DNA of 64,000 bases from Rhabdophis nuchalis (taxonomy: Eukaryota; Chordata; Lepidosauria; Squamata; Natricidae). The notes beneath the pieces were generated by a model. It saw nothing but the letters and a program-made list of their open reading frames with translations, had not been told where the DNA came from and made no database searches. Position numbers and translations under genes: made by a program. The stretch is from the NCBI GenBank assembly GCA_039707465.1, contig CM077658.1, positions 14,142,074-14,206,073 on the forward strand, written 5' to 3'. Position 1 is the first letter of the stretch. Each line of letters starts with the position of its first letter. This document shows, in pieces, positions 1 through 64,000 of this stretch.

Positions 1-706
1 TGTTAGGGTGTCTTTCTCCCCACAATATTGGTTTCCAGTGAGTAAATTATCTGGGCACCAGATCTGGTTGAAATTGCTCCAGGCGTTCCAGAGTTATGCT
101 GGAACATACATGCACACAGCCATTTGTATGTATGCATGTATGTATATAGTTTCCTTACATTTGTCTGGTTGACTAAGTATTATGCAAAGAGTTTTAGGCT
201 GGATTCCCAAATCATGTTTAGCCACAAAATGATTTGCTTAGTTTATACCATCTCATCCTTTGCAGTTTGCAATCTATGGTTAATGGCTTTGCAATGTATC
301 AACTTACTGTTGAAGGCTTATTCAACAATTAACAAACCTTCACTTGAGCAATATGTTAACCCAATCTTATCACCTGATCTTTAAGAGGTGGATGTGGATC
401 AACTGAACATTGCAATTCTGGGGCCTATATAGTCCTGAAGTCCAATGTTTGGGAGGCAGTGTTACCTTCCTTAGACTTATGGATGACCTTTGGGTTCATA
501 GCTGGGAAAAACAAGGGGTTTACATGGTCTTTTTCTCAAAACCAGTGTTTCTGTTCTGTGCTGAAGTATCAGACTTGGGAAATCTGGAGTCAGCAATACC
601 AATTCGGATGGATGAATAGCTCAAGGAATCTTCTCGTAAGCTTTTGAGGCAGCTCCTTAATAAATCTACTACAGATGGGTGCCTGAAATGATGAATCTGC
701 ACTCAC
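1..706. other. NRN1L intron 2 (left edge), no recognised feature
   Basis: This stretch lies downstream, on the minus strand, of the NRN1L exon 2 donor. I looked for the third neuritin exon (the SWxDFH...C...C block) on the minus strand and did not find it, so that exon should lie beyond the left edge. The sequence is AT-rich and I recognise no repeat in it. Confidence 0.5.
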
Positions 707-872
707 CTACAGATGGTGTTCAACTCCTCTTGATCCTGGATGGTGTCATCCTCCGTATCCTTCTGAACATTTTGGGCCATGCTGTCTCCAAGGCTAACCA
801 GGCACTCTGCAAACCCCTTATAGATGGTGTTGCACTTCCAGCCAGCTGCATTCACGGGCTGCCCCACCAGCA
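707..872 (-). CDS. NRN1L: NRN1L (neuritin-1-like) exon 2, partial gene
   Basis: This is the second coding exon of a neuritin-family gene. Neuritins are small secreted, GPI-anchored cysteine-knot-like proteins of the neuronal surface. The exon has a CTGCAG acceptor (plus-strand CT at 873-874) and a GTGAGT donor (701-706). Joined in phase to exon 1 it gives the end of the signal peptide (VLVGQPVNAAGW) and then the family core KCNTIYKGFAECLVSLGDSM, ending ELNTICR/S with two bases left over. The core matches neuritin (KC..xFKGFxxCLxxLGDSM). Its TIYxGFAECL wording and its position next to EDC4 favour NRN1L over NRN1. Between the LGDSM motif and the ICR cysteine there is an extra acidic stretch (QKDTEDDTIQDQEE) that I remember as shorter in mammals. 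The last exon, with the remaining cysteines and the GPI signal, is outside the window. Confidence 0.88.
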
Positions 873-1016
873 CTGCAGTGAAGTTGAAATGGAGATATTC
901 AGACCGTGTTATCTTCCATAGCTTTCCCAAGCTCACAACTGGATAGATGTGTAGGACTATAATTCCCATAATTCCTGGGAAGCATGCAGGATGGGGTGCT
1001 GGAATGTGTCTTAGAG

Positions 1017-1113
1017 CAGGGGTCTCCAACCTTGGCAACTGTAAGCCTGGAGGACTTCAACTCACAGAATTGAAATCCACCAGGCTTAAAGTTGCCAAGG
1101 TTGGACACCCCTG
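1017..1113. mobile_element. Palindromic hAT MITE, 8-bp TSD TCTTAGAG
   Basis: The element starts CAGGGGTCTCCAACCTTGG and ends with the reverse complement of the same terminus. Identical 8-bp duplications TCTTAGAG flank it at 1009-1016 and 1114-1121. Confidence 0.85.
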
Positions 1114-1125
1114 TCTTAGAGGATA

Positions 1126-1473
1126 AGGTGAAGATAAAGGTTCCGCTTGCACATATGTTCTAATCGTTCCCGACTCTAAGGGGCGGTGCACATCTCCATT
1201 TCAAAGCTGAAGAGCCAGTGCTGTCCGAAGACATCTCCGTGGTCATGTGGCCGGCATGACTAAATGCCGACTAAACACTTTACCTTCCCACCAAAGGTGG
1301 TCCCTATTTTTCTACTTGCATTTTTACATGCTTTTGAACTGCTAGGTCGGCAGAAGCTGGGATAAGTAACGGGAGCTCACTCCGTTACGCGGCGCTAGGG
1401 ATTCAAACTGCCGACCTGCTGACCTTTCTGATTGACAAGCTCAGCATCCAAGCCACTGAGCCACTCCGTCCCT
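1126..1473 (-). mobile_element. Sauria SINE
   Basis: On the minus strand it reads a tRNA-like head (GTGGCTCAGTGGCTTGGATG, then a B-box-like GGTCGGCAG...GAATCC). Next come the conserved body GGGAGCTCACTCC and CTAGCAGTTCAAAAGC, the segment GCCGGCCACATGACC, and an AAAGG tail. This is the known arrangement of the squamate Sauria SINE family, whose 3' end resembles Bov-B LINEs. Confidence 0.85.
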
Positions 1474-1814
1474 AAGGAGCAGGCCTTAGAGGATAGCATT
1501 CATCAAATAGCCAGCAGAGCAATGCTTGCTGTTATAGGACGGAGTGGCAAGTTGAAAACTGAGAGACAAAACATCTCATAAAATTAAACTCTATCTTTCG
1601 GGATAGCTGTTGCTATTCAAGAATTCTAAAGTATCCTGAAGCACTTTCATCTTTTTCTCAATCTCGGCACTGGAGAAATTTAGGCTGATACAAAGCTCTG
1701 TATTTTTAGCTAAGTTAATACAACAGCGAGGGATCATCGCCTAGAGGTGAAGCACGTACTTCATGTCGAAAGGGCATGCGTTTCGCCCCTGGCTTCTTTC
1801 TATTGAAATGTTTA

Positions 1815-1870
1815 GGCATTGGATTTATTTATTTATTTTATTAAATTTATACCCCGCCCTTCTCCTTGTT
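1815..1870 (-). mobile_element. L2/CR1-clade LINE 3' tail fragment
   Basis: The stretch of ATTT repeats followed by ATACCCCGCCCTTCTCC is the reverse complement of the GGAGAAGGGCGGGGTATAAAT 3' end seen in longer copies in this window. Confidence 0.65.
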
Positions 1871-2139
1871 ATAATGGTAATGCTTATTCCAAAAACGATA
1901 AGGCAATTCTCTGTATTTCCTGAAAAGCATTTGTAAAGGGACAATCCAATTCTGATGAAATAAGCTGCATTGGGACCGGAAAAGAAGCAGTTAACTGTAT
2001 ATTCTGGCTTTCTTTAGTTTAAATATTTTGTATACATAGCCAGGTTTGATTTCTGAACAAGCGAGAATAGCGCCCTGAGGCTCTTTGATATGCTTGCTTA
2101 TTTAACAGCGTGTAAAATTTAGGATGCTGGTTTTGACAT

Positions 2140-2690
2140 ATGGAGAACCAGTTTGGTGTGGGAGTTAAGGTCCTAGGCCCATGATGGCGAACCTAGGGCA
2201 CACGTGCCAGAGGTGACATGCAAAACCCTCTCTGCTGGCATGTTCACCGTCACCCCAAGTCAAATCTCCATGACGTTTCTTTCGTGAGCTTCTCTTTTTC
2301 TGCAAACAGAAGCTCACGAAAGAAAAAGATCTTACCTCTTGCCGCGTTGCCAGTATTGGGATGCCCTGCCTCCCGCCGGCCAGCTGATACTCAGGTCTCT
2401 GCTGTGTATGCACACATTCACACATACATGCTCATGTCAGCACATGCATGTGTTCGTGCGCATGCAGAGCTTTCAGTTTGGGCACTCGATGTCTAAAAGG
2501 TTCCCCATCACTGTTCTAGGCTATAAACCAGGAGACTGTGAGTTTTAGTCTTGCCCCAGCTACAAAGCCAGCTAAGTTACTTTGGGCCAGTCGCTTGCTC
2601 TCAGTCCTACAAAGCAGGCAATGGCGTTATGTCAAGCCACTTCTGAACAGTTCCCAAGAAAACTAGCAAGAAGTAATTCAGTCACTCATT
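2140..2690 (+). mobile_element. MIR/CORE-like SINE split by a hAT insertion
   Basis: The sequence before 2178 (GTTAAGGTCCTAGGC) continues after 2521 (TATAAACCAGGAGACTGTGAG, then CTTTGGGCCAGTCGCTTGCT). Together they form a tRNA-derived SINE interrupted by the element at 2179-2513. The class is assigned from the ACTTTGGGCCAGTC body motif and is uncertain. Confidence 0.5.
2179..2513. mobile_element. hAT non-autonomous element nested in a SINE
   Basis: One end carries ATGATGGCGAACCT and the other carries the related inverted end (AAAAGGTTCCCCATCACTG). The flanks are TCCTAGGC (2171-2178) and TTCTAGGC (2514-2521), an 8-bp target duplication with one mismatch. Related copies lie near 26.2, 52.94 and 55.9 kb. 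Confidence 0.7.
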
Positions 2691-3244
2691 AGAAGTCAAC
2701 ATTAACTCAAAAGGCATTTAAAAAAAAAACGTTTGATGTATAAAAACCCTTAGTGGTTCAGCTGGGTATAAGCAAGCACTTCTGTTATCCAAGACACTAA
2801 AAGCTAGAATGCAAGAAGGTGATATTAAAAGACAAAGAAAACTAGGACTTCAGAACTCTGGACAGCTCCTAGAAGGCTCTGAGAGAGAGAGATTGCCTTT
2901 GAGCTTAAATACCAAGGACAACTTTTCAACAAGAAAGTCAAACTACCCCGGAGGAATCTGAATTCCCAAATTTGTGCATCATACAAAGCCTGATCTTCAA
3001 ATGATCAAAACTGGGTCTGCACGATGCCCTAAAATGGCAATGTGGTTTAATCTTATGTGGAAATTTAATTGAAGTAGGATGCCCAACATTCTGGGCTGAA
3101 TTCATTTGTTTTGTTGCTTTGAACCTGTCCCATCACTGAAATGGACCCTCAACAAAATAAAGGGTGGGTAGGTGGGAAGCACGCACCTTCAGGCCAGAAA
3201 GACAAAGGATTTGCCTGTACATAAAGCAGCTGGCTAGCATTCCC

Positions 3245-3587
3245 TAAGGTAAAGTTTTCCCTTGCACATCTGTGCTAGTCGTTCCCGACTCTAGGGGGCT
3301 GTGCTCATCTCCTATTCAAAGCCAAAGAGACAGTGCTGTCTGAAGACATCTCCGTGGCCATGTGGCCGGCATGACTAAACGCCCAAGGCACACAGGACAC
3401 TGTTCCCTTCCCACCAAAGGTGGTTCCTATCTTTCTACTTGCATTTCGAACTTGTAAGTTGGCAGAAGCTAGGACAAGTAATGGGAGCTCACTCTGTTAC
3501 ACGGCGCTAAGGATTTGAACCGCCAAACTGCCGACCTTTCTCACCGACAAACTCAGTGTTTTAGCTACTGAGCCACAGTGTCCCTTT
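3245..3587 (-). mobile_element. Sauria SINE
   Basis: A near full-length copy in minus orientation: AAGGTAAAGTTTTCCC tail, GGCCGGCATGACTAAACGCC body, GGCAGAAGCTAGGACAAGTA, and the tRNA-like head at the high-coordinate end. Confidence 0.85.
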
Positions 3588-4734
3588 AGCATTCTCTACA
3601 CAACCCCCCCCCCCCAAGCACATTTCTATTTAGACAACAAGACTGAATGTAATAAGGACTTAATTAGAATTAACACCGCCCCAAATTGAATTGAGGTAGC
3701 TGTCGTGTATGGCAAATTATGAGAATCTCTTGAGGACTCAGAAAGATCAAAAGCATATCTTGTCTTATACAGGTAGCACTCAATGTATGCCCCAAATTTA
3801 TGTTGTTAAGTGAGTCACATGCTAAGTGAATTTTGGCCCCATTTTACGACCTTTCTTACCCCAGTTGTTAAGCAAATCACCGCAGTTTCCCCCCCAAGAA
3901 TGCCCTTTCCCACATGTTGTTTTAACAAACCCATCCTAATCACTGGCAAAGCAAGAGTTTTCAAGATCATTTGGAAGACAGCAGGTTGGAGGAAACAGGA
4001 GGGAAACACATGGCATTTTGTATCCAGATCCCTAACTCATGTCTTATTTAAATTGATAGAATTTAAATACAGTGACACACACAGAGAGGGACAGATATGC
4101 ACTACTCTGGGTCCACCAATAGCATCAGATAAGAAGCATCAGGATTAATTATGCTAATTCTATCATCAAATCATAGGCAATGTCAGAGTTTTTACTCCAA
4201 GGCAGGCTTTTTTCAAACCGTTAGGATTTTATCATCTTCTCTGATATTAAACAAGCAAGAATGAGTTTCCCCCAAAACCAAGACAGGAAGGAAATTACAA
4301 TTCCATAAGGGCTTCCAGAAAGATGGCTTGATCAGGATTCTAAAGAGCTCATTCGGGTATTTTTTTTTCTTTTCTTAACAGATTTTTTAATAAGACAGAG
4401 GAAAAATAAGGGACGTTTCCATATGGGAATCCAACAGGGCTCAGGTGTTCCTTGCCACCTTTGGATTATAAAAAAATACTGTGAATGGAACAGGAAATTA
4501 AACATTTTCAATCTAACCGATTGTTAATTTTATCTTAATATTGCCGGTCACATTCTGATGATGCCGTACTACTTCTAATAATAATTGAAAGACAAAAGGG
4601 AAACCCCGCTCAACTGAAGCCAGAAAATGTAAGAGCAGAAGAAGCTTATTCAAAGAGCAGAAAAATAAATAGAAATAAATAGAAATAGAGCAGAAAAATA
4701 AAGTTTCTTCTGGGTAAGGGAAGAAGAGAGGGAT

Positions 4735-4885
4735 AGGAGAGAGGACGGGTGGGAAGAGGTGGAGAGAAAGGAGAAGTGGAAAGAGGGGAGGGGAGAAGGA
4801 GAGAGGAAGGAGAAGTAGAGAAGAGAAGGATGGCTGAGGGAAGAAAGGAGGTAGGGAGGGAGAGGAGAGAGGGAGAAGAAAGTGA
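4735..4885. repeat. Purine-rich low-complexity tract
   Basis: The plus strand is almost only A and G (GGGAAGAAGAGAGG type). The minus-strand Ser/Pro/Leu open frames here are products of the repeat and not genes. Confidence 0.8.
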
Positions 4886-5394
4886 TGGATAAGGTACGAA
4901 TAGGAGAGCAGAAGAGCCAATCATTGTTTTTGGAGAGCAGATGAGCCAATCATTGTTTTTGGGAGCTGATGATAAGATGAATTGATGTAACCATTTAATA
5001 ATACAATATGATATTGGCTATGTAATAGTATACTGTGATTATATGCTATACAAATGGAAAAATAAAAAACTTAATATGCAAAAAAAAGATTTACATCATT
5101 GACATTGATATTAATTCTCTAATCTTAGAATTAAAGTATATTAAACAACTGAACATAACAATCCTGTTCGTTTTTCCTCTTATCCTATCTTCTAGTAAAA
5201 ATGTAATAATAACAAGCATAATGTTATTTTCCAAAGCAAGAAATCCTCCTCTTCCTCCTCCTGTCATCCCATCCTTCCCTGAATCAACCTCACATCCCAT
5301 CCCCTGAACCTAATCCCCCTCCCCCCAAGCTGGATAAGAGGCATTCCCAACATCCCTTTGGGGAGAGGGGGCGGTCTATACATTGAATAAACGA

Positions 5395-5690
5395 CTTACC
5401 CCCTGAACTTCGCAAAATCTCCGACCTCCGCCTCTTGCGCAAGTGTCTAAAGACACATTTGTTCCATCTAACCGGCCTAGCGTAACCTCCATTACTGACT
5501 TTTAGATAGTTTTAAATTTGGGGATTTTAATTTGGTTTTAGCACAGGATTTTATTGAATACGTTTATTAAAATTTTATACGGTTTTGTACATATTTTTAA
5601 TATTCCTGTGCGCCGCCCTGGGTCCGTTTGGAGAAGGGCGGGGTATAAATTTAATAAATAAATAAATAAATAAATAAAATTATTATTATT
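5395..5690 (+). mobile_element. L2/CR1-clade LINE 3' end
   Basis: It runs from the end of the reverse transcriptase ORF (CTGAACTTCGCAAAATCTCC) through GCGCCGCCCTGGGTCC and GGAGAAGGGCGGGGTATAAA to an AAATA repeat tail. Confidence 0.8.
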
Positions 5691-6127
5691 ATTATTATCA
5701 GCAGGAGGAAAAAATCATGGAATCATTTTTTTTAAAGGATCCTGCATAGGGTTGGACCCAAAGGGAGAATCTTTGTGAAGTCTGCTAGGCATTCTGGGGC
5801 TACAGTTATGCGTTTTATTAAAAGGCAACCAGCTTTTCTGAGCCGCAGGAAGCTTTTAGCCCAAAACTCATTTGCTTTTAAATTGCACGTGGGGTGGGGA
5901 AAAGAAAAAAAACCCGATCTCCTTATCTTGAGCGTCCCTCCCCATAGATATTGGGGGTTGGGGTAGGGAAGGAGACTGACTACAACCAACAGAGCATCTG
6001 TGGAAAGCATCAAGTGGAATTGTGCCTTCCTTCTTTTGCAAGGGGTAAAAGGAAGCGTGGCTGGGTGGATGGGTGGGGGGCATTTAAGAAAGAAGGAAAG
6101 GCAGGAGCAGGAGTTTGTGAAGAGGAC

Positions 6128-6345
6128 ATGTTGAAGTTGAACTAAGGAGAAATTTCCTGACAGTTAGAATAATTAACCTCTGGAACAGCTTGCCTCCAGA
6201 AGTTGTGAATGTCCCAACCCTGGAAGTCTTTAAAAAGATGTTAGATAGCCATTTGTCTGAAATGGTATAAGGTTCCTGCCCACGCAGGGGGTTGGACTAG
6301 AAGACCTACAAGGTCCCTTCCAACTCTGCTATTGTATTGTATTGT
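6128..6345 (+). mobile_element. CR1 LINE 3' fragment
   Basis: It reads RRNFLTVR...[13 protein letters not shown] codons (GAGAAATTTCCTGACAG, then CTTGCCTCCAGAAGTTGTGA) and ends in an ATTGT pentanucleotide tail. This matches the C-terminus of the CR1 reverse transcriptase and the CR1 3' region. Confidence 0.8.
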
Positions 6346-6376
6346 AAGTTCCTTCTTCCACTGGCAAACAACATCC

Positions 6377-6377
<1 letters not shown>

Positions 6378-6411
<34 letters not shown>

Positions 6412-6505
6412 TACACACAGAGAGACAGAGGCAAATTAGGGGCCAAAGGAAGAAAGGAAGAAAAGAAGGAAAGAAGGAAGGAAGGAAAGAAGGGAAGAAG
6501 GAAGA
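6378..6505. repeat. Simple repeats (AG)n, (CAGA)n, (GAAG)n
   Basis: Short AG and CAGA repeats are followed by AAGG/GAAG repeats. No gene is supported here. Confidence 0.85.
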
Positions 6506-7189
6506 AGCCATGCTGCTCTAACCCTCAACCTTGTCGACAGTTGCAACTTCCAGCCAAGTGGGTGGGTGGGGGGCACTCCCGAAGCTCTGACGGTTCAGAG
6601 ACGGGCGGAGAGAGACGCGCTCAAAGCCCCGGGCCCTTCCCCCGCCCGCTGGCTCTTCCAGCCCCATCATCCACAGAGTTCCCAGCCCCATCATCCACAA
6701 GCGGCGCTTGCCGGGGGCCTCCCGATCTGGCCCACTGGGGAGGAGGGGGGGCTTCAACGCCCTCGGGAAAGCCCCCTCGCCGGCTCTGCTCGGGGGGGGG
6801 GGTGTCGCCTGCCGCTTCTCACCCCCCGCCCGCCCGTGCAAAGCCCCGACTCCACTGGTTCCAGCAAAGGTTGCAATTCAGGGGGCGCCGCAAACGCCCC
6901 GCGAAGCCTCCAGCCTGCAAAAGACGAGGACCTCAGCCTGGCCGTTCCCGCGTGCGAGCCCCGGGATGGATGCCCCGCGGGTTGCTTTGAGCCGGGCAGC
7001 TCTTGGGAACTCGCTCTCAAGAAGGACGGGACGGGCAGCTCCAAGCTTTAAAGGGGCCTGGAACGCACACACACCCGCGCCCCCTTCGCCTGGCATGCCT
7101 TTGCCCTGCGGCTGGAGGGGCTCCGGGGCTTCCCTCCGCTTTGCCCGCTGGCTGCCTTCCAGCGGAGAACACGATCGCCTCCCGGTCCC

Positions 7190-7790
7190 GGTCCTTTTCC
7201 CTTCCCCTCCCCTCCCTTCCCCTTCCCCCTTCCCTTTGCCGGTCCTTGTCCCCTGCCCCCCCTCCCCGTCCCCTTTCTCCCTCCCTCTCTCCTTTCTTCC
7301 TCTTCCTCTCCCTCTCTCTCTTTCCCTTTCTTTCTCCCTTTCCCCTCTGCCTTTCCTTTCTCTCTCCTTTTCTCTCTCCCTTTCTCTCTCCCTCTCCCCT
7401 TTCTTCCTTCCTCTTCCTCTCCCTTTCTCTTTCCCTTTCCCTTTCTTTCTCCCTTTCTCCCTCTCCCTTTCTTTCTCCCTCTCTTTCTCCCTTTCCCCTC
7501 TGCCTTTCCCTTTCTCTCTCTTTCTCTCTCTCCCCTTATCTCTTCTTTTCTCTCTCCCTCTCCCCTTCCCTTCTTCCCCTCTCCCTTTCCCTTTCTCTCT
7601 CCGTCATCCCCTCCTTCTCCCCTTCCCTTCCCTTCCCCTCTCCCCTTCCCCTGTCTCGATCCGGATCCGATCTCCTCCCCCCTTTCCATTTCCCTCTCCC
7701 TCTCCCCTTCCCCTCTCCCTCCCTCTTTACTCTTCCCCCCGTCCCGGGTTTTATCTCCCCCCCCCCCTCTCCCCTCTGCTCCCATCCGCG
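7190..7790. repeat. 600-bp homopyrimidine/homopurine tract in NRN1L intron 1
   Basis: The plus strand is almost uninterrupted C and T (CCCTTTCCC, CTCTCTCC and TTTCCCTTT blocks) with few purine breaks. It begins within about 15 bases of the NRN1L exon 1 donor at 7799-7804, so the nascent transcript there would be nearly pure purine. The long Pro/Leu/Ser plus-strand and Arg/Glu/Gly minus-strand reading frames are low-complexity artefacts. Confidence 0.9.
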
Positions 7791-7804
7791 GGATTCAGAC
7801 GCAC

Positions 7805-7862
7805 CCAGATGCAAGGCGAGCAGGAGCAGCGCCCAGGCGCCCAGCGACGCCCCGCAGCCCAT
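7805..7862 (-). CDS. NRN1L: NRN1L exon 1: start codon and signal peptide
   Basis: The minus-strand ATG at 7862-7860 opens MGCGASLGAWALLLLALHL. This is a textbook signal peptide core (small n-region, then ALLLLALHL) and is followed by a GTGCGT donor at 7799-7804. The exon is 58 nt, leaving one G. That G joins the TG of exon 2 to give Val and the continuation VLVGQPVNAAGWKC, so the phase fits exactly. In the family, too, the first exon encodes only most of the signal sequence. Reading through the donor gives a Gly/Arg/Glu low-complexity frame, which I rejected. This exon assignment rests on signal-peptide shape, phase and synteny. Confidence 0.8.
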
Positions 7863-8060
7863 GGTGCCTCCTCCGCCGCCCGCTCTGGAGGGAATCGGGC
7901 TGCAGAAACGCCGAGCGGTGGCTCCGGGCGGCCGCTCCGCCCCCGGCTCCGCCCCGCCCCGCCGCTGGGAGCCTCGGGCGGCCGGAATGCCCGGGAGTGG
8001 CCTCTGCGGCCACTTTCTCCTTTCGGCCCTTTGGGAAGTTGGTGGGGGTGCTTGAGTAAG
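7863..8060 (-). promoter_or_regulatory. NRN1L: NRN1L 5'UTR/CpG-rich promoter region
   Basis: This is a very GC- and CpG-rich stretch with GC-box-like CCGCCCC and CCCCGCCCC motifs directly upstream of the NRN1L start codon. No TATA box is evident. The transcription start is not fixed by the sequence. Confidence 0.5.
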
Positions 8061-8429
8061 AGTTTGGGGGAGGGGGGCTATAAACTGCAGGAAGCCAATA
8101 CAAGTCCAGGCAGTCCTCGATTCACAAGAGTTCGTTTAGTGCCCGTTCAAAGTTACAACAGCACTAAGAAAGAAAGAAAAAGGATTTATGGCCATTTGCA
8201 GCATCCCCAAGATGAACACAGTATCAACATTCAGAGGCATGGCAACTTGGTTCATACTTCTGGCAAGTACCTCCGTTCCAGCTCAGCCGAAATTGTGGCT
8301 TACTCCTGGTTTTTAGGCAACCACAAGCAGCTGAGCTCAACTGGCATTTGTGGTGGTCAGTGGCGAAGTTGGGTCCGACCCATCGCGACCCCAAGTTGGA
8401 ATTTCTGCCCCCCACCCCTCTGACCCACA

Positions 8430-8665
8430 CATTTCTTTCATCTAGCCAGCCTAGCGTAACCTCCGCTATGACTATTTTAGATAGTTTTAAATTTTGGGGA
8501 CTTTAATTTGGTTTTAGCGCAGGACGGATATTAAATAAGTTTTTTAATTTTTTTATTCGATTTTGTATGTATTTTTAAATTCCTGTGCGCCGCCCTGGGT
8601 CCTTTTGGAGAAGGGCGGGGTATAAATTTAATAAAATAAAATAAAATAAATAAAATAAAAAGACC
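8430..8665 (+). mobile_element. L2/CR1-clade LINE 3' end
   Basis: It carries CTAGCGTAACCTCCGC, CGCCGCCCTGGGTCC and the GGGCGGGGTATAAATTT end, followed by an AAATA-type tail. Confidence 0.8.
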
Positions 8666-9523
8666 CCAAAGTGGGCGACCTTCTGCGGCAACACAAGCCT
8701 TCATTGCAAGTATCCATCCCAGGGGCCGTAGTTTAAGGACCCCTGATTTAGTGCAATAGAAAAAAAAATGCAAATAATAATTTTCTCAGGATTATTATTC
8801 CACTTGTTCCACCCAATCTTTGTTGGGAAGGCCCGCAAGAGGGGGATTTGCAGATAGTGGATCCCTTTGAAACATTCCTAAAAGGCTGAATGGTGAGTGG
8901 GGGCAGGGAACGGCCAGGAGGGTAGCCCAATCGGAAAGGATCCGTGCTGGCCAACAATTAGCCCTTTCATGGTGCTTGCCAATCTCCCACCAGCCAAGAA
9001 AGAGGGACCTCTTGAAGGCTTAGCCTCCCCACGCCACCCCCATTCTGCTTTTCTCAGGAGAGAGTCAACACAGCCCAGCCTTAGAAATGCAGTTCAACAC
9101 CCCCCCACCCCCCCAGCCCGATAGGAAGCCAGCTGGCAAGGAAACACTGCTCTTCTTTAATCCTTAAAGCGCTCCCTGCATCATCCCAGTTTAGCGCTCC
9201 AGCGGTAACCCTGCAGGTGGACCTAGAAAAACAGGCATAGCCGCATGGGTCCCCTCTCTCCCAATCTTAGCGGTAGTTGCCATGATCGCCTCTCATGAGA
9301 AGGGAAGACATGCATGCTAGGAAATCTCCTCAAGCTAGCGTGTTTTGGTGCTCTCGCTCTCCCTCCCCTCCCTTCCCAGATGTGTTTGCCTCTGACAAGG
9401 ACTTAACCTCTTTAGCAGCTGTTTTCCTGGGCAGATGAGATCAGAGGGGATTTACAAGGTGCTGTGCAAGGGGGGAGACACACACACACACACATACACA
9501 CACACAAAGCATCATCTAATCTA

Positions 9524-9760
9524 CTGTGTTTCCCCGAAAAAAAAGGCAGGGTCTTATTTTCTTTTGACCCTTGAAATAAGCACTGGGCCTTATTTTTGGG
9601 GAGGTCTTATTATTTTTGAGGTTCAGGAGGCAGTGAGTGTGGTTACCTCATGGCTACTGCTGGGTTGTAATATTTTCGGGGAGGGCTTATTTTAACGCAT
9701 GCACTCAAAAGCCCGATTGGGTTTATTATCCGGGAAGGTCTTATTTTCGGGGACGCAGGG
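9524..9760 (+). mobile_element. Tc1/mariner-like MITE (TA target)
   Basis: The element starts CTGTGTTTCCCCG and ends in the inverted form CGGGGACGCAGGG, with TA at 9522-9523 and again at 9761-9762. The internal sequence (GGTCTTATTTTC, GCACTGGGCCTTATTTT) matches the inverted copy at 10411-10645. Confidence 0.7.
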
Positions 9761-9821
9761 TATATGCTACTAAAACTCTCGGGTCTGTAATCATTAACCG
9801 GGCGAAAAAGTACGTCAGAGG

Positions 9822-10018
9822 CAGTGGTGGGTTTCTGCAGGCTCGCACCTACTCACGAGAGCCGGTTGGTGAAATTTAGAGAACCGGTGAGAGGGGGTTC
9901 CACCGGCGTACCTGGAAGTAAATCTGGCCCGCCGCTGCCAGTGACCCAACGGGAAGGAAAGGAAAGGAAGGAAGAAAGGAAAGAAAGAAAGGAAGGAAGG
10001 AAGGAAGGAAGGAAGGAA

Positions 10019-10076
<58 letters not shown>

Positions 10077-10253
10077 ATTTATCATCACAATTGAGTCCAA
10101 AATTTTGGTTGCTAAGCAAGAGCGTTGTTAAATGAGTTTTACCACATTTTAAAAGGTGGCCACTCCCACCCTGTCACATGACTGCCAAGCCACGCCCACA
10201 AAATAGGCCACACCTACAGAGTAGGTTCTAAAAAAATTTGAAACCCACCACTG
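9822..10253. mobile_element. hAT-like MITE containing GGAA/GAAA microsatellite
   Basis: The ends are CAGTGGTGGGTTTC and GAAACCCACCACTG. They are flanked by GTCAGAGG (9814-9821) and GTCAGAGA (10254-10261), a 7-of-8 target duplication. Inside are a GGAA/GAAA array (about 9952-10078) and GAACCGG motifs. Confidence 0.7.
9952..10078. repeat. (GGAA)n/(GAAA)n microsatellite
   Basis: Nearly pure GGAA changes to pure GAAA along the tract, inside the hAT-like element at 9822-10253. Confidence 0.9.
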
Positions 10254-10410
10254 GTCAGAGAGCAAAAGTTTTTGAACCTAAATGCTTCAAGTGGGCTAAC
10301 TTACAGAATGTGTCCACAATCTATGGACCTGTGGAATTGAAATTTGGCAATTAAAAAAAACAAAACATTTGATGACGTAAAATGATCGTGAAGCATCTTA
10401 TAACATAATA

Positions 10411-10645
10411 CTTTGTTTCCCCCCAAAATAAATCCTTCCTGGATAATAAGCCCAATTCAGCTTTTGAACGCATGCACTATAATAAGCCCTCCCTGAAAAT
10501 ATTGCAACACAGCAGCAGCCGTGAGATGACCACGCTTGCCGCCTACTGCACCTCAAAAATAATAAGACCTCCCCGAAAATAAGGCCCAGTGCTTATTTCA
10601 GGGGTCAAAAGAAAATAAAACCGTCTTATTTTTGGGGAAACACAG
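10411..10645 (-). mobile_element. Tc1/mariner-like MITE, inverted copy
   Basis: This is the opposite-orientation relative of the element at 9524-9760. It ends GGGGAAACACAG and has TA on both sides (10409-10410 and 10646-10647). Confidence 0.7.
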
Positions 10646-10734
10646 TACAAAGTGTCATAAAGCATCTCCCATAGTCAGTATCTGATGATTGTGTTATATA
10701 ACCTTACATGGGCTACTTCCAAGGCAGATATGTC

Positions 10735-11350
10735 ACATAAGACTCCTAGGGTTGAAAGGGACCTTGGAGGTCTTCTAGTCCAGGGGTCTCCAACCTTTGC
10801 AACTTTAAGTCTGAAGGACTTCAGCTCCCAGAAGCAAAGCTGGCTGGAGAAGTCTGGGAGCTGAAGTCCTTCAGACTTAAAGTTGCAAAGGTTGGAGACC
10901 CCTGTTCTAGTCCAACTCTCTGCTCAAGCAGGACACCCTATGCTATTTTAGACAAGTGGTTGTCTCATCTGTTTATGGAGATTCTCGGCCATCCAGGACC
11001 TGGTTGTCCCAAAAGTACTTTTTCAAGAGGCAACTGGACTTTGTAGGTTTTCTTTGAAGATGTTTCGCTTCTCACCCACAAAGCTTCTTCAGCTCTGACT
11101 GGATGGTTAAAACCAATTTCATTGTAAACAAGTACAATGACAATAAAGATTATGGTTATTATTATGGTCAGAATCCTTCCATTCCCCACCTTTTGCCTCT
11201 TGAAAAAGTGCTTTTGGGATGGCTCTTCTCTTTTTGAATGCCTCCAGTGATGGAGCACCGGCATCTTCTGAAGACAAGCTCTTCCATTGGTTGAGATTGC
11301 TCTCCCCATTAGGGATTTTCTCCTTAGTCCTAGGGTGCTTCTCTCCTTGG
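10735..11350 (-). mobile_element. CR1 LINE fragments interrupted by two other elements
   Basis: CR1-like sequence (GGGACCTTGGAGGTCTTCTAG) is split by the hAT MITE at 10781-10904. A second, unassigned repeat (about 10974-11221) carries GAAGATGTTTCGCTTCTCA and AAGCTTCTTCAGCTCTGACT. CR1-like sequence resumes near 11222-11350 (TTTGAATGCCTCCAGTGATG and TTTTCTCCTTAGTCCTAGG). Confidence 0.6.
10781..10904. mobile_element. Palindromic hAT MITE, 8-bp TSD TTCTAGTC
   Basis: A nearly perfect inverted repeat (CAGGGGTCTCCAACCTTTGC arms of about 50 bp) flanked by TTCTAGTC at 10773-10780 and 10905-10912. It is inserted in a CR1 fragment. Confidence 0.9.
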
Positions 11351-11905
11351 TTGGTTTCCGTCCTGGCTACCTGTTGTCTTTCGGGTGCGCTTCAAGGTGT
11401 TGGTTATCATCTTCAAAGCGCTCCATGGCTTGGGACCTAGCTACCTGTGGGATCGCATCCTGCCCCATACATCCGATTCGCTCCCACAGAGAGGGACTTC
11501 TCCGGGTGCCCTCCACCAGGCAATGCCAGCGGGTGACGCCCAGGGGAAGGGCCTTCTCTGTGGCGGGCCCAACCCTCTGGAACGACCTACCCCCCGAACT
11601 TAGAACAACTACGGACCTCCACTCCTTCCGTCAAAAACTAAAAACTCATTTCTTCTGCCTGGCCGGCTTGGCTTAATCGACCCATTAACCTCAAGCTGAA
11701 TACTCAAATTGTTTTATTAGGGATTTTTAGGGGTATTAGTTTTTAGATAGTTGGGGATTTTAGCGCAGGGTATAGGTTTAATTCATTTTAAATTTGTATG
11801 ATAATGTTTGTTGGTTTTAATATATGTGTATTTTTAATTCCCTGTGCACCGCCTCGAGTCCCTTCGGGGAGAGAGCGGTTTACAAATTAAATTATTATTA
11901 TTATT
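11287..11905 (+). mobile_element. L2/CR1-clade LINE 3' part with RT C-terminus
   Basis: It encodes the end of a reverse transcriptase ORF ([17 protein letters not shown], then LHSFRQKLKTHFF) followed by a 3'UTR with CCGCCTCGAGTCCC and an ATT repeat tail. This is the wording typical of L2-type LINE ORF2 C-termini. The ORF is a 5'-truncated remnant. Confidence 0.8.
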
Positions 11906-12649
11906 ATTATTTCTTATCTTGCCTTTTGGGTGCTTTAAGAACTCTTCAAGCATGTTACAAAGCTCTGTTGTTGTTGAAGGAAGGAATTGAGGAATCTGGT
12001 AAGGAAATCTCTCTGAAATGACAACCCACGAGATCACGGGTTGTTAGTCCGATATAAAATGTGACCCTGACTCCGTCCCTGTCAATTTTATAGAAGTCCC
12101 TTAATGGTTGTGCCATTAGGCCTGCTGATCCCACAGGACCAATGATATATTGAGGACGCTCCATTGCTGTTGATATCAGCTGTTCTCTCTCAGCCTTTTT
12201 GTTTTCTAAAACCACTTTTAATAATCCTAATTGTTTTTTATATATTGGTTTTTAGTCCCCCTGTACACCGCCCAGCCACTTGTCCATATACATTTGATGA
12301 GTAAAGAAATGAGACCTCTGGTGCACGCACAGCCTTTGGCCGAAATGCATCATCTCAGCACAAAGAAATTTGCTTTTTAAATAATCACTATATTTTCAGG
12401 AGTGGGATTTGCATTATTCCTGGAGTTGAGAGGATTGATCCAAAACCTGCCCAGCTGGCTTCAAGGCCTAAGGTAGGAGTAAAACTCCCAAGTCTCCTGG
12501 CTTCTTGCCCAGTGCCTTTCACTTCCCGAGAAACCGACTTTCATAGACTAGATTACAAAATCAAAACACATTCCAGGCGTAGTAGCAGATTCTCTTCCAT
12601 GCCGTTGCCAAAAAAAACCACATGGTCACATTGCTCAAAGTGCCCAGAG

Positions 12650-13180
12650 CTGCTGATTCTGTTCTACAGAGGAATCATGGAGTCTGTCATCTGCACTTCT
12701 ATAACTGTCTGGTTTGGCTCTGCAACCCAACAAGGCAGACACAGACTTCAACGGATAATTAGAAATGCGGGAAAACCAATTGCAGCCAACCTGCCTTCCA
12801 TTGAGGACCTGTACACTGCACGAGTCAAAAAGAGGGCTGGGAAAACATCTAGATTTACTAAGATTATTACTATTCTTCTTCTCTTCCTTCCTAGTATCTA
12901 TCTCTCCCTACTTATCACTATAACCATCTTGCTTGCATCTTTCCATTTACATTTTTATTTGCTTCCTAATACGATTTGATTGCTTATTAGTAACACTTGA
13001 CTATCACTAAGTGTTGTATCTTTTTACTCTTGATGAATGGATTTTATTTCTCCTTATGTACACTGAGAGCATCTGCACCAAAGACAAATTCCTTGCGTGT
13101 GTTCAATCACACTTGGCCAATGAAGAATTCTATTCTATTCCATTCCATTCCATTCTTGAGTCTATTTATTCTATTTGAGA
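12650..13180 (+). mobile_element. LINE ORF2 3' fragment with (ATTCY)n tail
   Basis: The frame reads YRGIMESVICTSITVWFGSA and then NLPSIEDLYTARVKKRA, a C-terminal LINE reverse transcriptase pattern. It ends in TTCTATTCTATTCCATTCC. A second fragment of the same family is at 16665-16860. The LINE clade is not certain. Confidence 0.65.
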
Positions 13181-14149
13181 CCATCTCAAAGGTGTTTCAG
13201 AGGGTTCCACTCATACGATCCAACCACCCCATTATCACTCCCTCATCTTCTTGTGCCGTATCTGTCATTGGATGTTGGCGATCCTATTTTTATCAACAAC
13301 TGCACCAAAAAGTGCTGCTGAGTTTTGTCCAAACCGGCCCTTTAGATTTTGAAGCCAGGATGTTCTTCTTCTGCTTGGACTTAATTTGCCTTCAATCTTT
13401 CCCTGGAGGATTAAGTGAAGGTTGCCGTATTTTTCTGGGTGGCGCATCCCATGTCCAAATTAAGTCTAACTTTCGCTTTTCTATGGTTTCGATGATTTGC
13501 TTTGGCTTCCCCAGGGGGAATTTCACCTCCTCGTTTCTGATGTTGTCCACCCAGCTGATAAGTAACAGCCGCCCGCAAATCCACATTTCAAATGCGTCTC
13601 GTCTCAAGAGGCTTTCTGTCAAGAGTCCGGCTGCCTACTCCGTAGAGCAGGACAGAAGAGAGGTCTGAATCACTTCCTCAGCCTGTGGCAAATGATCCAA
13701 GCTTTTAGTCCAAGGGCTTATGTCAAGAATGCCTCTGCTGCACCTGAGAAAAAAGTCAAGGGGCTCTTTTGCAAGCCAAGCCCCCTGCAATCAACCAAAG
13801 GAAATAGGAGCCGCAAAGTGGCACCTCACAGTTGCTTCCTGGAGCCCAGGACTATTAGATGTGGAAGGCCAGCAAAACAAGCCTGATGTTCGGATGAGAT
13901 TAACCACCTGCTAAATGGCTTTCTGGCTGCACATCTCAACCGGCAGTCCCTGACAAACCTAGCAGTCAGTTTCCCCACCGGCTGATGTGCTTGCTTCCTC
14001 CTAACCGTGGACTCCGTGGATGAAGTCACTGAGATTTGTCTCGGCCGATGCGGATCCGCCGAATCAAAGCAAAGCATTGGATTTTAGGAGCGCCCGGGGC
14101 TCACCCCCCTCAGGTGGGACCCAAGCAGGATCTCAAGGCGAGAAGAAAG

Positions 14150-14840
14150 AACTTTATTTTTCCTCCAAAAAGTCATTTATTGAACTTGTCTTTAAACATT
14201 ATTCAAAAATGAGAGAGTTAAGATTCTAAATAAAAACGAAAAGAAAAAAAAATAGGTGTGGTGTGAACACAACCTCCCCTCCGACTAAAAAGGAACTGTC
14301 TCAACCGTAAACATGCTCCACCACACTGCGTAACAATGCCGCCCCTCCCCAGACGGGGAAGGGGGGCCTTTGCAACCTCCCCCACCCACGGCACAGGAGG
14401 AGGGCGGCAGTTTGGCATCTCTCACGGCCCGCCCGCCCCTTCCATCTTTCCCCGCCAGGCATGGATTCCTGCAAAATCCCAGGAGGATTTCCCCCCGCCC
14501 CCGCCCTACGGTCTTGCGCTCTCCGAAGCCTTGGGAAGGGGAGTCTCTGAGCTCTGAAGCGGGAGGAAAGGCGGGATTCGCGCTTCTGCTCGCCCAAGTG
14601 CAAAAAGAGACTTGTGCAGGAAGGAAGTGGTACTGTAACTTTTGAACTTGTAAGGGGACTAACTGGCCCGGGGCTAGGATGCATCCCGTCCCGCTTGGCG
14701 TGGAGGCGTTTTTGTCAGCAAAGAGCTCTCGGAGGAGGTGGAGGAAGAGACGGGCCGAAGGGAGAAAAGTAAAAAAAGCAGCCGCCCTTGCTTGGTTAGC
14801 CCCGGACGGGCGCCGTGAAGCGAGAGTGGTCGAAGCCCTG
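14150..14840 (-). other. EDC4: EDC4 3'UTR and polyadenylation region
   Basis: The GC-rich untranslated region follows the EDC4 stop. Two AATAAA signals on the minus strand (plus-strand TTTATT at 14176-14181 and 14153-14158) lie about 660 nt from the stop and mark the likely 3' end. The ORFs here on either strand show no family motif. Confidence 0.7.
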
Positions 14841-17800
14841 TTAGGCCATGTTGTGTGTGACCAGGCCTTGCAGCATGATCATCAGGCGACGGGCGGGCTT
14901 GCTCACGTTGTTGTGAGGCTCCACCTGCAGGAACTGGAAGAGTTTCTGGCGCACCTGGTTCATCACCGAGCCCATGTGGTCGCGGGTGATGGGGTCGCTG
15001 TGGTCGAGGTGCATCACCGCCTCCTCCAGGTAGCTACGGGGGGGGGGGGGGGGGGGGAAGCGGAGGGTGAGAAGATAAGACAGCCCAGATCAAGCAGGTC
15101 ATTTCTAGCTACAGTATGGTCAAGGAAAGCCTGAGATCAGTGGTGAAATGCAGCCGGTTATATCCGGTTCGGGAGAACCGGTAGCAATGGCGAGGGGAGG
15201 CTCCGCCCAATCACCCGGATGTCGTCACCTCCCGTTTTTGACGCTCTGCACCTACACTGACAGCTGGCAGATATGGCTCCGCATGCCATCTGTGGCATGT
15301 CTGCCATAAGTTCACTATCATGGGGGTATAGCTCCCTTTAAAGGTAAAGGTTCCCGATGTATATATGTGCTAGTCATTCCTGACTCTAGGGCAGGGGTGT
15401 CCAAACTTGGGAACTTTAAGACTTGTGGACTTCAACTCCCAGAATTCTCCAGCCAGCATAGCTGGCTGGGGAATTCTGGGAGTTGAAGTCCACAAGTCTT
15501 AAAGTTCCCAAGTTTGGACACCCCTGCTCTAGGGGGTGGTGCTCATCTCCGTTTCAAAGCCGAAGAGCCAGCACTGTCCGAAGACGTCTCTGTGGTCAAG
15601 TGGCCGGCATGACTAAATGCCAAAGGCACATAGAACACTGTTACCTCCCCACCAAAGGTGGTTCCTATTTTTCTACTTGCATTTTTATGTGCTTTCGAAC
15701 TGCTAGGTTGGCAGAAGCTGGGACAAGTCACGGGAGCTCACTCTGTTCCGCGCCGCTAGGGATTTGAACCGCCGAGCTGCCGACCTTTCTGATCAATAAG
15801 CTCGGTGTCTTAGCCACTGAGCCACCGCATCCCCACGTATCCTTTCCTGTACAAAGCCCCAAATTTTACTCACTTGAGTTTGAGCTCTGTCCGGGAGCCT
15901 AAATCTGAAGACAGCTGCTGAATGAGAGACAGAAGGACTGGCTGGGACAGAGGACAAGGGTCCTGTCCAAACACTTGCTGAGCATCAACTGTCTCACAGA
16001 CATAGAGGACCAGGTTCAAATCAGCTGCAGTGAGCGCCTGCAAGAGCGAAAAGAGGCATACGGGAGATCCAGAGGAATGCGGGGACATTTCCAATATAAA
16101 CCAGGCAAGGAAAGGACACAATTCAAGTCAAGGAGGAGGCATACCTGTTGGAAGGCTTGGTTCAGGTGTCCCTGCTGCAAAAGCTGCAGCATGTGAGCCT
16201 GCTGGGACTGGAAGTCTAGGTGGGTGGCAGGGATGGGCGTGCCTGCAGCGGAGCGCATGGCCTGCATGATGCTGGAGGTGACAGCCGCCTGCTGCTCCTT
16301 CATGGCCGTGCTCACCTCCCCCTTGATGACTCGCTGCACCTGAGTCAAGATGGACTCTTGCATGCTGGGCAAAAGGGGGGAAGAGAAGAAAAGAGCTCGC
16401 AAGGAGGCTGTAGGACCAAGGACGCAGAACACACGGGACAAACACATGGTTTTTTGCACTCAGCGCTTCTTCTTCTTGGGTATGAGTCACGGTGGCACAG
16501 TGAGTAGAATGGTTAGGCTACTTCCGCTGCCTGCAATTTGGCCGATCAAATCTCACCAGGCTCAAAGTTGACTCAGCCTTCCCTCCTTTCGAAGTGGGTC
16601 AAATGAGGTCCCAAAATTGTTGGAGGCAATATGTTGACTCTGTAAACCACTTAGAAAGGGCTGTAAACCAACCTGCCTTCCAGAGGACCTGGACCCTGCA
16701 CGAGTCAAAAAGAGGCCTGTGAAAATATCTACAGACCCCTTGCATCCTGGACATCAATTGTTCCAACTTCTACCCTCAAAAGGACGCTATAGGGCACTGC
16801 ACACCAGAACAACTAGACACAAGGACAGTTATTTCCCCGAATGCCATCACTCTGCTTAATGAATAATTCCTACAGCACTGTCCTGCAACCGTTCTTCGTA
16901 TGTTTTAGCCTCCAGTCCCCTAATCCTCTTCGTTGCTCTTCTCTGCGCTCTTTCTAGAGCAAAGGTTTTCAAACTTGGCAATTTTAAGACTTGTGGACTT
17001 CAACTCCCACAGCGGCTGGAGAATTCTGGGAGTTGAAGTTAACTCCCAGAATTAAAGTTGCCAAGTTTGGGGACCCGTTCCAGAGTCTCTACATCTTGTT
17101 TACATCGTGGCCGTATTCCAAGTGTGGCCTTACCAAGGCGTTATAAAGTGGTATTAACCCTTCACGTGATCTTGATTCTATCCCTCTGTTTATGTAGCCT
17201 AGAACTGTGTTGGCTCTTTTGGCAGCTGCTGCACACTGAATCTTGTCTGCGGTTTACCAAAGGGACCCATGACCTTAGTTCTGTGGAAGTGCACCATGGC
17301 CTCTGCCACAATAGGTGATAATCAACTCCTCCTGCAGGGGGCGCCCACCTAGGTTCCCACACACTCACTTGCCCACAATGACGTGAAGCTGATGCTGGAT
17401 CTCAGAATGCACACTGGCTGTAATGGCGGATGTCATTTGGTCAGTTGCACTTTGGAAAGAGTTGACCATCTGCCGGAGTTGGCCCAAGAGAGAGTCCCGG
17501 GCTTCTTGTTCCCGCGCCTTCTTAGTCTTCAGCTGAGCCTCCAACTGCAGAATATCTATGGGAGAGGATTGATCAATGTCCACTGGGGAGACTCAAGCCA
17601 ATTTTCTCGTGCCCCTCATTTCCCAGCGCTGCTTCTCATCGTCTTTGCTTACAATCCCTGGTATCCTTGGGTTACAACCGGTTTCTTATCAACCCGTTCA
17701 AAGTTACAACGGCCTTGGAAAGTAAACTCGCAACCCCTTCTCAGGAGTGGATTTAGACTTATGACCGTGTGGTTCCCCTTACTGACCACTGCCACTTTTG

Positions 17801-20800
17801 TAATGATTGTCGTAAAAATAATGGTAAAAATTGAGTCTGGTCACGCGGTGACTTGGCTTACAACCGCAAAGACCTACGACAGGGGTGTCAAACTCGAGGC
17901 CCGTGGGCCGAATCCGAATGTAGCCCTCCTGAGCTCCGTTTTCACTGGAGGGCTTGCAGGAGGCTGTCGCAGCCTCCCCCAAGTTCCATTTTTGCCGGCA
18001 CTTGGACCACCACAAGCCTCCCCGACACAAGTGACGTCAAGCCGGCCATGCCCCCCCCGCCCCCCCAAATCAAACCCTGATGGACATAGGGCCTCCCAAC
18101 GCAGAGGTTCCACTGTTAAGAGTCACACCCTGTCATCCCAAAAGCCGTTCAAGTGACATTTGTTTCACCTGCTTTGGTAAAGCGTTGCTCCTAATTCCCG
18201 AGTTGGGAGCAAACAGTTGGGAAAGAGAAGGGCGATGAGAAACAACCTACATTCTTGGGTGCCTTGCTTGAAGGTGTCGTTGATCTGCTGGAACATAGAC
18301 TGGCAGCTCTTCTCGAACGCAGGCAGAACTATGCTTTGGAAGGCCTCTCGGAATGCTGTCTGCATGGGCACCTGTAAGGTATCGGTGGCCGCCCGGGCGA
18401 TGGTGTCGGTAAGGTTCTGCAAAGCAACGAGGCAGAAACCCCCCAGGATTAGCAAAAGGATCTCCACGTAACAGAAGTTACTAAAGAAGTGCCCCCTCCC
18501 ACACACACACACACACTCTTTTTGGCTGAAGTGGTAGGTCAGCGTTCCAAATATCATCCAGAATTAAAATCAGAGTCCAAGGCAGAGCTTTCCTCAAAGT
18601 TCCAATTTAATAAGAGAGACATGTTGTTACAATCTGTGGGAAACCCGAATCTGAAAGCTTCCTAGTTTTCCCCACCTAGTTGAAAGTTCAAGTCCTTGTC
18701 GTCCCCCCCCCCCCCTACACCCACAGGTTCATCACATGGTCCAATCTTTCACTGCCACGCTGGCATTGCCACCCATCCCCTTCCGGTTAGGTGCAGAGGT
18801 GCAAAGACAAAGGATGACCTTGGGCTTCTAGAAAGGAATGTTTTATGTTGACAACAACATTCTACTCCTTTACTATTCCCCCTCCCATTTACTCCACTAA
18901 TGAAAACACCATAGAAAGGAAAGAGGGAGAGGGGGTGTGTGGCAGGCCAAAGTTTCTAAAAGGCATATGACTGCAGGCCTGACACGCTAATCCTGCTGCT
19001 GTCTGAAGGCTGTTTATGCTGGTAGTCCTTGACTTGCAACCATTTATTTAGCGATTGTCTGACATGAAGATGTCACGGAAATAAGTGAATGATGACCGGA
19101 GCTGCATCCCTAGAGATACATGATCAAAATAGGTGTGCTTGGCAAACAGCAGGTACTTACAATGGTTGCGGCATCCTGGGGTCATGTGACTGCCATCTGT
19201 AGCTATAGCAACACAATCAACCAATTGCCCCCAACAATCTGGGTCCTCGTTTTACCGACCTCAGAACGATGGAAGGCTGAGCCAATCTTGAGCCTGGTGA
19301 GATTCAATCTCCCAAATTGCAGGCAGCCGGCAGTCAGCAGAAGTAGCCTGCAGTACTGCACTTTCACCACTGCGCCATTGTGGCTCATTCTCTGTAACTT
19401 TCTCAGATGGCTTCTGACAAGTCAACAAGGAAAGTGGGATTGGCTTAACCGTCGTGCCGTTCACTTAACAGCTGCAATGGTTGTAAAATTTGGTGCAACT
19501 AATTTAGGATCTGCCTTGCTTAGCAATGGAAATTCTCATGCCAACTGTGGTCGTAAGTTGAGGACTACCTGTAGCTTCAGGCTGAGTAGGTGCGACGCCT
19601 GAACAGAAGAGCCAGCATAGAATGTGCTCATACATGCTCCAAAACGGGTGTCAGTCATCACATAGAGAACTGGGAGAGAAATCTCCTCTTGGAAGCTTCT
19701 CACCTTTGATTTCACCAGTTTGGCAATGTTCTCCTTCAGAGTTCCTTCGATGGCTGTTAGCTTATTCGCAATAGTGTTACTCAGCTGTCCAGTGATGGGA
19801 TCCAAGCTCTTAGATACACCTGGTAAACAAAAAGAGGAAAGCGGATCCTTTATGTTGGGAATAACCAGATAGGAGATGAACCCTCTCTGAAAACGGAGGG
19901 AAGGCAACACATACAGCTCCAGATATTGGACAGCACCTTCCTGCATCCTTCATCTTGCCCCGGTTAGCTCCAATTCATTGCAGTTTAACAATATATGTTG
20001 TCCATCACAGCTATGAACTGTAAACATTCATATTCTTTTCTCTTGGAGGGAAGGAGGGAGGGAGAGAAAGGAAGAGGGAAAGAAAAGGAAAGAAAGAGAG
20101 AAAGAAAAGGAGAGAAAGAAAGAGAAAGGAAGGAAGGGAGAAAGAGAAAGGAAGGGAGAGAAAGAGAAAGGAAGGGAGAGAGAAAGAGATAGAAAGAAAA
20201 GGAGAGAGAGAGAGGGAAAGAGAAAGAAAGGAAGGGAGAGAGATAGAAAGGAAGGTAGGAAGTGAGAGAGAGTAAAGAGAAAGAAAGAGAGGAAAGGAGA
20301 GGGAGAAAGGAAAGGAGAAAGGAAGGAAGGGAGAGAGAGAGGGAGGGAGGAGGAAAGGAGGGAGGGAGGAAGGGGTGAATAGGTGCTACCAAGGAGAATG
20401 AGAAATGCTTCTCATGGGAAGTCCTTGGAATTCAGATCAGGCCCTTAAACTAGCTTCCATCTTTTTTTCCTGGAGCGTCTAACTTCGCATCCAGAGCCTG
20501 GAGGGAAATGAGCCTAAGGGAGACAGGACTTCCATTTCAACATGTTCTCCCTGCAGGATGCTTTGCAAGCAATTCATCATCCTCTGCGCAAGACTTACAC
20601 GGGGGGACTGTCTTTTTCATCTCCTCGCGGATGGTCCTCTCCAGCCGATTGCAGGCGGCCGTAGAGAGGGACTGGGAGAGCTGCTGGGACAGGTGCTCTT
20701 GCAGCTGCCCACTGCGCTGCTGACCTTCGGCCAGAGCCTGGTCCAGCCTCCGCTCTGAAACGAAGAGTTAAGGAACACGGAAAAGAAAAGGGGTGCACAG

Positions 20801-23311
20801 ACAGCAGCACTTAAGACTTATATACCGCTTCATAATGCTTTTACAGCCCTCTCTAAGCAGTTGACAGAGTCAGCCTCTTGCCCCCCAACAATGTGGCTCC
20901 TCATTTTTACTGACCTCGGAACGCTGAGCCGGTCAGGATCGAACTGGATCAAATTAGCCTGCAATACTACATTCTAACCACCGGGCTACAACGGCTCTCG
21001 GTTAGCCTTAATGGCAAAACTCCAGATATATCACTTAGAAAGGCTTGACTTGACAGCCAGTTTGATGTAATGGTTAAGACATCGGGCTAGAAGGCGCACG
21101 GAATGTTGTTACCTTCCCACCCAAGGTGGTCCCTATTTTCCGACTTCCATTTTTACGTGCTTTCGAACTGCTAGGTTGGCAGAAGCTGGGACAAGAAACA
21201 GGAGCTCACTCTGTAACGCAGCACTAGGGATTCGAACCGCTGAACTTTCTGATTGACCAGCTCAGCATCTTAGCCCCTGCATCTTTTTACAACCCTGTAA
21301 TCTTTTCAATATCTAGTTCTGAGGTATAAATGCAGCAAGTAGGGAAAAAAAAAACACCACTAACTACGTCAAGCAAACAGGCCCATCTCCTCCTTCTTCC
21401 AGCCCAAGTACATTCGTGTGCGTGCTTGCGTGTAGACGCATGACACTCTACAGTTTTGACGACCATCTTCAAAGCGCTCCATGGCTCGGGACCTAGTTAT
21501 ATGCGAGACCGTCTCCTGCCCCATACATCCCTTCGACCGATCCGCTCCCACAGAGAGGGCCTTCTCAGGGTGCCGTCGGCCGGGCAATGCCGACTGGCGA
21601 CACCTGGGGGAAGGGCCTTCTCTGTGGCGGGCCCTGCCCTTTGGAACGATCTACCCCCTGAACTTCGTACCATCTCGGACCTCCGCCTCTTCCGCCAGTG
21701 TCTAAAGACACACTTTTTTCACCAAGCCGGCCTAGCGTAACCTCCGCTGTGACTATTTTAGACAGTTTTAATTTTGGGGATTTTAATTGGATTTTAGCGC
21801 AGGATGGGTATTTAATATGCTTTAAATTTTGTATTTTGATTTTGTACATGTTTTTATATTCCTGTGCGCCGCCCTGGGTCCTCTTCAGAGAAGGGCGGGG
21901 TATAAATCTAATTAAAATGAAAAAATGAAATGAAAGTGTGCCACTACTGCGATCACCAAACCCAGGGTTGGGAATGGGACAAACTCCGGTTAGCCCCTTC
22001 TGAGAGGATACGCTCCTGCTCCTGCTGGGAGTCGATTACCCGCTCGATGTGACCCATAAGGGAGCTCTGGACGGCATCCAGGTGATCGGCCAGCCTTTGC
22101 ATCAGCTCCATCTGATTTTGTCTCAGTTCAGCAATCTCCCTCTGCTGGGTCCTGAGCAGAGACATCAGCTCCTCCTGGTATTCAGGAGCACCCTGGAAGG
22201 AGAAGGCACAAGATAAACATCAGCCTGCTGTGATTTTGAGGCACCACGGTAGTTAGAATGTAGTATTGCAGGCTAATTATGCCAGCAGTTCGATCCTGAC
22301 CAGCTCAAGGTTGACTCAGCCTTCCATCCTTCCGAGGTGGGTAAAACGAGGACCCAGATTGTTGGGGGCAAGAGGCTGACTCTGTAAATCGCTTAGAGAC
22401 GGCTGTAAAGCACTGTGAAGCGGTATATAAGTCTAAGGGCTATTGCTATTTTCAGTGGATCTTGCTGTTGTATTCAGAGGAAATCCCATTGTCCCTCGGG
22501 TAGGGAATGAACTGGTGGACAAGTCATTTGGGAGAAAGGCAGAAAAATATTCATACATGATGCAAACAAAGAAACATTTGGGAAGGAGCATTTATTTCAA
22601 TTAAGGTCTGGGGCCTTGGGATCAGAAGAACTACAGGGAATGTCCATGTTCTAATTTGCCTTGATACAGATTTCAAAATTAATCTATTGTACCACTTTGA
22701 AATACATCAGCGTGGCTAGGCTTAACGTAGGCTGGATTGAGAGGCAATTATTCCAACAGCCTTACTTTCTCTCGATAGAAAGAAGTAATCAGGTAAACAG
22801 ATAAACTTTTAAGCAATAGTAAATAGCACTTAGGACTTATATACCGCTTCACAGTGCTTTACAGCTTGCTCTAAAATGGTTTACAGAATCAGCCTATTTC
22901 CCGCAACAATCTGGGTCCACATTTTATCCACCTGGGAAAAATGGAAGGCTGAGACAACCTTAAGCTGATGAGACTCGAACTGCCAAACTGCCGGCAGCCG
23001 GCAGTAGTAGCCTGTAGTACTGTACTCTAACCAGTGTGCCGCCACGGCTCTTAAGGTAACTATAAAGTTTTAAATTCTTAAGACAAACATGATCTTTGAT
23101 GCAAATGATCAATATCTAGGGACAGAGCCCTAACAACTGACATTATTGCACAATTTAATTTCATCCCACAATTCTAAACCTCTGCAATTTTGGAGGAAGG
23201 GATAGGAACAGAAAGGCATTCCTTATTGGGGGAAGAGAAACTGCAAAATAAATTTAAAAAAAGTTTGCACCAACCTGCTGATCGAAGGACCTTGGGGACG
23301 GTGGCGCATCC
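14841..23311 (-). CDS. EDC4: EDC4 exons 21-29: coiled coil and C-terminal domain (residues about 928-1400)
   Basis: Exon 21 is only 37 nt ([12 protein letters not shown]). Its phase fits exons 20 and 22 exactly. Exons 22-24 encode a coiled coil ([60 protein letters not shown]). Exons 25-29 encode the helical C-terminal domain ([80 protein letters not shown]) that in other species binds the decapping complex and drives P-body localisation. The stop is TAA (plus 14841-14843). The exon 22 donor is a weak GTATCC. The exon 29 acceptor tract is a run of 20 C on the transcript strand. Confidence 0.93.
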
Positions 23312-23661
23312 CTAAAACAGAAGAAAAGATGTTATCTGATGCCCTGGCGTGATTACAACATCAATTTAGATGGCTCTTCCCTCAACTGAAAACAACCCTC
23401 TTCTGATAATTTCTCACTCCCAATAACCGAGTCAAGGACCTGTTTTCTCAACGCCAGAATGACAACAATAAAAGGAAGCACCTAAGTAAAAAGACCAAGG
23501 ACAAATTCCTAACTTAACAAAGATAGCCGTGGCTTCCAATTTGCTGCCCTCCTCAGAGGCCTGGCAGTACAACTCTTCATACAAAGCTGCAAGGAGATTG
23601 ATGTTTTAAAATAGGTTGAACTAAAAGGGTGGAATTGAATGTTGCATTATAGATGATAGAT

Positions 23662-23727
<66 letters not shown>

Positions 23728-23753
23728 CAGACTAGATAGATTAATGATAGCTT

Positions 23754-23816
<63 letters not shown>

Positions 23817-26800
23817 TAGAATAGATAGATTAATGATAGCTTGATAGCTAGATAGCTAGATAGACAGACAAATAGATAAAAAACTAGCAGTGGAACAGAA
23901 GTTGCCTCCAGAAGTTGTGAATGCCCCAACACTGGAAGTCTTTAAGAAGATGTTGGATAGCCATCTGTCTGAAATGGTATAGGGTTTCCTGCCTAGGCAG
24001 GGGGTTGGACTAGAAGACCTCCAAGGTCCCTTCCAACTCTTCTACTGTATTGTATTGTATTGCATTGTATTGTAACTGAAAGGTTTCCTATTATACAATA
24101 TATGTCATTCCTGTTATAACGTTCTAAACTCATGGGAGAACTAGAATTCCGACAGAAGATTTTCTGGTTGGCAATGCCACCTTTTGGCTGTTGTGCGCGC
24201 TGTAAGCAGGGCAGGGTATGGAGACACTCCTGGTGAAAGAGGGTATAGACCGTACAATTGTGAGACTCATCTCAAACGGCCTGCACCTGTGTTCCACAGT
24301 GAAGGGACCCAGGGCAGAAAACCCAGTTCTACAACACAGTCCTCTCAGCCATTCCAAGAAGGCTCCACACCCATTTGCACCACTCAGGTGATAGAGAGAA
24401 GCCTCCAAGGGGCCTCAATGATTGTCTAAAAGGATGCAAAAGACCAGCTGTCTTCTTCAAGGATCCTTCCATTTCCCACCATTCAGCCAGAGCTGAAGAC
24501 GCTTCTTGGATGAGAAGCAAAACGTCTTCAAAGAAAAAAACTCAAGAAAGTCCAGATGCCTTCTGAAAAAAGCATCTTGGGGAGAACCATGGCCTGGATG
24601 GCTGAGAATCTCCATAGATATGTGAGACTAAAAGCTTATGGAAATGGTCGGTCTATCTGTCTACCTATGCCTATCATGTCTGTCTGACTGTCTATCAACC
24701 ACCATCTATCTATGTCTATGTCTCTCTGCCTTTCCCTCTGATGGGTTGCTAAATGGAACGCCGCCGTTTCCGCCCACATAAACACACCCACCTGTCATCT
24801 TTCTTCCCCTTCCTCTTCAACTTCGGGGAGGCCCGAGGAGAAACTTTGGCCTTCCAGTCCTTCACTGGCAGCCGCTGGGCGGTCACTTTGGTGGTGAACC
24901 CGCCAGAAGTGGTAGCCAAGCTTGCAACTTCATCATCGTGATCACTACGGAGGGAAGAGAATGGGAAGGCCGTTTATCAGACGTCCCAGCAAACGATATC
25001 ATAATAGGGGTCTCAGATAAACCTTAGCTCAGCAGTGGAATAAGGTGGCATTCATCAAAGGGAGAATTTAGGCTATTATTTTGCCACCCGAAGCAGCAGC
25101 TGATGGATCGCTAAGAGGACATGGGATCGAAGAAGCCTTAAATGCATTTCGTGTTTGGTTTCCTGTCATTACAATATTGACAATTGAATCGATTTTCAGA
25201 GGAATGAATTCAGATCTTCTCCATCCAAATCCCAGTGCCACCTGGTATTAGCCAGCAATCCTAGTTACTACTGACAAGCCGTCTCTGGCATGCAACCACC
25301 GAGAAGAATGCTAAGGCTGAACTGCTAAAACGGTCCATATTTCTCTAAGGGCCATCAGATTGCATTCATTGGAGGTCTCAGATGGGAGTATGCGAACGTA
25401 TCAGTTGGAGATCCCTTTCCTCAAATTCATTTGCTGTGCTAGAAGCACCGAGGAAGAGAGAATGGCACGTAGCTCATACCTCTGCTCGGCACTGGCATCT
25501 TGGCTGTCATGCTGTAGCAAGCGGTAGGTGTGCCTGTGACAAGAGCTCTTATGCTTCTCTTCCACTTCATTCCTGGGGCTGCACAGGAAAATAAAACGTG
25601 GACGCAGATTGCGTCAAACCCAAATATCGTATCCATTCATGCACCAAAGGTTTAGGCCAGGGGTCGGCAACCTTAAACACTCAAAGAGCCACAAAGGCCC
25701 TAACCGGAAGACTCCCATTCAATTTTGGAGCTGACTGGAAGTCCAGGTCACCCACCATAGAATCTCCTCCTAGTGAGACACCCTTTTTCCTCTGCCTACT
25801 GGAAGTCCAGTTCACCCACCATAGAATCTCCTCCTAGTGAGACACCCTTTTTCCTCTGCCTACTGGAAGTCCAGTTCACCCACCATAGAGTCTCCTCCTA
25901 GTGAGACACCCTTTTTCCTCTGCCCACTGGAAGTCCAGTTCACCCACCATAGAATCTCCTCCTAGTGAGACACCCTTTTTCCTCTGCCTACTGGAAGTCC
26001 AGTTCACCCACCATAGAGTCTCCTCCTAATGAGACACCCCTTTTCCTCTGCCCACTGGAAGTCCAGTTCACCCACCAGTCTCCTCCTACGTGGCGTCCTT
26101 TTTCCTCTACCTGTCCTAACCAAAAGGCCTATCAACTGTGGAGCTGACCGGAAAACACACCCTTTGCTATAGAGTGTCCCCCTGGTGTGGCCTGATTTTT
26201 GGCTGTTTTTAGACCCACGTGCATGCCGGAAACCAGAAGAGCAGCTGGCGATGGAGCACGTGCCCGCAGTGAGGGTTCTGGGCGTCACCTCTGGCCCACG
26301 TGCCATAGGCTCGCCCTCATGGAACGAAAGGATGGTCCAGGCTGGGCCCCAGGGCCGAGCGGTGGCGTGTAGCCTTACCTGTCTGCCATGCTGTTCCTGG
26401 TCTCCCTGGTGATGTCAGGGGCGGCCGGCCACGGCTGACTCCCTCCGCTGTCCAAGGCCACGTTTTCTTGAGGTAAGGCCGCCTCCAGCAGCGAGGGGGC
26501 GGTCAGCATGTCCACCTCGTTGGGGGCCATGTCCAAGGAGTGATGGCTGGGCTCGGAGCTGTGACGGTTGCGCGGGGAGAGCAAGTGAAGAGCGGACGCC
26601 GCCGAAGCCATGCTGTCCGTGTGATGGTTGGCGTCGAGAATTTCAACCGGGAGGCCAGACGGGGCTGCACCGAAGCTGCGCTGCAGGGTCTCCGAGGCGA
26701 TTTCAGGGATGTCCTGGGACATGGCGGTCGAGGCGGAGGAGATGACGTCTGGGGAGCGCTCGCGAGTTGGAGAGGACTGGGGTACCACCAGGGGCTCCAC

Positions 26801-29800
26801 TTCCTCCTGCTCCAGGGCCAGCGGAGGAGGGTTCCCTGGGGACACCTTGAGAGGGAAAACAAAGAAGTTGGATTCTCTGGTATCACTCCAGTGTTTCTCA
26901 ACCTTGGCGACTTTTAAGTCTCGAGGAGAATCTACCTTACCGGGATGGGGACCTTTGGGGTCAGTTTGTCAGGAAGGCCAGGCAGCAGGACAGAATGGTT
27001 CCGCGGGCTTGCCTGGAGACTCCCACTGCCGCCACTCAGGGCAAGGTTGGCATCAAGCTGCATCTTTGGGCTCAGGGACATGTCCTCCGATGGCCTGGCG
27101 CAGGGAGAAAGCAAGAGGAAGAGCGGCATTAACAGAGAGGACCAGCCCGCCTCCTCCGTTAGAAGCAACCTAGAACCCCAGCTCTGCCCAAGGCGAGGCC
27201 CAACTCTGGCGCTTGGGAGCATGCGGAGCGTCGCGCTCCCAAAACACAAACACAATGCAGGCAGTCCTTAGCTTACAACCACAACCAAGCACCAAATTTC
27301 AGTTGCTACGAGGCAGTTGTGAAGTGAGTTTTGCCCCGTTTTAGAACCTTCTTTGGTCTTGGTTGTTAAGCGAATCACTGCAGTTTTTCAGTGGCTCACA
27401 CAGTCATTAAGTGAATCTGGTGTCGTCGTCCCCTCTCTGCCGGACTGTCATAAATATATGACAGTTGCCAAGTATCCACATTTTGATTACGAGATGGCTG
27501 TTAAGTGTGAAAAACTGTCCATCAGTTACTTTTTCCAGTGCAACTTCAAACGGACACTAAATGAATGTCTGTAGGTCTAGGATTACCTGTATCAGACCAT
27601 TACATTTGCCTGTGCATTTACTTTCTTAACACTGGCCCAGAGGGGCTTTTTCAGGAGGCAACTGAACTTCCTTGTTTTTTCTTTTCTTTTGAGGATGTTG
27701 TGCTTCTCATCCAAGAAGCTTCTTCAGCTCTGACTGGATGATGGGGAATGGAAGGATTTATACTCCTTGCCAGACAGCTGGTCATTTGCATCCTTTTAGA
27801 GGGTGGTTGAGGCCACTTGGAGGTTTACCTGTGTCCTCAGGGTCACTCCTGGTTTCTGTAGTCTGCAATCTTTTGCCCCCCTCTGGAAATCCAGCCCTAC
27901 TCCCACACCATTCAAAGGGTGTTCATCCCAAACTGTATAGCTAAAAGCTTTTCTAAAAGACTTTCTTTAAGAAAAGACTTTCTTAAAATCCTCTGGCCAG
28001 CTCACAATGAAAAAAAGAGACTAAATAAGAAACACAATGCAAGGGACCCAAGGTCCTATGGATGCCACGCGCTGCTGAGCTGGGCTCAATCATCTTCCTT
28101 AATTGAAATCTTAGTTGTACTTTGTCAACTCACGATGGGGACTTACCTGGGAAGTGGAGGCTCGCCAACTGAAGAAGTACTCATGGTGGTCACAGCAGTG
28201 AGGGAACTGATGCTACTTCCGGGAGACCCCGTGATCTGGTACAGACGAGAGAAGGTGTTATTTGGACGTGACAGGGAAGGAATCAATCACACAAAACTAG
28301 ATCTTTGGATTGCACTTAAGGGCCGTAGAGTTTGGGTGCTGATGAGAACCGTTTAGTTCAGCTGAAGAGCTACTGCGCTTTATGTCCCCAGTCTACACTA
28401 GGAATCCTAGGCTTAGTGCTGGCTTGGAAAATTTAAGAATAGACAATGTCTAGGATTTGAAACAAAATAGACCAGGGGTATGGATGAAACCTGAATGTAA
28501 TCTCGATTTGGTTCTGTCTTTTGCACGGAGGAAGAGAGCAAAGAAAACCAAGAAGAAGACCAGGTACCCTCTTCTGAGCTGCAGGGGTTACCTGCTGCAG
28601 AGATGTGCTGGGAGTCATGAACGCATCTGGAGTCATAAGTTTGGGTTTGGTGTCATTCGATGGCGGAAGAAAGTCTACGGGCATAGACAGTTCCGAAATG
28701 CGTCGTAGGTCCGGCTGGGAGCCGTGGATGGATCCCTTCTCAGAGCCCCGGCCTTCCATGCCGATGTCGGCCAGGTGATCAGGGAATGCTTCAGGACACA
28801 AAGGGACAGGTTAGCACAAAGGTGTTAGGCGCCAAGAATTAGGCTCATCGGTTAAATCAGTGGTAGTCAACCTGGTCCCTCTGGGGAAAAAGGACTCACC
28901 AAAGTCTTCGCGGGAACCATGGGGAGGGACTGGAGTGGCTGTATCCGGACTATGGAGGGGCTGGAACCTTATCTGTACATCCTGAAGGGCCCTGCAACAT
29001 TTGGGGGAATGACTTCAGGTTACACACTTCGCCTGGCTCCATCGAAGCACCCGTTCCATTTCAATCTGCATCGTGGAAAGCTAGTGATGCCCCCACATCA
29101 GCATCTCAACATTCATTCCACGTAGAATGAAGGCCATTAAGAGAGAGAGTGTGTGTGCATGCATGAGAGAGAGGTGGGGGGGGAGAGACGCTGAAAATAA
29201 CTTACTTGGTGTGGACGCAGAAGAGTTTGATCAGCACCCCTGCTGCCGAGCCTGAAGCTCCCGAACCTTGAGCACCTTCTGAAAAGCCGAGGGAAGAAAA
29301 TGATTCGCTCCATCTTGTCAGCACCAAAGGAATCTCCCAGACATTAAATTAAAATAGAGGCAGTTTATGAACCTTTATGGTTCAATTAAAGAGCCATGCA
29401 AGCAGAGGTGGTATTCAGCCGGTTCGGACTGGTTCACCCAAACTGGTAGGGGCAAATTGGCCACCCGCCCAGGCTCCAAAACCAGGAGGAGACTCTATGG
29501 CAAGGGGCGGGTTTTCCTCTCAGCTCCACAATTGATAGGGCTTTCGGTTAGGACAGGTAGAGGAAAAAGGACGCCGCACTAGGAGACTCTATGGTGGGGA
29601 AACTGGACTTCCGGTCAGCAAAGGAAAAAGGACTCCATGCTAGGAGGAGACTCTATGGTGGAGGAGGAACTGGACTTCTGGTCAGCTCCAGAATTGAACG
29701 GGGGGCTTCCGGTTAGGACCTTTGTGGCTCTTTTGAGTGTTGAAGGTTGCCAACTTCTGGTCTATAAAGACTATGCATGAAAACCGGTGTCTGGAAAACT

Positions 29801-32800
29801 TCTGAAGAAGGTGTGAGCATCTACTTGGAGTCTGGTTGGCCAACATGCCAACAGACAACTGACCAAGAGAGGCCTTTGTTTTGATCAAGCCCAACTCTTG
29901 TTCTGTGTCCAGAAATGATGTCTCCTGGGCTGCTTTATCACAGCTTACTTACCAGCACTGATGCCATCGCTCTCCTCTTCTCCTGAGAGGACCTCAGTGT
30001 GCCTCAGTCGGCAGCGGCTGACCATTTGGATGCCGAAGCTCAGGACTGGATGAGTCAACAGGAACTCTGAGATGGAGCTGAAGTAAGCTTTGCCCTCTTC
30101 TTGGTTCTGGACAAGTTCCATCACATATAAGACCTGGGAAAGATAATCAGAGGCTGCAAGAGGAGGCACAGTCTCACCTTGGCTCAGGAAGCAGGTAAAG
30201 CCCAGCTCAATCGTGGTCGTAAGTCAAGGACTAGCTGTACTGCTTTAATAACATCATGATGTCCATTCATTGCTACCTGATAAATGGCCACATAAATTAT
30301 TTTAATAAATGTGGAGACTCTAGAAAGAGTTCAGAGAACAGCAACCAAGTTGATTAGGGGAATGGAGGCTAAAACATATGAGGAACGGTTGCAGGAACTG
30401 GGCATGTCTAGTTTAAGGAAAAGAAGGACTAGGGGAGATATGAGAGCAGTGTTCCAATCTCTCAGGGGTTGCCACAAAGAAGAGGGAGCCGAGCTATTCT
30501 ACAAAGCACCTGAGGGCAGAACAAGAAACAATGGGTGGAAACTAATCAAGGAGAGAAGCAACTTAGAACTGAGGAGAAATTTCCTGACAGTCAGAACAAT
30601 TAATCAGTGGAACAACTTGCCTCCAGAAGTTGTGAATGCCCCAACCCTGCAAGTCTTTAAGAAGATATTGGATAACCATTTGTCTGAAGTGGTGTAGGGT
30701 TTCCTGCCTAAGCAGGAGGACTGGAGGACATCCAAGATCCCTTCCAACTCTGCTATTCTATTCTATTCTATTCTATTCTATTCTATTCTATTGCTCTGAG
30801 CAAACGATTTGTCTTTGTATCCCAACAGCCATCTGTTCTGCAGGACACTGAGATGGGTGGCGAATAAATTCAATAATAAATAAAATAAAATAAAATTCGA
30901 ATGCCTACCTTTCTTTGTACATCACTCAAAATTAGGTACTCGGCGGAGAGATCCAGGCAGACCTTCAGACTGGGTGGGATGCTCACAGAGCTAAATATAT
31001 CTGGAGAAAACCTGAAATTGACCAAAGACAAGAGTGGTCATGATGCATACTTGGGAACTTACTTATTCCTCTTCTTTTTCTGGGCGATCTGATTCCCCCT
31101 ACCCCCACCCCACTAAGGGAATGTCAGCTACAGGAACCCTTACTGAATAGTCTGGAGGCAGGTCCAGGAGACGGTGCACCACATTTTCAGCTCTTGATTC
31201 TGATCGGCTCCTGTGATGAGAAACCTCCAAAAAGGAACCCTGCAGAAATGAATAGATGGGAAGAAAATGGACTCAGCCCAAAAAAAGACCTTGGTTGAAA
31301 TGTCACTTGCAATAAGGGAAAAAACAACAACACCCATCTCCTCCAGCCATAGTAAATTAATACGGTCGATCATAACTTTAGCAAGATATGGAGTAAAGTG
31401 TTGTGGACCGCTGGCGGCCAGCAAAGCTGGCAGCAGTCGGACAGTGAGGAGGTTGGGGAGGAACAGGGGCCAGTCCTGGGGGCTGAGGAAAGATCGGACG
31501 AGGGCTCTGCGTCAGAGGCAGAGAGGGAGCTAGACAGCAGTGAGGCAGAGGAACAGCTGGAGCCTGTTCCCAGTGTGCTCATGTGCAGAGCTGCCAGAAG
31601 ACAAGAACAACTAAGAAAGCAGGGTCGACTTAAGAGAAAAGCCACACCTTGGAGGTGATTGGCCCCTCCCACAGGAAACAAAAGAGGTGCCAACGGGGGC
31701 GGGGGCTTTTGCAGGAAACCATTCGTTCATTTGGTCCAGAAAACTCTGTTTCTGATTATAAGAGACTCTCTGCCATGATTTGCTTTGCCCTGTGTTTTGG
31801 AAACTAGTTATCTGGCAGCGCTCCAAACGAGATAAGGTTCGTGTGGATAAACATTCCTCTGAAAGACTGTTTGCTAAAGCCTTGCTGACTGTGAATGAAA
31901 GAAATTCACAGTCATGTAAATAAAAGAGATTTTGCCTGGACCAAGACTTTGCTTTTTGCTTTCTAAGGAAGCCTGGAGGCCCATAAAGCTTGGGAAGATA
32001 AAGATCTTTCCCGCAAGCGGAAGTCTCAGATATTTCAGGAAGTTTTGCTAATTACAAAGAGAAAGAGATCTCTTCTATCAAGTATCCACCTAGATACACA
32101 GAGCTTCGATAGGACATGTTACAGCAGAGAGACATCACTGCACTGCTCTTTTTTCTATAGCCCAGCCTCACAACTGCAGGACTCTCCTTAAGAATGCAAA
32201 GTGGGGTGTGTGTGTGAGTGTGTACAGCTATTTTCTTCCCACTGGCAAAGAGTCCCTTTACCCCCCCCTTCGTATAGACCAGGATCATCACTTACTCTGG
32301 ATCTTGTTTCTTATGGTTGTCACAGAAGAGCAAACAGGAAAGAGGCCTGCCCTCGTGAGGTTTCCATTCGTGGAGGCACCGACTGAAGAAATAAAACAAA
32401 CCATGGTTATAGTCACTGGAGTGACGTTTGCTCTTACTGGCATTGATGATGTTATCTGCTTAGGATGATGAAATTGCATGAAAGCCACCGAGCTCAGAGA
32501 GCGCCAAGGATCCCTTCATTTCAACCTATGGACTGCAAACCTTCTCGATTGACAGTTTTCTGTTTTGTAAATTACCTTGGCTCATCTTGTCCATCTATGT
32601 AAATCTGCCAAAATTTGACGTAGCCATCATGGCTTGCGGTAGCCAAGACAGTTCCATCGGGGGAAAGCGCTCCCTCACTCAAGCGCTATAAAAGGACAAA
32701 GGGGGGAAAATATAGCAGTTATCTATATTTTATTTACTTATTTATTTTATTAAATTTATACCCCGCCCTTCTCCTAAAAAAAGGACCCAGGGCGGCGCAC

Positions 32801-35800
32801 AAGCATCATTAAAATCATACAAAATACAAAAATACAAAATTATTAAAAACTAATTAAATATTCCCTGTGCTAAAATTAGTAAGACTCTAAAATTTAAAAT
32901 TATCCCTATAAAAGTCAGAAACAGGGTTTATGTTTGGCCAGCTTGTTGAAATAAATAGGTTTTAAGACGTTGGCGGAAAAGGCGGAGGTCCACGATGGTG
33001 CGTAGATCGGGGGGAAGGTTTTGCAGCACAGTTGAAATAGAATAACAGACATCTTCAGGCCAAGCTAAGAAACAGCTAAGAAACACACACACACATGGAT
33101 TTGAAACGGATGGTGTGAAGGCATTAATCCTAGATTATGGGAGGGCACTTCAGCAAAAATCCTGAGTTTAGATTTAATCTAAAACTCTTCACTGCTTATT
33201 ATGCCAATCACAGCTCACTCATATCCCAGTTTATTATGCGCAAACGCCAGAAATAACTGCAAAAGAAGGCCTTGCTTTTAGCGCATCAGCCATCGGAAGA
33301 AAGGCGAAGAGAAACATTTGAGGTTCACGCAGAACAGAGAGCTATAATAGCTCGCTCGGAAACTTAGGCCGCTACACCAAGACAATGGTTGAATGTTTAC
33401 CGTGCTATGACCCTTCACCACAATGTAGCCTTCTTTGATGTTGGTTACTTCCACTGGCCATGAACTATGGTTGGCTCGGATTATGTCGAGGTCGCAGACT
33501 TCAGCCTGTCAACACAAAGGGAAAAGGTGAGCAGAAAGAACACGCTAAAGCTCCTTTAGGAATCATCCTAACAGGTTGATGTCTATGGAGATTCTCGGTC
33601 ATCCAGGTTATGGTTGTCCCAAAGGAGCTTTTTAAAAAAAAGGCAACTGGACTTTCTTTGTTTTTCCCCCCTGAAGTCGTTTCGCTCCTCACCCAAGAAG
33701 CTTCTTCAGTGCTGACTCAATAGTGGAGAATAAATCCCACCTATCTCAGGTAGTCTACAGCAGGGGTCTCCAACCTTTGCAACTTTAAGTCTGAAGGACT
33801 TCAGCTCTTAGAATTCTCCAGCCAACAAAGCTGGCTGGAGAATTCTGGGAGCTAAAGTCCTTCAGACTTAAAGTTGCAAAGGTTGGGGACCCCTGGTCTA
33901 CAAGTAGTCCTTGACTTACAACCATTCATTCAATGACCTCTCCAAGTTACAACGCCACTGAAAAAAGTGACTTATGACCGTTTTTCACACTTGCAACTCT
34001 TGTAGCAGCCCCCACGGTCACGTTTCAGACACTTGGCAACTGACTCATAGCTATGACGGTTGCTGTGTCCCGGGGTCATGTTTGCGACCTTCTGACAAGC
34101 AAAGTCAATAAGGAAGCCCAGATCCACTTAACAACCGTGTTAATCACTTAGTTGTAGCGATTCACTTAACAACCGTGGCAAAGAAAGAGCGTCACATGGG
34201 GCCAAACATGCTTAACCACGTGCCTAAGAACAGATTTCCCGGGCTCCATTCTAGACGTAAACTGAGAACTACCGGTATTCCCATCGTTGCTTTAAAAAAA
34301 GCCAACTTTACGTCGACTGGCCAAATGGCCCCACTTCCAAGGGAAAGAAGAAAGGCGCGGAAATGCTTACTCGATCTTCATGCAGCAACGCCAGAGTCTG
34401 GCTGCCTTCTTCGCAGCTCTCCTCATTCTCATCAGGGATGAAGGGGCACCAGATTATCCTCCGAAAGTTGTTCAGAGGAGTCCCATCGGGCCGCTTGATG
34501 TTCACCAAGATCTCTTCTCTGATCACCAAAGTTAAGGAAGACCTCCATCATTAATACCCTTTACAAAAGCCTCCCAGGAGTTCAATACAATACAATAGCA
34601 GAGTTGGAAGGGACCTTGGAGGTCATCTAGTCCAACTCCCTGCCTAGGCAGGAAACCCTATACCATTTCAGACAAATGGCTATCCAACATATTCTTGAAG
34701 ACTTGCAGTGTTGGGGCATTCACAACTTCTGGAGGCAACTTCTGTTCCACTGACTCATTGTTCTAACTGTCAGGAAATTTCTCCTTAGTTCTAAATTGCT
34801 TCTCTCCTTGATTAGTTTCCACCCATTGCTTCTTGTTCTGCCCTCGGGTGCTTTGGAGAATAGTTTGACTCCCTCTTCTTTGTGGCAACCCCTGAGATAT
34901 TGGAACATTGCTATCATGTCTCCCCTAGTCCTTCTTTTTATTAAACTAGACATACCCAGTTCCTGCAACCGTTCTCCATATGTTTTAGTCTCCAGTCCCC
35001 TAATCCTCCTTGTTGCTCTTCTCTGCACTCTTTCTAGAGTCTCCACATCTTTTCTACAATGTGGTGACCAAAACTGAATGCAGTATTCCACTTGTGGCCT
35101 TCCCCAAGGCCTTATAAAGTGGTATTAACACTTCACGTGATGTTGATTCTATCCCTCCGTTTATGCAGCTTAGAACTGTGTTGGCTTTTTTGGCAGCTGG
35201 TGCACACTGCTGGCTCATATTTAAATGGTTGTCTACTAGGACTCCAAGATCCCTTTCACAGTTTTTCTATTTTAATGTTTTTTTTTTCCTGGTCTATCTC
35301 AGATGTGTTGGAAATAAATAAATGACTGAACGAGAATCTGAGTTTACGCAACATCTTGCCCTGATATTTTAGCAATAGTAAGAAACTACTTCCACTTCTA
35401 ATGGTCCCCACAACCATTAAACTACCAGACCTAGCAGATTTTATTAAACCACAAATTTGTTGGTTTAACGCATTGTGTGAACCTAGTCACTGTCGTTTTC
35501 ATAAACCATGATTCCTTCCTTAGAAGTACGTGTGAATTAGGCCACCAAGGAGGATCCAATACCGTAGTTAAATCAAACAAAAGTTTATGTGAACAACCAA
35601 TGCATAAAGTTTTCATCTCTGCTTTCTAGATTGGGCAGGAAAATTCCATTTCTATTTCTTTTTTTAAAAGATCAACAATTGTCATTATAGCACAACTGAA
35701 TTCTCCTTTCCATAACATTCATTATTTATATTTCTGTTTGATCAAGGCATCAATGATCTTCGATTTTAGTGAGTTCCAAAGAAGTGAAGGTTAACGATGT

Positions 35801-38800
35801 GTAAAAGTCACAAAACAGAACAGTTAATACTGAGAAAAAAATTTAACAGGAAGACTAGAATGCAAGACTCTAACCCTAACTTGGTCAAGATTTCAGATTT
35901 TGCATGCTGAAATCAAAAAACCTCAATGCTTAGTTCTGACTTGCAGAATTAAGTAAGGTAATAATGGCATTACTGTAGAGGGGTTTTTGTGTATGTGTGC
36001 GCTTTAAAAAAAACAACAAGTTAGTCCCGGCTGTTTACAAAGGCTTTGCAAATTGTACCACAGGCTAACTAATTATCTATCAATATTATGACCCTTTGCC
36101 ATTATGGCTAACATTGAAGTAAGATACTGGATTTTTCCATTCTCCATAGACAGACACCAGACAAACAGGTTGCCAGCTTCATCCAGGCAGGCCAACTGGT
36201 TGGAGTTGAGGTGAGCAAAAGCCAGATCTGCCACACCCCCTGTGAAGCCTTTCAGAAGCGTCCGCTCAGCCGTGCTGACACTCAGGACCCGTACCATGGC
36301 CGAGCCACTGCTGGCACCTGGTGGGGGAAAAAAAAGGGTAAAATACACCTAGTCCAAAGGAGCCGAGGGAGTGCTATTGTGGAGATGGAACAAAGTCCAG
36401 CACAGGCCACTGCACAAAAGTTAAGATGCAAAAGAAGCCCAACCTGAAACTTCAGAATGGACACTGGGGGGATGGGGAGATGCCTCACCTCGAATAGCAT
36501 AAGCCAGGTAGGCATTTGAGACAGCAATGAGGTTGCCATAGTAATATTTCTGCTCCCAGTCATACCTGGCTACTGGCTGGATTTTAACCTGGCGGGGAGA
36601 AAAGAAGACAGACAACAGCTGTAGCATAGGAACCAATTCGATACCCAGTCAAAAGGAATACCCCACCTAATAAAGAAGACCATCTATACGAGGGGTAGGC
36701 AACTTAATGGCCTATGGACTTCAACTCCCAGAATTCTTGAGCCAGCATGGAAGTTGAAAGTCCACAGGATGTAAAGGGATCATTGCTGTTGCCCATTCCT
36801 GACCTATGGATGCTCTATGATAGAAAGCTGAGAAGGACATGGCCACTGTCTAATCTGTAGAAGGAGGAAAGCTCACAGCCATGTGAAAAAGAAACAAATC
36901 AGCAAACAAGCATTACTCTTGAATATTTTAAAATGTTTCTCAGCAACAAAGAGGCATCAGGAATGGTATGAAGAAGGAAAGAATATGGTCAACCACATAC
37001 AGAGATATTAGACGACAAATCAACATAACTTTTTGTTCCTTAACCAGACATAAATAACAAGCTGGCAATTCTTGAAATTACAACACAGATAGATTGACAG
37101 GATGGGTAATATAACTGAGCCATCTTAAGGGACTTTGTTAGAACGGACCGACTGATTGGCAGAAAAACAGATGAAGGCATATTTAGAGTGCCATCCTTCG
37201 TTTAGCATCGCAAAAGATGTTAACATTCTTTTGGGTTTTCATCCAAATAATGCATAGCGTTCTCCTACTCGTTTGTTCACAGGCATTTCTGAGGGGAGAA
37301 AGGCCTGAGGCGTATGGACTGGAAATGGAAAGGGAGAGAGGGAAAGAACTGCAGATCTTCCCTGCATGAACTAAAGTAGGGGTCTCCAACCTTTGCAACT
37401 TTAAGTCTGAAGGACTTCAGCTCGCAGACTTCTCCAGCCAGCTTTGCTGGCTGGAGAATTCTGGGAGCTGAAGTCCTTCAGACTTAAAGTTGCAAAGGTT
37501 GGAGACCCCTGAACTAAAGGGTCTTCCAATCAACCTACCTCTCTTGGATCACAGCCTGTCAGTATATCAAGGCCACATTCTCAAGCACAATGTCTGAACA
37601 CGTACTTAATATAACATCTGCATCTGCCACTGGTCAATTTCTTTTACGTATTTTTTTCCTCTTATAATATTAGGATAGGTATGCGCTTGTCATCAGCAGG
37701 TGAGAAGGAAGAGAGTTATGACCCAATGAGAAGGTGCTTTCTTGTATTTTACCTTATTGCTTCCTCTGGCTTTACTGGTGATGCTGGAATCACTGCTGGC
37801 CACTATTTCAACATCTTTTGCGAGAATCACCATGCAGGTGGAATTATCATCTCCAGAGAGGCAGCTAAAAGGTGGCCAGGGACAGGTAGCGAAGAGAAAA
37901 AGAAGTCAGTCTCTGGGATGTTAAGGGTACCTTTTCTGTGAATTCTTCTAAGGGTTGGGACCTTGGTCACTATACCCATAGAATCAAGCAGATGGCATGG
38001 CTACCGCATTGTAGAATTCCCAACAATGGATTTTACAGATTGAATACAAAGGTTGCCCATCCATGGGCAAACAAGGAAAATAAACCAGGAGTGGCAAGAA
38101 CAATAACCCAAAGGGTAAAATAAACCAGGAGCAGCAAACCACAACTGACAGTGACTGCTCTTTACAACGCAGGCTTCTCTGCTCTGTTCTGACCCAGGCT
38201 TCCTTAGAAAGCAAGAACCAAAGTCTTGGTCCTGACAAAACCTCTTTTATTTACACGATTGTGAATTCCTTTCATTCACAGCCAGCAAGGCTTTAGCAAA
38301 GAGTCTTTCAAAAGAATGTTTATCCACACGGACCTTATCTCATTTGGAGCCCTGTCAGATAACTAGTTTCCAAAACACAGGGCAAAGCAAAACCTGGCAC
38401 AGAGTCTCTTATAATCACAAACAGAACTTTCCAAAACGAAGGAACGAATTGTTTCCCGCAAAAGCCCATTCCGTTCTCTCCTCTTTTGTTTCCTATGGGA
38501 GGGGCCAATCACCTCCAAGGTGTGGCTTTACTCTTAAGTCGACCCTGCTTTCTTAGTTGTTCTTGTCTTCTGGCAGCTCTGCGCATGTACACACTGGGAA
38601 CAGGCTCCAGCTGTTCCTCTGCCTAACTGCTGTCTAGCTCCCGCTCTGCCTCCCGACGCAGAGCCCTCGTCTGAACTTTCCTCAGCCTCCAGGACTGGCC
38701 CCTGTTCATCCCCAACCTCCTCACTGTCCGACTCTACTGCCAGCTCTGCTGGCTGCTGGTGGGCTATAACATGCTCTCCTCAATCAGCTTTCCCCAAACC

Positions 38801-39830
38801 TGCCTGGAGTCTCTCCAGGCATGCTGGACTTCTACTAACAGAATGCCTCCAATATGGCAGCTGAAGTTCATTTGGAGAAAAGCAGGTTGCATTATAGCAT
38901 TAAGAATCAATGGGTGAAGAGGCACTGTACTAATTCAACCCACCCCAGAAGCTGCATCATAATTTTACAAAGCCTTAATATAAGGGATAGCAGAATAGAA
39001 GGAAATCACATCTCTGTAGGAGAAAACATTTGCTAGGATGCTTCTTGGTATTCCAGAGACCACAAATCACACCTATTTTCACTTTTGCCTCACCAATTAA
39101 GATACCTACATCACTTGCTTGTCTTGTAGTGCTCCGAGAGGAACAGTTTGCGTAACAGGCTTAGTCGAGGATGAGCCATCCCCAGCTGCGGTGGGATCTG
39201 GCACCAAAAGACCGTTCAGGTCGCCATTATAGGAACTAGATGTTCTCTGGTTTTCATTCACTGACCGTGAAAGTATGGGGAAACAGAGAGAAAAAACCAA
39301 GATTCATATTTACTTAATATTGTCAGAGTTGCGTATATTTTAAACTAGCCAACCTTTTACTGAAGTACTGTGTACGCCTGACTTATGAAAAGTACTTTTA
39401 ATAGAGCAAGGCCAACTTTCTATAGCAGTTAATTCTATAAGTCTAATTTTGGGCATGGGGAAAGAACTGTCTTTCCATTCTTGCCGAATTTTTGGGAGGA
39501 AGAAACATTGCTTATCTGTTACAAATCATACATAGATTTAAAAGAATATCCCAGTCTACCATCTACCCGTAGAGCATTATATGTCAACGTTAATCTACAG
39601 CAGGGGTAGTCAACCTTTTTTATACCTACCACCCACTTTTGTATCTTCTGTTAGTAGTAAAATTTTCTAACCGCCCACCGGTTCCACAGTAATGGGGATT
39701 TATAAAGTAGGGAAGTCAATTAAATTTAAAAAAAGGAAAGTGCTTCAGTATCAGACAAAACCCCCACTGCCCACCATGAAAGCTCGAACGCCCACTAGTG
39801 AGGGGTAGGGACCAGGTTGACTACCACTGT

Positions 39831-39899
<69 letters not shown>

Positions 39900-40625
39900 G
39901 TGATAGATGAGAGAGAGAGAGAGAGAGAGAGAGATAAGATAAATGATAGAGAATGATATAGATCAGGGGTAGTCAACCTTTTTATACCTACCGCCCACTT
40001 TTGTATCTCTGTTAGTAGTAACATTTTCTAACCACCCACCAGTTCCACAGTAATGGGGATTTATAAAGGAGAGAAGTCAATTGAATTAAAAAAAAGGGAA
40101 GTGCTTCAGTATCGGACAAAATCCCCACTGCCCACCATGAAAGCTGGAACGCCCACTAGTGAGGGGTAGGGACCAGGTTGACTACCACTGCTTTACAATG
40201 TTACATCAAACAGATGATTGATGGCCAAATTATTGACTCTTTCTAGAACAGCTTTCCCCAACTTAGGCTCCCAATTAAAGGCAGGGGAACCTCCGCCTCC
40301 TCCGCCTGCCCGCCAACCGGGGCAGTGGCGAGGAGGGAAGGGCAAGCCCGGCTTTCCTACCGCAGCGCTGCTTCTCTCCCCTCGCTCTTTCCGGGCAGCG
40401 CCGCCGCATCATCAGCGTGGCGCGGGGGGGCATTGCCGGCCAAGGAAGGCATTCCAAGCCGGGCACTCGCGCTGCCCTCCAAAACGGCTCCGGGTCACGG
40501 ACCCCGCCCGGAGGCCGCCGCCCGAGACCCGACCCCCGCCGCGCCTCACCGCCGGGCCGATCCAGCTTGAGGATGTCGCGCAGGTGTTGAGTGGCGTCCT
40601 CGATGTCGATGCTCGCGGAGGCCAT
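14841..40625 (-). CDS. EDC4: EDC4, enhancer of mRNA-decapping protein 4 (complete, 29 coding exons)
   Basis: EDC4 (Ge-1/Hedls) is the cytoplasmic P-body scaffold that bridges DCP1 and DCP2 and promotes mRNA decapping. Coding exons in transcript order (plus coordinates): 40550-40625, 39110-39260, 37753-37864, 36489-36588, 36128-36317, 34371-34518, 33401-33505, 32576-32685, 32296-32382, 31144-31239, 30909-31011, 29953-30133, 29206-29278, 28900-28991, 28592-28788, 28147-28235, 26941-27094, 26379-26845, 25480-25578, 24792-24944, 23275-23311, 22012-22192, 20599-20754, 19704-19819, 18251-18416, 17369-17555, 16145-16364, 15874-16037, 14841-15033. They sum to 4203 nt, which is 1400 codons plus TAA, and every junction keeps frame. 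Human EDC4 is about 1401 residues. The protein begins [20 protein letters not shown] and ends [15 protein letters not shown]. The order is a WD40 domain (about 114-510), a Ser/Pro-rich linker (about 510-930) and a coiled-coil plus C-terminal helical domain (about 940-1400). The introns are full of repeats, but no coding exon is broken. Confidence 0.95.
15038..15057. repeat. (G)20 homopolymer in EDC4 exon 29 acceptor
   Basis: Twenty consecutive G on the plus strand end 4 bases before the intronic AG (plus CT at 15034-15035). On the transcript this C-run is the whole polypyrimidine tract. Confidence 0.9.
15339..15835 (-). mobile_element. Sauria SINE split by a hAT MITE
   Basis: The 3' tail side (AAAGGTAAAGGTTCCC, GACTCTAGGG) and the remainder (GGGGGTGGTGCTCATCTCC onward) lie on the two sides of the palindrome at 15392-15526. 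With a hAT-like fragment near 15133-15200 it fills most of EDC4 intron 28. Confidence 0.88.
15392..15526. mobile_element. Palindromic hAT MITE, 8-bp TSD CTCTAGGG
   Basis: The element starts CAGGGGTGTCCAAACTTGG and ends in its exact inverse. CTCTAGGG occurs at 15384-15391 and 15527-15534. It is inserted in a Sauria SINE, so it is younger than that SINE copy. Confidence 0.92.
16490..16670 (+). mobile_element. tRNA-derived SINE (GTATATAAG-tailed family)
   Basis: Head CACGGTGGCACAGTG, body CAAAGTTGACTCAGCCTTCC, and AGAAAGGGCTGTAAA near the end. It belongs to a family with further copies at 19220, 20805, 22250 and 22825, all in EDC4 introns. Confidence 0.7.
16665..16860 (+). mobile_element. LINE fragment, same family as 12650-13180
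   Basis: It shares the ACCTGCCTTCCA...GAGGACCTG and CACGAGTCAAAAAGAGG segments with the fragment at 12650-13180. Confidence 0.6.
16885..17260 (-). mobile_element. CR1 LINE fragment with nested hAT MITE
   Basis: CR1-like sequence (CAGTCCCCTAATCCTCTTCG, then TTATAAAGTGGTATTAACCC) is interrupted by the element at 16960-17077. Confidence 0.75.
16960..17077. mobile_element. Palindromic hAT MITE, 8-bp TSD TTCTAGAG/TTCCAGAG
   Basis: Inverted AAACTTGGCAATTTTAAG arms with flanks TTCTAGAG (16952-16959) and TTCCAGAG (17078-17085), one mismatch. Confidence 0.7.
17645..17880 (+). mobile_element. Interspersed DNA element (AGTCCTCGACTTAC-type), partial
   Basis: CCTTGGGTTACAACCGG, then GTTCAAAGTTACAACGG and TATGACCGTG are diagnostic of a repeat present more than ten times in the window. 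Confidence 0.6.
19022..19575 (+). mobile_element. AGTCCTCGACTTAC-type DNA element, split by a SINE
   Basis: It opens GGTAGTCCTTGACTTGCAAC and closes GTCGTAAGTTGAGGACTACC. A minus-strand SINE (about 19220-19400) sits inside it. Confidence 0.7.
19220..19400 (-). mobile_element. tRNA-derived SINE
   Basis: On the minus strand: GAGCCACAATGGCGCAGTGG, TGCAGTACTGCAGGCTAC, GGTGAGATTCAATCTC(reverse), ending with CCCAACAATCTGGGTCC on the plus strand. Confidence 0.75.
20035..20375. repeat. Purine-rich (GAAA/GGAA/GAGA)n tract in EDC4 intron 23
   Basis: About 340 bp of almost pure A/G on the plus strand, so the EDC4 transcript there is almost pure pyrimidine. No gene is supported. Confidence 0.88.
20805..21000 (-). 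mobile_element. tRNA-derived SINE
   Basis: ACTTATATACCGCTTCATAATG at the low end and GGGCTACAACGGCTCTCGG at the high end give a minus-orientation copy. It begins about 50 bp beyond the EDC4 exon 23 acceptor. Confidence 0.75.
21092..21288 (-). mobile_element. Sauria SINE, partial
   Basis: It retains AAGGCGCACGGAATG, CTTTCGAACTGCTAGGTTGG and AGGGATTCGAACCGCTGA. The tail end is missing. Confidence 0.8.
21444..21930 (+). mobile_element. L2/CR1-clade LINE 3' part with RT C-terminus
   Basis: The ORF end ([20 protein letters not shown], then [10 protein letters not shown] and [13 protein letters not shown]) and the 3'UTR (GCGCCGCCCTGGGTCC, GGGCGGGGTATAAATC) are present. It lies antisense in EDC4 intron 22, about 80 bp from the weak exon 22 donor. 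Confidence 0.82.
22250..22455 (+). mobile_element. tRNA-derived SINE
   Basis: Body CTCAAGGTTGACTCAGCC and the 3' end GCGGTATATAAGTCTAAGGG are intact, in EDC4 intron 21. Confidence 0.78.
22825..23055 (-). mobile_element. tRNA-derived SINE
   Basis: An inverse-orientation copy: AGCACTTAGGACTTATATAC at the low end and GTGTGCCGCCACGGCTCTT at the high end. Confidence 0.78.
23651..23870. repeat. (GATA)n microsatellite
   Basis: Two long GATA/TAGA arrays are separated by a short TTAATGATAGCTTGATAG spacer that itself recurs, so the block was expanded as a compound unit. It lies in EDC4 intron 20. Confidence 0.93.
23885..24075 (+). mobile_element. CR1 LINE 3' fragment with (ATTGT)n tail
   Basis: AGTTGCCTCCAGAAGTTGTG, then GGTTGGACTAGAAGACCTCC, and a pentanucleotide ATTGT tail. 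Confidence 0.82.
24360..24620 (-). mobile_element. Unassigned interspersed repeat (possibly Penelope-like)
   Basis: It contains TCTTGGATGAGAAGC, AAACGTCTTCAAAG and GGCTGAGAATCTCCATAGA. The same blocks recur near 10974, 27625, 33579 and 50550. The Penelope-like guess rests only on resemblance and needs an ORF-containing copy. Confidence 0.45.
24792..28991 (-). CDS. EDC4: EDC4 exons 14-20: Ser/Pro-rich linker (residues about 511-927)
   Basis: Exon 14 has [16 protein letters not shown]. Exon 15 has the conserved [20 protein letters not shown] and [20 protein letters not shown]. Exon 16 is a Ser/Thr-rich link. Exon 17 has [20 protein letters not shown]. Exon 18, the longest at 467 nt, has [36 protein letters not shown] and [12 protein letters not shown]. 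Exon 19 has [20 protein letters not shown]. Exon 20 has [17 protein letters not shown] followed by the basic [16 protein letters not shown]. This linker is probably disordered and carries many SP/TP sites. It is clearly orthologous in order and content to mammalian EDC4. Confidence 0.92.
25659..26185 (+). repeat. hAT-like element expanded as a 64-bp minisatellite
   Basis: It starts CAGGGGTCGGCAACCTTAAA, then carries about six copies of a 64-bp unit. GTCCAG recurs at 25741, 25805, 25869, 25933, 25997 and 26061. Each unit holds TTCACCCACCATAGA and GAGACACCC. It lies between EDC4 exons 19 and 18. Confidence 0.88.
26190..26325. mobile_element. hAT-like fragment (GATGGCGAACCT family)
   Basis: CACGTGCATGCCGGAAACC and CACGTGCCATAGGCTCGCC are shared with the elements near 53.1 and 56.1 kb. 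Confidence 0.5.
27262..27590 (+). mobile_element. AGTCCTCGACTTAC-type DNA element
   Basis: GGCAGTCCTTAGCTTACAACC begins it and GTAGGTCTAGGATTACC ends it. It lies in EDC4 intron 16. Confidence 0.6.
27625..27960 (+). mobile_element. Unassigned interspersed repeat (possibly Penelope-like)
   Basis: GAGGATGTTGTGCTTCTCATC, AAGAAGCTTCTTCAGCTCTG and TTTGCATCCTTTTAGAGGG match, inverted, the copy at 24360-24620. Confidence 0.45.
29206..36588 (-). CDS. EDC4: EDC4 exons 4-13: WD40 propeller (residues about 114-510)
   Basis: Ten exons encode the N-terminal beta-propeller. They read [79 protein letters not shown] (a WD-type blade), [80 protein letters not shown] and [11 protein letters not shown]. In this family the propeller mediates protein contacts for P-body assembly. 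In the blade after exon 6 the usual VWDLD reads VCDLD here. Exon 13 has a tandem CAGAAG acceptor (exon end at 29278 or 29275), so one Glu may be optional. Confidence 0.93.
29400..29765 (-). mobile_element. hAT-like element, inverse relative of 25659-26185
   Basis: GGAGGAGACTCTATGGTGG units and the end GAGTGTTGAAGGTTGCCAAC are the reverse complement of the family at 25659. The 64-bp unit is not expanded here. Confidence 0.65.
30300..30790 (+). mobile_element. CR1 LINE 3' part with RT C-terminus and (ATTCT)n tail
   Basis: The frame reads [59 protein letters not shown] and [15 protein letters not shown]. This is the C-terminus of a CR1 ORF2. It ends in about seven ATTCT units (AATAG on the other strand). 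It is in sense-plus orientation inside EDC4 intron 11. Confidence 0.88.
31399..31983 (+). mobile_element. Solo LTR, 585 bp, TSD TAAAG
   Basis: It begins TGTTGTGGACCGC and ends GGCCCA. TAAAG occurs directly before (31394-31398) and after (31984-31988). Inside are a TATA-like ATTATAAGAGAC and a polyadenylation signal AATAAAAG. No internal retroviral genes adjoin it. A related copy lies inverted at 38185-38771. Confidence 0.85.
32725..33020 (-). mobile_element. L2/CR1-clade LINE 3' end
   Basis: A TTTATT tail, ATACCCCGCCCTTCTCC and CCCAGGGCGGCGCAC give a minus-orientation 3' end. It lies about 40 bp from the EDC4 exon 8 acceptor. Confidence 0.8.
33579..33745 (+). mobile_element. Unassigned interspersed repeat (possibly Penelope-like)
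   Basis: TATGGAGATTCTCGGTCATCC, then GTTTCGCTCCTCACCCAAGA and AGCTTCTTCAGTGCTGACT. Confidence 0.45.
33761..33895. mobile_element. Palindromic hAT MITE, 8-bp TSD GTCTACAG/GTCTACAA
   Basis: Long inverted arms (CAGGGGTCTCCAACCTTTGC). Flanks at 33753-33760 and 33896-33903 differ at one base. Confidence 0.85.
33899..34290 (+). mobile_element. AGTCCTCGACTTAC-type DNA element
   Basis: AAGTAGTCCTTGACTTACAAC to CGTAAACTGAGAACTACC, with AACAACCGTG blocks between. Confidence 0.7.
34583..35270 (-). mobile_element. CR1 LINE 3' part with RT C-terminus
   Basis: On the minus strand the frame reads [60 protein letters not shown] and [18 protein letters not shown]. It ends in an ATTGT tail (plus CAATACAATACAATAG). 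It is 5' truncated and frame-broken after QWN. It lies in EDC4 intron 5. Confidence 0.88.
37377..37511. mobile_element. Palindromic hAT MITE, 8-bp TSD AACTAAAG
   Basis: Arms of about 60 bp around GCCAGCTTTGCTGGC. AACTAAAG occurs at 37369-37376 and 37512-37519. Confidence 0.92.
37753..40625 (-). CDS. EDC4: EDC4 exons 1-3: N-terminal segment (residues 1-113)
   Basis: Exon 1 (40550-40625) starts at the minus-strand ATG at 40625 and ends at GTGAGG. Its [20 protein letters not shown] fixes the start, since that N-terminus is conserved. Exon 2 (39110-39260) carries [16 protein letters not shown]. Its true donor is GTAGGT at 39104-39109. An earlier GT would break the frame, and only this donor restores QVICLSGDD. 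Exon 3 (37753-37864) carries [20 protein letters not shown] and ends KARGSNK before a GTAAAA donor. This low-complexity lead-in precedes the propeller. Confidence 0.92.
38185..38771 (-). mobile_element. Solo LTR, 587 bp, TSD TGCTC
   Basis: On the minus strand it runs TGTTATAGCCCACC to GGGTCAGAACA. TGCTC occurs at 38180-38184 and 38772-38776. It aligns over most of its length with the inverted LTR at 31399-31983 (shared GGTGATTGGCCCCTCCC and GTCGACTTAAGAG blocks, allowing point differences). Confidence 0.85.
39602..40191. repeat. Two tandem copies of a hAT-like MITE around a GATA/GA array
   Basis: Copies at about 39604-39830 and 39970-40191 both run from CAGGGGTAGTCAACC to GGTTGACTACCACTG, in the same orientation. 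Between them is GATA (39833-39900) and (GA)n. The block lies in EDC4 intron 1, about 360 bp from exon 1. Confidence 0.85.
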
Positions 40626-40990
40626 CGGGGCCCCGCCAAGGCCGAAGCCGCCGCTCACGCCCGCCTGCCGCCCAGACAGGCCGAGCCCGACTCGCCGCCC
40701 CCACTTCCGCTTCCGGTCCGGTCTCCTCCTCCTCCCCATCGGAAACCGCAACCCGGCGCGCGGATTCCGCCCAGCGTCTGGCTGGACTGGGAAACGTTAA
40801 AGGGGTTGGGTTGGGGGGGGGGGGAAAGAAGGGGGCGAAGGGGGAGCGCGGCGTCCCTCCTTCTCCGTCCTTCCATAGCTGGGCTTTTCCTTCAGCTTCC
40901 CTGCAAAGCGACGGCGAGGAGAGCCGTGCTATGACTGCAGGGAGGCGCCTGTTTCAAAGAGGAGGGGGGCAGACGAAAGCTGCCCCGTCC
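40260..40990 (-). promoter_or_regulatory. EDC4: EDC4 CpG island promoter/5'UTR
   Basis: The region is GC- and CpG-dense across exon 1 and upstream of the ATG (GCCCCGCC, CCGCCCC and GGCGGG motifs). No clear TATA box is seen. The 238-residue plus-strand and 158-residue minus-strand frames here are GC-rich by-products, apart from the real exon 1 segment. Confidence 0.65.
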
Positions 40991-41192
40991 TCTCTTATGG
41001 CGGACATGCCTTTATTATTATGTATTTGTTTTGTAAAGCATACATTAGAAAACAGATATAAGCATAAACATGATGATGAATACATGAAATGAATACGAAT
41101 AAATGGGGACATTAGGACAGGGACGGTAGGCACTTTGGTGCGCTTAGAGTTGCATCAAACGAAAATATATAGATTTTCACAGGGGGAAGAAG

Positions 41193-41237
41193 TGGCCACC
41201 CACCCACCCACCCACCCACCCATCCATCCATCCATCC

Positions 41238-41301
<64 letters not shown>
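41193..41301. repeat. (CCAC)n-(CATC)n-(TATC)n microsatellite
   Basis: Three tetranucleotide blocks in series: ACCC/CCAC, then ATCC, then about 20 TATC units. Confidence 0.93.
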
Positions 41302-41302
<1 letters not shown>

Positions 41303-41799
41303 GGCTCATAGAAAGATATGACACAGCCCACGTTCCCCAATGGCACACATTTTCAGTGCAACGCGTCATTTTAAGGCTTTCAGTTGTACGTTGGTTATTC
41401 AGCAAGCAAGCAAGTACAGTGATTCTTGAGGGGGTCCTTGGTGCTCTCTGAGCTTGGTTGTTTTCTTGCAGAGATTTTCATTGTCCAAATCAGGTAACAC
41501 CATCAGTGCTAGTAGCATTGATGATGTTACCTAGTTTGGGTAATGAAACGTCTGCACCAAGGAACACCCTTGTTTCTATCCTGAGCTACACATAGTCCCC
41601 TTTATTAAGTACAGTGATTCTTATTTCTAAATATGCACAGGGATGCCCGGTAAGGAGCCTCTGGAGGTCCTGCTGCTTAAGAAACTGTATGCCAAGCAGC
41701 CATCTGGGTGATGCACTAGCTCTTCTCATTAAACACTCTAGAAAATATGTTGTATTCTCTCTGCATAAAAAATAGCATGTAAATTCTATTTGTATAGGT

Positions 41800-42168
41800 A
41801 GCCTTCGACTTACAAGTTCATTTAGTTGACCGTTCAGTTACGATGGCACTGAAGGAAGTGATTTGTGGCCATTTTTCTCAGACCATTGCAGCAGCCTCAG
41901 TCATGTGACCAAAATTCAGATTCTTGGCAACTGATTCATATTTATGACAGTTGCACTGTCTTGGGGTCATCTTTTGTGACCTCCTGACAAGCAAAGCCAG
42001 TGGGTAAACCAGATTCACTTAACAACCATGTTAGTAATTTAACAACAGATTCACTTAACTGTGGTAGAAAAATCATAAAAAGAGGCAAAATTCACATAAC
42101 AAATGTTTCGTTTACCAACAGAACTTTTGGGCTCAATTGTGGTTGTAAGTCGAGAACTACCTGTATTT
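41800..42168 (+). mobile_element. AGTCCTCGACTTAC-type non-autonomous DNA element
   Basis: The best-bounded copy. The ends are TAGGTAGCCTTCGACTTAC and the inverted GTAAGTCGAGAACTACCTG. TA on each side is compatible with a Tc1/mariner-type target. Confidence 0.7.
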
Positions 42169-42844
42169 GATAATACAGAAAATTACCAATGATATTGGTA
42201 ATATTTGATCATCTTTTTTGCAAGCCCAAAGCCTGTAGAAATGATATGAAAATAAAAGGAGAAACGTCTGCATATTGGACTTATATGCAGCTTCCCCCAT
42301 CAAAAGATAGAAAACAAGTCTTGATATTAGATATTGATAGGCAAGACTGAGAAACTTTCTGCACCACAGTTCTCCGTTAATCTTAGATTTTGTCTAAAAA
42401 AATAACTGTCAAGTTACAGGCATGGCTTTTTTTTTTACAGTAAATATTTCTTCAAGAACTGTGTGAAATATTGAAAGCTGACCACCTCATTCATTTCTTA
42501 GTGGCTTGTGGCTTGCACAGAAACTGGGAACACATGGTTGAGTTGGTAGGGTTGAAGGACCAGGTTGGGGAGGTCATTTCGATTGGTTCCAATTCACTAT
42601 TACAGCACCAAAAAGGATCACAACCCACATTACTGTAAATTGTTCAAGATATGATACATGTAAGAGGTGTAAAATTACCTCTTCATTATACATCACAAGA
42701 TATGTAAGATAGAAATGGCAGAAACCTGAGGAAACGTGTTTTACTTGAAATAGTGTTTTTTTTACTAAGCTATATATTGCTTACAGAAATATAAAGAATT
42801 GTTTCTTTGACAGGCAAGCACCAAAATTCAAAGAGGATAATTTG

Positions 42845-45800
42845 AAAACATTTTTATTTTAGAGTGATTATTTCTCGCTGGATATCCGGCCACCTGTTCA
42901 TGGCCATTGCTTCACTATAGTAACAGAATCCCTATCTTCATTTTCATTGTTTCTTAAATTTCTAAGCTTAGCCTTACAAGAGAGTGCTTGTTAAAGAATC
43001 TTTATTAGTACATTTGCCACAGGTACAGTCTTAAACAAGCCAAGATTACACATCCCATAACGGAATAGGTAGATAACCTTACTCCACAAAACTTCAGCAT
43101 ATTTATTGGTAAAACTAGCAATGCTCTGTAAACCGAGCTTCACAATATTAAAGTCTGCTTTCTTTATACCGTATACATCAAGTATTTCTTATTAAGCAGT
43201 GTGTAAACTTAGATCTGGAATACATTTTGTTTCTGGCAACTGATGCCAAATTGAATTATTATACTAGCAAAGTTTTAGAGCACTTTTGTATCAAAGTGAG
43301 AAATGAGGAGAAAGAATGCTAGAGCTTATGACTTACATATGAGGGGCGTGAAAACTAGTTTTGTTTCTTGCCCAGAATATAACAAAAACAGATAAAACAT
43401 GCCTAGTGAGACATACAATACAGTAGATGGGTTGTGAGTGTGGCGAGTCACATCTACACAGACCTGATCTACACATATCCCAACAGAATATCACTTTTTT
43501 TTATAGAAAGAACAGTTTATTTAATCAGCAGTTCAATAGCCTTAATCTATTTACATGTCTTCCATAGTCCCAGACCAAATATTTGGTTATCCTTTCTTGT
43601 AGTGACTAATGTCTTTAGGATATGTTTTGCCATTCCAGCATGCAATTTTAATTCGAAAATAGTTCAGATGAACTTTCCTTCTTGCAATTTGAATCCAGGG
43701 AAGAACGCAGCCAGTTCTTGTCCCCCAACGAAAACCTTAGCTTCACTTAGGGAAGGGACAGTGTCTAATAATCAAATGCCATCTGCTAATACTGAAAGCT
43801 GAAGTAGTGTGTGGAAAGAGTCATTCCCTCCTTATGGATGACAAAAGGCATTCATTTGCTTAACTAAAAAGAGTAAAGCCTCTTTAGTCAAAATGTGTTC
43901 CTATGAATACACATTCAAGGAATTTTTCTAAGGCATTTTGTTTATGTATGGCTATTACATACTGCTTCATTAAGGCATATACCTATTCAACCATAACATG
44001 AGACCATGAAATCCTTCGAAACATTCACTAGCCATGTTGAATAAGGTGATGCTGAGCTACCAAAATCGGCTGCAAACATCAACTTTTCTTCATAAAAAGA
44101 AGCTTCCTGCCACCAGCTTAGAATGCTAGTATTGGAAACAAATTCCATCGACAATAGTTTTCAACTAAACCTATTTGTAGGTACTAAGAAACTAACTTTT
44201 AAGATCCATTGCCCCACATGGATTAATTCCAATTGTGATCCTCGCAATGAAGCAGCTACACTCATCATCTTTTAACTCATCATAATCCCTTGCAGGGTAG
44301 AGTCTGGTCAACTGAATGGAGCTAGCAGTGTTTAATGGCCAGATGCCCTTCCTATCACCAATGCGGAGTTTTGTTCAGCAGATATATTCTCATTGAATTC
44401 ACGGCCTCCCGATTGTGAGGCAAGAGCTAGGCGACCGCACCACACAATGAAGCAGCTACATTGATGGTATATATATGCTTAGGAGACTCTGAAGATTCAG
44501 AAGCTTTAAATTGAGACAAGCTTCAAAATCCATTCCTCTTTAAAAAAAACTGCATACTTTTTTTTTTGCTATTCCTGACCATGTGGAACTAGACTGTGTT
44601 AACCTGACTTCCAACCCAGCTTTAAACTGAAGTTTCGAAAATAGAAAAATAGTCTTGGAATGGCATAAGGCCTATGAATTCAAGATTGCCCAGCTCAAAT
44701 TAAACACCCCGATGAACAATCTGACCACTTTGAAGATACATTACTTTTCTGTAACTTTATCAGCTTTGCAGCAAATGGTACTTCAAAATGTTTTCTAATA
44801 CTGACCCAATTTAACCATTAAAATGGCGCTACGGGTGCCACCTGGCTGTGGTTTATTGCAACCAGGATACAGCAGACACTTGAGATATCAAAATAAGCAA
44901 CAGACAATATGGAATAGGATGTAGTACTCTACCGATCTGCACCAAAATTAACATCTCGATTTGAAACTGGCGCCCTGAAGATGCTAAATGCAACAATGAC
45001 TCAGCTTTTGAATATCAAGATGCCGATCAGGAAAGGATAATGTGGGGAAAGTAGCCTGAAAATAAGCACATGCGCATTGTTGGGTCTGCACAGTCTGTTA
45101 TGTATATCTGCATAATAGAATAGGGGGAAAATTGACTTGAGGGTCAGTATTAAACTTGCTGCACATGTAGTTAATATAAATCCACGTTCTGATTTTCAGG
45201 GAGGTAATATTTCCCATTTCAGGTTTGAAGGCATTATTCAGCGACACACCGACGTAAGCTTCCAAACAAAAAGCAAAAACAGGAGCACAAAACATACGCC
45301 GACATTTTAAAAACCATACGTCCAGCCAAACGTGTTCCCAAAGCTAAGAATTCAAACACAGAGTTGGAAATACAAGACTTTTCCCCTTTACAGACGGAAG
45401 ATCCAACAATTTAAACTTGTTAAGAAAATCACATGGTTTTATTGTATAATGTAGCACTGAAATATGTGAACAACAACAAAAAGAAAAAAAAAAGAAAAAA
45501 AAAGAAATCGATTATCTGAGTTGGCTTCAGGCTGGCTATTCTTTCACATCCTTTTTGTTTCTTTGGGTTATTAGAGAAACTTGTCAGTACAAGAACCTTT
45601 TTTTTTTTGTATTATGGATTCTTCCCAAGGCATGCTGATAAAAACATACCCTTCCTTTGTCAAATGCAGCTAATTCTAACTTCCAAACATCATGCACAAG
45701 GAACTCTTCTAGTGACACAACATAAAACTCTTCGGAAGGGTATGTCACAAGTCTTGCTTGCTTGCCATGGTGTGCAGGTTTGTGTATGATATTTGGAATG

Positions 45801-45877
45801 TTCCATGGGTGTGATTAATATTGGTAAGGAGGAGAGGAGGAGAAAAAAAAAGGCCAAGGTGCCATGGGGATGTCATT
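42845..45877 (-). other. NUTF2: NUTF2 distal 3'UTR (isoform A)
   Basis: About 3 kb of mostly unique AT-rich DNA follows the isoform A stop. Minus-strand AATAAA signals (plus TTTATT) occur at 45438-45443, near 43514, at 43102-43107, at 43001-43006 and at 42853-42858. This suggests a short 3'UTR of about 0.44 kb and longer ones up to 3 kb. An unassigned repeat (CAGATGCCCTTCCTATCACC) lies near 44,265-44,450. No ORF here has a family motif. Confidence 0.6.
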
Positions 45878-45991
45878 TCAACCGTAGTTGTGCAATGCTA
45901 GCCTGAACATGTCATTGGTGCAAACCCAAGCATCATTGATGTTCTTTAATAGAAATATCTGGTGGAATCCGATCACGGGATCTTCATCGGC
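45878..45991 (-). CDS. NUTF2: NUTF2 exon 5A (canonical last coding exon)
   Basis: CTCTGCAG acceptor (plus CT at 45992-45993), then [37 protein letters not shown] and TGA. It is almost identical to the mammalian C-terminus (HNFG there). Confidence 0.95.
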
Positions 45992-48900
45992 CTGCAGAGA
46001 CAAAGGAAAAAACAAGAATTAAGATGCTTTTGAGCAGCGCACCCAATTCCTGTCACTGGAATCCAATGCTGTCATGCATATACTTCTTCCCTGACCAGCA
46101 ATTCCTTTTTGTGTCATTTTGTCTCTGTGCAAGAACACAACATGCATTTTTAGTCATGATGATGCTGAATGTCATGAATTAATTATTAAATACTGCTGGA
46201 AACTGAAGTGCAGTTCCTGACTGCGGCAGTAATTATTCAACGTTCCCCAATTTAGCGTTTTTCAGAGGATAAGTTTCCAAAATTCTTAGCCAGGAATTTG
46301 GAACAATGGGTTCACATAACTCTGGCATTCACTTAAAGACCATCATGATTTACTTAATGACTGCTGCCAAAAGTTTTGTAAAATCAGATCTGGTGAAGTA
46401 GATCAACTTAATCAACTTAGAACTGCAACAACTAAAAACCAGACATCTGGTCCCAATTGCACTCATAAAGGACTAGGTGTAAGTTTAAATCTAGATAATG
46501 AACTAAGTTTCACTTCCAGTTATAAAATGTGAAATACTTCTTCCTGACCCTTCAGTGATGTTTTATGACTAACTAAGGTGGAATAGTGTCATCTCATATA
46601 ATCATCTTGAAAATGAACTGCAGATACATAATAATTTTGGTTTTACAGTACAACCAAGCAAAACATTGATAAAAATGGCTTTCACATGAAATGGATCAAT
46701 TTTCAATCTAGACCAGTGTTTCTCAACCTCTTTAATGTACAGAATTTGCTAACTAGCACATTGGCCGGGGAATTCTGGGAGTTGAAGTCCACACATCTTA
46801 AAATTCTCAAGGTTGAGAAACACTGATCTAGACCAGGGGTGTCAAACTGGCGACCTGCAGGCATGATGCGTCACACGCAGGCCACGCCCACCCCAGGTCC
46901 GCGAAAGCATCAACGTGACGCCTGCGATCTAGACCATTTGTATAATGATGTCATCACACAAATGCCGTGCAACTATTTACTCCCTAATATAATGGACATT
47001 TTGTACAATGGGCATTTCCCCAATTAGCCTGTAAAACAAGGTTACATTGTAGCTATTTTTAATAGATTGAGGAACATGACATTGCAAGACTTAAGGCTGT
47101 ATTTGCACACTGTACTAACTCTTATGCTGGTATGCTTTGTAAATCCAGTCAGTGCATATAAACCATATTTGTGGCTTAGAAGAGTGTGAACTCACTCAAA
47201 TGTGTCCTAGCCAGTTAGTTATGGTTACAACCCATCAACTAGATCTATGTGTTAAATATTTGGTAAAGGTAAGAAGGAGCCCTGTCATGGATAGCATGTT
47301 GTCAGCAATTGGCAGTTGGGGTAAACCAAACTAAAATGCATTCTGGGACTGGAAATTTTGTGTTGGCTTCAGAAGTTCTTCTAACTCTCACTCCTCCCTC
47401 CAAAAAAATAAATTAAACAAAATAGCCTGAGACAATCCTTACAATTGTGTGCCTAGTCATGCTACCCTCCCCTGTGCAAAACCCCACTTAGGGGTCAGTT
47501 TCACAAAGGCATCTTGATATTTCAGAATTCTCAGCTAACACATTCATCTTGGCTGGGACCAGCTGTCTAATGTATTGGGATAGTACCAGATCAGGGAAAG
47601 TCAACATAGAACCATAGGGAAGAGATATAAGAGTGTTTCCTAAAAGTTAGTCCTTCTGCAACCCAAATTTTACTATTTGTTTCTCTCGGCACCCAAAGTG
47701 GAAGAGTGCAGAGCAGTACCTGGCCATGCCGTACATCCCAAGAGGCACGGGGTCCTTGTGCTTCCCGAGCTTACTTATTTTCTTGCAGACATCTCATTAC
47801 CAACTAGATAACATCACCTAGCACTTATAAGGCTAGTTGAGTAATTGTTCTGACCCCAACACGACAAGCCCCCTGTATTTAAACCAATGATTCCTTTATT
47901 AGGAGCGCCAGCAGCCGTGGCCAAAAGATGAATAGTTGTCTGCCACATCTATTCATCTCTGCCCCCTGCCTTTTATGCCCAGAGCTAGGATGGGGCTTCG
48001 CTAAGAGCGGTGGTTCTTCCATCCCAAGGACCAGCCCACAGATTTCCACTGCTCTCCTTTCCTCTGCCTTCTGCACATCTGTGCGTCAGGCACTGGACCC
48101 AGCTGTTCCTCCTCTTCCTCATCAGCCACCTCCAAACCTGGGGGCTGTTGACTCTCCATCTGAGGGCTGATGTACGTCTCTCTCTCTCATAGCTCTGTTC
48201 CCTCTTCCCCCTCAGAGCTCCCAAGTTGCCCTGATGCTGCCCGACTCCCACGCCTCCTCCTCTGATTCAGCTGCTGGAGGGGCCGGTGGCTGACGCGCCA
48301 CAACAGTAATGAAATGTCTACAAGGAAACAACCAAGCTGAGAGCATCAAGGGCTCCAGGGTTCAATCCCGAGCGAGTTACAAATATTCCCTTCTATCGAT
48401 TCCCAGATCCTTCCTACTGTTCCACTTTGAAAATACCAGGCCAAATCCGTTCTTTAAACCCACCTTTTCTGTGACAGCTTTCATTTAACCCTTTAATTCT
48501 CCTTAGCAATCAACACAACTGCATTTGCCCACTCTTATTCGTTTTGACATTCCCTCTTCCTTATCAATCACTGCAGTTAATATATCAACTGGACACTTCT
48601 CGCAGTTGAGGCGAATGTCTGTTTACGAACGGCATGCTCACAACGGATTAAACAGTAAGCTGCCCTCCGCCCTGGGGACCCTGGTGTAAGAAACAAGTTG
48701 CACAGTTGTACCTAGAGGCACGAATGCAGACAGTTTTCAGGCATAACAAGGCAAGCATTCATTGTATGCCACTCCAACGTTCCAGAGTTCTAAGCAGCGC
48801 TTGTATCCTAAAGGTGTTAAACAAGCAACCGATTGATATAGGTAAACACTACATTAACTGTTTGGCAGCTGCTTCTGCAAAGGAAACGCCACCGCTGCTC

Positions 48901-51900
48901 ATTTCGAGAGTCATCAACCTGAAGCAATCCACACTGTCATACTGCAACCCTCCTCGGGTAACACACAAGCAATGTTCATGCTTTTTTTTTTTTTGCAAGA
49001 TCAGGTGGGGCAGAGGAACAGGCAGAACGCTTCTTACTCAGAGAGGGGGCAGTGAAGATCAGAAGGCTAAACATTGTGGAGAGCTAGCCTGAAGACTTCA
49101 TTGGTGCATACCCAGGCACCTTGTAAGTTTTTCAACAAAAAGGTCTGATGGAAACCTAGAATTTGGTCATCATCTGCCTGAGCAGGACAGGAGAAAAACG
49201 TTACGATCTGAAAATACCAAATGGCGGTAGCTTTACAAAACTCTGAAAGGGATATATTTATGGCACTTGCATAGAATAATTTTTTATTTTATTTTATTTT
49301 ATTTATATTAGATTACTATCCCGCCCTATCTCCCATAAAGGGACTCAGGGCGGCGCACAGGAATTTAAAAATCTAAAATACAGACGATACAAAATTCTAC
49401 AAAAGTTAAAACTAATATTAAATAATAAGCCAAAATGGGGTTACTAACATCTCCGGGGTGTTTTACTGAATATTAAGAAGCAGTGCTATAAAAAGAGGCA
49501 TGGGGGGGGGGGGGGGGGAATAAAACACCAGAGCTCAGTGTGAGTCATCATATTTGGAGCTACTTACAAACTACACTCTTGTGTTAATTGTTTATTATTA
49601 AGAGCAGATGAATTGTGTCATTGTATTCAGTTCAAGTCTAGAGTAAAAAAAATAAAAAGACCAAAGGGGAAGTGACTTTGTAAGCCTGTTGCAATTGTGT
49701 GATTTTTCTGCTCAGTGATTGTCCTGTTTAGCGAAGGAATTGCCAGTCCCTACCGGTCACTAAGCAAAGACTACTTATAAGGTTTCAAAGACAGCACTTT
49801 TAAGTGGCACTCGAGAGCAAACTGGCAATTAATTCTGCCACCACGGCACAGGTGTAACATGGCCATATCGCAGCCGCACATAAGCTGCTACATTATGACA
49901 TCAAGTGAATTGTAGTTACTTGCAGATTTTGGCAATTCCATGATATGGTTTGCTGGACTGAGTATGTGCCCTCCTTACCTCCATGTTGCATTAGGCTTAT
50001 TTCTAGTGTAATAGGCTGTGCCCCATTTTAGTTTGTCCAAACAGGCTTAGTGTATTGGGAATCCTCTCAATTCCTCACTGATCTATCGTGATGGGGTCAC
50101 AGGATCTTTTTGCGCATGACTTCGTTAAGAGGCTCCCATTTAGGTTCTTTAATGACAAGAGGGTCAGAATTGTTTGCAAATAGTTCTGGCCCTGCTTTCC
50201 AATTGGATGAAAGATTATTGTCCCAAAGGTGCTTTTCACCAGGCAACTACCCCCCGACCTTCGCACTACCTCGGACCTCCGCCTCTTCCGCCAACGTCTT
50301 AAGACGTATCTATTCCAACAAGCCGGCCTAGCGTAGCCCCCCGTTTCTGACTCTATCTATAAATTTTAATTTTCAGGGTTTTAAATGGGTTTTTAGCACG
50401 GGTTTTAATTTAATTTAATATGTTTTTAATAGTGTATATTGTCTTTTGTTATGGTTTTAATAATGCCTGTGCGCCGCCCTGAGTCCTAACAAGGAGAAGG
50501 GTGGGGTATAAATTCGAAAAATAAAATAAAATAATTTTCTGTTTTTTTTTTCTTTCAAGACATTTCGCTTCTCAACCAAGAAGCTTCTTCAGCTCTGACT
50601 GGATGGTGGGAAATAGAAAGAGTCTGATCATCCAATCAAAGCTGAAGAAGATGAGAAGCAAGATGTCTTCAAAGAAAAAACAACAGAAAGTCCAGTTGCC
50701 TCGTGAAAAAGCACCTATGACCTGGATGACTGAGAGTCTCCATAGACATTTAGCAATGCAAAATGATTATTACTTTGATTCTTCCTAGCAGCCAGCACAG
50801 GCAGACTTTGCAACCTGTTCTCACTGTGCCCTCATTGTATGTTATACATAAAGGTAAAGGTTCCCCTCGCACATATGTACCAGTCGTTCCTAACTCTAGG
50901 GGGCGGTGCTCATCTCCGTTTCAAAGCCGAAGAGCCAGCACTGTCCGAAGACGTCTCCATGTTCATGTGGCCAGCATGACTGAACGCCAAAGGCGCACGG
51001 AACGCTATAAACTTCCCACCAAAGGAAGGTGGTTCCTATTTTTTTACTTGCATTTTTTACGTGCTTTTGAACTGCTAGGTTGGCAGAAGCTGGGACAAGT
51101 CACGGGAGCTCACATCCGTTTCGCGGAGCTAGGGATTCGAACCACTGAACTGCCAATCTTCTGATTGACAAGCTCAGCATCTTAGCCACTGAACCACCGT
51201 GACCCCTAGATGTTATGCATAAAGGAAGAGAAATAACCTCAATGAAGAACCCTGGTCACTTAATAGTTGAAGTCTGTGCATTCAGCTTTGCTGAGCTAAT
51301 CAAAAGTGGACTGGCATATCTATGACACCTTCTTGAGACATTAAGGCTAGCTTAGGCTATAGCTGTCAAAGTTCTGATGATCAAAACCGAGCTATCAAGC
51401 AGGTCACATAAGCAGGCTATGAACGGATTCTTGACTAGTGCTCTAAATCAGAGTTTCTTAACCGTGGCAATTTTAAGGACTTCAATTCCCAGAATTCCCT
51501 GGCCAGCTAGCACCCGGATAAGGAAATGCTGTTCTAAATATTTCTTCCCTGCAACCCAGGCCTCAAAACAGACTTACTTTAAGTTGTCCAACTACCATAC
51601 TGAGTATACAGCTGTCTGGTGTAGGCTGATGATCTTGGGATGTGATGCTGTGCTGTATTTTCTGAAAAGGAAGGCTCTGAAAGAGAAGGAAGAAACACAG
51701 GAGGATTTACACGTCGTCCTCGTTTAACAACCACTCATTCAGTGACTGTTCAAACTTAAAGGTGGCTCCGGATGAGCGGCAGATACGAAAGGTCGTATGC
51801 TGGTTGCAGCAATCCCACAGTCACAGGATCGCCACAGGCAACCCACTTTGCTGGTTTCCTACAAGCAAAGGCAATGGGAAAGCTGGCCAGAGGTCGTAAA

Positions 51901-54295
51901 TAGTGACCACATGATAAATGACACGGGGCAATTCCCTTAACTGTGTCAACCGGAAGCGCTGGGATTTCTACTGCTAAGCAACGTGGTCGTGCAATGTTGA
52001 AGTTTGCAACTGTGTCACTTAGCATTGGAAATACCAGTCCCAATTAGTACCATAATGTGAGAACTACAGATAGTCCCCGACAAACAGTTCATTTGGCAAA
52101 CTGTTCAAAGTTACAATGGCACTGGAAAAAAGTGATTTAGGACCATTTTTCGCACTTACAAGTATTGCAGCATCCCCCTGGTTACATGATCAAAATTCAG
52201 ATGCTTGCCAACTGATTCATATTTATGACAGTGTCCCAGGTATCCACCCTGAAGCTGATCTAGACAAGGCCATCTTGGAACGTCAGTGCTGCCACTCTGC
52301 AGCGAGGGATAGGGAGGGGAGGGAGATTAGAGATAGCTGAGGTTGTGTAGTCAAAACAAAGTACTTTCTCTTGGGAACCAAGGACATTCTCACACCTGGC
52401 AGAAGGAGTGATGTCCCCAGACCAGTGGAGGCTGCTGTGATTGGGCCAGGTGACTGATTGGGTTTGAGGAGAAAACTTTTACTTTCAATTAGGTGAAAAC
52501 CAAGGGGCCCCTTGGAGTTGGTTTTCACCAGATCTGTGCCAACATGATATTTCCAATAAAGCTATTCTTTGAGGAATCTATCTGCCTCAGAGCTTTAGCT
52601 TGCAATGGATCTATTACTTGGAACCCTGACCCCAGGGTCATTGGTCACCTTTTCTGACCTTCTGACAAGCAAATTTAACGGAGGAGTCAGATTCACTTTA
52701 CCACCTTGTTACTACCGTAACAACTGAAGCGATTCACTTAACAACTGCCACAAGCAAAGTAATAAAATGGGACAAAATTCTGTCTCGCTTAGCCATTTTT
52801 GGCTCAATAGTGGTCGTACCCATACCTGAGTGGCAGAGATTCATGGGGTAAATAGTATTCCTTTACCTTCTGGGGAAAACTCTATCCAAATTTGTGGTGC
52901 GTTTCCCTTTGTACATTTTAAATAAAACCACAAAGTCAGTGATGGCGAACCTTTTAGACGAGTGCCCAAACTGCAAGGTGTGCATGCGCGAGGTAAGAGG
53001 TGGCAAGAGGTAAGAGCTTTTTCTTTCATGAGCTTGTTTTGTCGTTTGTAGGGAAACAGAAGCTCATGAAAGAAATGCCATGGAGATCTGACCTGGGGCG
53101 ACGGCATGCATGCCAGCCGAGAGGGCTCTCCGTGCCACCTATGGCACACGTGCCATAGGTTCGCCATGACGGCCCTAAGCGATAACAGCATGCCATTAAA
53201 AAATGGAGTTTACTTACAGAGAATAGATTTTGGTGGAAAGGTTAAGATTACTCTATCCAGGTGATAAAGATGAATTAAGCCAAGAGCAGGAAACTCATGG
53301 CCTGCATGCAGCTCCCTACCCAAAGAAATCTGAAAGCTAACTTGCAAGGTGACATTTATTCCATTGTACAGGTGAGGCAATTTCTAGAATTTGGGGAGAG
53401 GGTTATCTTAGGCTGAACATCAGAACCACAGCATATGAGAAACTTACTGAGAGTTTTTCAACAATAGCTACTTTGCCCTGAAATTGTAGTCCTTCCCATG
53501 TAAGGCATGAGGCATCTATCTGAAACAATAAAACAATAATCTGCTTAGAAACATTTTATTTTGCACCCTAGAAATAGTAACATACGTTAAAAACAAATTA
53601 GCAATTTCTCAGAGTTCCTCAGAGTCAAAAGTGATTCAAGACAACCTTTATATATTAGATAAATATAGACAATATATTAGTGATAAAGATTGAATACAAT
53701 AATGCTTCTTGAGATTAAATGAACTGTAAGGTAAAGACAAAGGTTCCCCTCACACATATGTGCTAGTTGTTACTGACTCTAGGGGGCGGTGCTCATCTCT
53801 GTTTCAAAGCCGAAGAGCCAGGGCTGTCCAAAGACATCTCCAGGGTCATGTGATCAGCATAACTAAATGCCGAAGGCACATGGAACACTGTTACCTTCCC
53901 ACCAAAGGTGGTTCCTATTTTTCTACTTGCATTTTTACATGCTTTCGAACTGCTAGGTTGGCAGAAGCTGGGACAAGTAACGGGAGCTCACTCCGTTATG
54001 CTGTGCTAGGGATTTGAACCACCAAACTGCCAACCTTTCTGATCATCAAGCTCAGCATCTTAGCCACTGTGTCCCTTAAATTAACTGTAAGATACTGCTA
54101 AACAACATTATGAGCCAGCATTATTGACTTCAAAGGAAGGTGGAGGTCAATGATAAAACAACCCACAATAAAAGCATCTGTTTCAGAGTTACTTACATAT
54201 ATTGATCCTAACTGAGTCCGGTCTGTATCAAATAATTGATAGTAATGCTGTACAAAGCTGGAACCAATCTGTTCCCAAATAGGCTTGTCTCCCAT
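45878..54295 (-). CDS. NUTF2: NUTF2, nuclear transport factor 2, isoform A (127 aa)
   Basis: NTF2 is the small homodimeric carrier that binds RanGDP and FxFG nucleoporins and returns Ran to the nucleus. Coding exons: 54197-54295 ([20 protein letters not shown]...), 53448-53519 ([20 protein letters not shown]), 51578-51676 ([20 protein letters not shown]) and 45878-45991 ([17 protein letters not shown]...). They have 33, 24, 33 and 37 codons, all in phase 0, totalling 127 as in human. Trp7, the acidic Ran-contact residues around Glu42 and Asp92/Asp94, and Met118 are all present, as judged from remembered human numbering. The start is fixed by the conserved [11 protein letters not shown]. An alternative last exon at 49067-49177 gives isoform B. 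Confidence 0.95.
46714..46825. mobile_element. hAT MITE, 8-bp TSD ATCTAGAC
   Basis: Ends CAGTGTTTCTCAACC and GGTTGAGAAACACTG. ATCTAGAC occurs at 46706-46713 and 46826-46833. It lies between NUTF2 exons 5B and 5A. Confidence 0.9.
46834..46926 (+). mobile_element. Second hAT-like element abutting the first at the same target
   Basis: It begins CAGGGGTGTCAAACTGG directly after the TSD of the previous element. ATCTAGAC is found a third time at 46927-46934. The right end (GCCTGCG) is atypical, so it may be decayed or deleted. Confidence 0.6.
47846..48305 (-). mobile_element. Solo LTR, 460 bp, TSD GTAAT
   Basis: On the minus strand it runs TGTTGTGGCGCGTCAGCC to GGGGTCAGAACA, with a polyadenylation signal CTAATAAAGG. 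GTAAT occurs at 47841-47845 and 48306-48310. It lies between NUTF2 exons 5B and 5A, in sense with NUTF2. Confidence 0.85.
48310..49066 (-). other. NUTF2: Putative 3'UTR of NUTF2 isoform B
   Basis: Unique sequence downstream of the exon 5B stop. The only polyadenylation-like signal seen is ATTAAA (plus TTTAAT at 48492-48497). A solo LTR with its own AATAAA lies just beyond (47846-48305). Confidence 0.4.
49067..49177 (-). CDS. NUTF2: NUTF2 exon 5B (alternative last coding exon)
   Basis: CTGCTCAG acceptor (plus CT at 49178-49179), then [36 protein letters not shown] and TAG. By hand alignment 25 of 36 residues equal exon 5A. Of those 25 identical codons, about 12 differ synonymously. Conserved are D92, D94, GFHQ, FLLKN, AWVCTN and FRLALHN. 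Changed are residue 102 (I to T), 108-110 (IND to LQG), 117-118 (DM to EV) and the C-terminus (YG to V). There is no intron-flank similarity to 5A that I can see. Confidence 0.85.
49067..54295 (-). CDS. NUTF2: NUTF2 isoform B (126 aa), alternative last exon
   Basis: This form uses the same first three coding exons (54197-54295, 53448-53519, 51578-51676) joined to exon 5B at 49067-49177. Exon 5B lies 2.4 kb downstream of exon 4 and 3.1 kb before exon 5A. The join is in phase 0 and gives [20 protein letters not shown]. The form ends FRLALHNV with a TAG stop. Whether it is transcribed is not shown by the sequence. Preserved frame, splice site, key motifs and stop position argue that it is functional. 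Confidence 0.75.
49280..49450 (-). mobile_element. L2/CR1-clade LINE 3' end
   Basis: ATTTT tail, TATCCCGCCCTATCTCCC and TCAGGGCGGCGCACAGG. It lies about 100 bp from the exon 5B acceptor. Confidence 0.78.
49503..49518. repeat. Poly-G run
   Basis: About sixteen consecutive G on the plus strand in NUTF2 intron 4. Confidence 0.8.
50225..50757. mobile_element. Unassigned repeat interrupted by an L2/CR1-clade LINE 3' end
   Basis: CAAAGGTGCTTTTCACCAGG breaks at about 50250 and resumes near 50535 with AGACATTTCGCTTCTCAACC. The inserted LINE piece (50250-50535) shows CTCCGCCTCTTCCGCCAACG and GCGCCGCCCTGAGTCC. Confidence 0.65.
50852..51209 (-). mobile_element. Sauria SINE
   Basis: A near full-length copy: GGTAAAGGTTCCCCTCGCAC, GCCGAAGAGCCAGCACTGTC, CTGCTAGGTTGGCAGAAGC, GATTCGAACCACTGAACTGC. 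Confidence 0.88.
51449..51531. mobile_element. hAT MITE, 8-bp TSD CTCTAAAT/TTCTAAAT
   Basis: It begins CAGAGTTTCTTAACCG and ends AAGGAAATGCTG. Flanks at 51441-51448 and 51532-51539 differ at one base. It lies just downstream of NUTF2 exon 4. Confidence 0.7.
51578..51676 (-). CDS. NUTF2: NUTF2 exon 4 (residues 58-90)
   Basis: Reads [20 protein letters not shown] and [19 protein letters not shown] acceptor and GTAAGT donor, phase 0 on both sides. It contains the hydrophobic patch around Ile64 and Met84 described for NTF2 nucleoporin and dimer contacts. Confidence 0.94.
51710..52070 (+). mobile_element. AGTCCTCGACTTAC-type DNA element
   Basis: CGTCCTCGTTTAACAACCAC to AATGTGAGAACTACAGATAG. A second copy follows head-to-tail from 52071. 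Confidence 0.65.
52071..52818 (+). mobile_element. AGTCCTCGACTTAC-type DNA element with an internal insertion
   Basis: GTCCCCGACAAACAGTTC opens it. The family body breaks near 52235 and resumes near 52630 (GGTCATTGGTCACCTTTTC). The intervening 400 bp includes TTCCAATAAAGCTATTC and is not recognised. Confidence 0.55.
52935..53175. mobile_element. hAT-like element (GATGGCGAACCT family)
   Basis: CAGTGATGGCGAACCTTTTAG at one end, CCATAGGTTCGCCATGACG at the other. Confidence 0.6.
53448..53519 (-). CDS. NUTF2: NUTF2 exon 3 (residues 34-57)
   Basis: [20 protein letters not shown] followed by EKLS. TTTCAG acceptor, GTAAGT donor, 24 codons in phase 0. It contains Trp41 and Glu42 of the Ran-binding region. 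Confidence 0.94.
53731..54078 (-). mobile_element. Sauria SINE
   Basis: GTAAAGACAAAGGTTCCCC tail through GATTTGAACCACCAAACTGC to the head at TTAGCCACTGTGTCCC. It lies about 120 bp from the NUTF2 exon 2 donor. Confidence 0.87.
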
Positions 54296-54320
54296 TCTGA
54301 AGTCTCAGTGCAGCCAGCAA
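54197..54320 (-). CDS. NUTF2: NUTF2 exon 2: start codon exon (CDS 54197-54295)
   Basis: TTCCAG acceptor (plus CT at 54321-54322), 25 nt of 5'UTR, then ATG at 54295 encoding [20 protein letters not shown] and [13 protein letters not shown]. The donor is GTAAGT. Trp7 and the first helix are intact. Confidence 0.94.
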
Positions 54321-54608
54321 CTGGAAGGAGAAGAAAAACACAGGATATTTGACTTTATTATGCATAGGTTGATGAAACCATCAACTTCGTGTACAGCTGT
54401 TGGTAACAGCAGACAAATTTTATGTCGGAGAATGTAATGAAAAGAAGCAAATGTTGTTATTATCAACATCAATCTACATTGTGACAAAACGTAGAATACT
54501 GTTTACAGTTCTAGTCACGCCATCTGAAATAAAGAAAAAAAATCAAACAGCTGGAAAAAACGTGACTATGCAAAGAAACCACCAAGTTTCGATCCCAATG
54601 CCTTAACC

Positions 54609-54702
54609 CAGGGGTCTGCAAAATTGGCTCTTTTAAGCTGCCTGGGGAATTCTGGGAGTTGAAGTCCACCAGTCTTAAAAGAGCCAACTTTGCCGATCCC
54701 TG
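54609..54702. mobile_element. hAT MITE, 8-bp TSD CCTTAACC
   Basis: CAGGGGTCTGCAAAATTGG at the left and its inverted relative at the right. CCTTAACC at 54601-54608 and 54703-54710. Confidence 0.88.
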
Positions 54703-54835
54703 CCTTAACCACTACATTGAAGTGGCTGTTTGCAGTCAGCATAAACTAAATATGGAATGGCATTCGATTGGAGGAAAATGCTTTCGTCACATTGATGGGT
54801 CAATTTACTTTTAAAGCAAGTGTGTTTAATAAGCA

Positions 54836-55220
54836 GTGGCCCTCGACTTAACACTTCGTTTAGTAACCATTCGAAGTTACAACGGCACTGAAAAAGGGGA
54901 CGTATGACCATTTTTCGCATTTATGACCGTTGGGGACATGTGTTTTACACTCGGATGCTTGACAACTGATTCGCAGGTATGACGATTGCAGTGTCCTGGG
55001 ATAATGTGATCCCCTTTTGCGACCTTCTAACACACAAAGTCAATGGGAAAGCCAGACTTACTTAGCAACCGTGTTACTAATTTAACAACTGGAGTGATTC
55101 ACTTAACAAACGTGGCAAGAAATGTTATAAAAATGTGGCAAAACTCACACCAAAAATTCTCACTCAGCAACATAAAGTTTGGGCTCAGCTGTGGTCATAT
55201 GTTGAGAACTACCCGTAGTT
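54836..55220 (+). mobile_element. AGTCCTCGACTTAC-type DNA element
   Basis: GTGGCCCTCGACTTAACAC to TATGTTGAGAACTACCCG, with GTTACAACGGCACTGAAAA inside. Confidence 0.68.
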
Positions 55221-55904
55221 AATGTCAATTACAAAAAACAGGCTCAACTACAATTTGTTTCAAAAATAGTATCCTGTACCTTCCTGGGAACCACAGCAAA
55301 GCTATCCAATCAAGTCATAAGCTGAGCACTAAAGCTGAGACAGTCCTCAAATTACGACCACCACTAGGACTTCTGTCACTGAGCGAGATGACTACACCTC
55401 TTAAGAGACGGCAGTTACAGCAGTCCCAGTTGTAACTGTGAAGCCAGTGTGTGATTGTTGGGCAAGAACCTCGTGCTTCTTTTGCCCTGCCACTCTCTTC
55501 TTTTCCTTAATCTCATACCACAATTTAGGGCAGTGTCCCATTGCCACCTCCTCAGCCACGCCTGGAATGTTCCCTTCGGCAGACAAGTCTCCACCATCCT
55601 GCCACGTGCTCTGGGGCAGCCAGGGTGTGAATTCCAGGCCACCAGCAGGAGGAAGGAGATGGTGGCCAGCTGCAGGCAATGAAGGTAAGCAGGAGGTGTG
55701 GTGGAGTGCAAGGCACCCAGAATGGGAAAGATGGAAGAAGACAGGTGGGCTTAGGGGAGCTGACAAGGTCAGAAGTGCAGGGGCCTGAATTTTGATCACA
55801 AGCCAGTGGAGGAGGCTGCAATGGCCGTAATTTTGGGGACCAGTCATAAGTCTGGTTTTTTTGCAGTTACCTTTAAACGGCCACTGAACAAACTATGGTC
55901 ATAA

Positions 55905-56240
55905 GTTGAGGGTCACCAGCTGGGTGTCGGCACACCAGAAAACAGCCAAAATCTATGCTGTTTTTCAGGCCGTTTTTCCTAACCTTTTTGGAGGCTGTTT
56001 TCAGGCCATTTTTTGGGCCAAAAAACAACTAAAAAACAGGCATGCATGTGCCAGCCAGTTAGTCTTCGGGTTTCCGGTGCTTCAGTGTGCACGAAGACCA
56101 GCTGGCTGACATGCATGTGCATGCCGGAAAGCCGAAGACTAGCTGGCCAGCTGATCTTCAGGTTTCCGGCACTCCGATACGTACACACATTCCAGTTTGG
56201 GCACTCGGTGCTGAAAAGTTTCACCATCACTGTCCCAAGA
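55905..56240. mobile_element. hAT-like element (GATGGCGAACCT family)
   Basis: CACTCGGTGCTGAAAAGTTTC and CACCATCACTG at the right end, and CATGTGCATGCCGG repeats inside. Confidence 0.5.
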
Positions 56241-56875
56241 ATTCCTCAAAAGGTAAGCACACAGGAACAGCTGCCTCGTGTTTCCTCAAAGGGCTACAGC
56301 CATGTTTTTATTAAAAAAATATATTAAGGGGTCAATTATTCTTTATGACGACTCAGGGAGTATTTAGATAGCTCTAACGGTGACAAATGTTTGCAGCAGA
56401 AAAGAACAAGGTAAAAGAATTGATGAGTGCTCAGAAAAGATGGCTTAATCTGTCCAGCGTTTTTGCAACAGTACACACAGCTTGACTTGCACATTCATTT
56501 TAATCTGGGATTAATGTGGCCATGGAAACGTGGTCGGACCGTCAAGAAAGGTTGACAGATTCTGGATAGTTGGCTGTCATTTAAAATGCTGGGCAGCCGA
56601 CATGAAACATCAGTGAGCTTCTACTGAAACACTGATATTTTGAATGAAATGTAATATTACCTGGGTTTAGAAACTTCAGCAGTTGAAAGGAAAGCAAAAC
56701 TCATCTGCAAGGCGGACCAAAACTCACCTAACAAATGTTTTGCTTAATAACAGAAGTGTGGTCATAAATTGAGGACTACCTGCGCATTGATTCTTCCAAT
56801 GCACATATAGTAGCCCTACTTAGAATTGCCAAATTCTTCTACCTGGATTTTTTTTTGCGCTATGCACAACTAGGA

Positions 56876-57380
56876 TCCTTACCATATTTTTCGAAGTATA
56901 AGATGCTCCGAAGTATAAGACGCACTTAGCTTTTGGGGAGCAAAAATGTGCCTCTGCCTCCCAGCAATTTGCTTCCTTGCAGCAAACAGCCAGTTTCAGT
57001 TTCAGTACAGCCTGATTAGCACAAGCAACTGACTGTCAGGCCTCCCAACCAGCTGTTTCAGGCTGCAGGGGTTGTCATAGCCTATTGCCACCTCTGCGCC
57101 CATTTTGGGCTTCCGCATTCTGTTTTCAGCCCCCAGTTTAAACCTATTCCGGGTGGGGAGATCGGAATGGGCGGAAAATGGGGTGCAGGGAGACCGAAAA
57201 CCAGGCGTGCAGAGGCCAAAAATGGGATGTGAAGGCCGAAAATGGGGCGGGCGGAGGCAGCAATAGCAATCCCTGCAGCCTGAAACAGTTAATCAGCTGC
57301 TTGTGCTAATCAGGCTGTGCTGAAACTGAAACAGGCTGTTTGCTATTTGCTGCAAGGAGGCAAATTGCTGGGGGGAGGGC
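56876..57380. mobile_element. DNA-transposon-like repeat (AAGTATAAGACGC type)
   Basis: ATATTTTTCGAAGTATAAGA and CCGAAGTATAAGACGCAC start it. The middle is a loose inverted structure (AGCAAACAGCCAGTTTCAG versus CTGAAACAGGCTGTTTGCT). Confidence 0.5.
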
Positions 57381-57750
57381 TACATTCCATGTATAAAGTT
57401 TAGTACAGTAATCTTAGCTATGTTCTTTCACTGATCAGTAATTGGCAAATTGAAATCCTTTTATAGATACTCAAGCACTCCATTATTTCTCATTAGAAAC
57501 ATTTTTTATGAATGAACTAGTCATTTATAATTTATTTTTACCCAAAATTGAGAAATCTTAAAAGAACTTTACATAAAATGTAGCCCAATGTACAAAGTTT
57601 CTCAAACTTCGCAACTTTTAAAAGATGTGGACTTCAACTCCCAGAATCCATGCTGCTTTGGCAATTCTGGGAGTTGAAGTCCAGACACCTTAAAAGTCGC
57701 CAATTTTGAAAGACACTCAGGTACACACTCACTCTGTGTCATATAATAGA

Positions 57751-58090
57751 TAAAGTAAAGGTAACGATAACCCTCGCACATATGTACTAGTTGTTCCTGA
57801 CTCTAGGGGGTGGTACTTATCTCCGTTTCAAACCCAAACAGCCAGCACTGTCTGAAGTCGTCTCCGTGGTCATGTGGCCAGCATGACTCAACGCCAAAGG
57901 CACACGGAATGCTGTTACCTTTCCACCAAAGGTGGTCCCTAGTTTTCTACTTGCATTTTTCACCTGCTTTCAAACTTTCTAGGTTGGCAGAAGCTGGGAT
58001 AAGTAACGGGAGCTCACTAGGTTGCATGGCGCTAGCGATTCGAACTGCCGAGCTTTCAACAATCTGAGCGTCTTAGCCACTGAGCCATAT
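57751..58090 (-). mobile_element. Sauria SINE
   Basis: AAAGGTAACGATAACCCTCG tail, GGCCAGCATGACTCAACGC body, GCGATTCGAACTGCCGAGC head. Confidence 0.86.
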
Positions 58091-58994
58091 AATACAGGCG
58101 GGTAGATGCATAATTTTGTATTTATTTATTTATTTAGCCATAACCTAATATAGCGTATATTGGAGGTGGCCAGAGCTGTTTGCAACCAATGTTCACCGTA
58201 ATGCATGCCGATCAGTGTACCATTCAAAGTGACAATAAAGTTGGTCAAAAGTCAAACTTGAAAAGGAAAAAAAAAAAACCTGGGGAAAACACACACACAC
58301 ACACACAATTCTACGTCTAAAAAAAGTGGGAATCGCTTTGCCAGAGAAGTGATCACTTGGCTGATCCACCGCACGCGGCACCCGCACACACCACGTGCAC
58401 AACTTCACACCAGCCCACCAATCATTCTTATTCCTATCTTTCTCCCCCCCCCCCCCCCCCCGTTTTGGAAGGAAGGGGCCTGGAGGAACTGCAGGGCGCG
58501 GCTCTTTCCCCTCCGCCCCATCCCGAATGTTGTCTCAAGAGCAGCCAAGTAAAAGGGAGGGAAATGGGAGGGAAGGGGAAAAAGGGACATTTCCTTCCAA
58601 AGCAGAGGAACTTTCAAATCTCGCGCCTGGGAGGAAACCCCCCTCCCTTCCCCCCAAAAGCACGTGGCCGCCCGCGAACACGGGTTGGGGGGGGGGGGGA
58701 GAAAGACGCGAACTTGCCCGTTCACACGTGCGTTTCCCCGAACACGGAGGGGTGGGGGGCTCCGGGTTTGAATCGGGGCGGGCGGGGCAAGGAGGAGAGT
58801 CGCCCTCTCCCCCCTCCCTCGAGGCGGGGAGGGGCTTAAAAGGGCTGCGGAGGCCCCGACACGCCCTTCCCCTACCCTGAGGGGGCAGCGCCCAAGCGCA
58901 GGCCCCGCGGGCCTCTCGGCCTCTGCAAAGCGGCTCTCCCTCACGCCGCTGGGCCTTTCCCTTGCCCCGCGCCTCAGGCGTCCCGCTGACTTAC

Positions 58995-59060
58995 CCAGGC
59001 TGATGGCGATGGCGGCGGCGGCGGCGGCGGCGGCGGCGAGCGCAGCCCGAAGCCCCCCGA
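58995..59060 (-). other. NUTF2: NUTF2 5'UTR exon 1 (donor end; 5' end approximate)
   Basis: A perfect GTAAGT donor (plus ACTTAC at 58989-58994) follows CAGCCTGG on the minus strand. No minus-strand ATG precedes it in the visible exon, as expected for a non-coding first exon that splices to 54320. It includes a (GCC)9 run at 59011-59037. The transcription start is not determined. Confidence 0.6.
59011..59037. repeat. (GGC)9 trinucleotide repeat in NUTF2 5'UTR
   Basis: Nine consecutive GGC on the plus strand, GCC in the transcript. Confidence 0.88.
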
Positions 59061-59453
59061 GCGCAGCCTCACTGTGTGTGGGTCTCTCTCGTTCTCTCTC
59101 GCCGCTTCGCCCGCCGGGCACCGCCTCTTCCGGCCACGCCCCCTTTCCTCGCCCCTCTCTCTCTCTCTCGCTCTCTCTGGCGGGCGCGCGGATCCATTCG
59201 CAGAGCCTGCTGGGAAGGCGAGTCTCTTCCCTCGCTCTCGCCGTTCAGTTTTCCGGCCCACTACAGCTCCCGGCAAGCCGTGCGCGAGGAGGCGCCCGAC
59301 CCGAAGGGGAGCTTCGGTGCCAAAGGGCGAAGGAGGGATGGGAGGGAGCGCGGGGGTGGGAACGGGGGCTGAATATTGACGGCCTGATTAGAAGGGGAAA
59401 GCCCGATTGGTTAAGAGGAGGAGAGGCTGGCTCTTGAGAAGGTCCGGCTTAGA

Positions 59454-59985
59454 CTGTCACGTTAGAATGGACCAAAAGAGGTACCAGATTCTGGACCAGC
59501 TTTGTTCTATCTATACCAGAGGGAAGAAAAGGACCAAGGGACGCATGATAGCCGTGTTTCAATATTTGAGGGGCTGCCACAGAGAGGATGGGGTGTGTGT
59601 GTGTCAAGCTATTCTCTAAAGCAAGGTTCTCCAACCTTTGCAACTTTAAGTCTGAAGGACTTCAGCTCCCAGACTTCTCCGAGCTGAAGTCCTTCAGACT
59701 TAAAAGTTGCAAAGGTTGGAGACCCCTGCTCTAAAGCACCCAAAGGCCAGGCAAGGAATAATGGATGGAAACTGACCATGGAGAGTCAACCTAAAATAAG
59801 AATTGTTTTGACAGTGAGAACAATCAACCAATGGAAGAGAAGTTGCCGTTGCGGGAGCTTCATCACGGGAAGCTTTCAAGAAGAGACTGGGCTGCCATCG
59901 GTCAGAAATGGTGTAGGGTCTCCTACTTGGGCTGGGGGTTGGACTAGATGACCTACAAAGGTCCCATCCAACTCTGTTAATCTGT
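59454..59985 (+). mobile_element. Degenerate CR1 LINE with nested hAT MITE
   Basis: [23 protein letters not shown] frame, then CTAAAGCACCC after the MITE, ending GGTTGGACTAGATGACC. Confidence 0.72.
59622..59728. mobile_element. Palindromic hAT MITE, 8-bp TSD CTCTAAAG
   Basis: CAAGGTTCTCCAACCTTTGC left arm and inverted right arm. CTCTAAAG at 59614-59621 and 59729-59736. Confidence 0.9.
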
Positions 59986-60354
59986 CTTCAAACTTGGCAA
60001 CTTTCAGACTTGTGGACTTCAACTCCCAGAATTCGTGAACTCCACAAGTCTTAAAGTTGCCAGGTTTGGGGACACTTCCTTCCCCCCCCCCTCCCCCGAT
60101 CTATGCCATCTGTCTGATAAACTTGCAATAATCGTTTTTCTTGCCATGTATATGTATACCTCCGAACTGGACTGCTGTTTCTCTGTGACATATATATAGG
60201 CATATATCCATACCTTTGTATTTATTTAATTATTTTGTCATGTTTATGTAGTGTATATTGGAGATGGGTTGCCTTCCTTTGAGAGCTGTATGCAATGAAA
60301 TTTCATTTTAATGTATGCTGATTAGTGTACCTTCAAAGTGGCAATAAAGTTGAA

Positions 60355-60712
60355 GGTGTAGGGATGTGTTAGTTCAGTGGCTATGAGGCCGAGCTTGTCG
60401 ATCAGAAAGATTGGCAGTTCAACAGTTTGAATCCCTAGTGCCGTGTAACAGAGTGATCTCTCGTTACTTGTCCCAGCTGCCAATCTAGCAGTTCGAAAGC
60501 ACATAAAAATGCAAGTAGAAAAATAGGGACCACTTTGGTGGGAAGGTAACAGCGTTCCATGTCCCTTCAGCGTTTAGTTATGCTGGCCACATGACCATGG
60601 AGGCGTCTTCAGATAGCGCTGGCTCTTTGGCTTTGAAACGGAGATGAGCACTGCCCCCTAGAGTCGGAAAGGACTAGCACATATGCTCGAGGGGAATCTT
60701 TACCCTCTTTAA
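60355..60712 (+). mobile_element. Sauria SINE
   Basis: The only plus-orientation copy. tRNA-like head TTAGTTCAGTGGCTATGAGG, GAATCCCTAGTGCCG, CAGCTGCCAATCTAGCAG, ending CCCTAGAGTCGGAAAGGAC and a CTTTACC-type tail. Confidence 0.88.
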
Positions 60713-61829
60713 GGTAGTAGAAAGTATCTGGGGAAAAGAACATTTGCTGCCTAGGATTGCAAACACAACATGCAAGCTATTTGCTTAACTGACTCCCCCA
60801 ATTTACAGGTAGTCCTCGACTTATGACCTCAACTGAGCTCCAAATTTCTGTAGGTGAGATTATATTGTCGCACAGATTCACCAATCTTTAACCATTCTGT
60901 GATTAGTGGGCTTTGCAAATCTGAAAAATTACAATTGAGAAATGCAAGGTCTGTAAAACGAGTAAGTACAGAATGCGAAGAGTCTACGCCGTGGGTATCT
61001 TTATAGAACCATCCTACTGAAGCTTCAGAAAAATCACAGTACCATAGACACTTTTGTAGTCTTCAGAACTTTTCATCAGTTAGAATCTGAACCTTAGTCA
61101 GCCTGTTGTGCTCAAACTACATTAGTACTTCATCTCTCAGAATTTTCTAGATGCTCTTTGCCATGCTGGGAAAAGAATTCTAGCGACTGTAATTCTAACA
61201 TATCATGAAGATGAGCATGCTGGATGATGCTAAAAAAATAATAGGAAAAGGCTGATGTTGAAACATGGGGATTGCATGAGTTACAGTTTTTAGAAGGAAT
61301 GTGGAAAGAAGTAGTACAAGTAGAAATAATACACTCTTCTGTACGTTCATATGTCTCTTAGATTGCTGAATCAAACAAGAGTTGATCGTCTACTTTGTAA
61401 ATATAAAAATATTCTTCATGTTACCCAAATACATATCTATGCAGGTGAAATGCATTGCTTTCCTCATTTACATTAAAGGGGGGAAAAACTAAACCACTTT
61501 ACACCACAACTGTATTCACTGAACTAGTCAAAACAAATTACATTGTGCCTTAAAAGACAAAGTTTTCCTTAGTTTTGATTTAGCAATTACATTTTCTAAA
61601 ACATTATTTGTGCCTTAATATATTGTTTGAATGCAGACTTATATACTGAACTGGGAGGCAACTTACTATGGGTAAAAAACATAGACAATAACTTTACTAT
61701 TGTAAAGTCAAATTAAAATTTAAAAAAACACATTAAACTGGCTTAATTATCTATGCACGAGATTGTCATGGAAAAGAAACTGGGATAATATTTTCTAGGC
61801 TCTGTGGACAAACTGTACACTACAACGTA

Positions 61830-64000
61830 ACAAAACAAAATAGATTTTATTCAAATTAAGCATATTTGTTAGCACCTCAGGATAACCAGGAAAATAGAAC
61901 AGTCCAACATAGATAACCAGTTCAGCAGTCCAATCAACTGAACATGTTTTAGTGCATAATGATGGTAGAAAAGTACCACATTGGTCACAACACACACCTT
62001 CAAAACACTCTCAGCCAGCTAGAATGCACAGGCATTTATTTACAGAGAGAGAGAGAAAATCAATGTTATTGCCCAAGATCCTAAAAGATGAATGTGAGCA
62101 AAACATAAAGGGGTGTGCCCAAGCCTGACCTAAATGCGACACTCAATAGCAAATGTATTCTGTATCAGAAATATAGGGCAGCACTGAAATCTGCTAAATT
62201 TGGAGTTAAATCCAAGATAATAGCACAAAATGGACATTGTTCTTGGAACCTCTACTCAAAAGGACTGGATAAGAGTTGTCCCTGACTACAGCTGAGAGTT
62301 CGTATAACCCACTGAATGTAAATCCTAATTTCTACTGTTATATCCTATACAGTCATTTACACCAACTGCAGAAGACCAAAAGAACTGGGTGGCTCTTATG
62401 ATGTAGTATAATAGGGGGAAAGAATAATCACGTTGAACATATACTTTCATCATAGTATGTTTTCAAGCTTTAAAAATTAACTTTAATTGTGGATGGGTAC
62501 AACATATATAACCAATATATACGACTGTGGTTCCTATTCATATTGATGCTGGGGGAAAAAATACTGTAACCAATTTTTTTTTAAAAGAATGGACAGCTGG
62601 CCATTCTGTTCCTCATCAATGTCATCAAGTCACAGCAGTTCCGACAAAAGAAACATTTAAGCCTGGAAACGCAAAAGTCAATGTTCTTATTAATAAGATG
62701 ACGCAAAAAAGTGACAACTTAGGAAAAAAACACCCTCACCCTATGTTTTAATGTTTCCTTCCTTTTAATTTAAACAAAAAAATTGATATCTCCTAAAGAG
62801 CTGAGAAAACAATTTTATGGTACGCATTTGAAATATATTCCAAAGAGTGGCACTATGTATCTACCGTAGGTGGATGGATGCAAAGAAATTAACATTTCAT
62901 GACAAAAAGTAAGTCCTCCTCACACATCTTTTAAGACAAATGGCAACAGTTTTACAGAGATATAAGCTAACCACTGACTTCCCTAATAAAGTTGTATCAG
63001 TCTACAACCAAACCACTAGTGGGCTACACAAAGTTATGATTAGAGATTGTGTTATAGTTTTAATGTATCTGGAGAATGTCAGAGTGAAAAAAACTGTTTA
63101 GGACTTGAATTCTGCACCCATTCCTCTCAAGCTCAGTTTTCAATGTATGTGCATGGCATTTTTTTCCCCAAGACTTGAGGAAATATAGTGGGTTCAGAAG
63201 TAAAGTATGCATAATTGTGGGAGGTTAACCTCATTGCTCTTATGCTACGGAGACTATAACCTGGAAAAATATAAAGGAAGGCTACTGTCCTGACAGATTT
63301 TCCAAGGGAAAAAAAATACGTTTGTTGAAAACTGAAACAAGCAATGTTTAAATGCCCAGGACACAAATTCATGAAATGTCACGAAAGCCGCAATAACTTT
63401 TGTCAGCTGAAAGAGGAATAGAAACAAAACAGTAACTCCCAACATCAATATGGAGATAACAAACATTCTCCTGATATCCTCTTTTAAATATTTAAGGATT
63501 TGTTTTGACAATAAAAATGGCACACTCTGCATCAAAAGGTTCTCGGGGGCAGGGGGAAGAAGAAATGCCTACAACTCCCTTTCGTAAAAAGGAAAGATAA
63601 ATGCACTGATGGCTGTGATTTTTTTTAACATGACATTTCCTGCAGAATAATCCTGGTACAACACGGTGACACAGTGCGCCCTGGCCCTCTTCATTTCCTC
63701 CAGTATGAACGATTGCAACCCAGGTGTGCCTGTCTAGAAAGTAACTGATTCTTTCCTCAAAATTAGCTTTGTACAACATTTGGCTGCAGGTGGCAGACGC
63801 TAACAGTCTAGCTTCACGAGGGCAATGCTAAAAAGGGATTCGTTCCAACCGAGTCAGCATCATCCATAGTACCGCAGCAGCTACACTGACTTGCCACTAT
63901 GCTCAGGATAGTATTTAATGTGAGGAGTAGAAGCCAGTGAGCAGAATCCCAGGCCATCTTTTTGAAAAGTATCGCAGCAAGAGTCTCTCAGTGGGATAAA
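61830..64000 (-). other. Probable 3'UTR of an upstream minus-strand gene
   Basis: Mostly unique, AT-rich, repeat-poor sequence. Minus-strand AATAAA signals (plus TTTATT) occur at 61846-61851 and near 62035-62040. It contains no recognisable coding exon on either strand. The open frames up to 95 codons carry no known motif. In other vertebrates the gene before NUTF2 on the same strand is THAP11, so its 3'UTR is a candidate, but nothing in the sequence proves this. Confidence 0.4.

Follow-up and report, generated by a model that had tools for sequence, protein, structure and literature searches.

We propose, with a probability of about 0.78, that the NUTF2 gene of the snake Rhabdophis nuchalis has a second last coding exon. 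This exon, 5B, would be an ancient tandem duplicate of the last coding exon 5A, and is predicted to replace 5A after exon 4. It would thereby provide NTF2 with a second C-terminus in which the dimer side may be retuned, and it has likely been lost in mammals.

The sequence analysed, here termed the window, is a stretch of 64,000 nucleotides in which NUTF2 lies on the reverse strand. The first coding exon (exon 2) runs from the ATG over 54197..54295 and encodes 33 residues. It is followed by exon 3 at 53448..53519 (72 bases, 24 residues) and exon 4 at 51578..51676 (33 residues), the latter ending in phase 0 at the donor AAA|GTAAGT at 51578. Exon 5B then occupies 49067..49177 (36 residues and a stop codon), preceded by the acceptor tract TTTTCTCCTGTCCTGCTCAG at 49178..49197. 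Exon 5A occupies 45878..45991 (37 residues and a stop codon), and its acceptor tract is TTTTTCCTTTGTCTCTGCAG at 45992..46011. Thus one gene contains two homologous adjacent coding exons that are equal in phase and similar in length (36 vs 37 codons). When either one is spliced to exon 4 in phase 0, the predicted protein has 126 residues via 5B and 127 residues via 5A. The two exons had been placed at these coordinates by a first-pass annotation of the window, and re-reading of the sequence confirmed all of its assignments, including the acceptors, the phase 0 junction and the lengths of 36 and 37 codons. No third copy of the tail was found in the 64-kb window by tblastn using both tails, the leftover matches having E values of at least 1.7.

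The A and B tails of the window agree at 25 of 36 residues, and at 12 of these 25 positions the codons carry silent differences. This recount agrees with the earlier estimate of 25 of 36 residues and about 12 of 25 codons. The 108 bases of the first 36 codons contain 34 differences, with 8, 4 and 22 of the changes at codon positions 1, 2 and 3 respectively. Synonymous change is saturated (pS 0.83), with dN equal to 0.213. In a null model 34 changes were put at random into 5A; none of 100,000 draws reached 25 identical residues, the mean being 15.3, and 38% of the draws were free of stop codons. On comparing the two exons with 600-base flanks by blastn, the alignment was found to comprise the exons plus approximately 20 bases of the acceptor tract, and the remaining ten rows were matches of only 11-16 bases with E values of at least 0.21. 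Because the silent sites are saturated and the flanks are alike only in the acceptor tract, 5B is not a recent copy. An origin as a retrocopy is not favoured, the copy being a single exon having its own acceptor. Decay of 5B in the window as a pseudo-exon is ruled out by conservation of the tail as far as birds and a gecko. Judged from its sequence, 5B is an old duplicate of 5A that has been kept as protein. The first-pass annotation had suggested an old tandem duplication under protein-level selection, and this is supported by the statistics for the window together with the occurrence of B-type tails from sharks to birds.

Those tails were found by three protein searches that returned 165 distinct proteins; the first search contributed the best 120 of 354 matches, while the two that targeted the B tail brought 95 and 25. 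Each organism name belongs to the representative of a cluster at 90% identity, and other members of a cluster may differ in species. Among the matches listed, 23 of the 165 fetched proteins are B-like by a tail rule. To these can be added by eye the chimaera record P0021 and the first half of P0121, from Antrostomus, and part of a B tail is present in P0003 (Bombina X2). These protein records, which are gene models or predictions, span birds, a gecko, frogs, a caecilian, a salamander, bichir, gar, carp, trout, sharks and a chimaera, and eight of the B records (P0020, P0021, P0027, P0028, P0036, P0038, P0046 and P0155) carry annotation labels as NUTF2 isoforms. Protein searches with the B tail, akin to the search of other genomes that had been recommended, find B-type tails from sharks to birds. 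The tail is near-identical among the window, a gecko and birds; the window B tail shares 35 of 36 residues with that of the passerine bird Panurus (P0122). A novelty restricted to squamates is ruled out by the bird, frog, fish and shark tails.

In some records both tails are represented. Of the annotated isoforms of Lithobates pipiens, both gene models, X1 ends in A and X2 ends in B. P0121, which comes from a 13.5-kb contig, has the B tail first and the A tail after it, and in P0003 the A tail comes after a partial B tail that breaks off at AW; both have the order found in the window. Other B models are odd. The bird records P0092 and P0104 have an unusual or shifted exon 3, P0124, P0158 and P0165 are without exon 4 so that exon 3 is joined straight to 5B, and P0127 and P0129 read through intron-like sequence. 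There is apparent decay of B in gar (P0056) and in one trout record (P0098). The length of the tail is also variable: the uncut chimaera tail ends in FQ, the gar tail is 37 residues long, and in one Bombina model it extends to 50.

No B tail was found under a mammal's name among the 165 fetched proteins, where the first search supplied the best 120 of 354 matches and the names are those of 90% cluster representatives. Mammals are present among the 95 matches of the search directed at the B tail, by name with A tails only. Nor was there a turtle, crocodile or percomorph B tail among the matches listed. Given B tails in birds, frogs, fish and sharks and none that is mammal-named, it is likely that many vertebrates make a second version of NTF2, and that 5B has been lost in mammals.

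A tree of the tails was calculated from 50 rows and 37 columns (LG+G4, mixture off). The B rows were trimmed to 36 residues, and column 127 is uninformative for B. The B records P0002, P0056 (gar, degraded), P0124, P0126, P0127, P0129, P0155 and the partial B of P0003 lie outside the tree, as do many A records. The B rows of bony vertebrates (bony fish plus tetrapods) form one group with support of 98/90; window B groups with the gecko B (97/93) and lies nearest to a bird B. Each class has 18 columns that never vary within the tree set, as counted over 23 A rows and 19 B rows with the degraded gar row left out. Seven A/B pairs were forced to be sisters, of which six come from single species and that of Scyliorhinus combines the A tail of canicula with the B tail of torazame; Antrostomus is included in the joint test too. 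This arrangement was rejected, with a delta lnL of 116.6. In tests of single pairs, sisterhood was rejected for the window pair (p 0.012) and not rejected for the Bombina pair (p 0.090). The tails in this tree therefore group by exon type, not by species. Taken with the rejection of the seven sister pairs, this indicates that the duplication likely predates the split between sharks and bony vertebrates. The likeliest history is a single duplication before the cartilaginous and bony vertebrates separated, with later decay or loss in some lines.

We note that vertebrates also have a NUTF2-like paralogue (nutf2l; P0081, P0095, P0099 and P0118) that, like B, is a second NTF2-type protein. It differs from B in having a protein name of its own and tails such as ..KWICSNDIFRLALYNFA, and most of its rows lie apart from B in the tree. 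The exceptions in the tree are an A-labelled newt row placed with the paralogue and one paralogue row that lies with the A tails. Confusion of B with this paralogue is ruled out by the tails and the tree.

Three other explanations have been considered. The B exons of sharks and bony vertebrates might have arisen by separate duplications and merely resemble each other. The tree has only 37 columns, and in the best tree the shark and chimaera B rows are placed beside a hagfish A row, apart from the other B rows; moreover, convergent tandem exon duplication is described for many genes in vertebrates, arthropods and nematodes (PMC9741552). However, a single clade of all the B rows was tested in two runs, at a cost of only 2.5 and 0.3 lnL, and neither run rejects it (p-AU 0.44 and 0.45), while the seven rejected sister pairs include sharks and the bony-vertebrate B group is supported, so that separate origins appear improbable. 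It is less probable still that 5B is an unused relic, or an artefact of gene prediction in which annotation pipelines have repeatedly joined it to exon 4. The B records of other species are indeed gene models or predictions, some of them odd, and the decay in gar and the one trout record is of the kind a relic would exhibit. Yet a relic so old could not have kept its frame, acceptor and residues, the identity of the tails was matched in none of the null draws, and the tail is almost unchanged between the window, a gecko and birds.

Alternatively 5B might be mainly regulatory, being spliced ahead of 5A or providing an early stop, so that the level of NUTF2 is set via mRNA decay and the B protein is unimportant. 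Bombina models join 5B onward to 5A, and P0003 leaves 5B after ..SSAW at the position that in the window is TGG|GTATGC at 49112, within 5B. By our reading of the frames, the end of P0020 resembles 5A in another frame. Potential donors were scored using approximate base frequencies, which give 3.6 for the true donor of exon 2 and 1.5 for that of exon 3. The first donor past the 5B stop, AAG|GTGGGT at 48464, scores above both. Against this, a rescan with a threshold of 1.5 found no donor reaching that score in the approximately 600 bases that follow the stop. Furthermore, a decay exon has no need of class-specific residues, yet half of the 36 B columns in the tree set do not vary at all, shark and bird rows included, and the window and bird tails differ at a single residue. 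We therefore regard a mainly regulatory role as unlikely, and favour the reading in which 5B is translated as a second C-terminus.

The B tail is compatible with the structure of NTF2. An AlphaFold2 model of the bird B isoform P0002, which is 94% identical to the window B isoform, has a pLDDT of 89.4, and its best match in the PDB is 1oun (TM 0.96, 1.1 Å), i.e. the NTF2 fold. D92 and D94, which we take to be the Ran-contacting residues, are kept in window A, window B and 42 of 42 tree rows, the gar B that was left out being changed there. These two residues are altered together in the NTF2 mutant structure 1gy5. N116, F119 and R120 are likewise invariant in all 42 rows (again with gar, which differs, left out). 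Other positions change by majority between A and B: M to L at 97, D to E at 117, M to V at 118, from mixed to T at 102 and from F to V, I or L at 126. At 95 the majority changes from P to Q, with Q also present in 6 of the 23 A rows. The PDB contains structures of NTF2 carrying M102E or M118E (1jb4 and 1jb5), and these mutants were presumably probes of the dimer. The FxFG binding site on NTF2 lies at the dimer interface (PMC3852005). A preprint describes much of NUTF2 as monomeric, and cites a paper entitled 'NTF2 monomer-dimer equilibrium' (PMC10402242). Since D92 and D94 are kept while 102, 117 and 118 have shifted, and FxFG peptides bind at the dimer interface, the B tail appears to retain the Ran side and to alter the dimer side. 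The stability of the dimer or its binding of FxFG may consequently be altered in B.

These observations suggest how 5B could function. Tandem duplication of the exon, likely before sharks split from bony vertebrates, would have generated 5B, which would take the place of 5A at the junction with exon 4 and so give a second NTF2 C-terminus. As an alternative terminal exon, 5B would carry a cleavage and poly(A) site in competition with onward splicing to 5A; cleavage before 5A would give B, whereas read-through and splicing to 5A would give A. Candidate hexamers can be recognized in the sequence of the reverse strand. Of the canonical types the closest downstream of 5B is ATTAAA at 48492..48497, with AATAAA further on at 47895..47900, and an AATAAA lies past 5A at 45438..45443. 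The B protein would be expected to fold as NTF2 and still bind RanGDP, because D92, D94 and the folding core are all present in its tail. It might dimerize with itself or with A through the retuned dimer side (102, 117, 118 and the C-terminal end), which is the least certain step. Such a dimer side would alter FxFG binding or dimer stability, and thus how fast RanGDP is imported in some cells or at some stages.

Substitution between tandem duplicated exons at the C-terminus is an enriched known class, comprising 77 of 236 human events, and most events of tandem duplicated exon substitution are ancient with key residues maintained (Martinez-Gomez et al. 2022, PMC9741552). Like members of this class, NUTF2 has homologous neighbouring coding exons and a predicted swap of C-termini. 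Unlike that set, which is drawn from human genes, the NUTF2 B tail occurs under no mammal's name among the 165 fetched proteins. The main text of that study makes no mention of NUTF2. The 5A/5B pair would thus join a known class of swapped C-terminal duplicate exons, and is surprising in being found for NTF2. There is a further parallel in the fly orthologue, Drosophila Ntf-2, for which transcripts RA and RB are described that differ by an RB-specific exon (PMC8645118). Compared by description alone, the RB exon is not presented as a last exon or a homologous copy in the account given there. The first-pass annotation knew of no description of two NTF2 C-terminal isoforms from one vertebrate gene. 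In agreement with this, no vertebrate case of twin NUTF2 tails was found in the literature searched, where most of the matches listed did not concern NUTF2; on the other hand, B-type isoforms already have entries in public protein databases, and Drosophila has its RA and RB pair.

NTF2 is the dedicated import factor for RanGDP, and has been described as one 127-residue protein that forms homodimers (PMC10636164). A more speculative proposal, which we think has clearly less than an even chance of being correct, is that jawed vertebrates have had a second NTF2 since before the split between sharks and bony vertebrates, its exchanged C-terminal strands retuning the dimer, with B homodimers or A/B heterodimers carrying RanGDP through the pore at a different rate, so that the Ran gradient and nuclear size would come under the control of splicing. 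Mammals would have discarded this, and a field based on mammals would have missed it for that reason. Exon 5B of NUTF2 provides a clean example of an old duplicated exon that mammals appear to have lost, and the A/B pair are natural proteins with which dimer stability and FxFG binding could be tested in cells. If the proposal of a second C-terminus is true, Ran import could be set by splicing in many vertebrates, through a deeply conserved alternative on the dimer side of NTF2.

Several of the protein records from other species, which are gene models or predictions, have odd features; some of these concern the two alternative last coding exons of NUTF2, 5B (49067-49177) and 5A (45878-45991). 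In Bombina bombina the X2 (P0003) and X3 (P0020) models run on into exon 5A, after an exit from exon 5B that is either early or late. In the window a weak donor, TGG|GTATGC, lies at position 49112, the place matching the Bombina exit from 5B. In Rhinatrema isoform X2 (P0028), approximately 25 additional residues follow exon 4 before the B tail (the C-terminus encoded by a 5B-type exon) begins; they perhaps derive from an upstream acceptor or from another exon.

The stretch KDSSSRAKQLLLKNS, or one similar to it, is present in P0092, P0093, P0104, P0120, P0144, P0150 and P0155, which come from several birds and one shark. This looks like exon 3 read in a different frame, with exon 4 then back in frame. 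The alternative frame of exon 3 in the window (53448-53519) contains two stops.

Downstream of NUTF2, at about 16016-40751 on the minus strand, there are open reading frames that look like exons of EDC4, the neighbor of NUTF2 in mammals.

In Drosophila, the exon particular to the RB transcript of Ntf-2 is absent from the only DNA-level duplicate of the gene (PMC8645118). Among ray-finned fish, core residues are altered in the B-type tails of P0056 (gar) and P0098 (trout); judged by these residues, the exon looks to have decayed in some members of the group.
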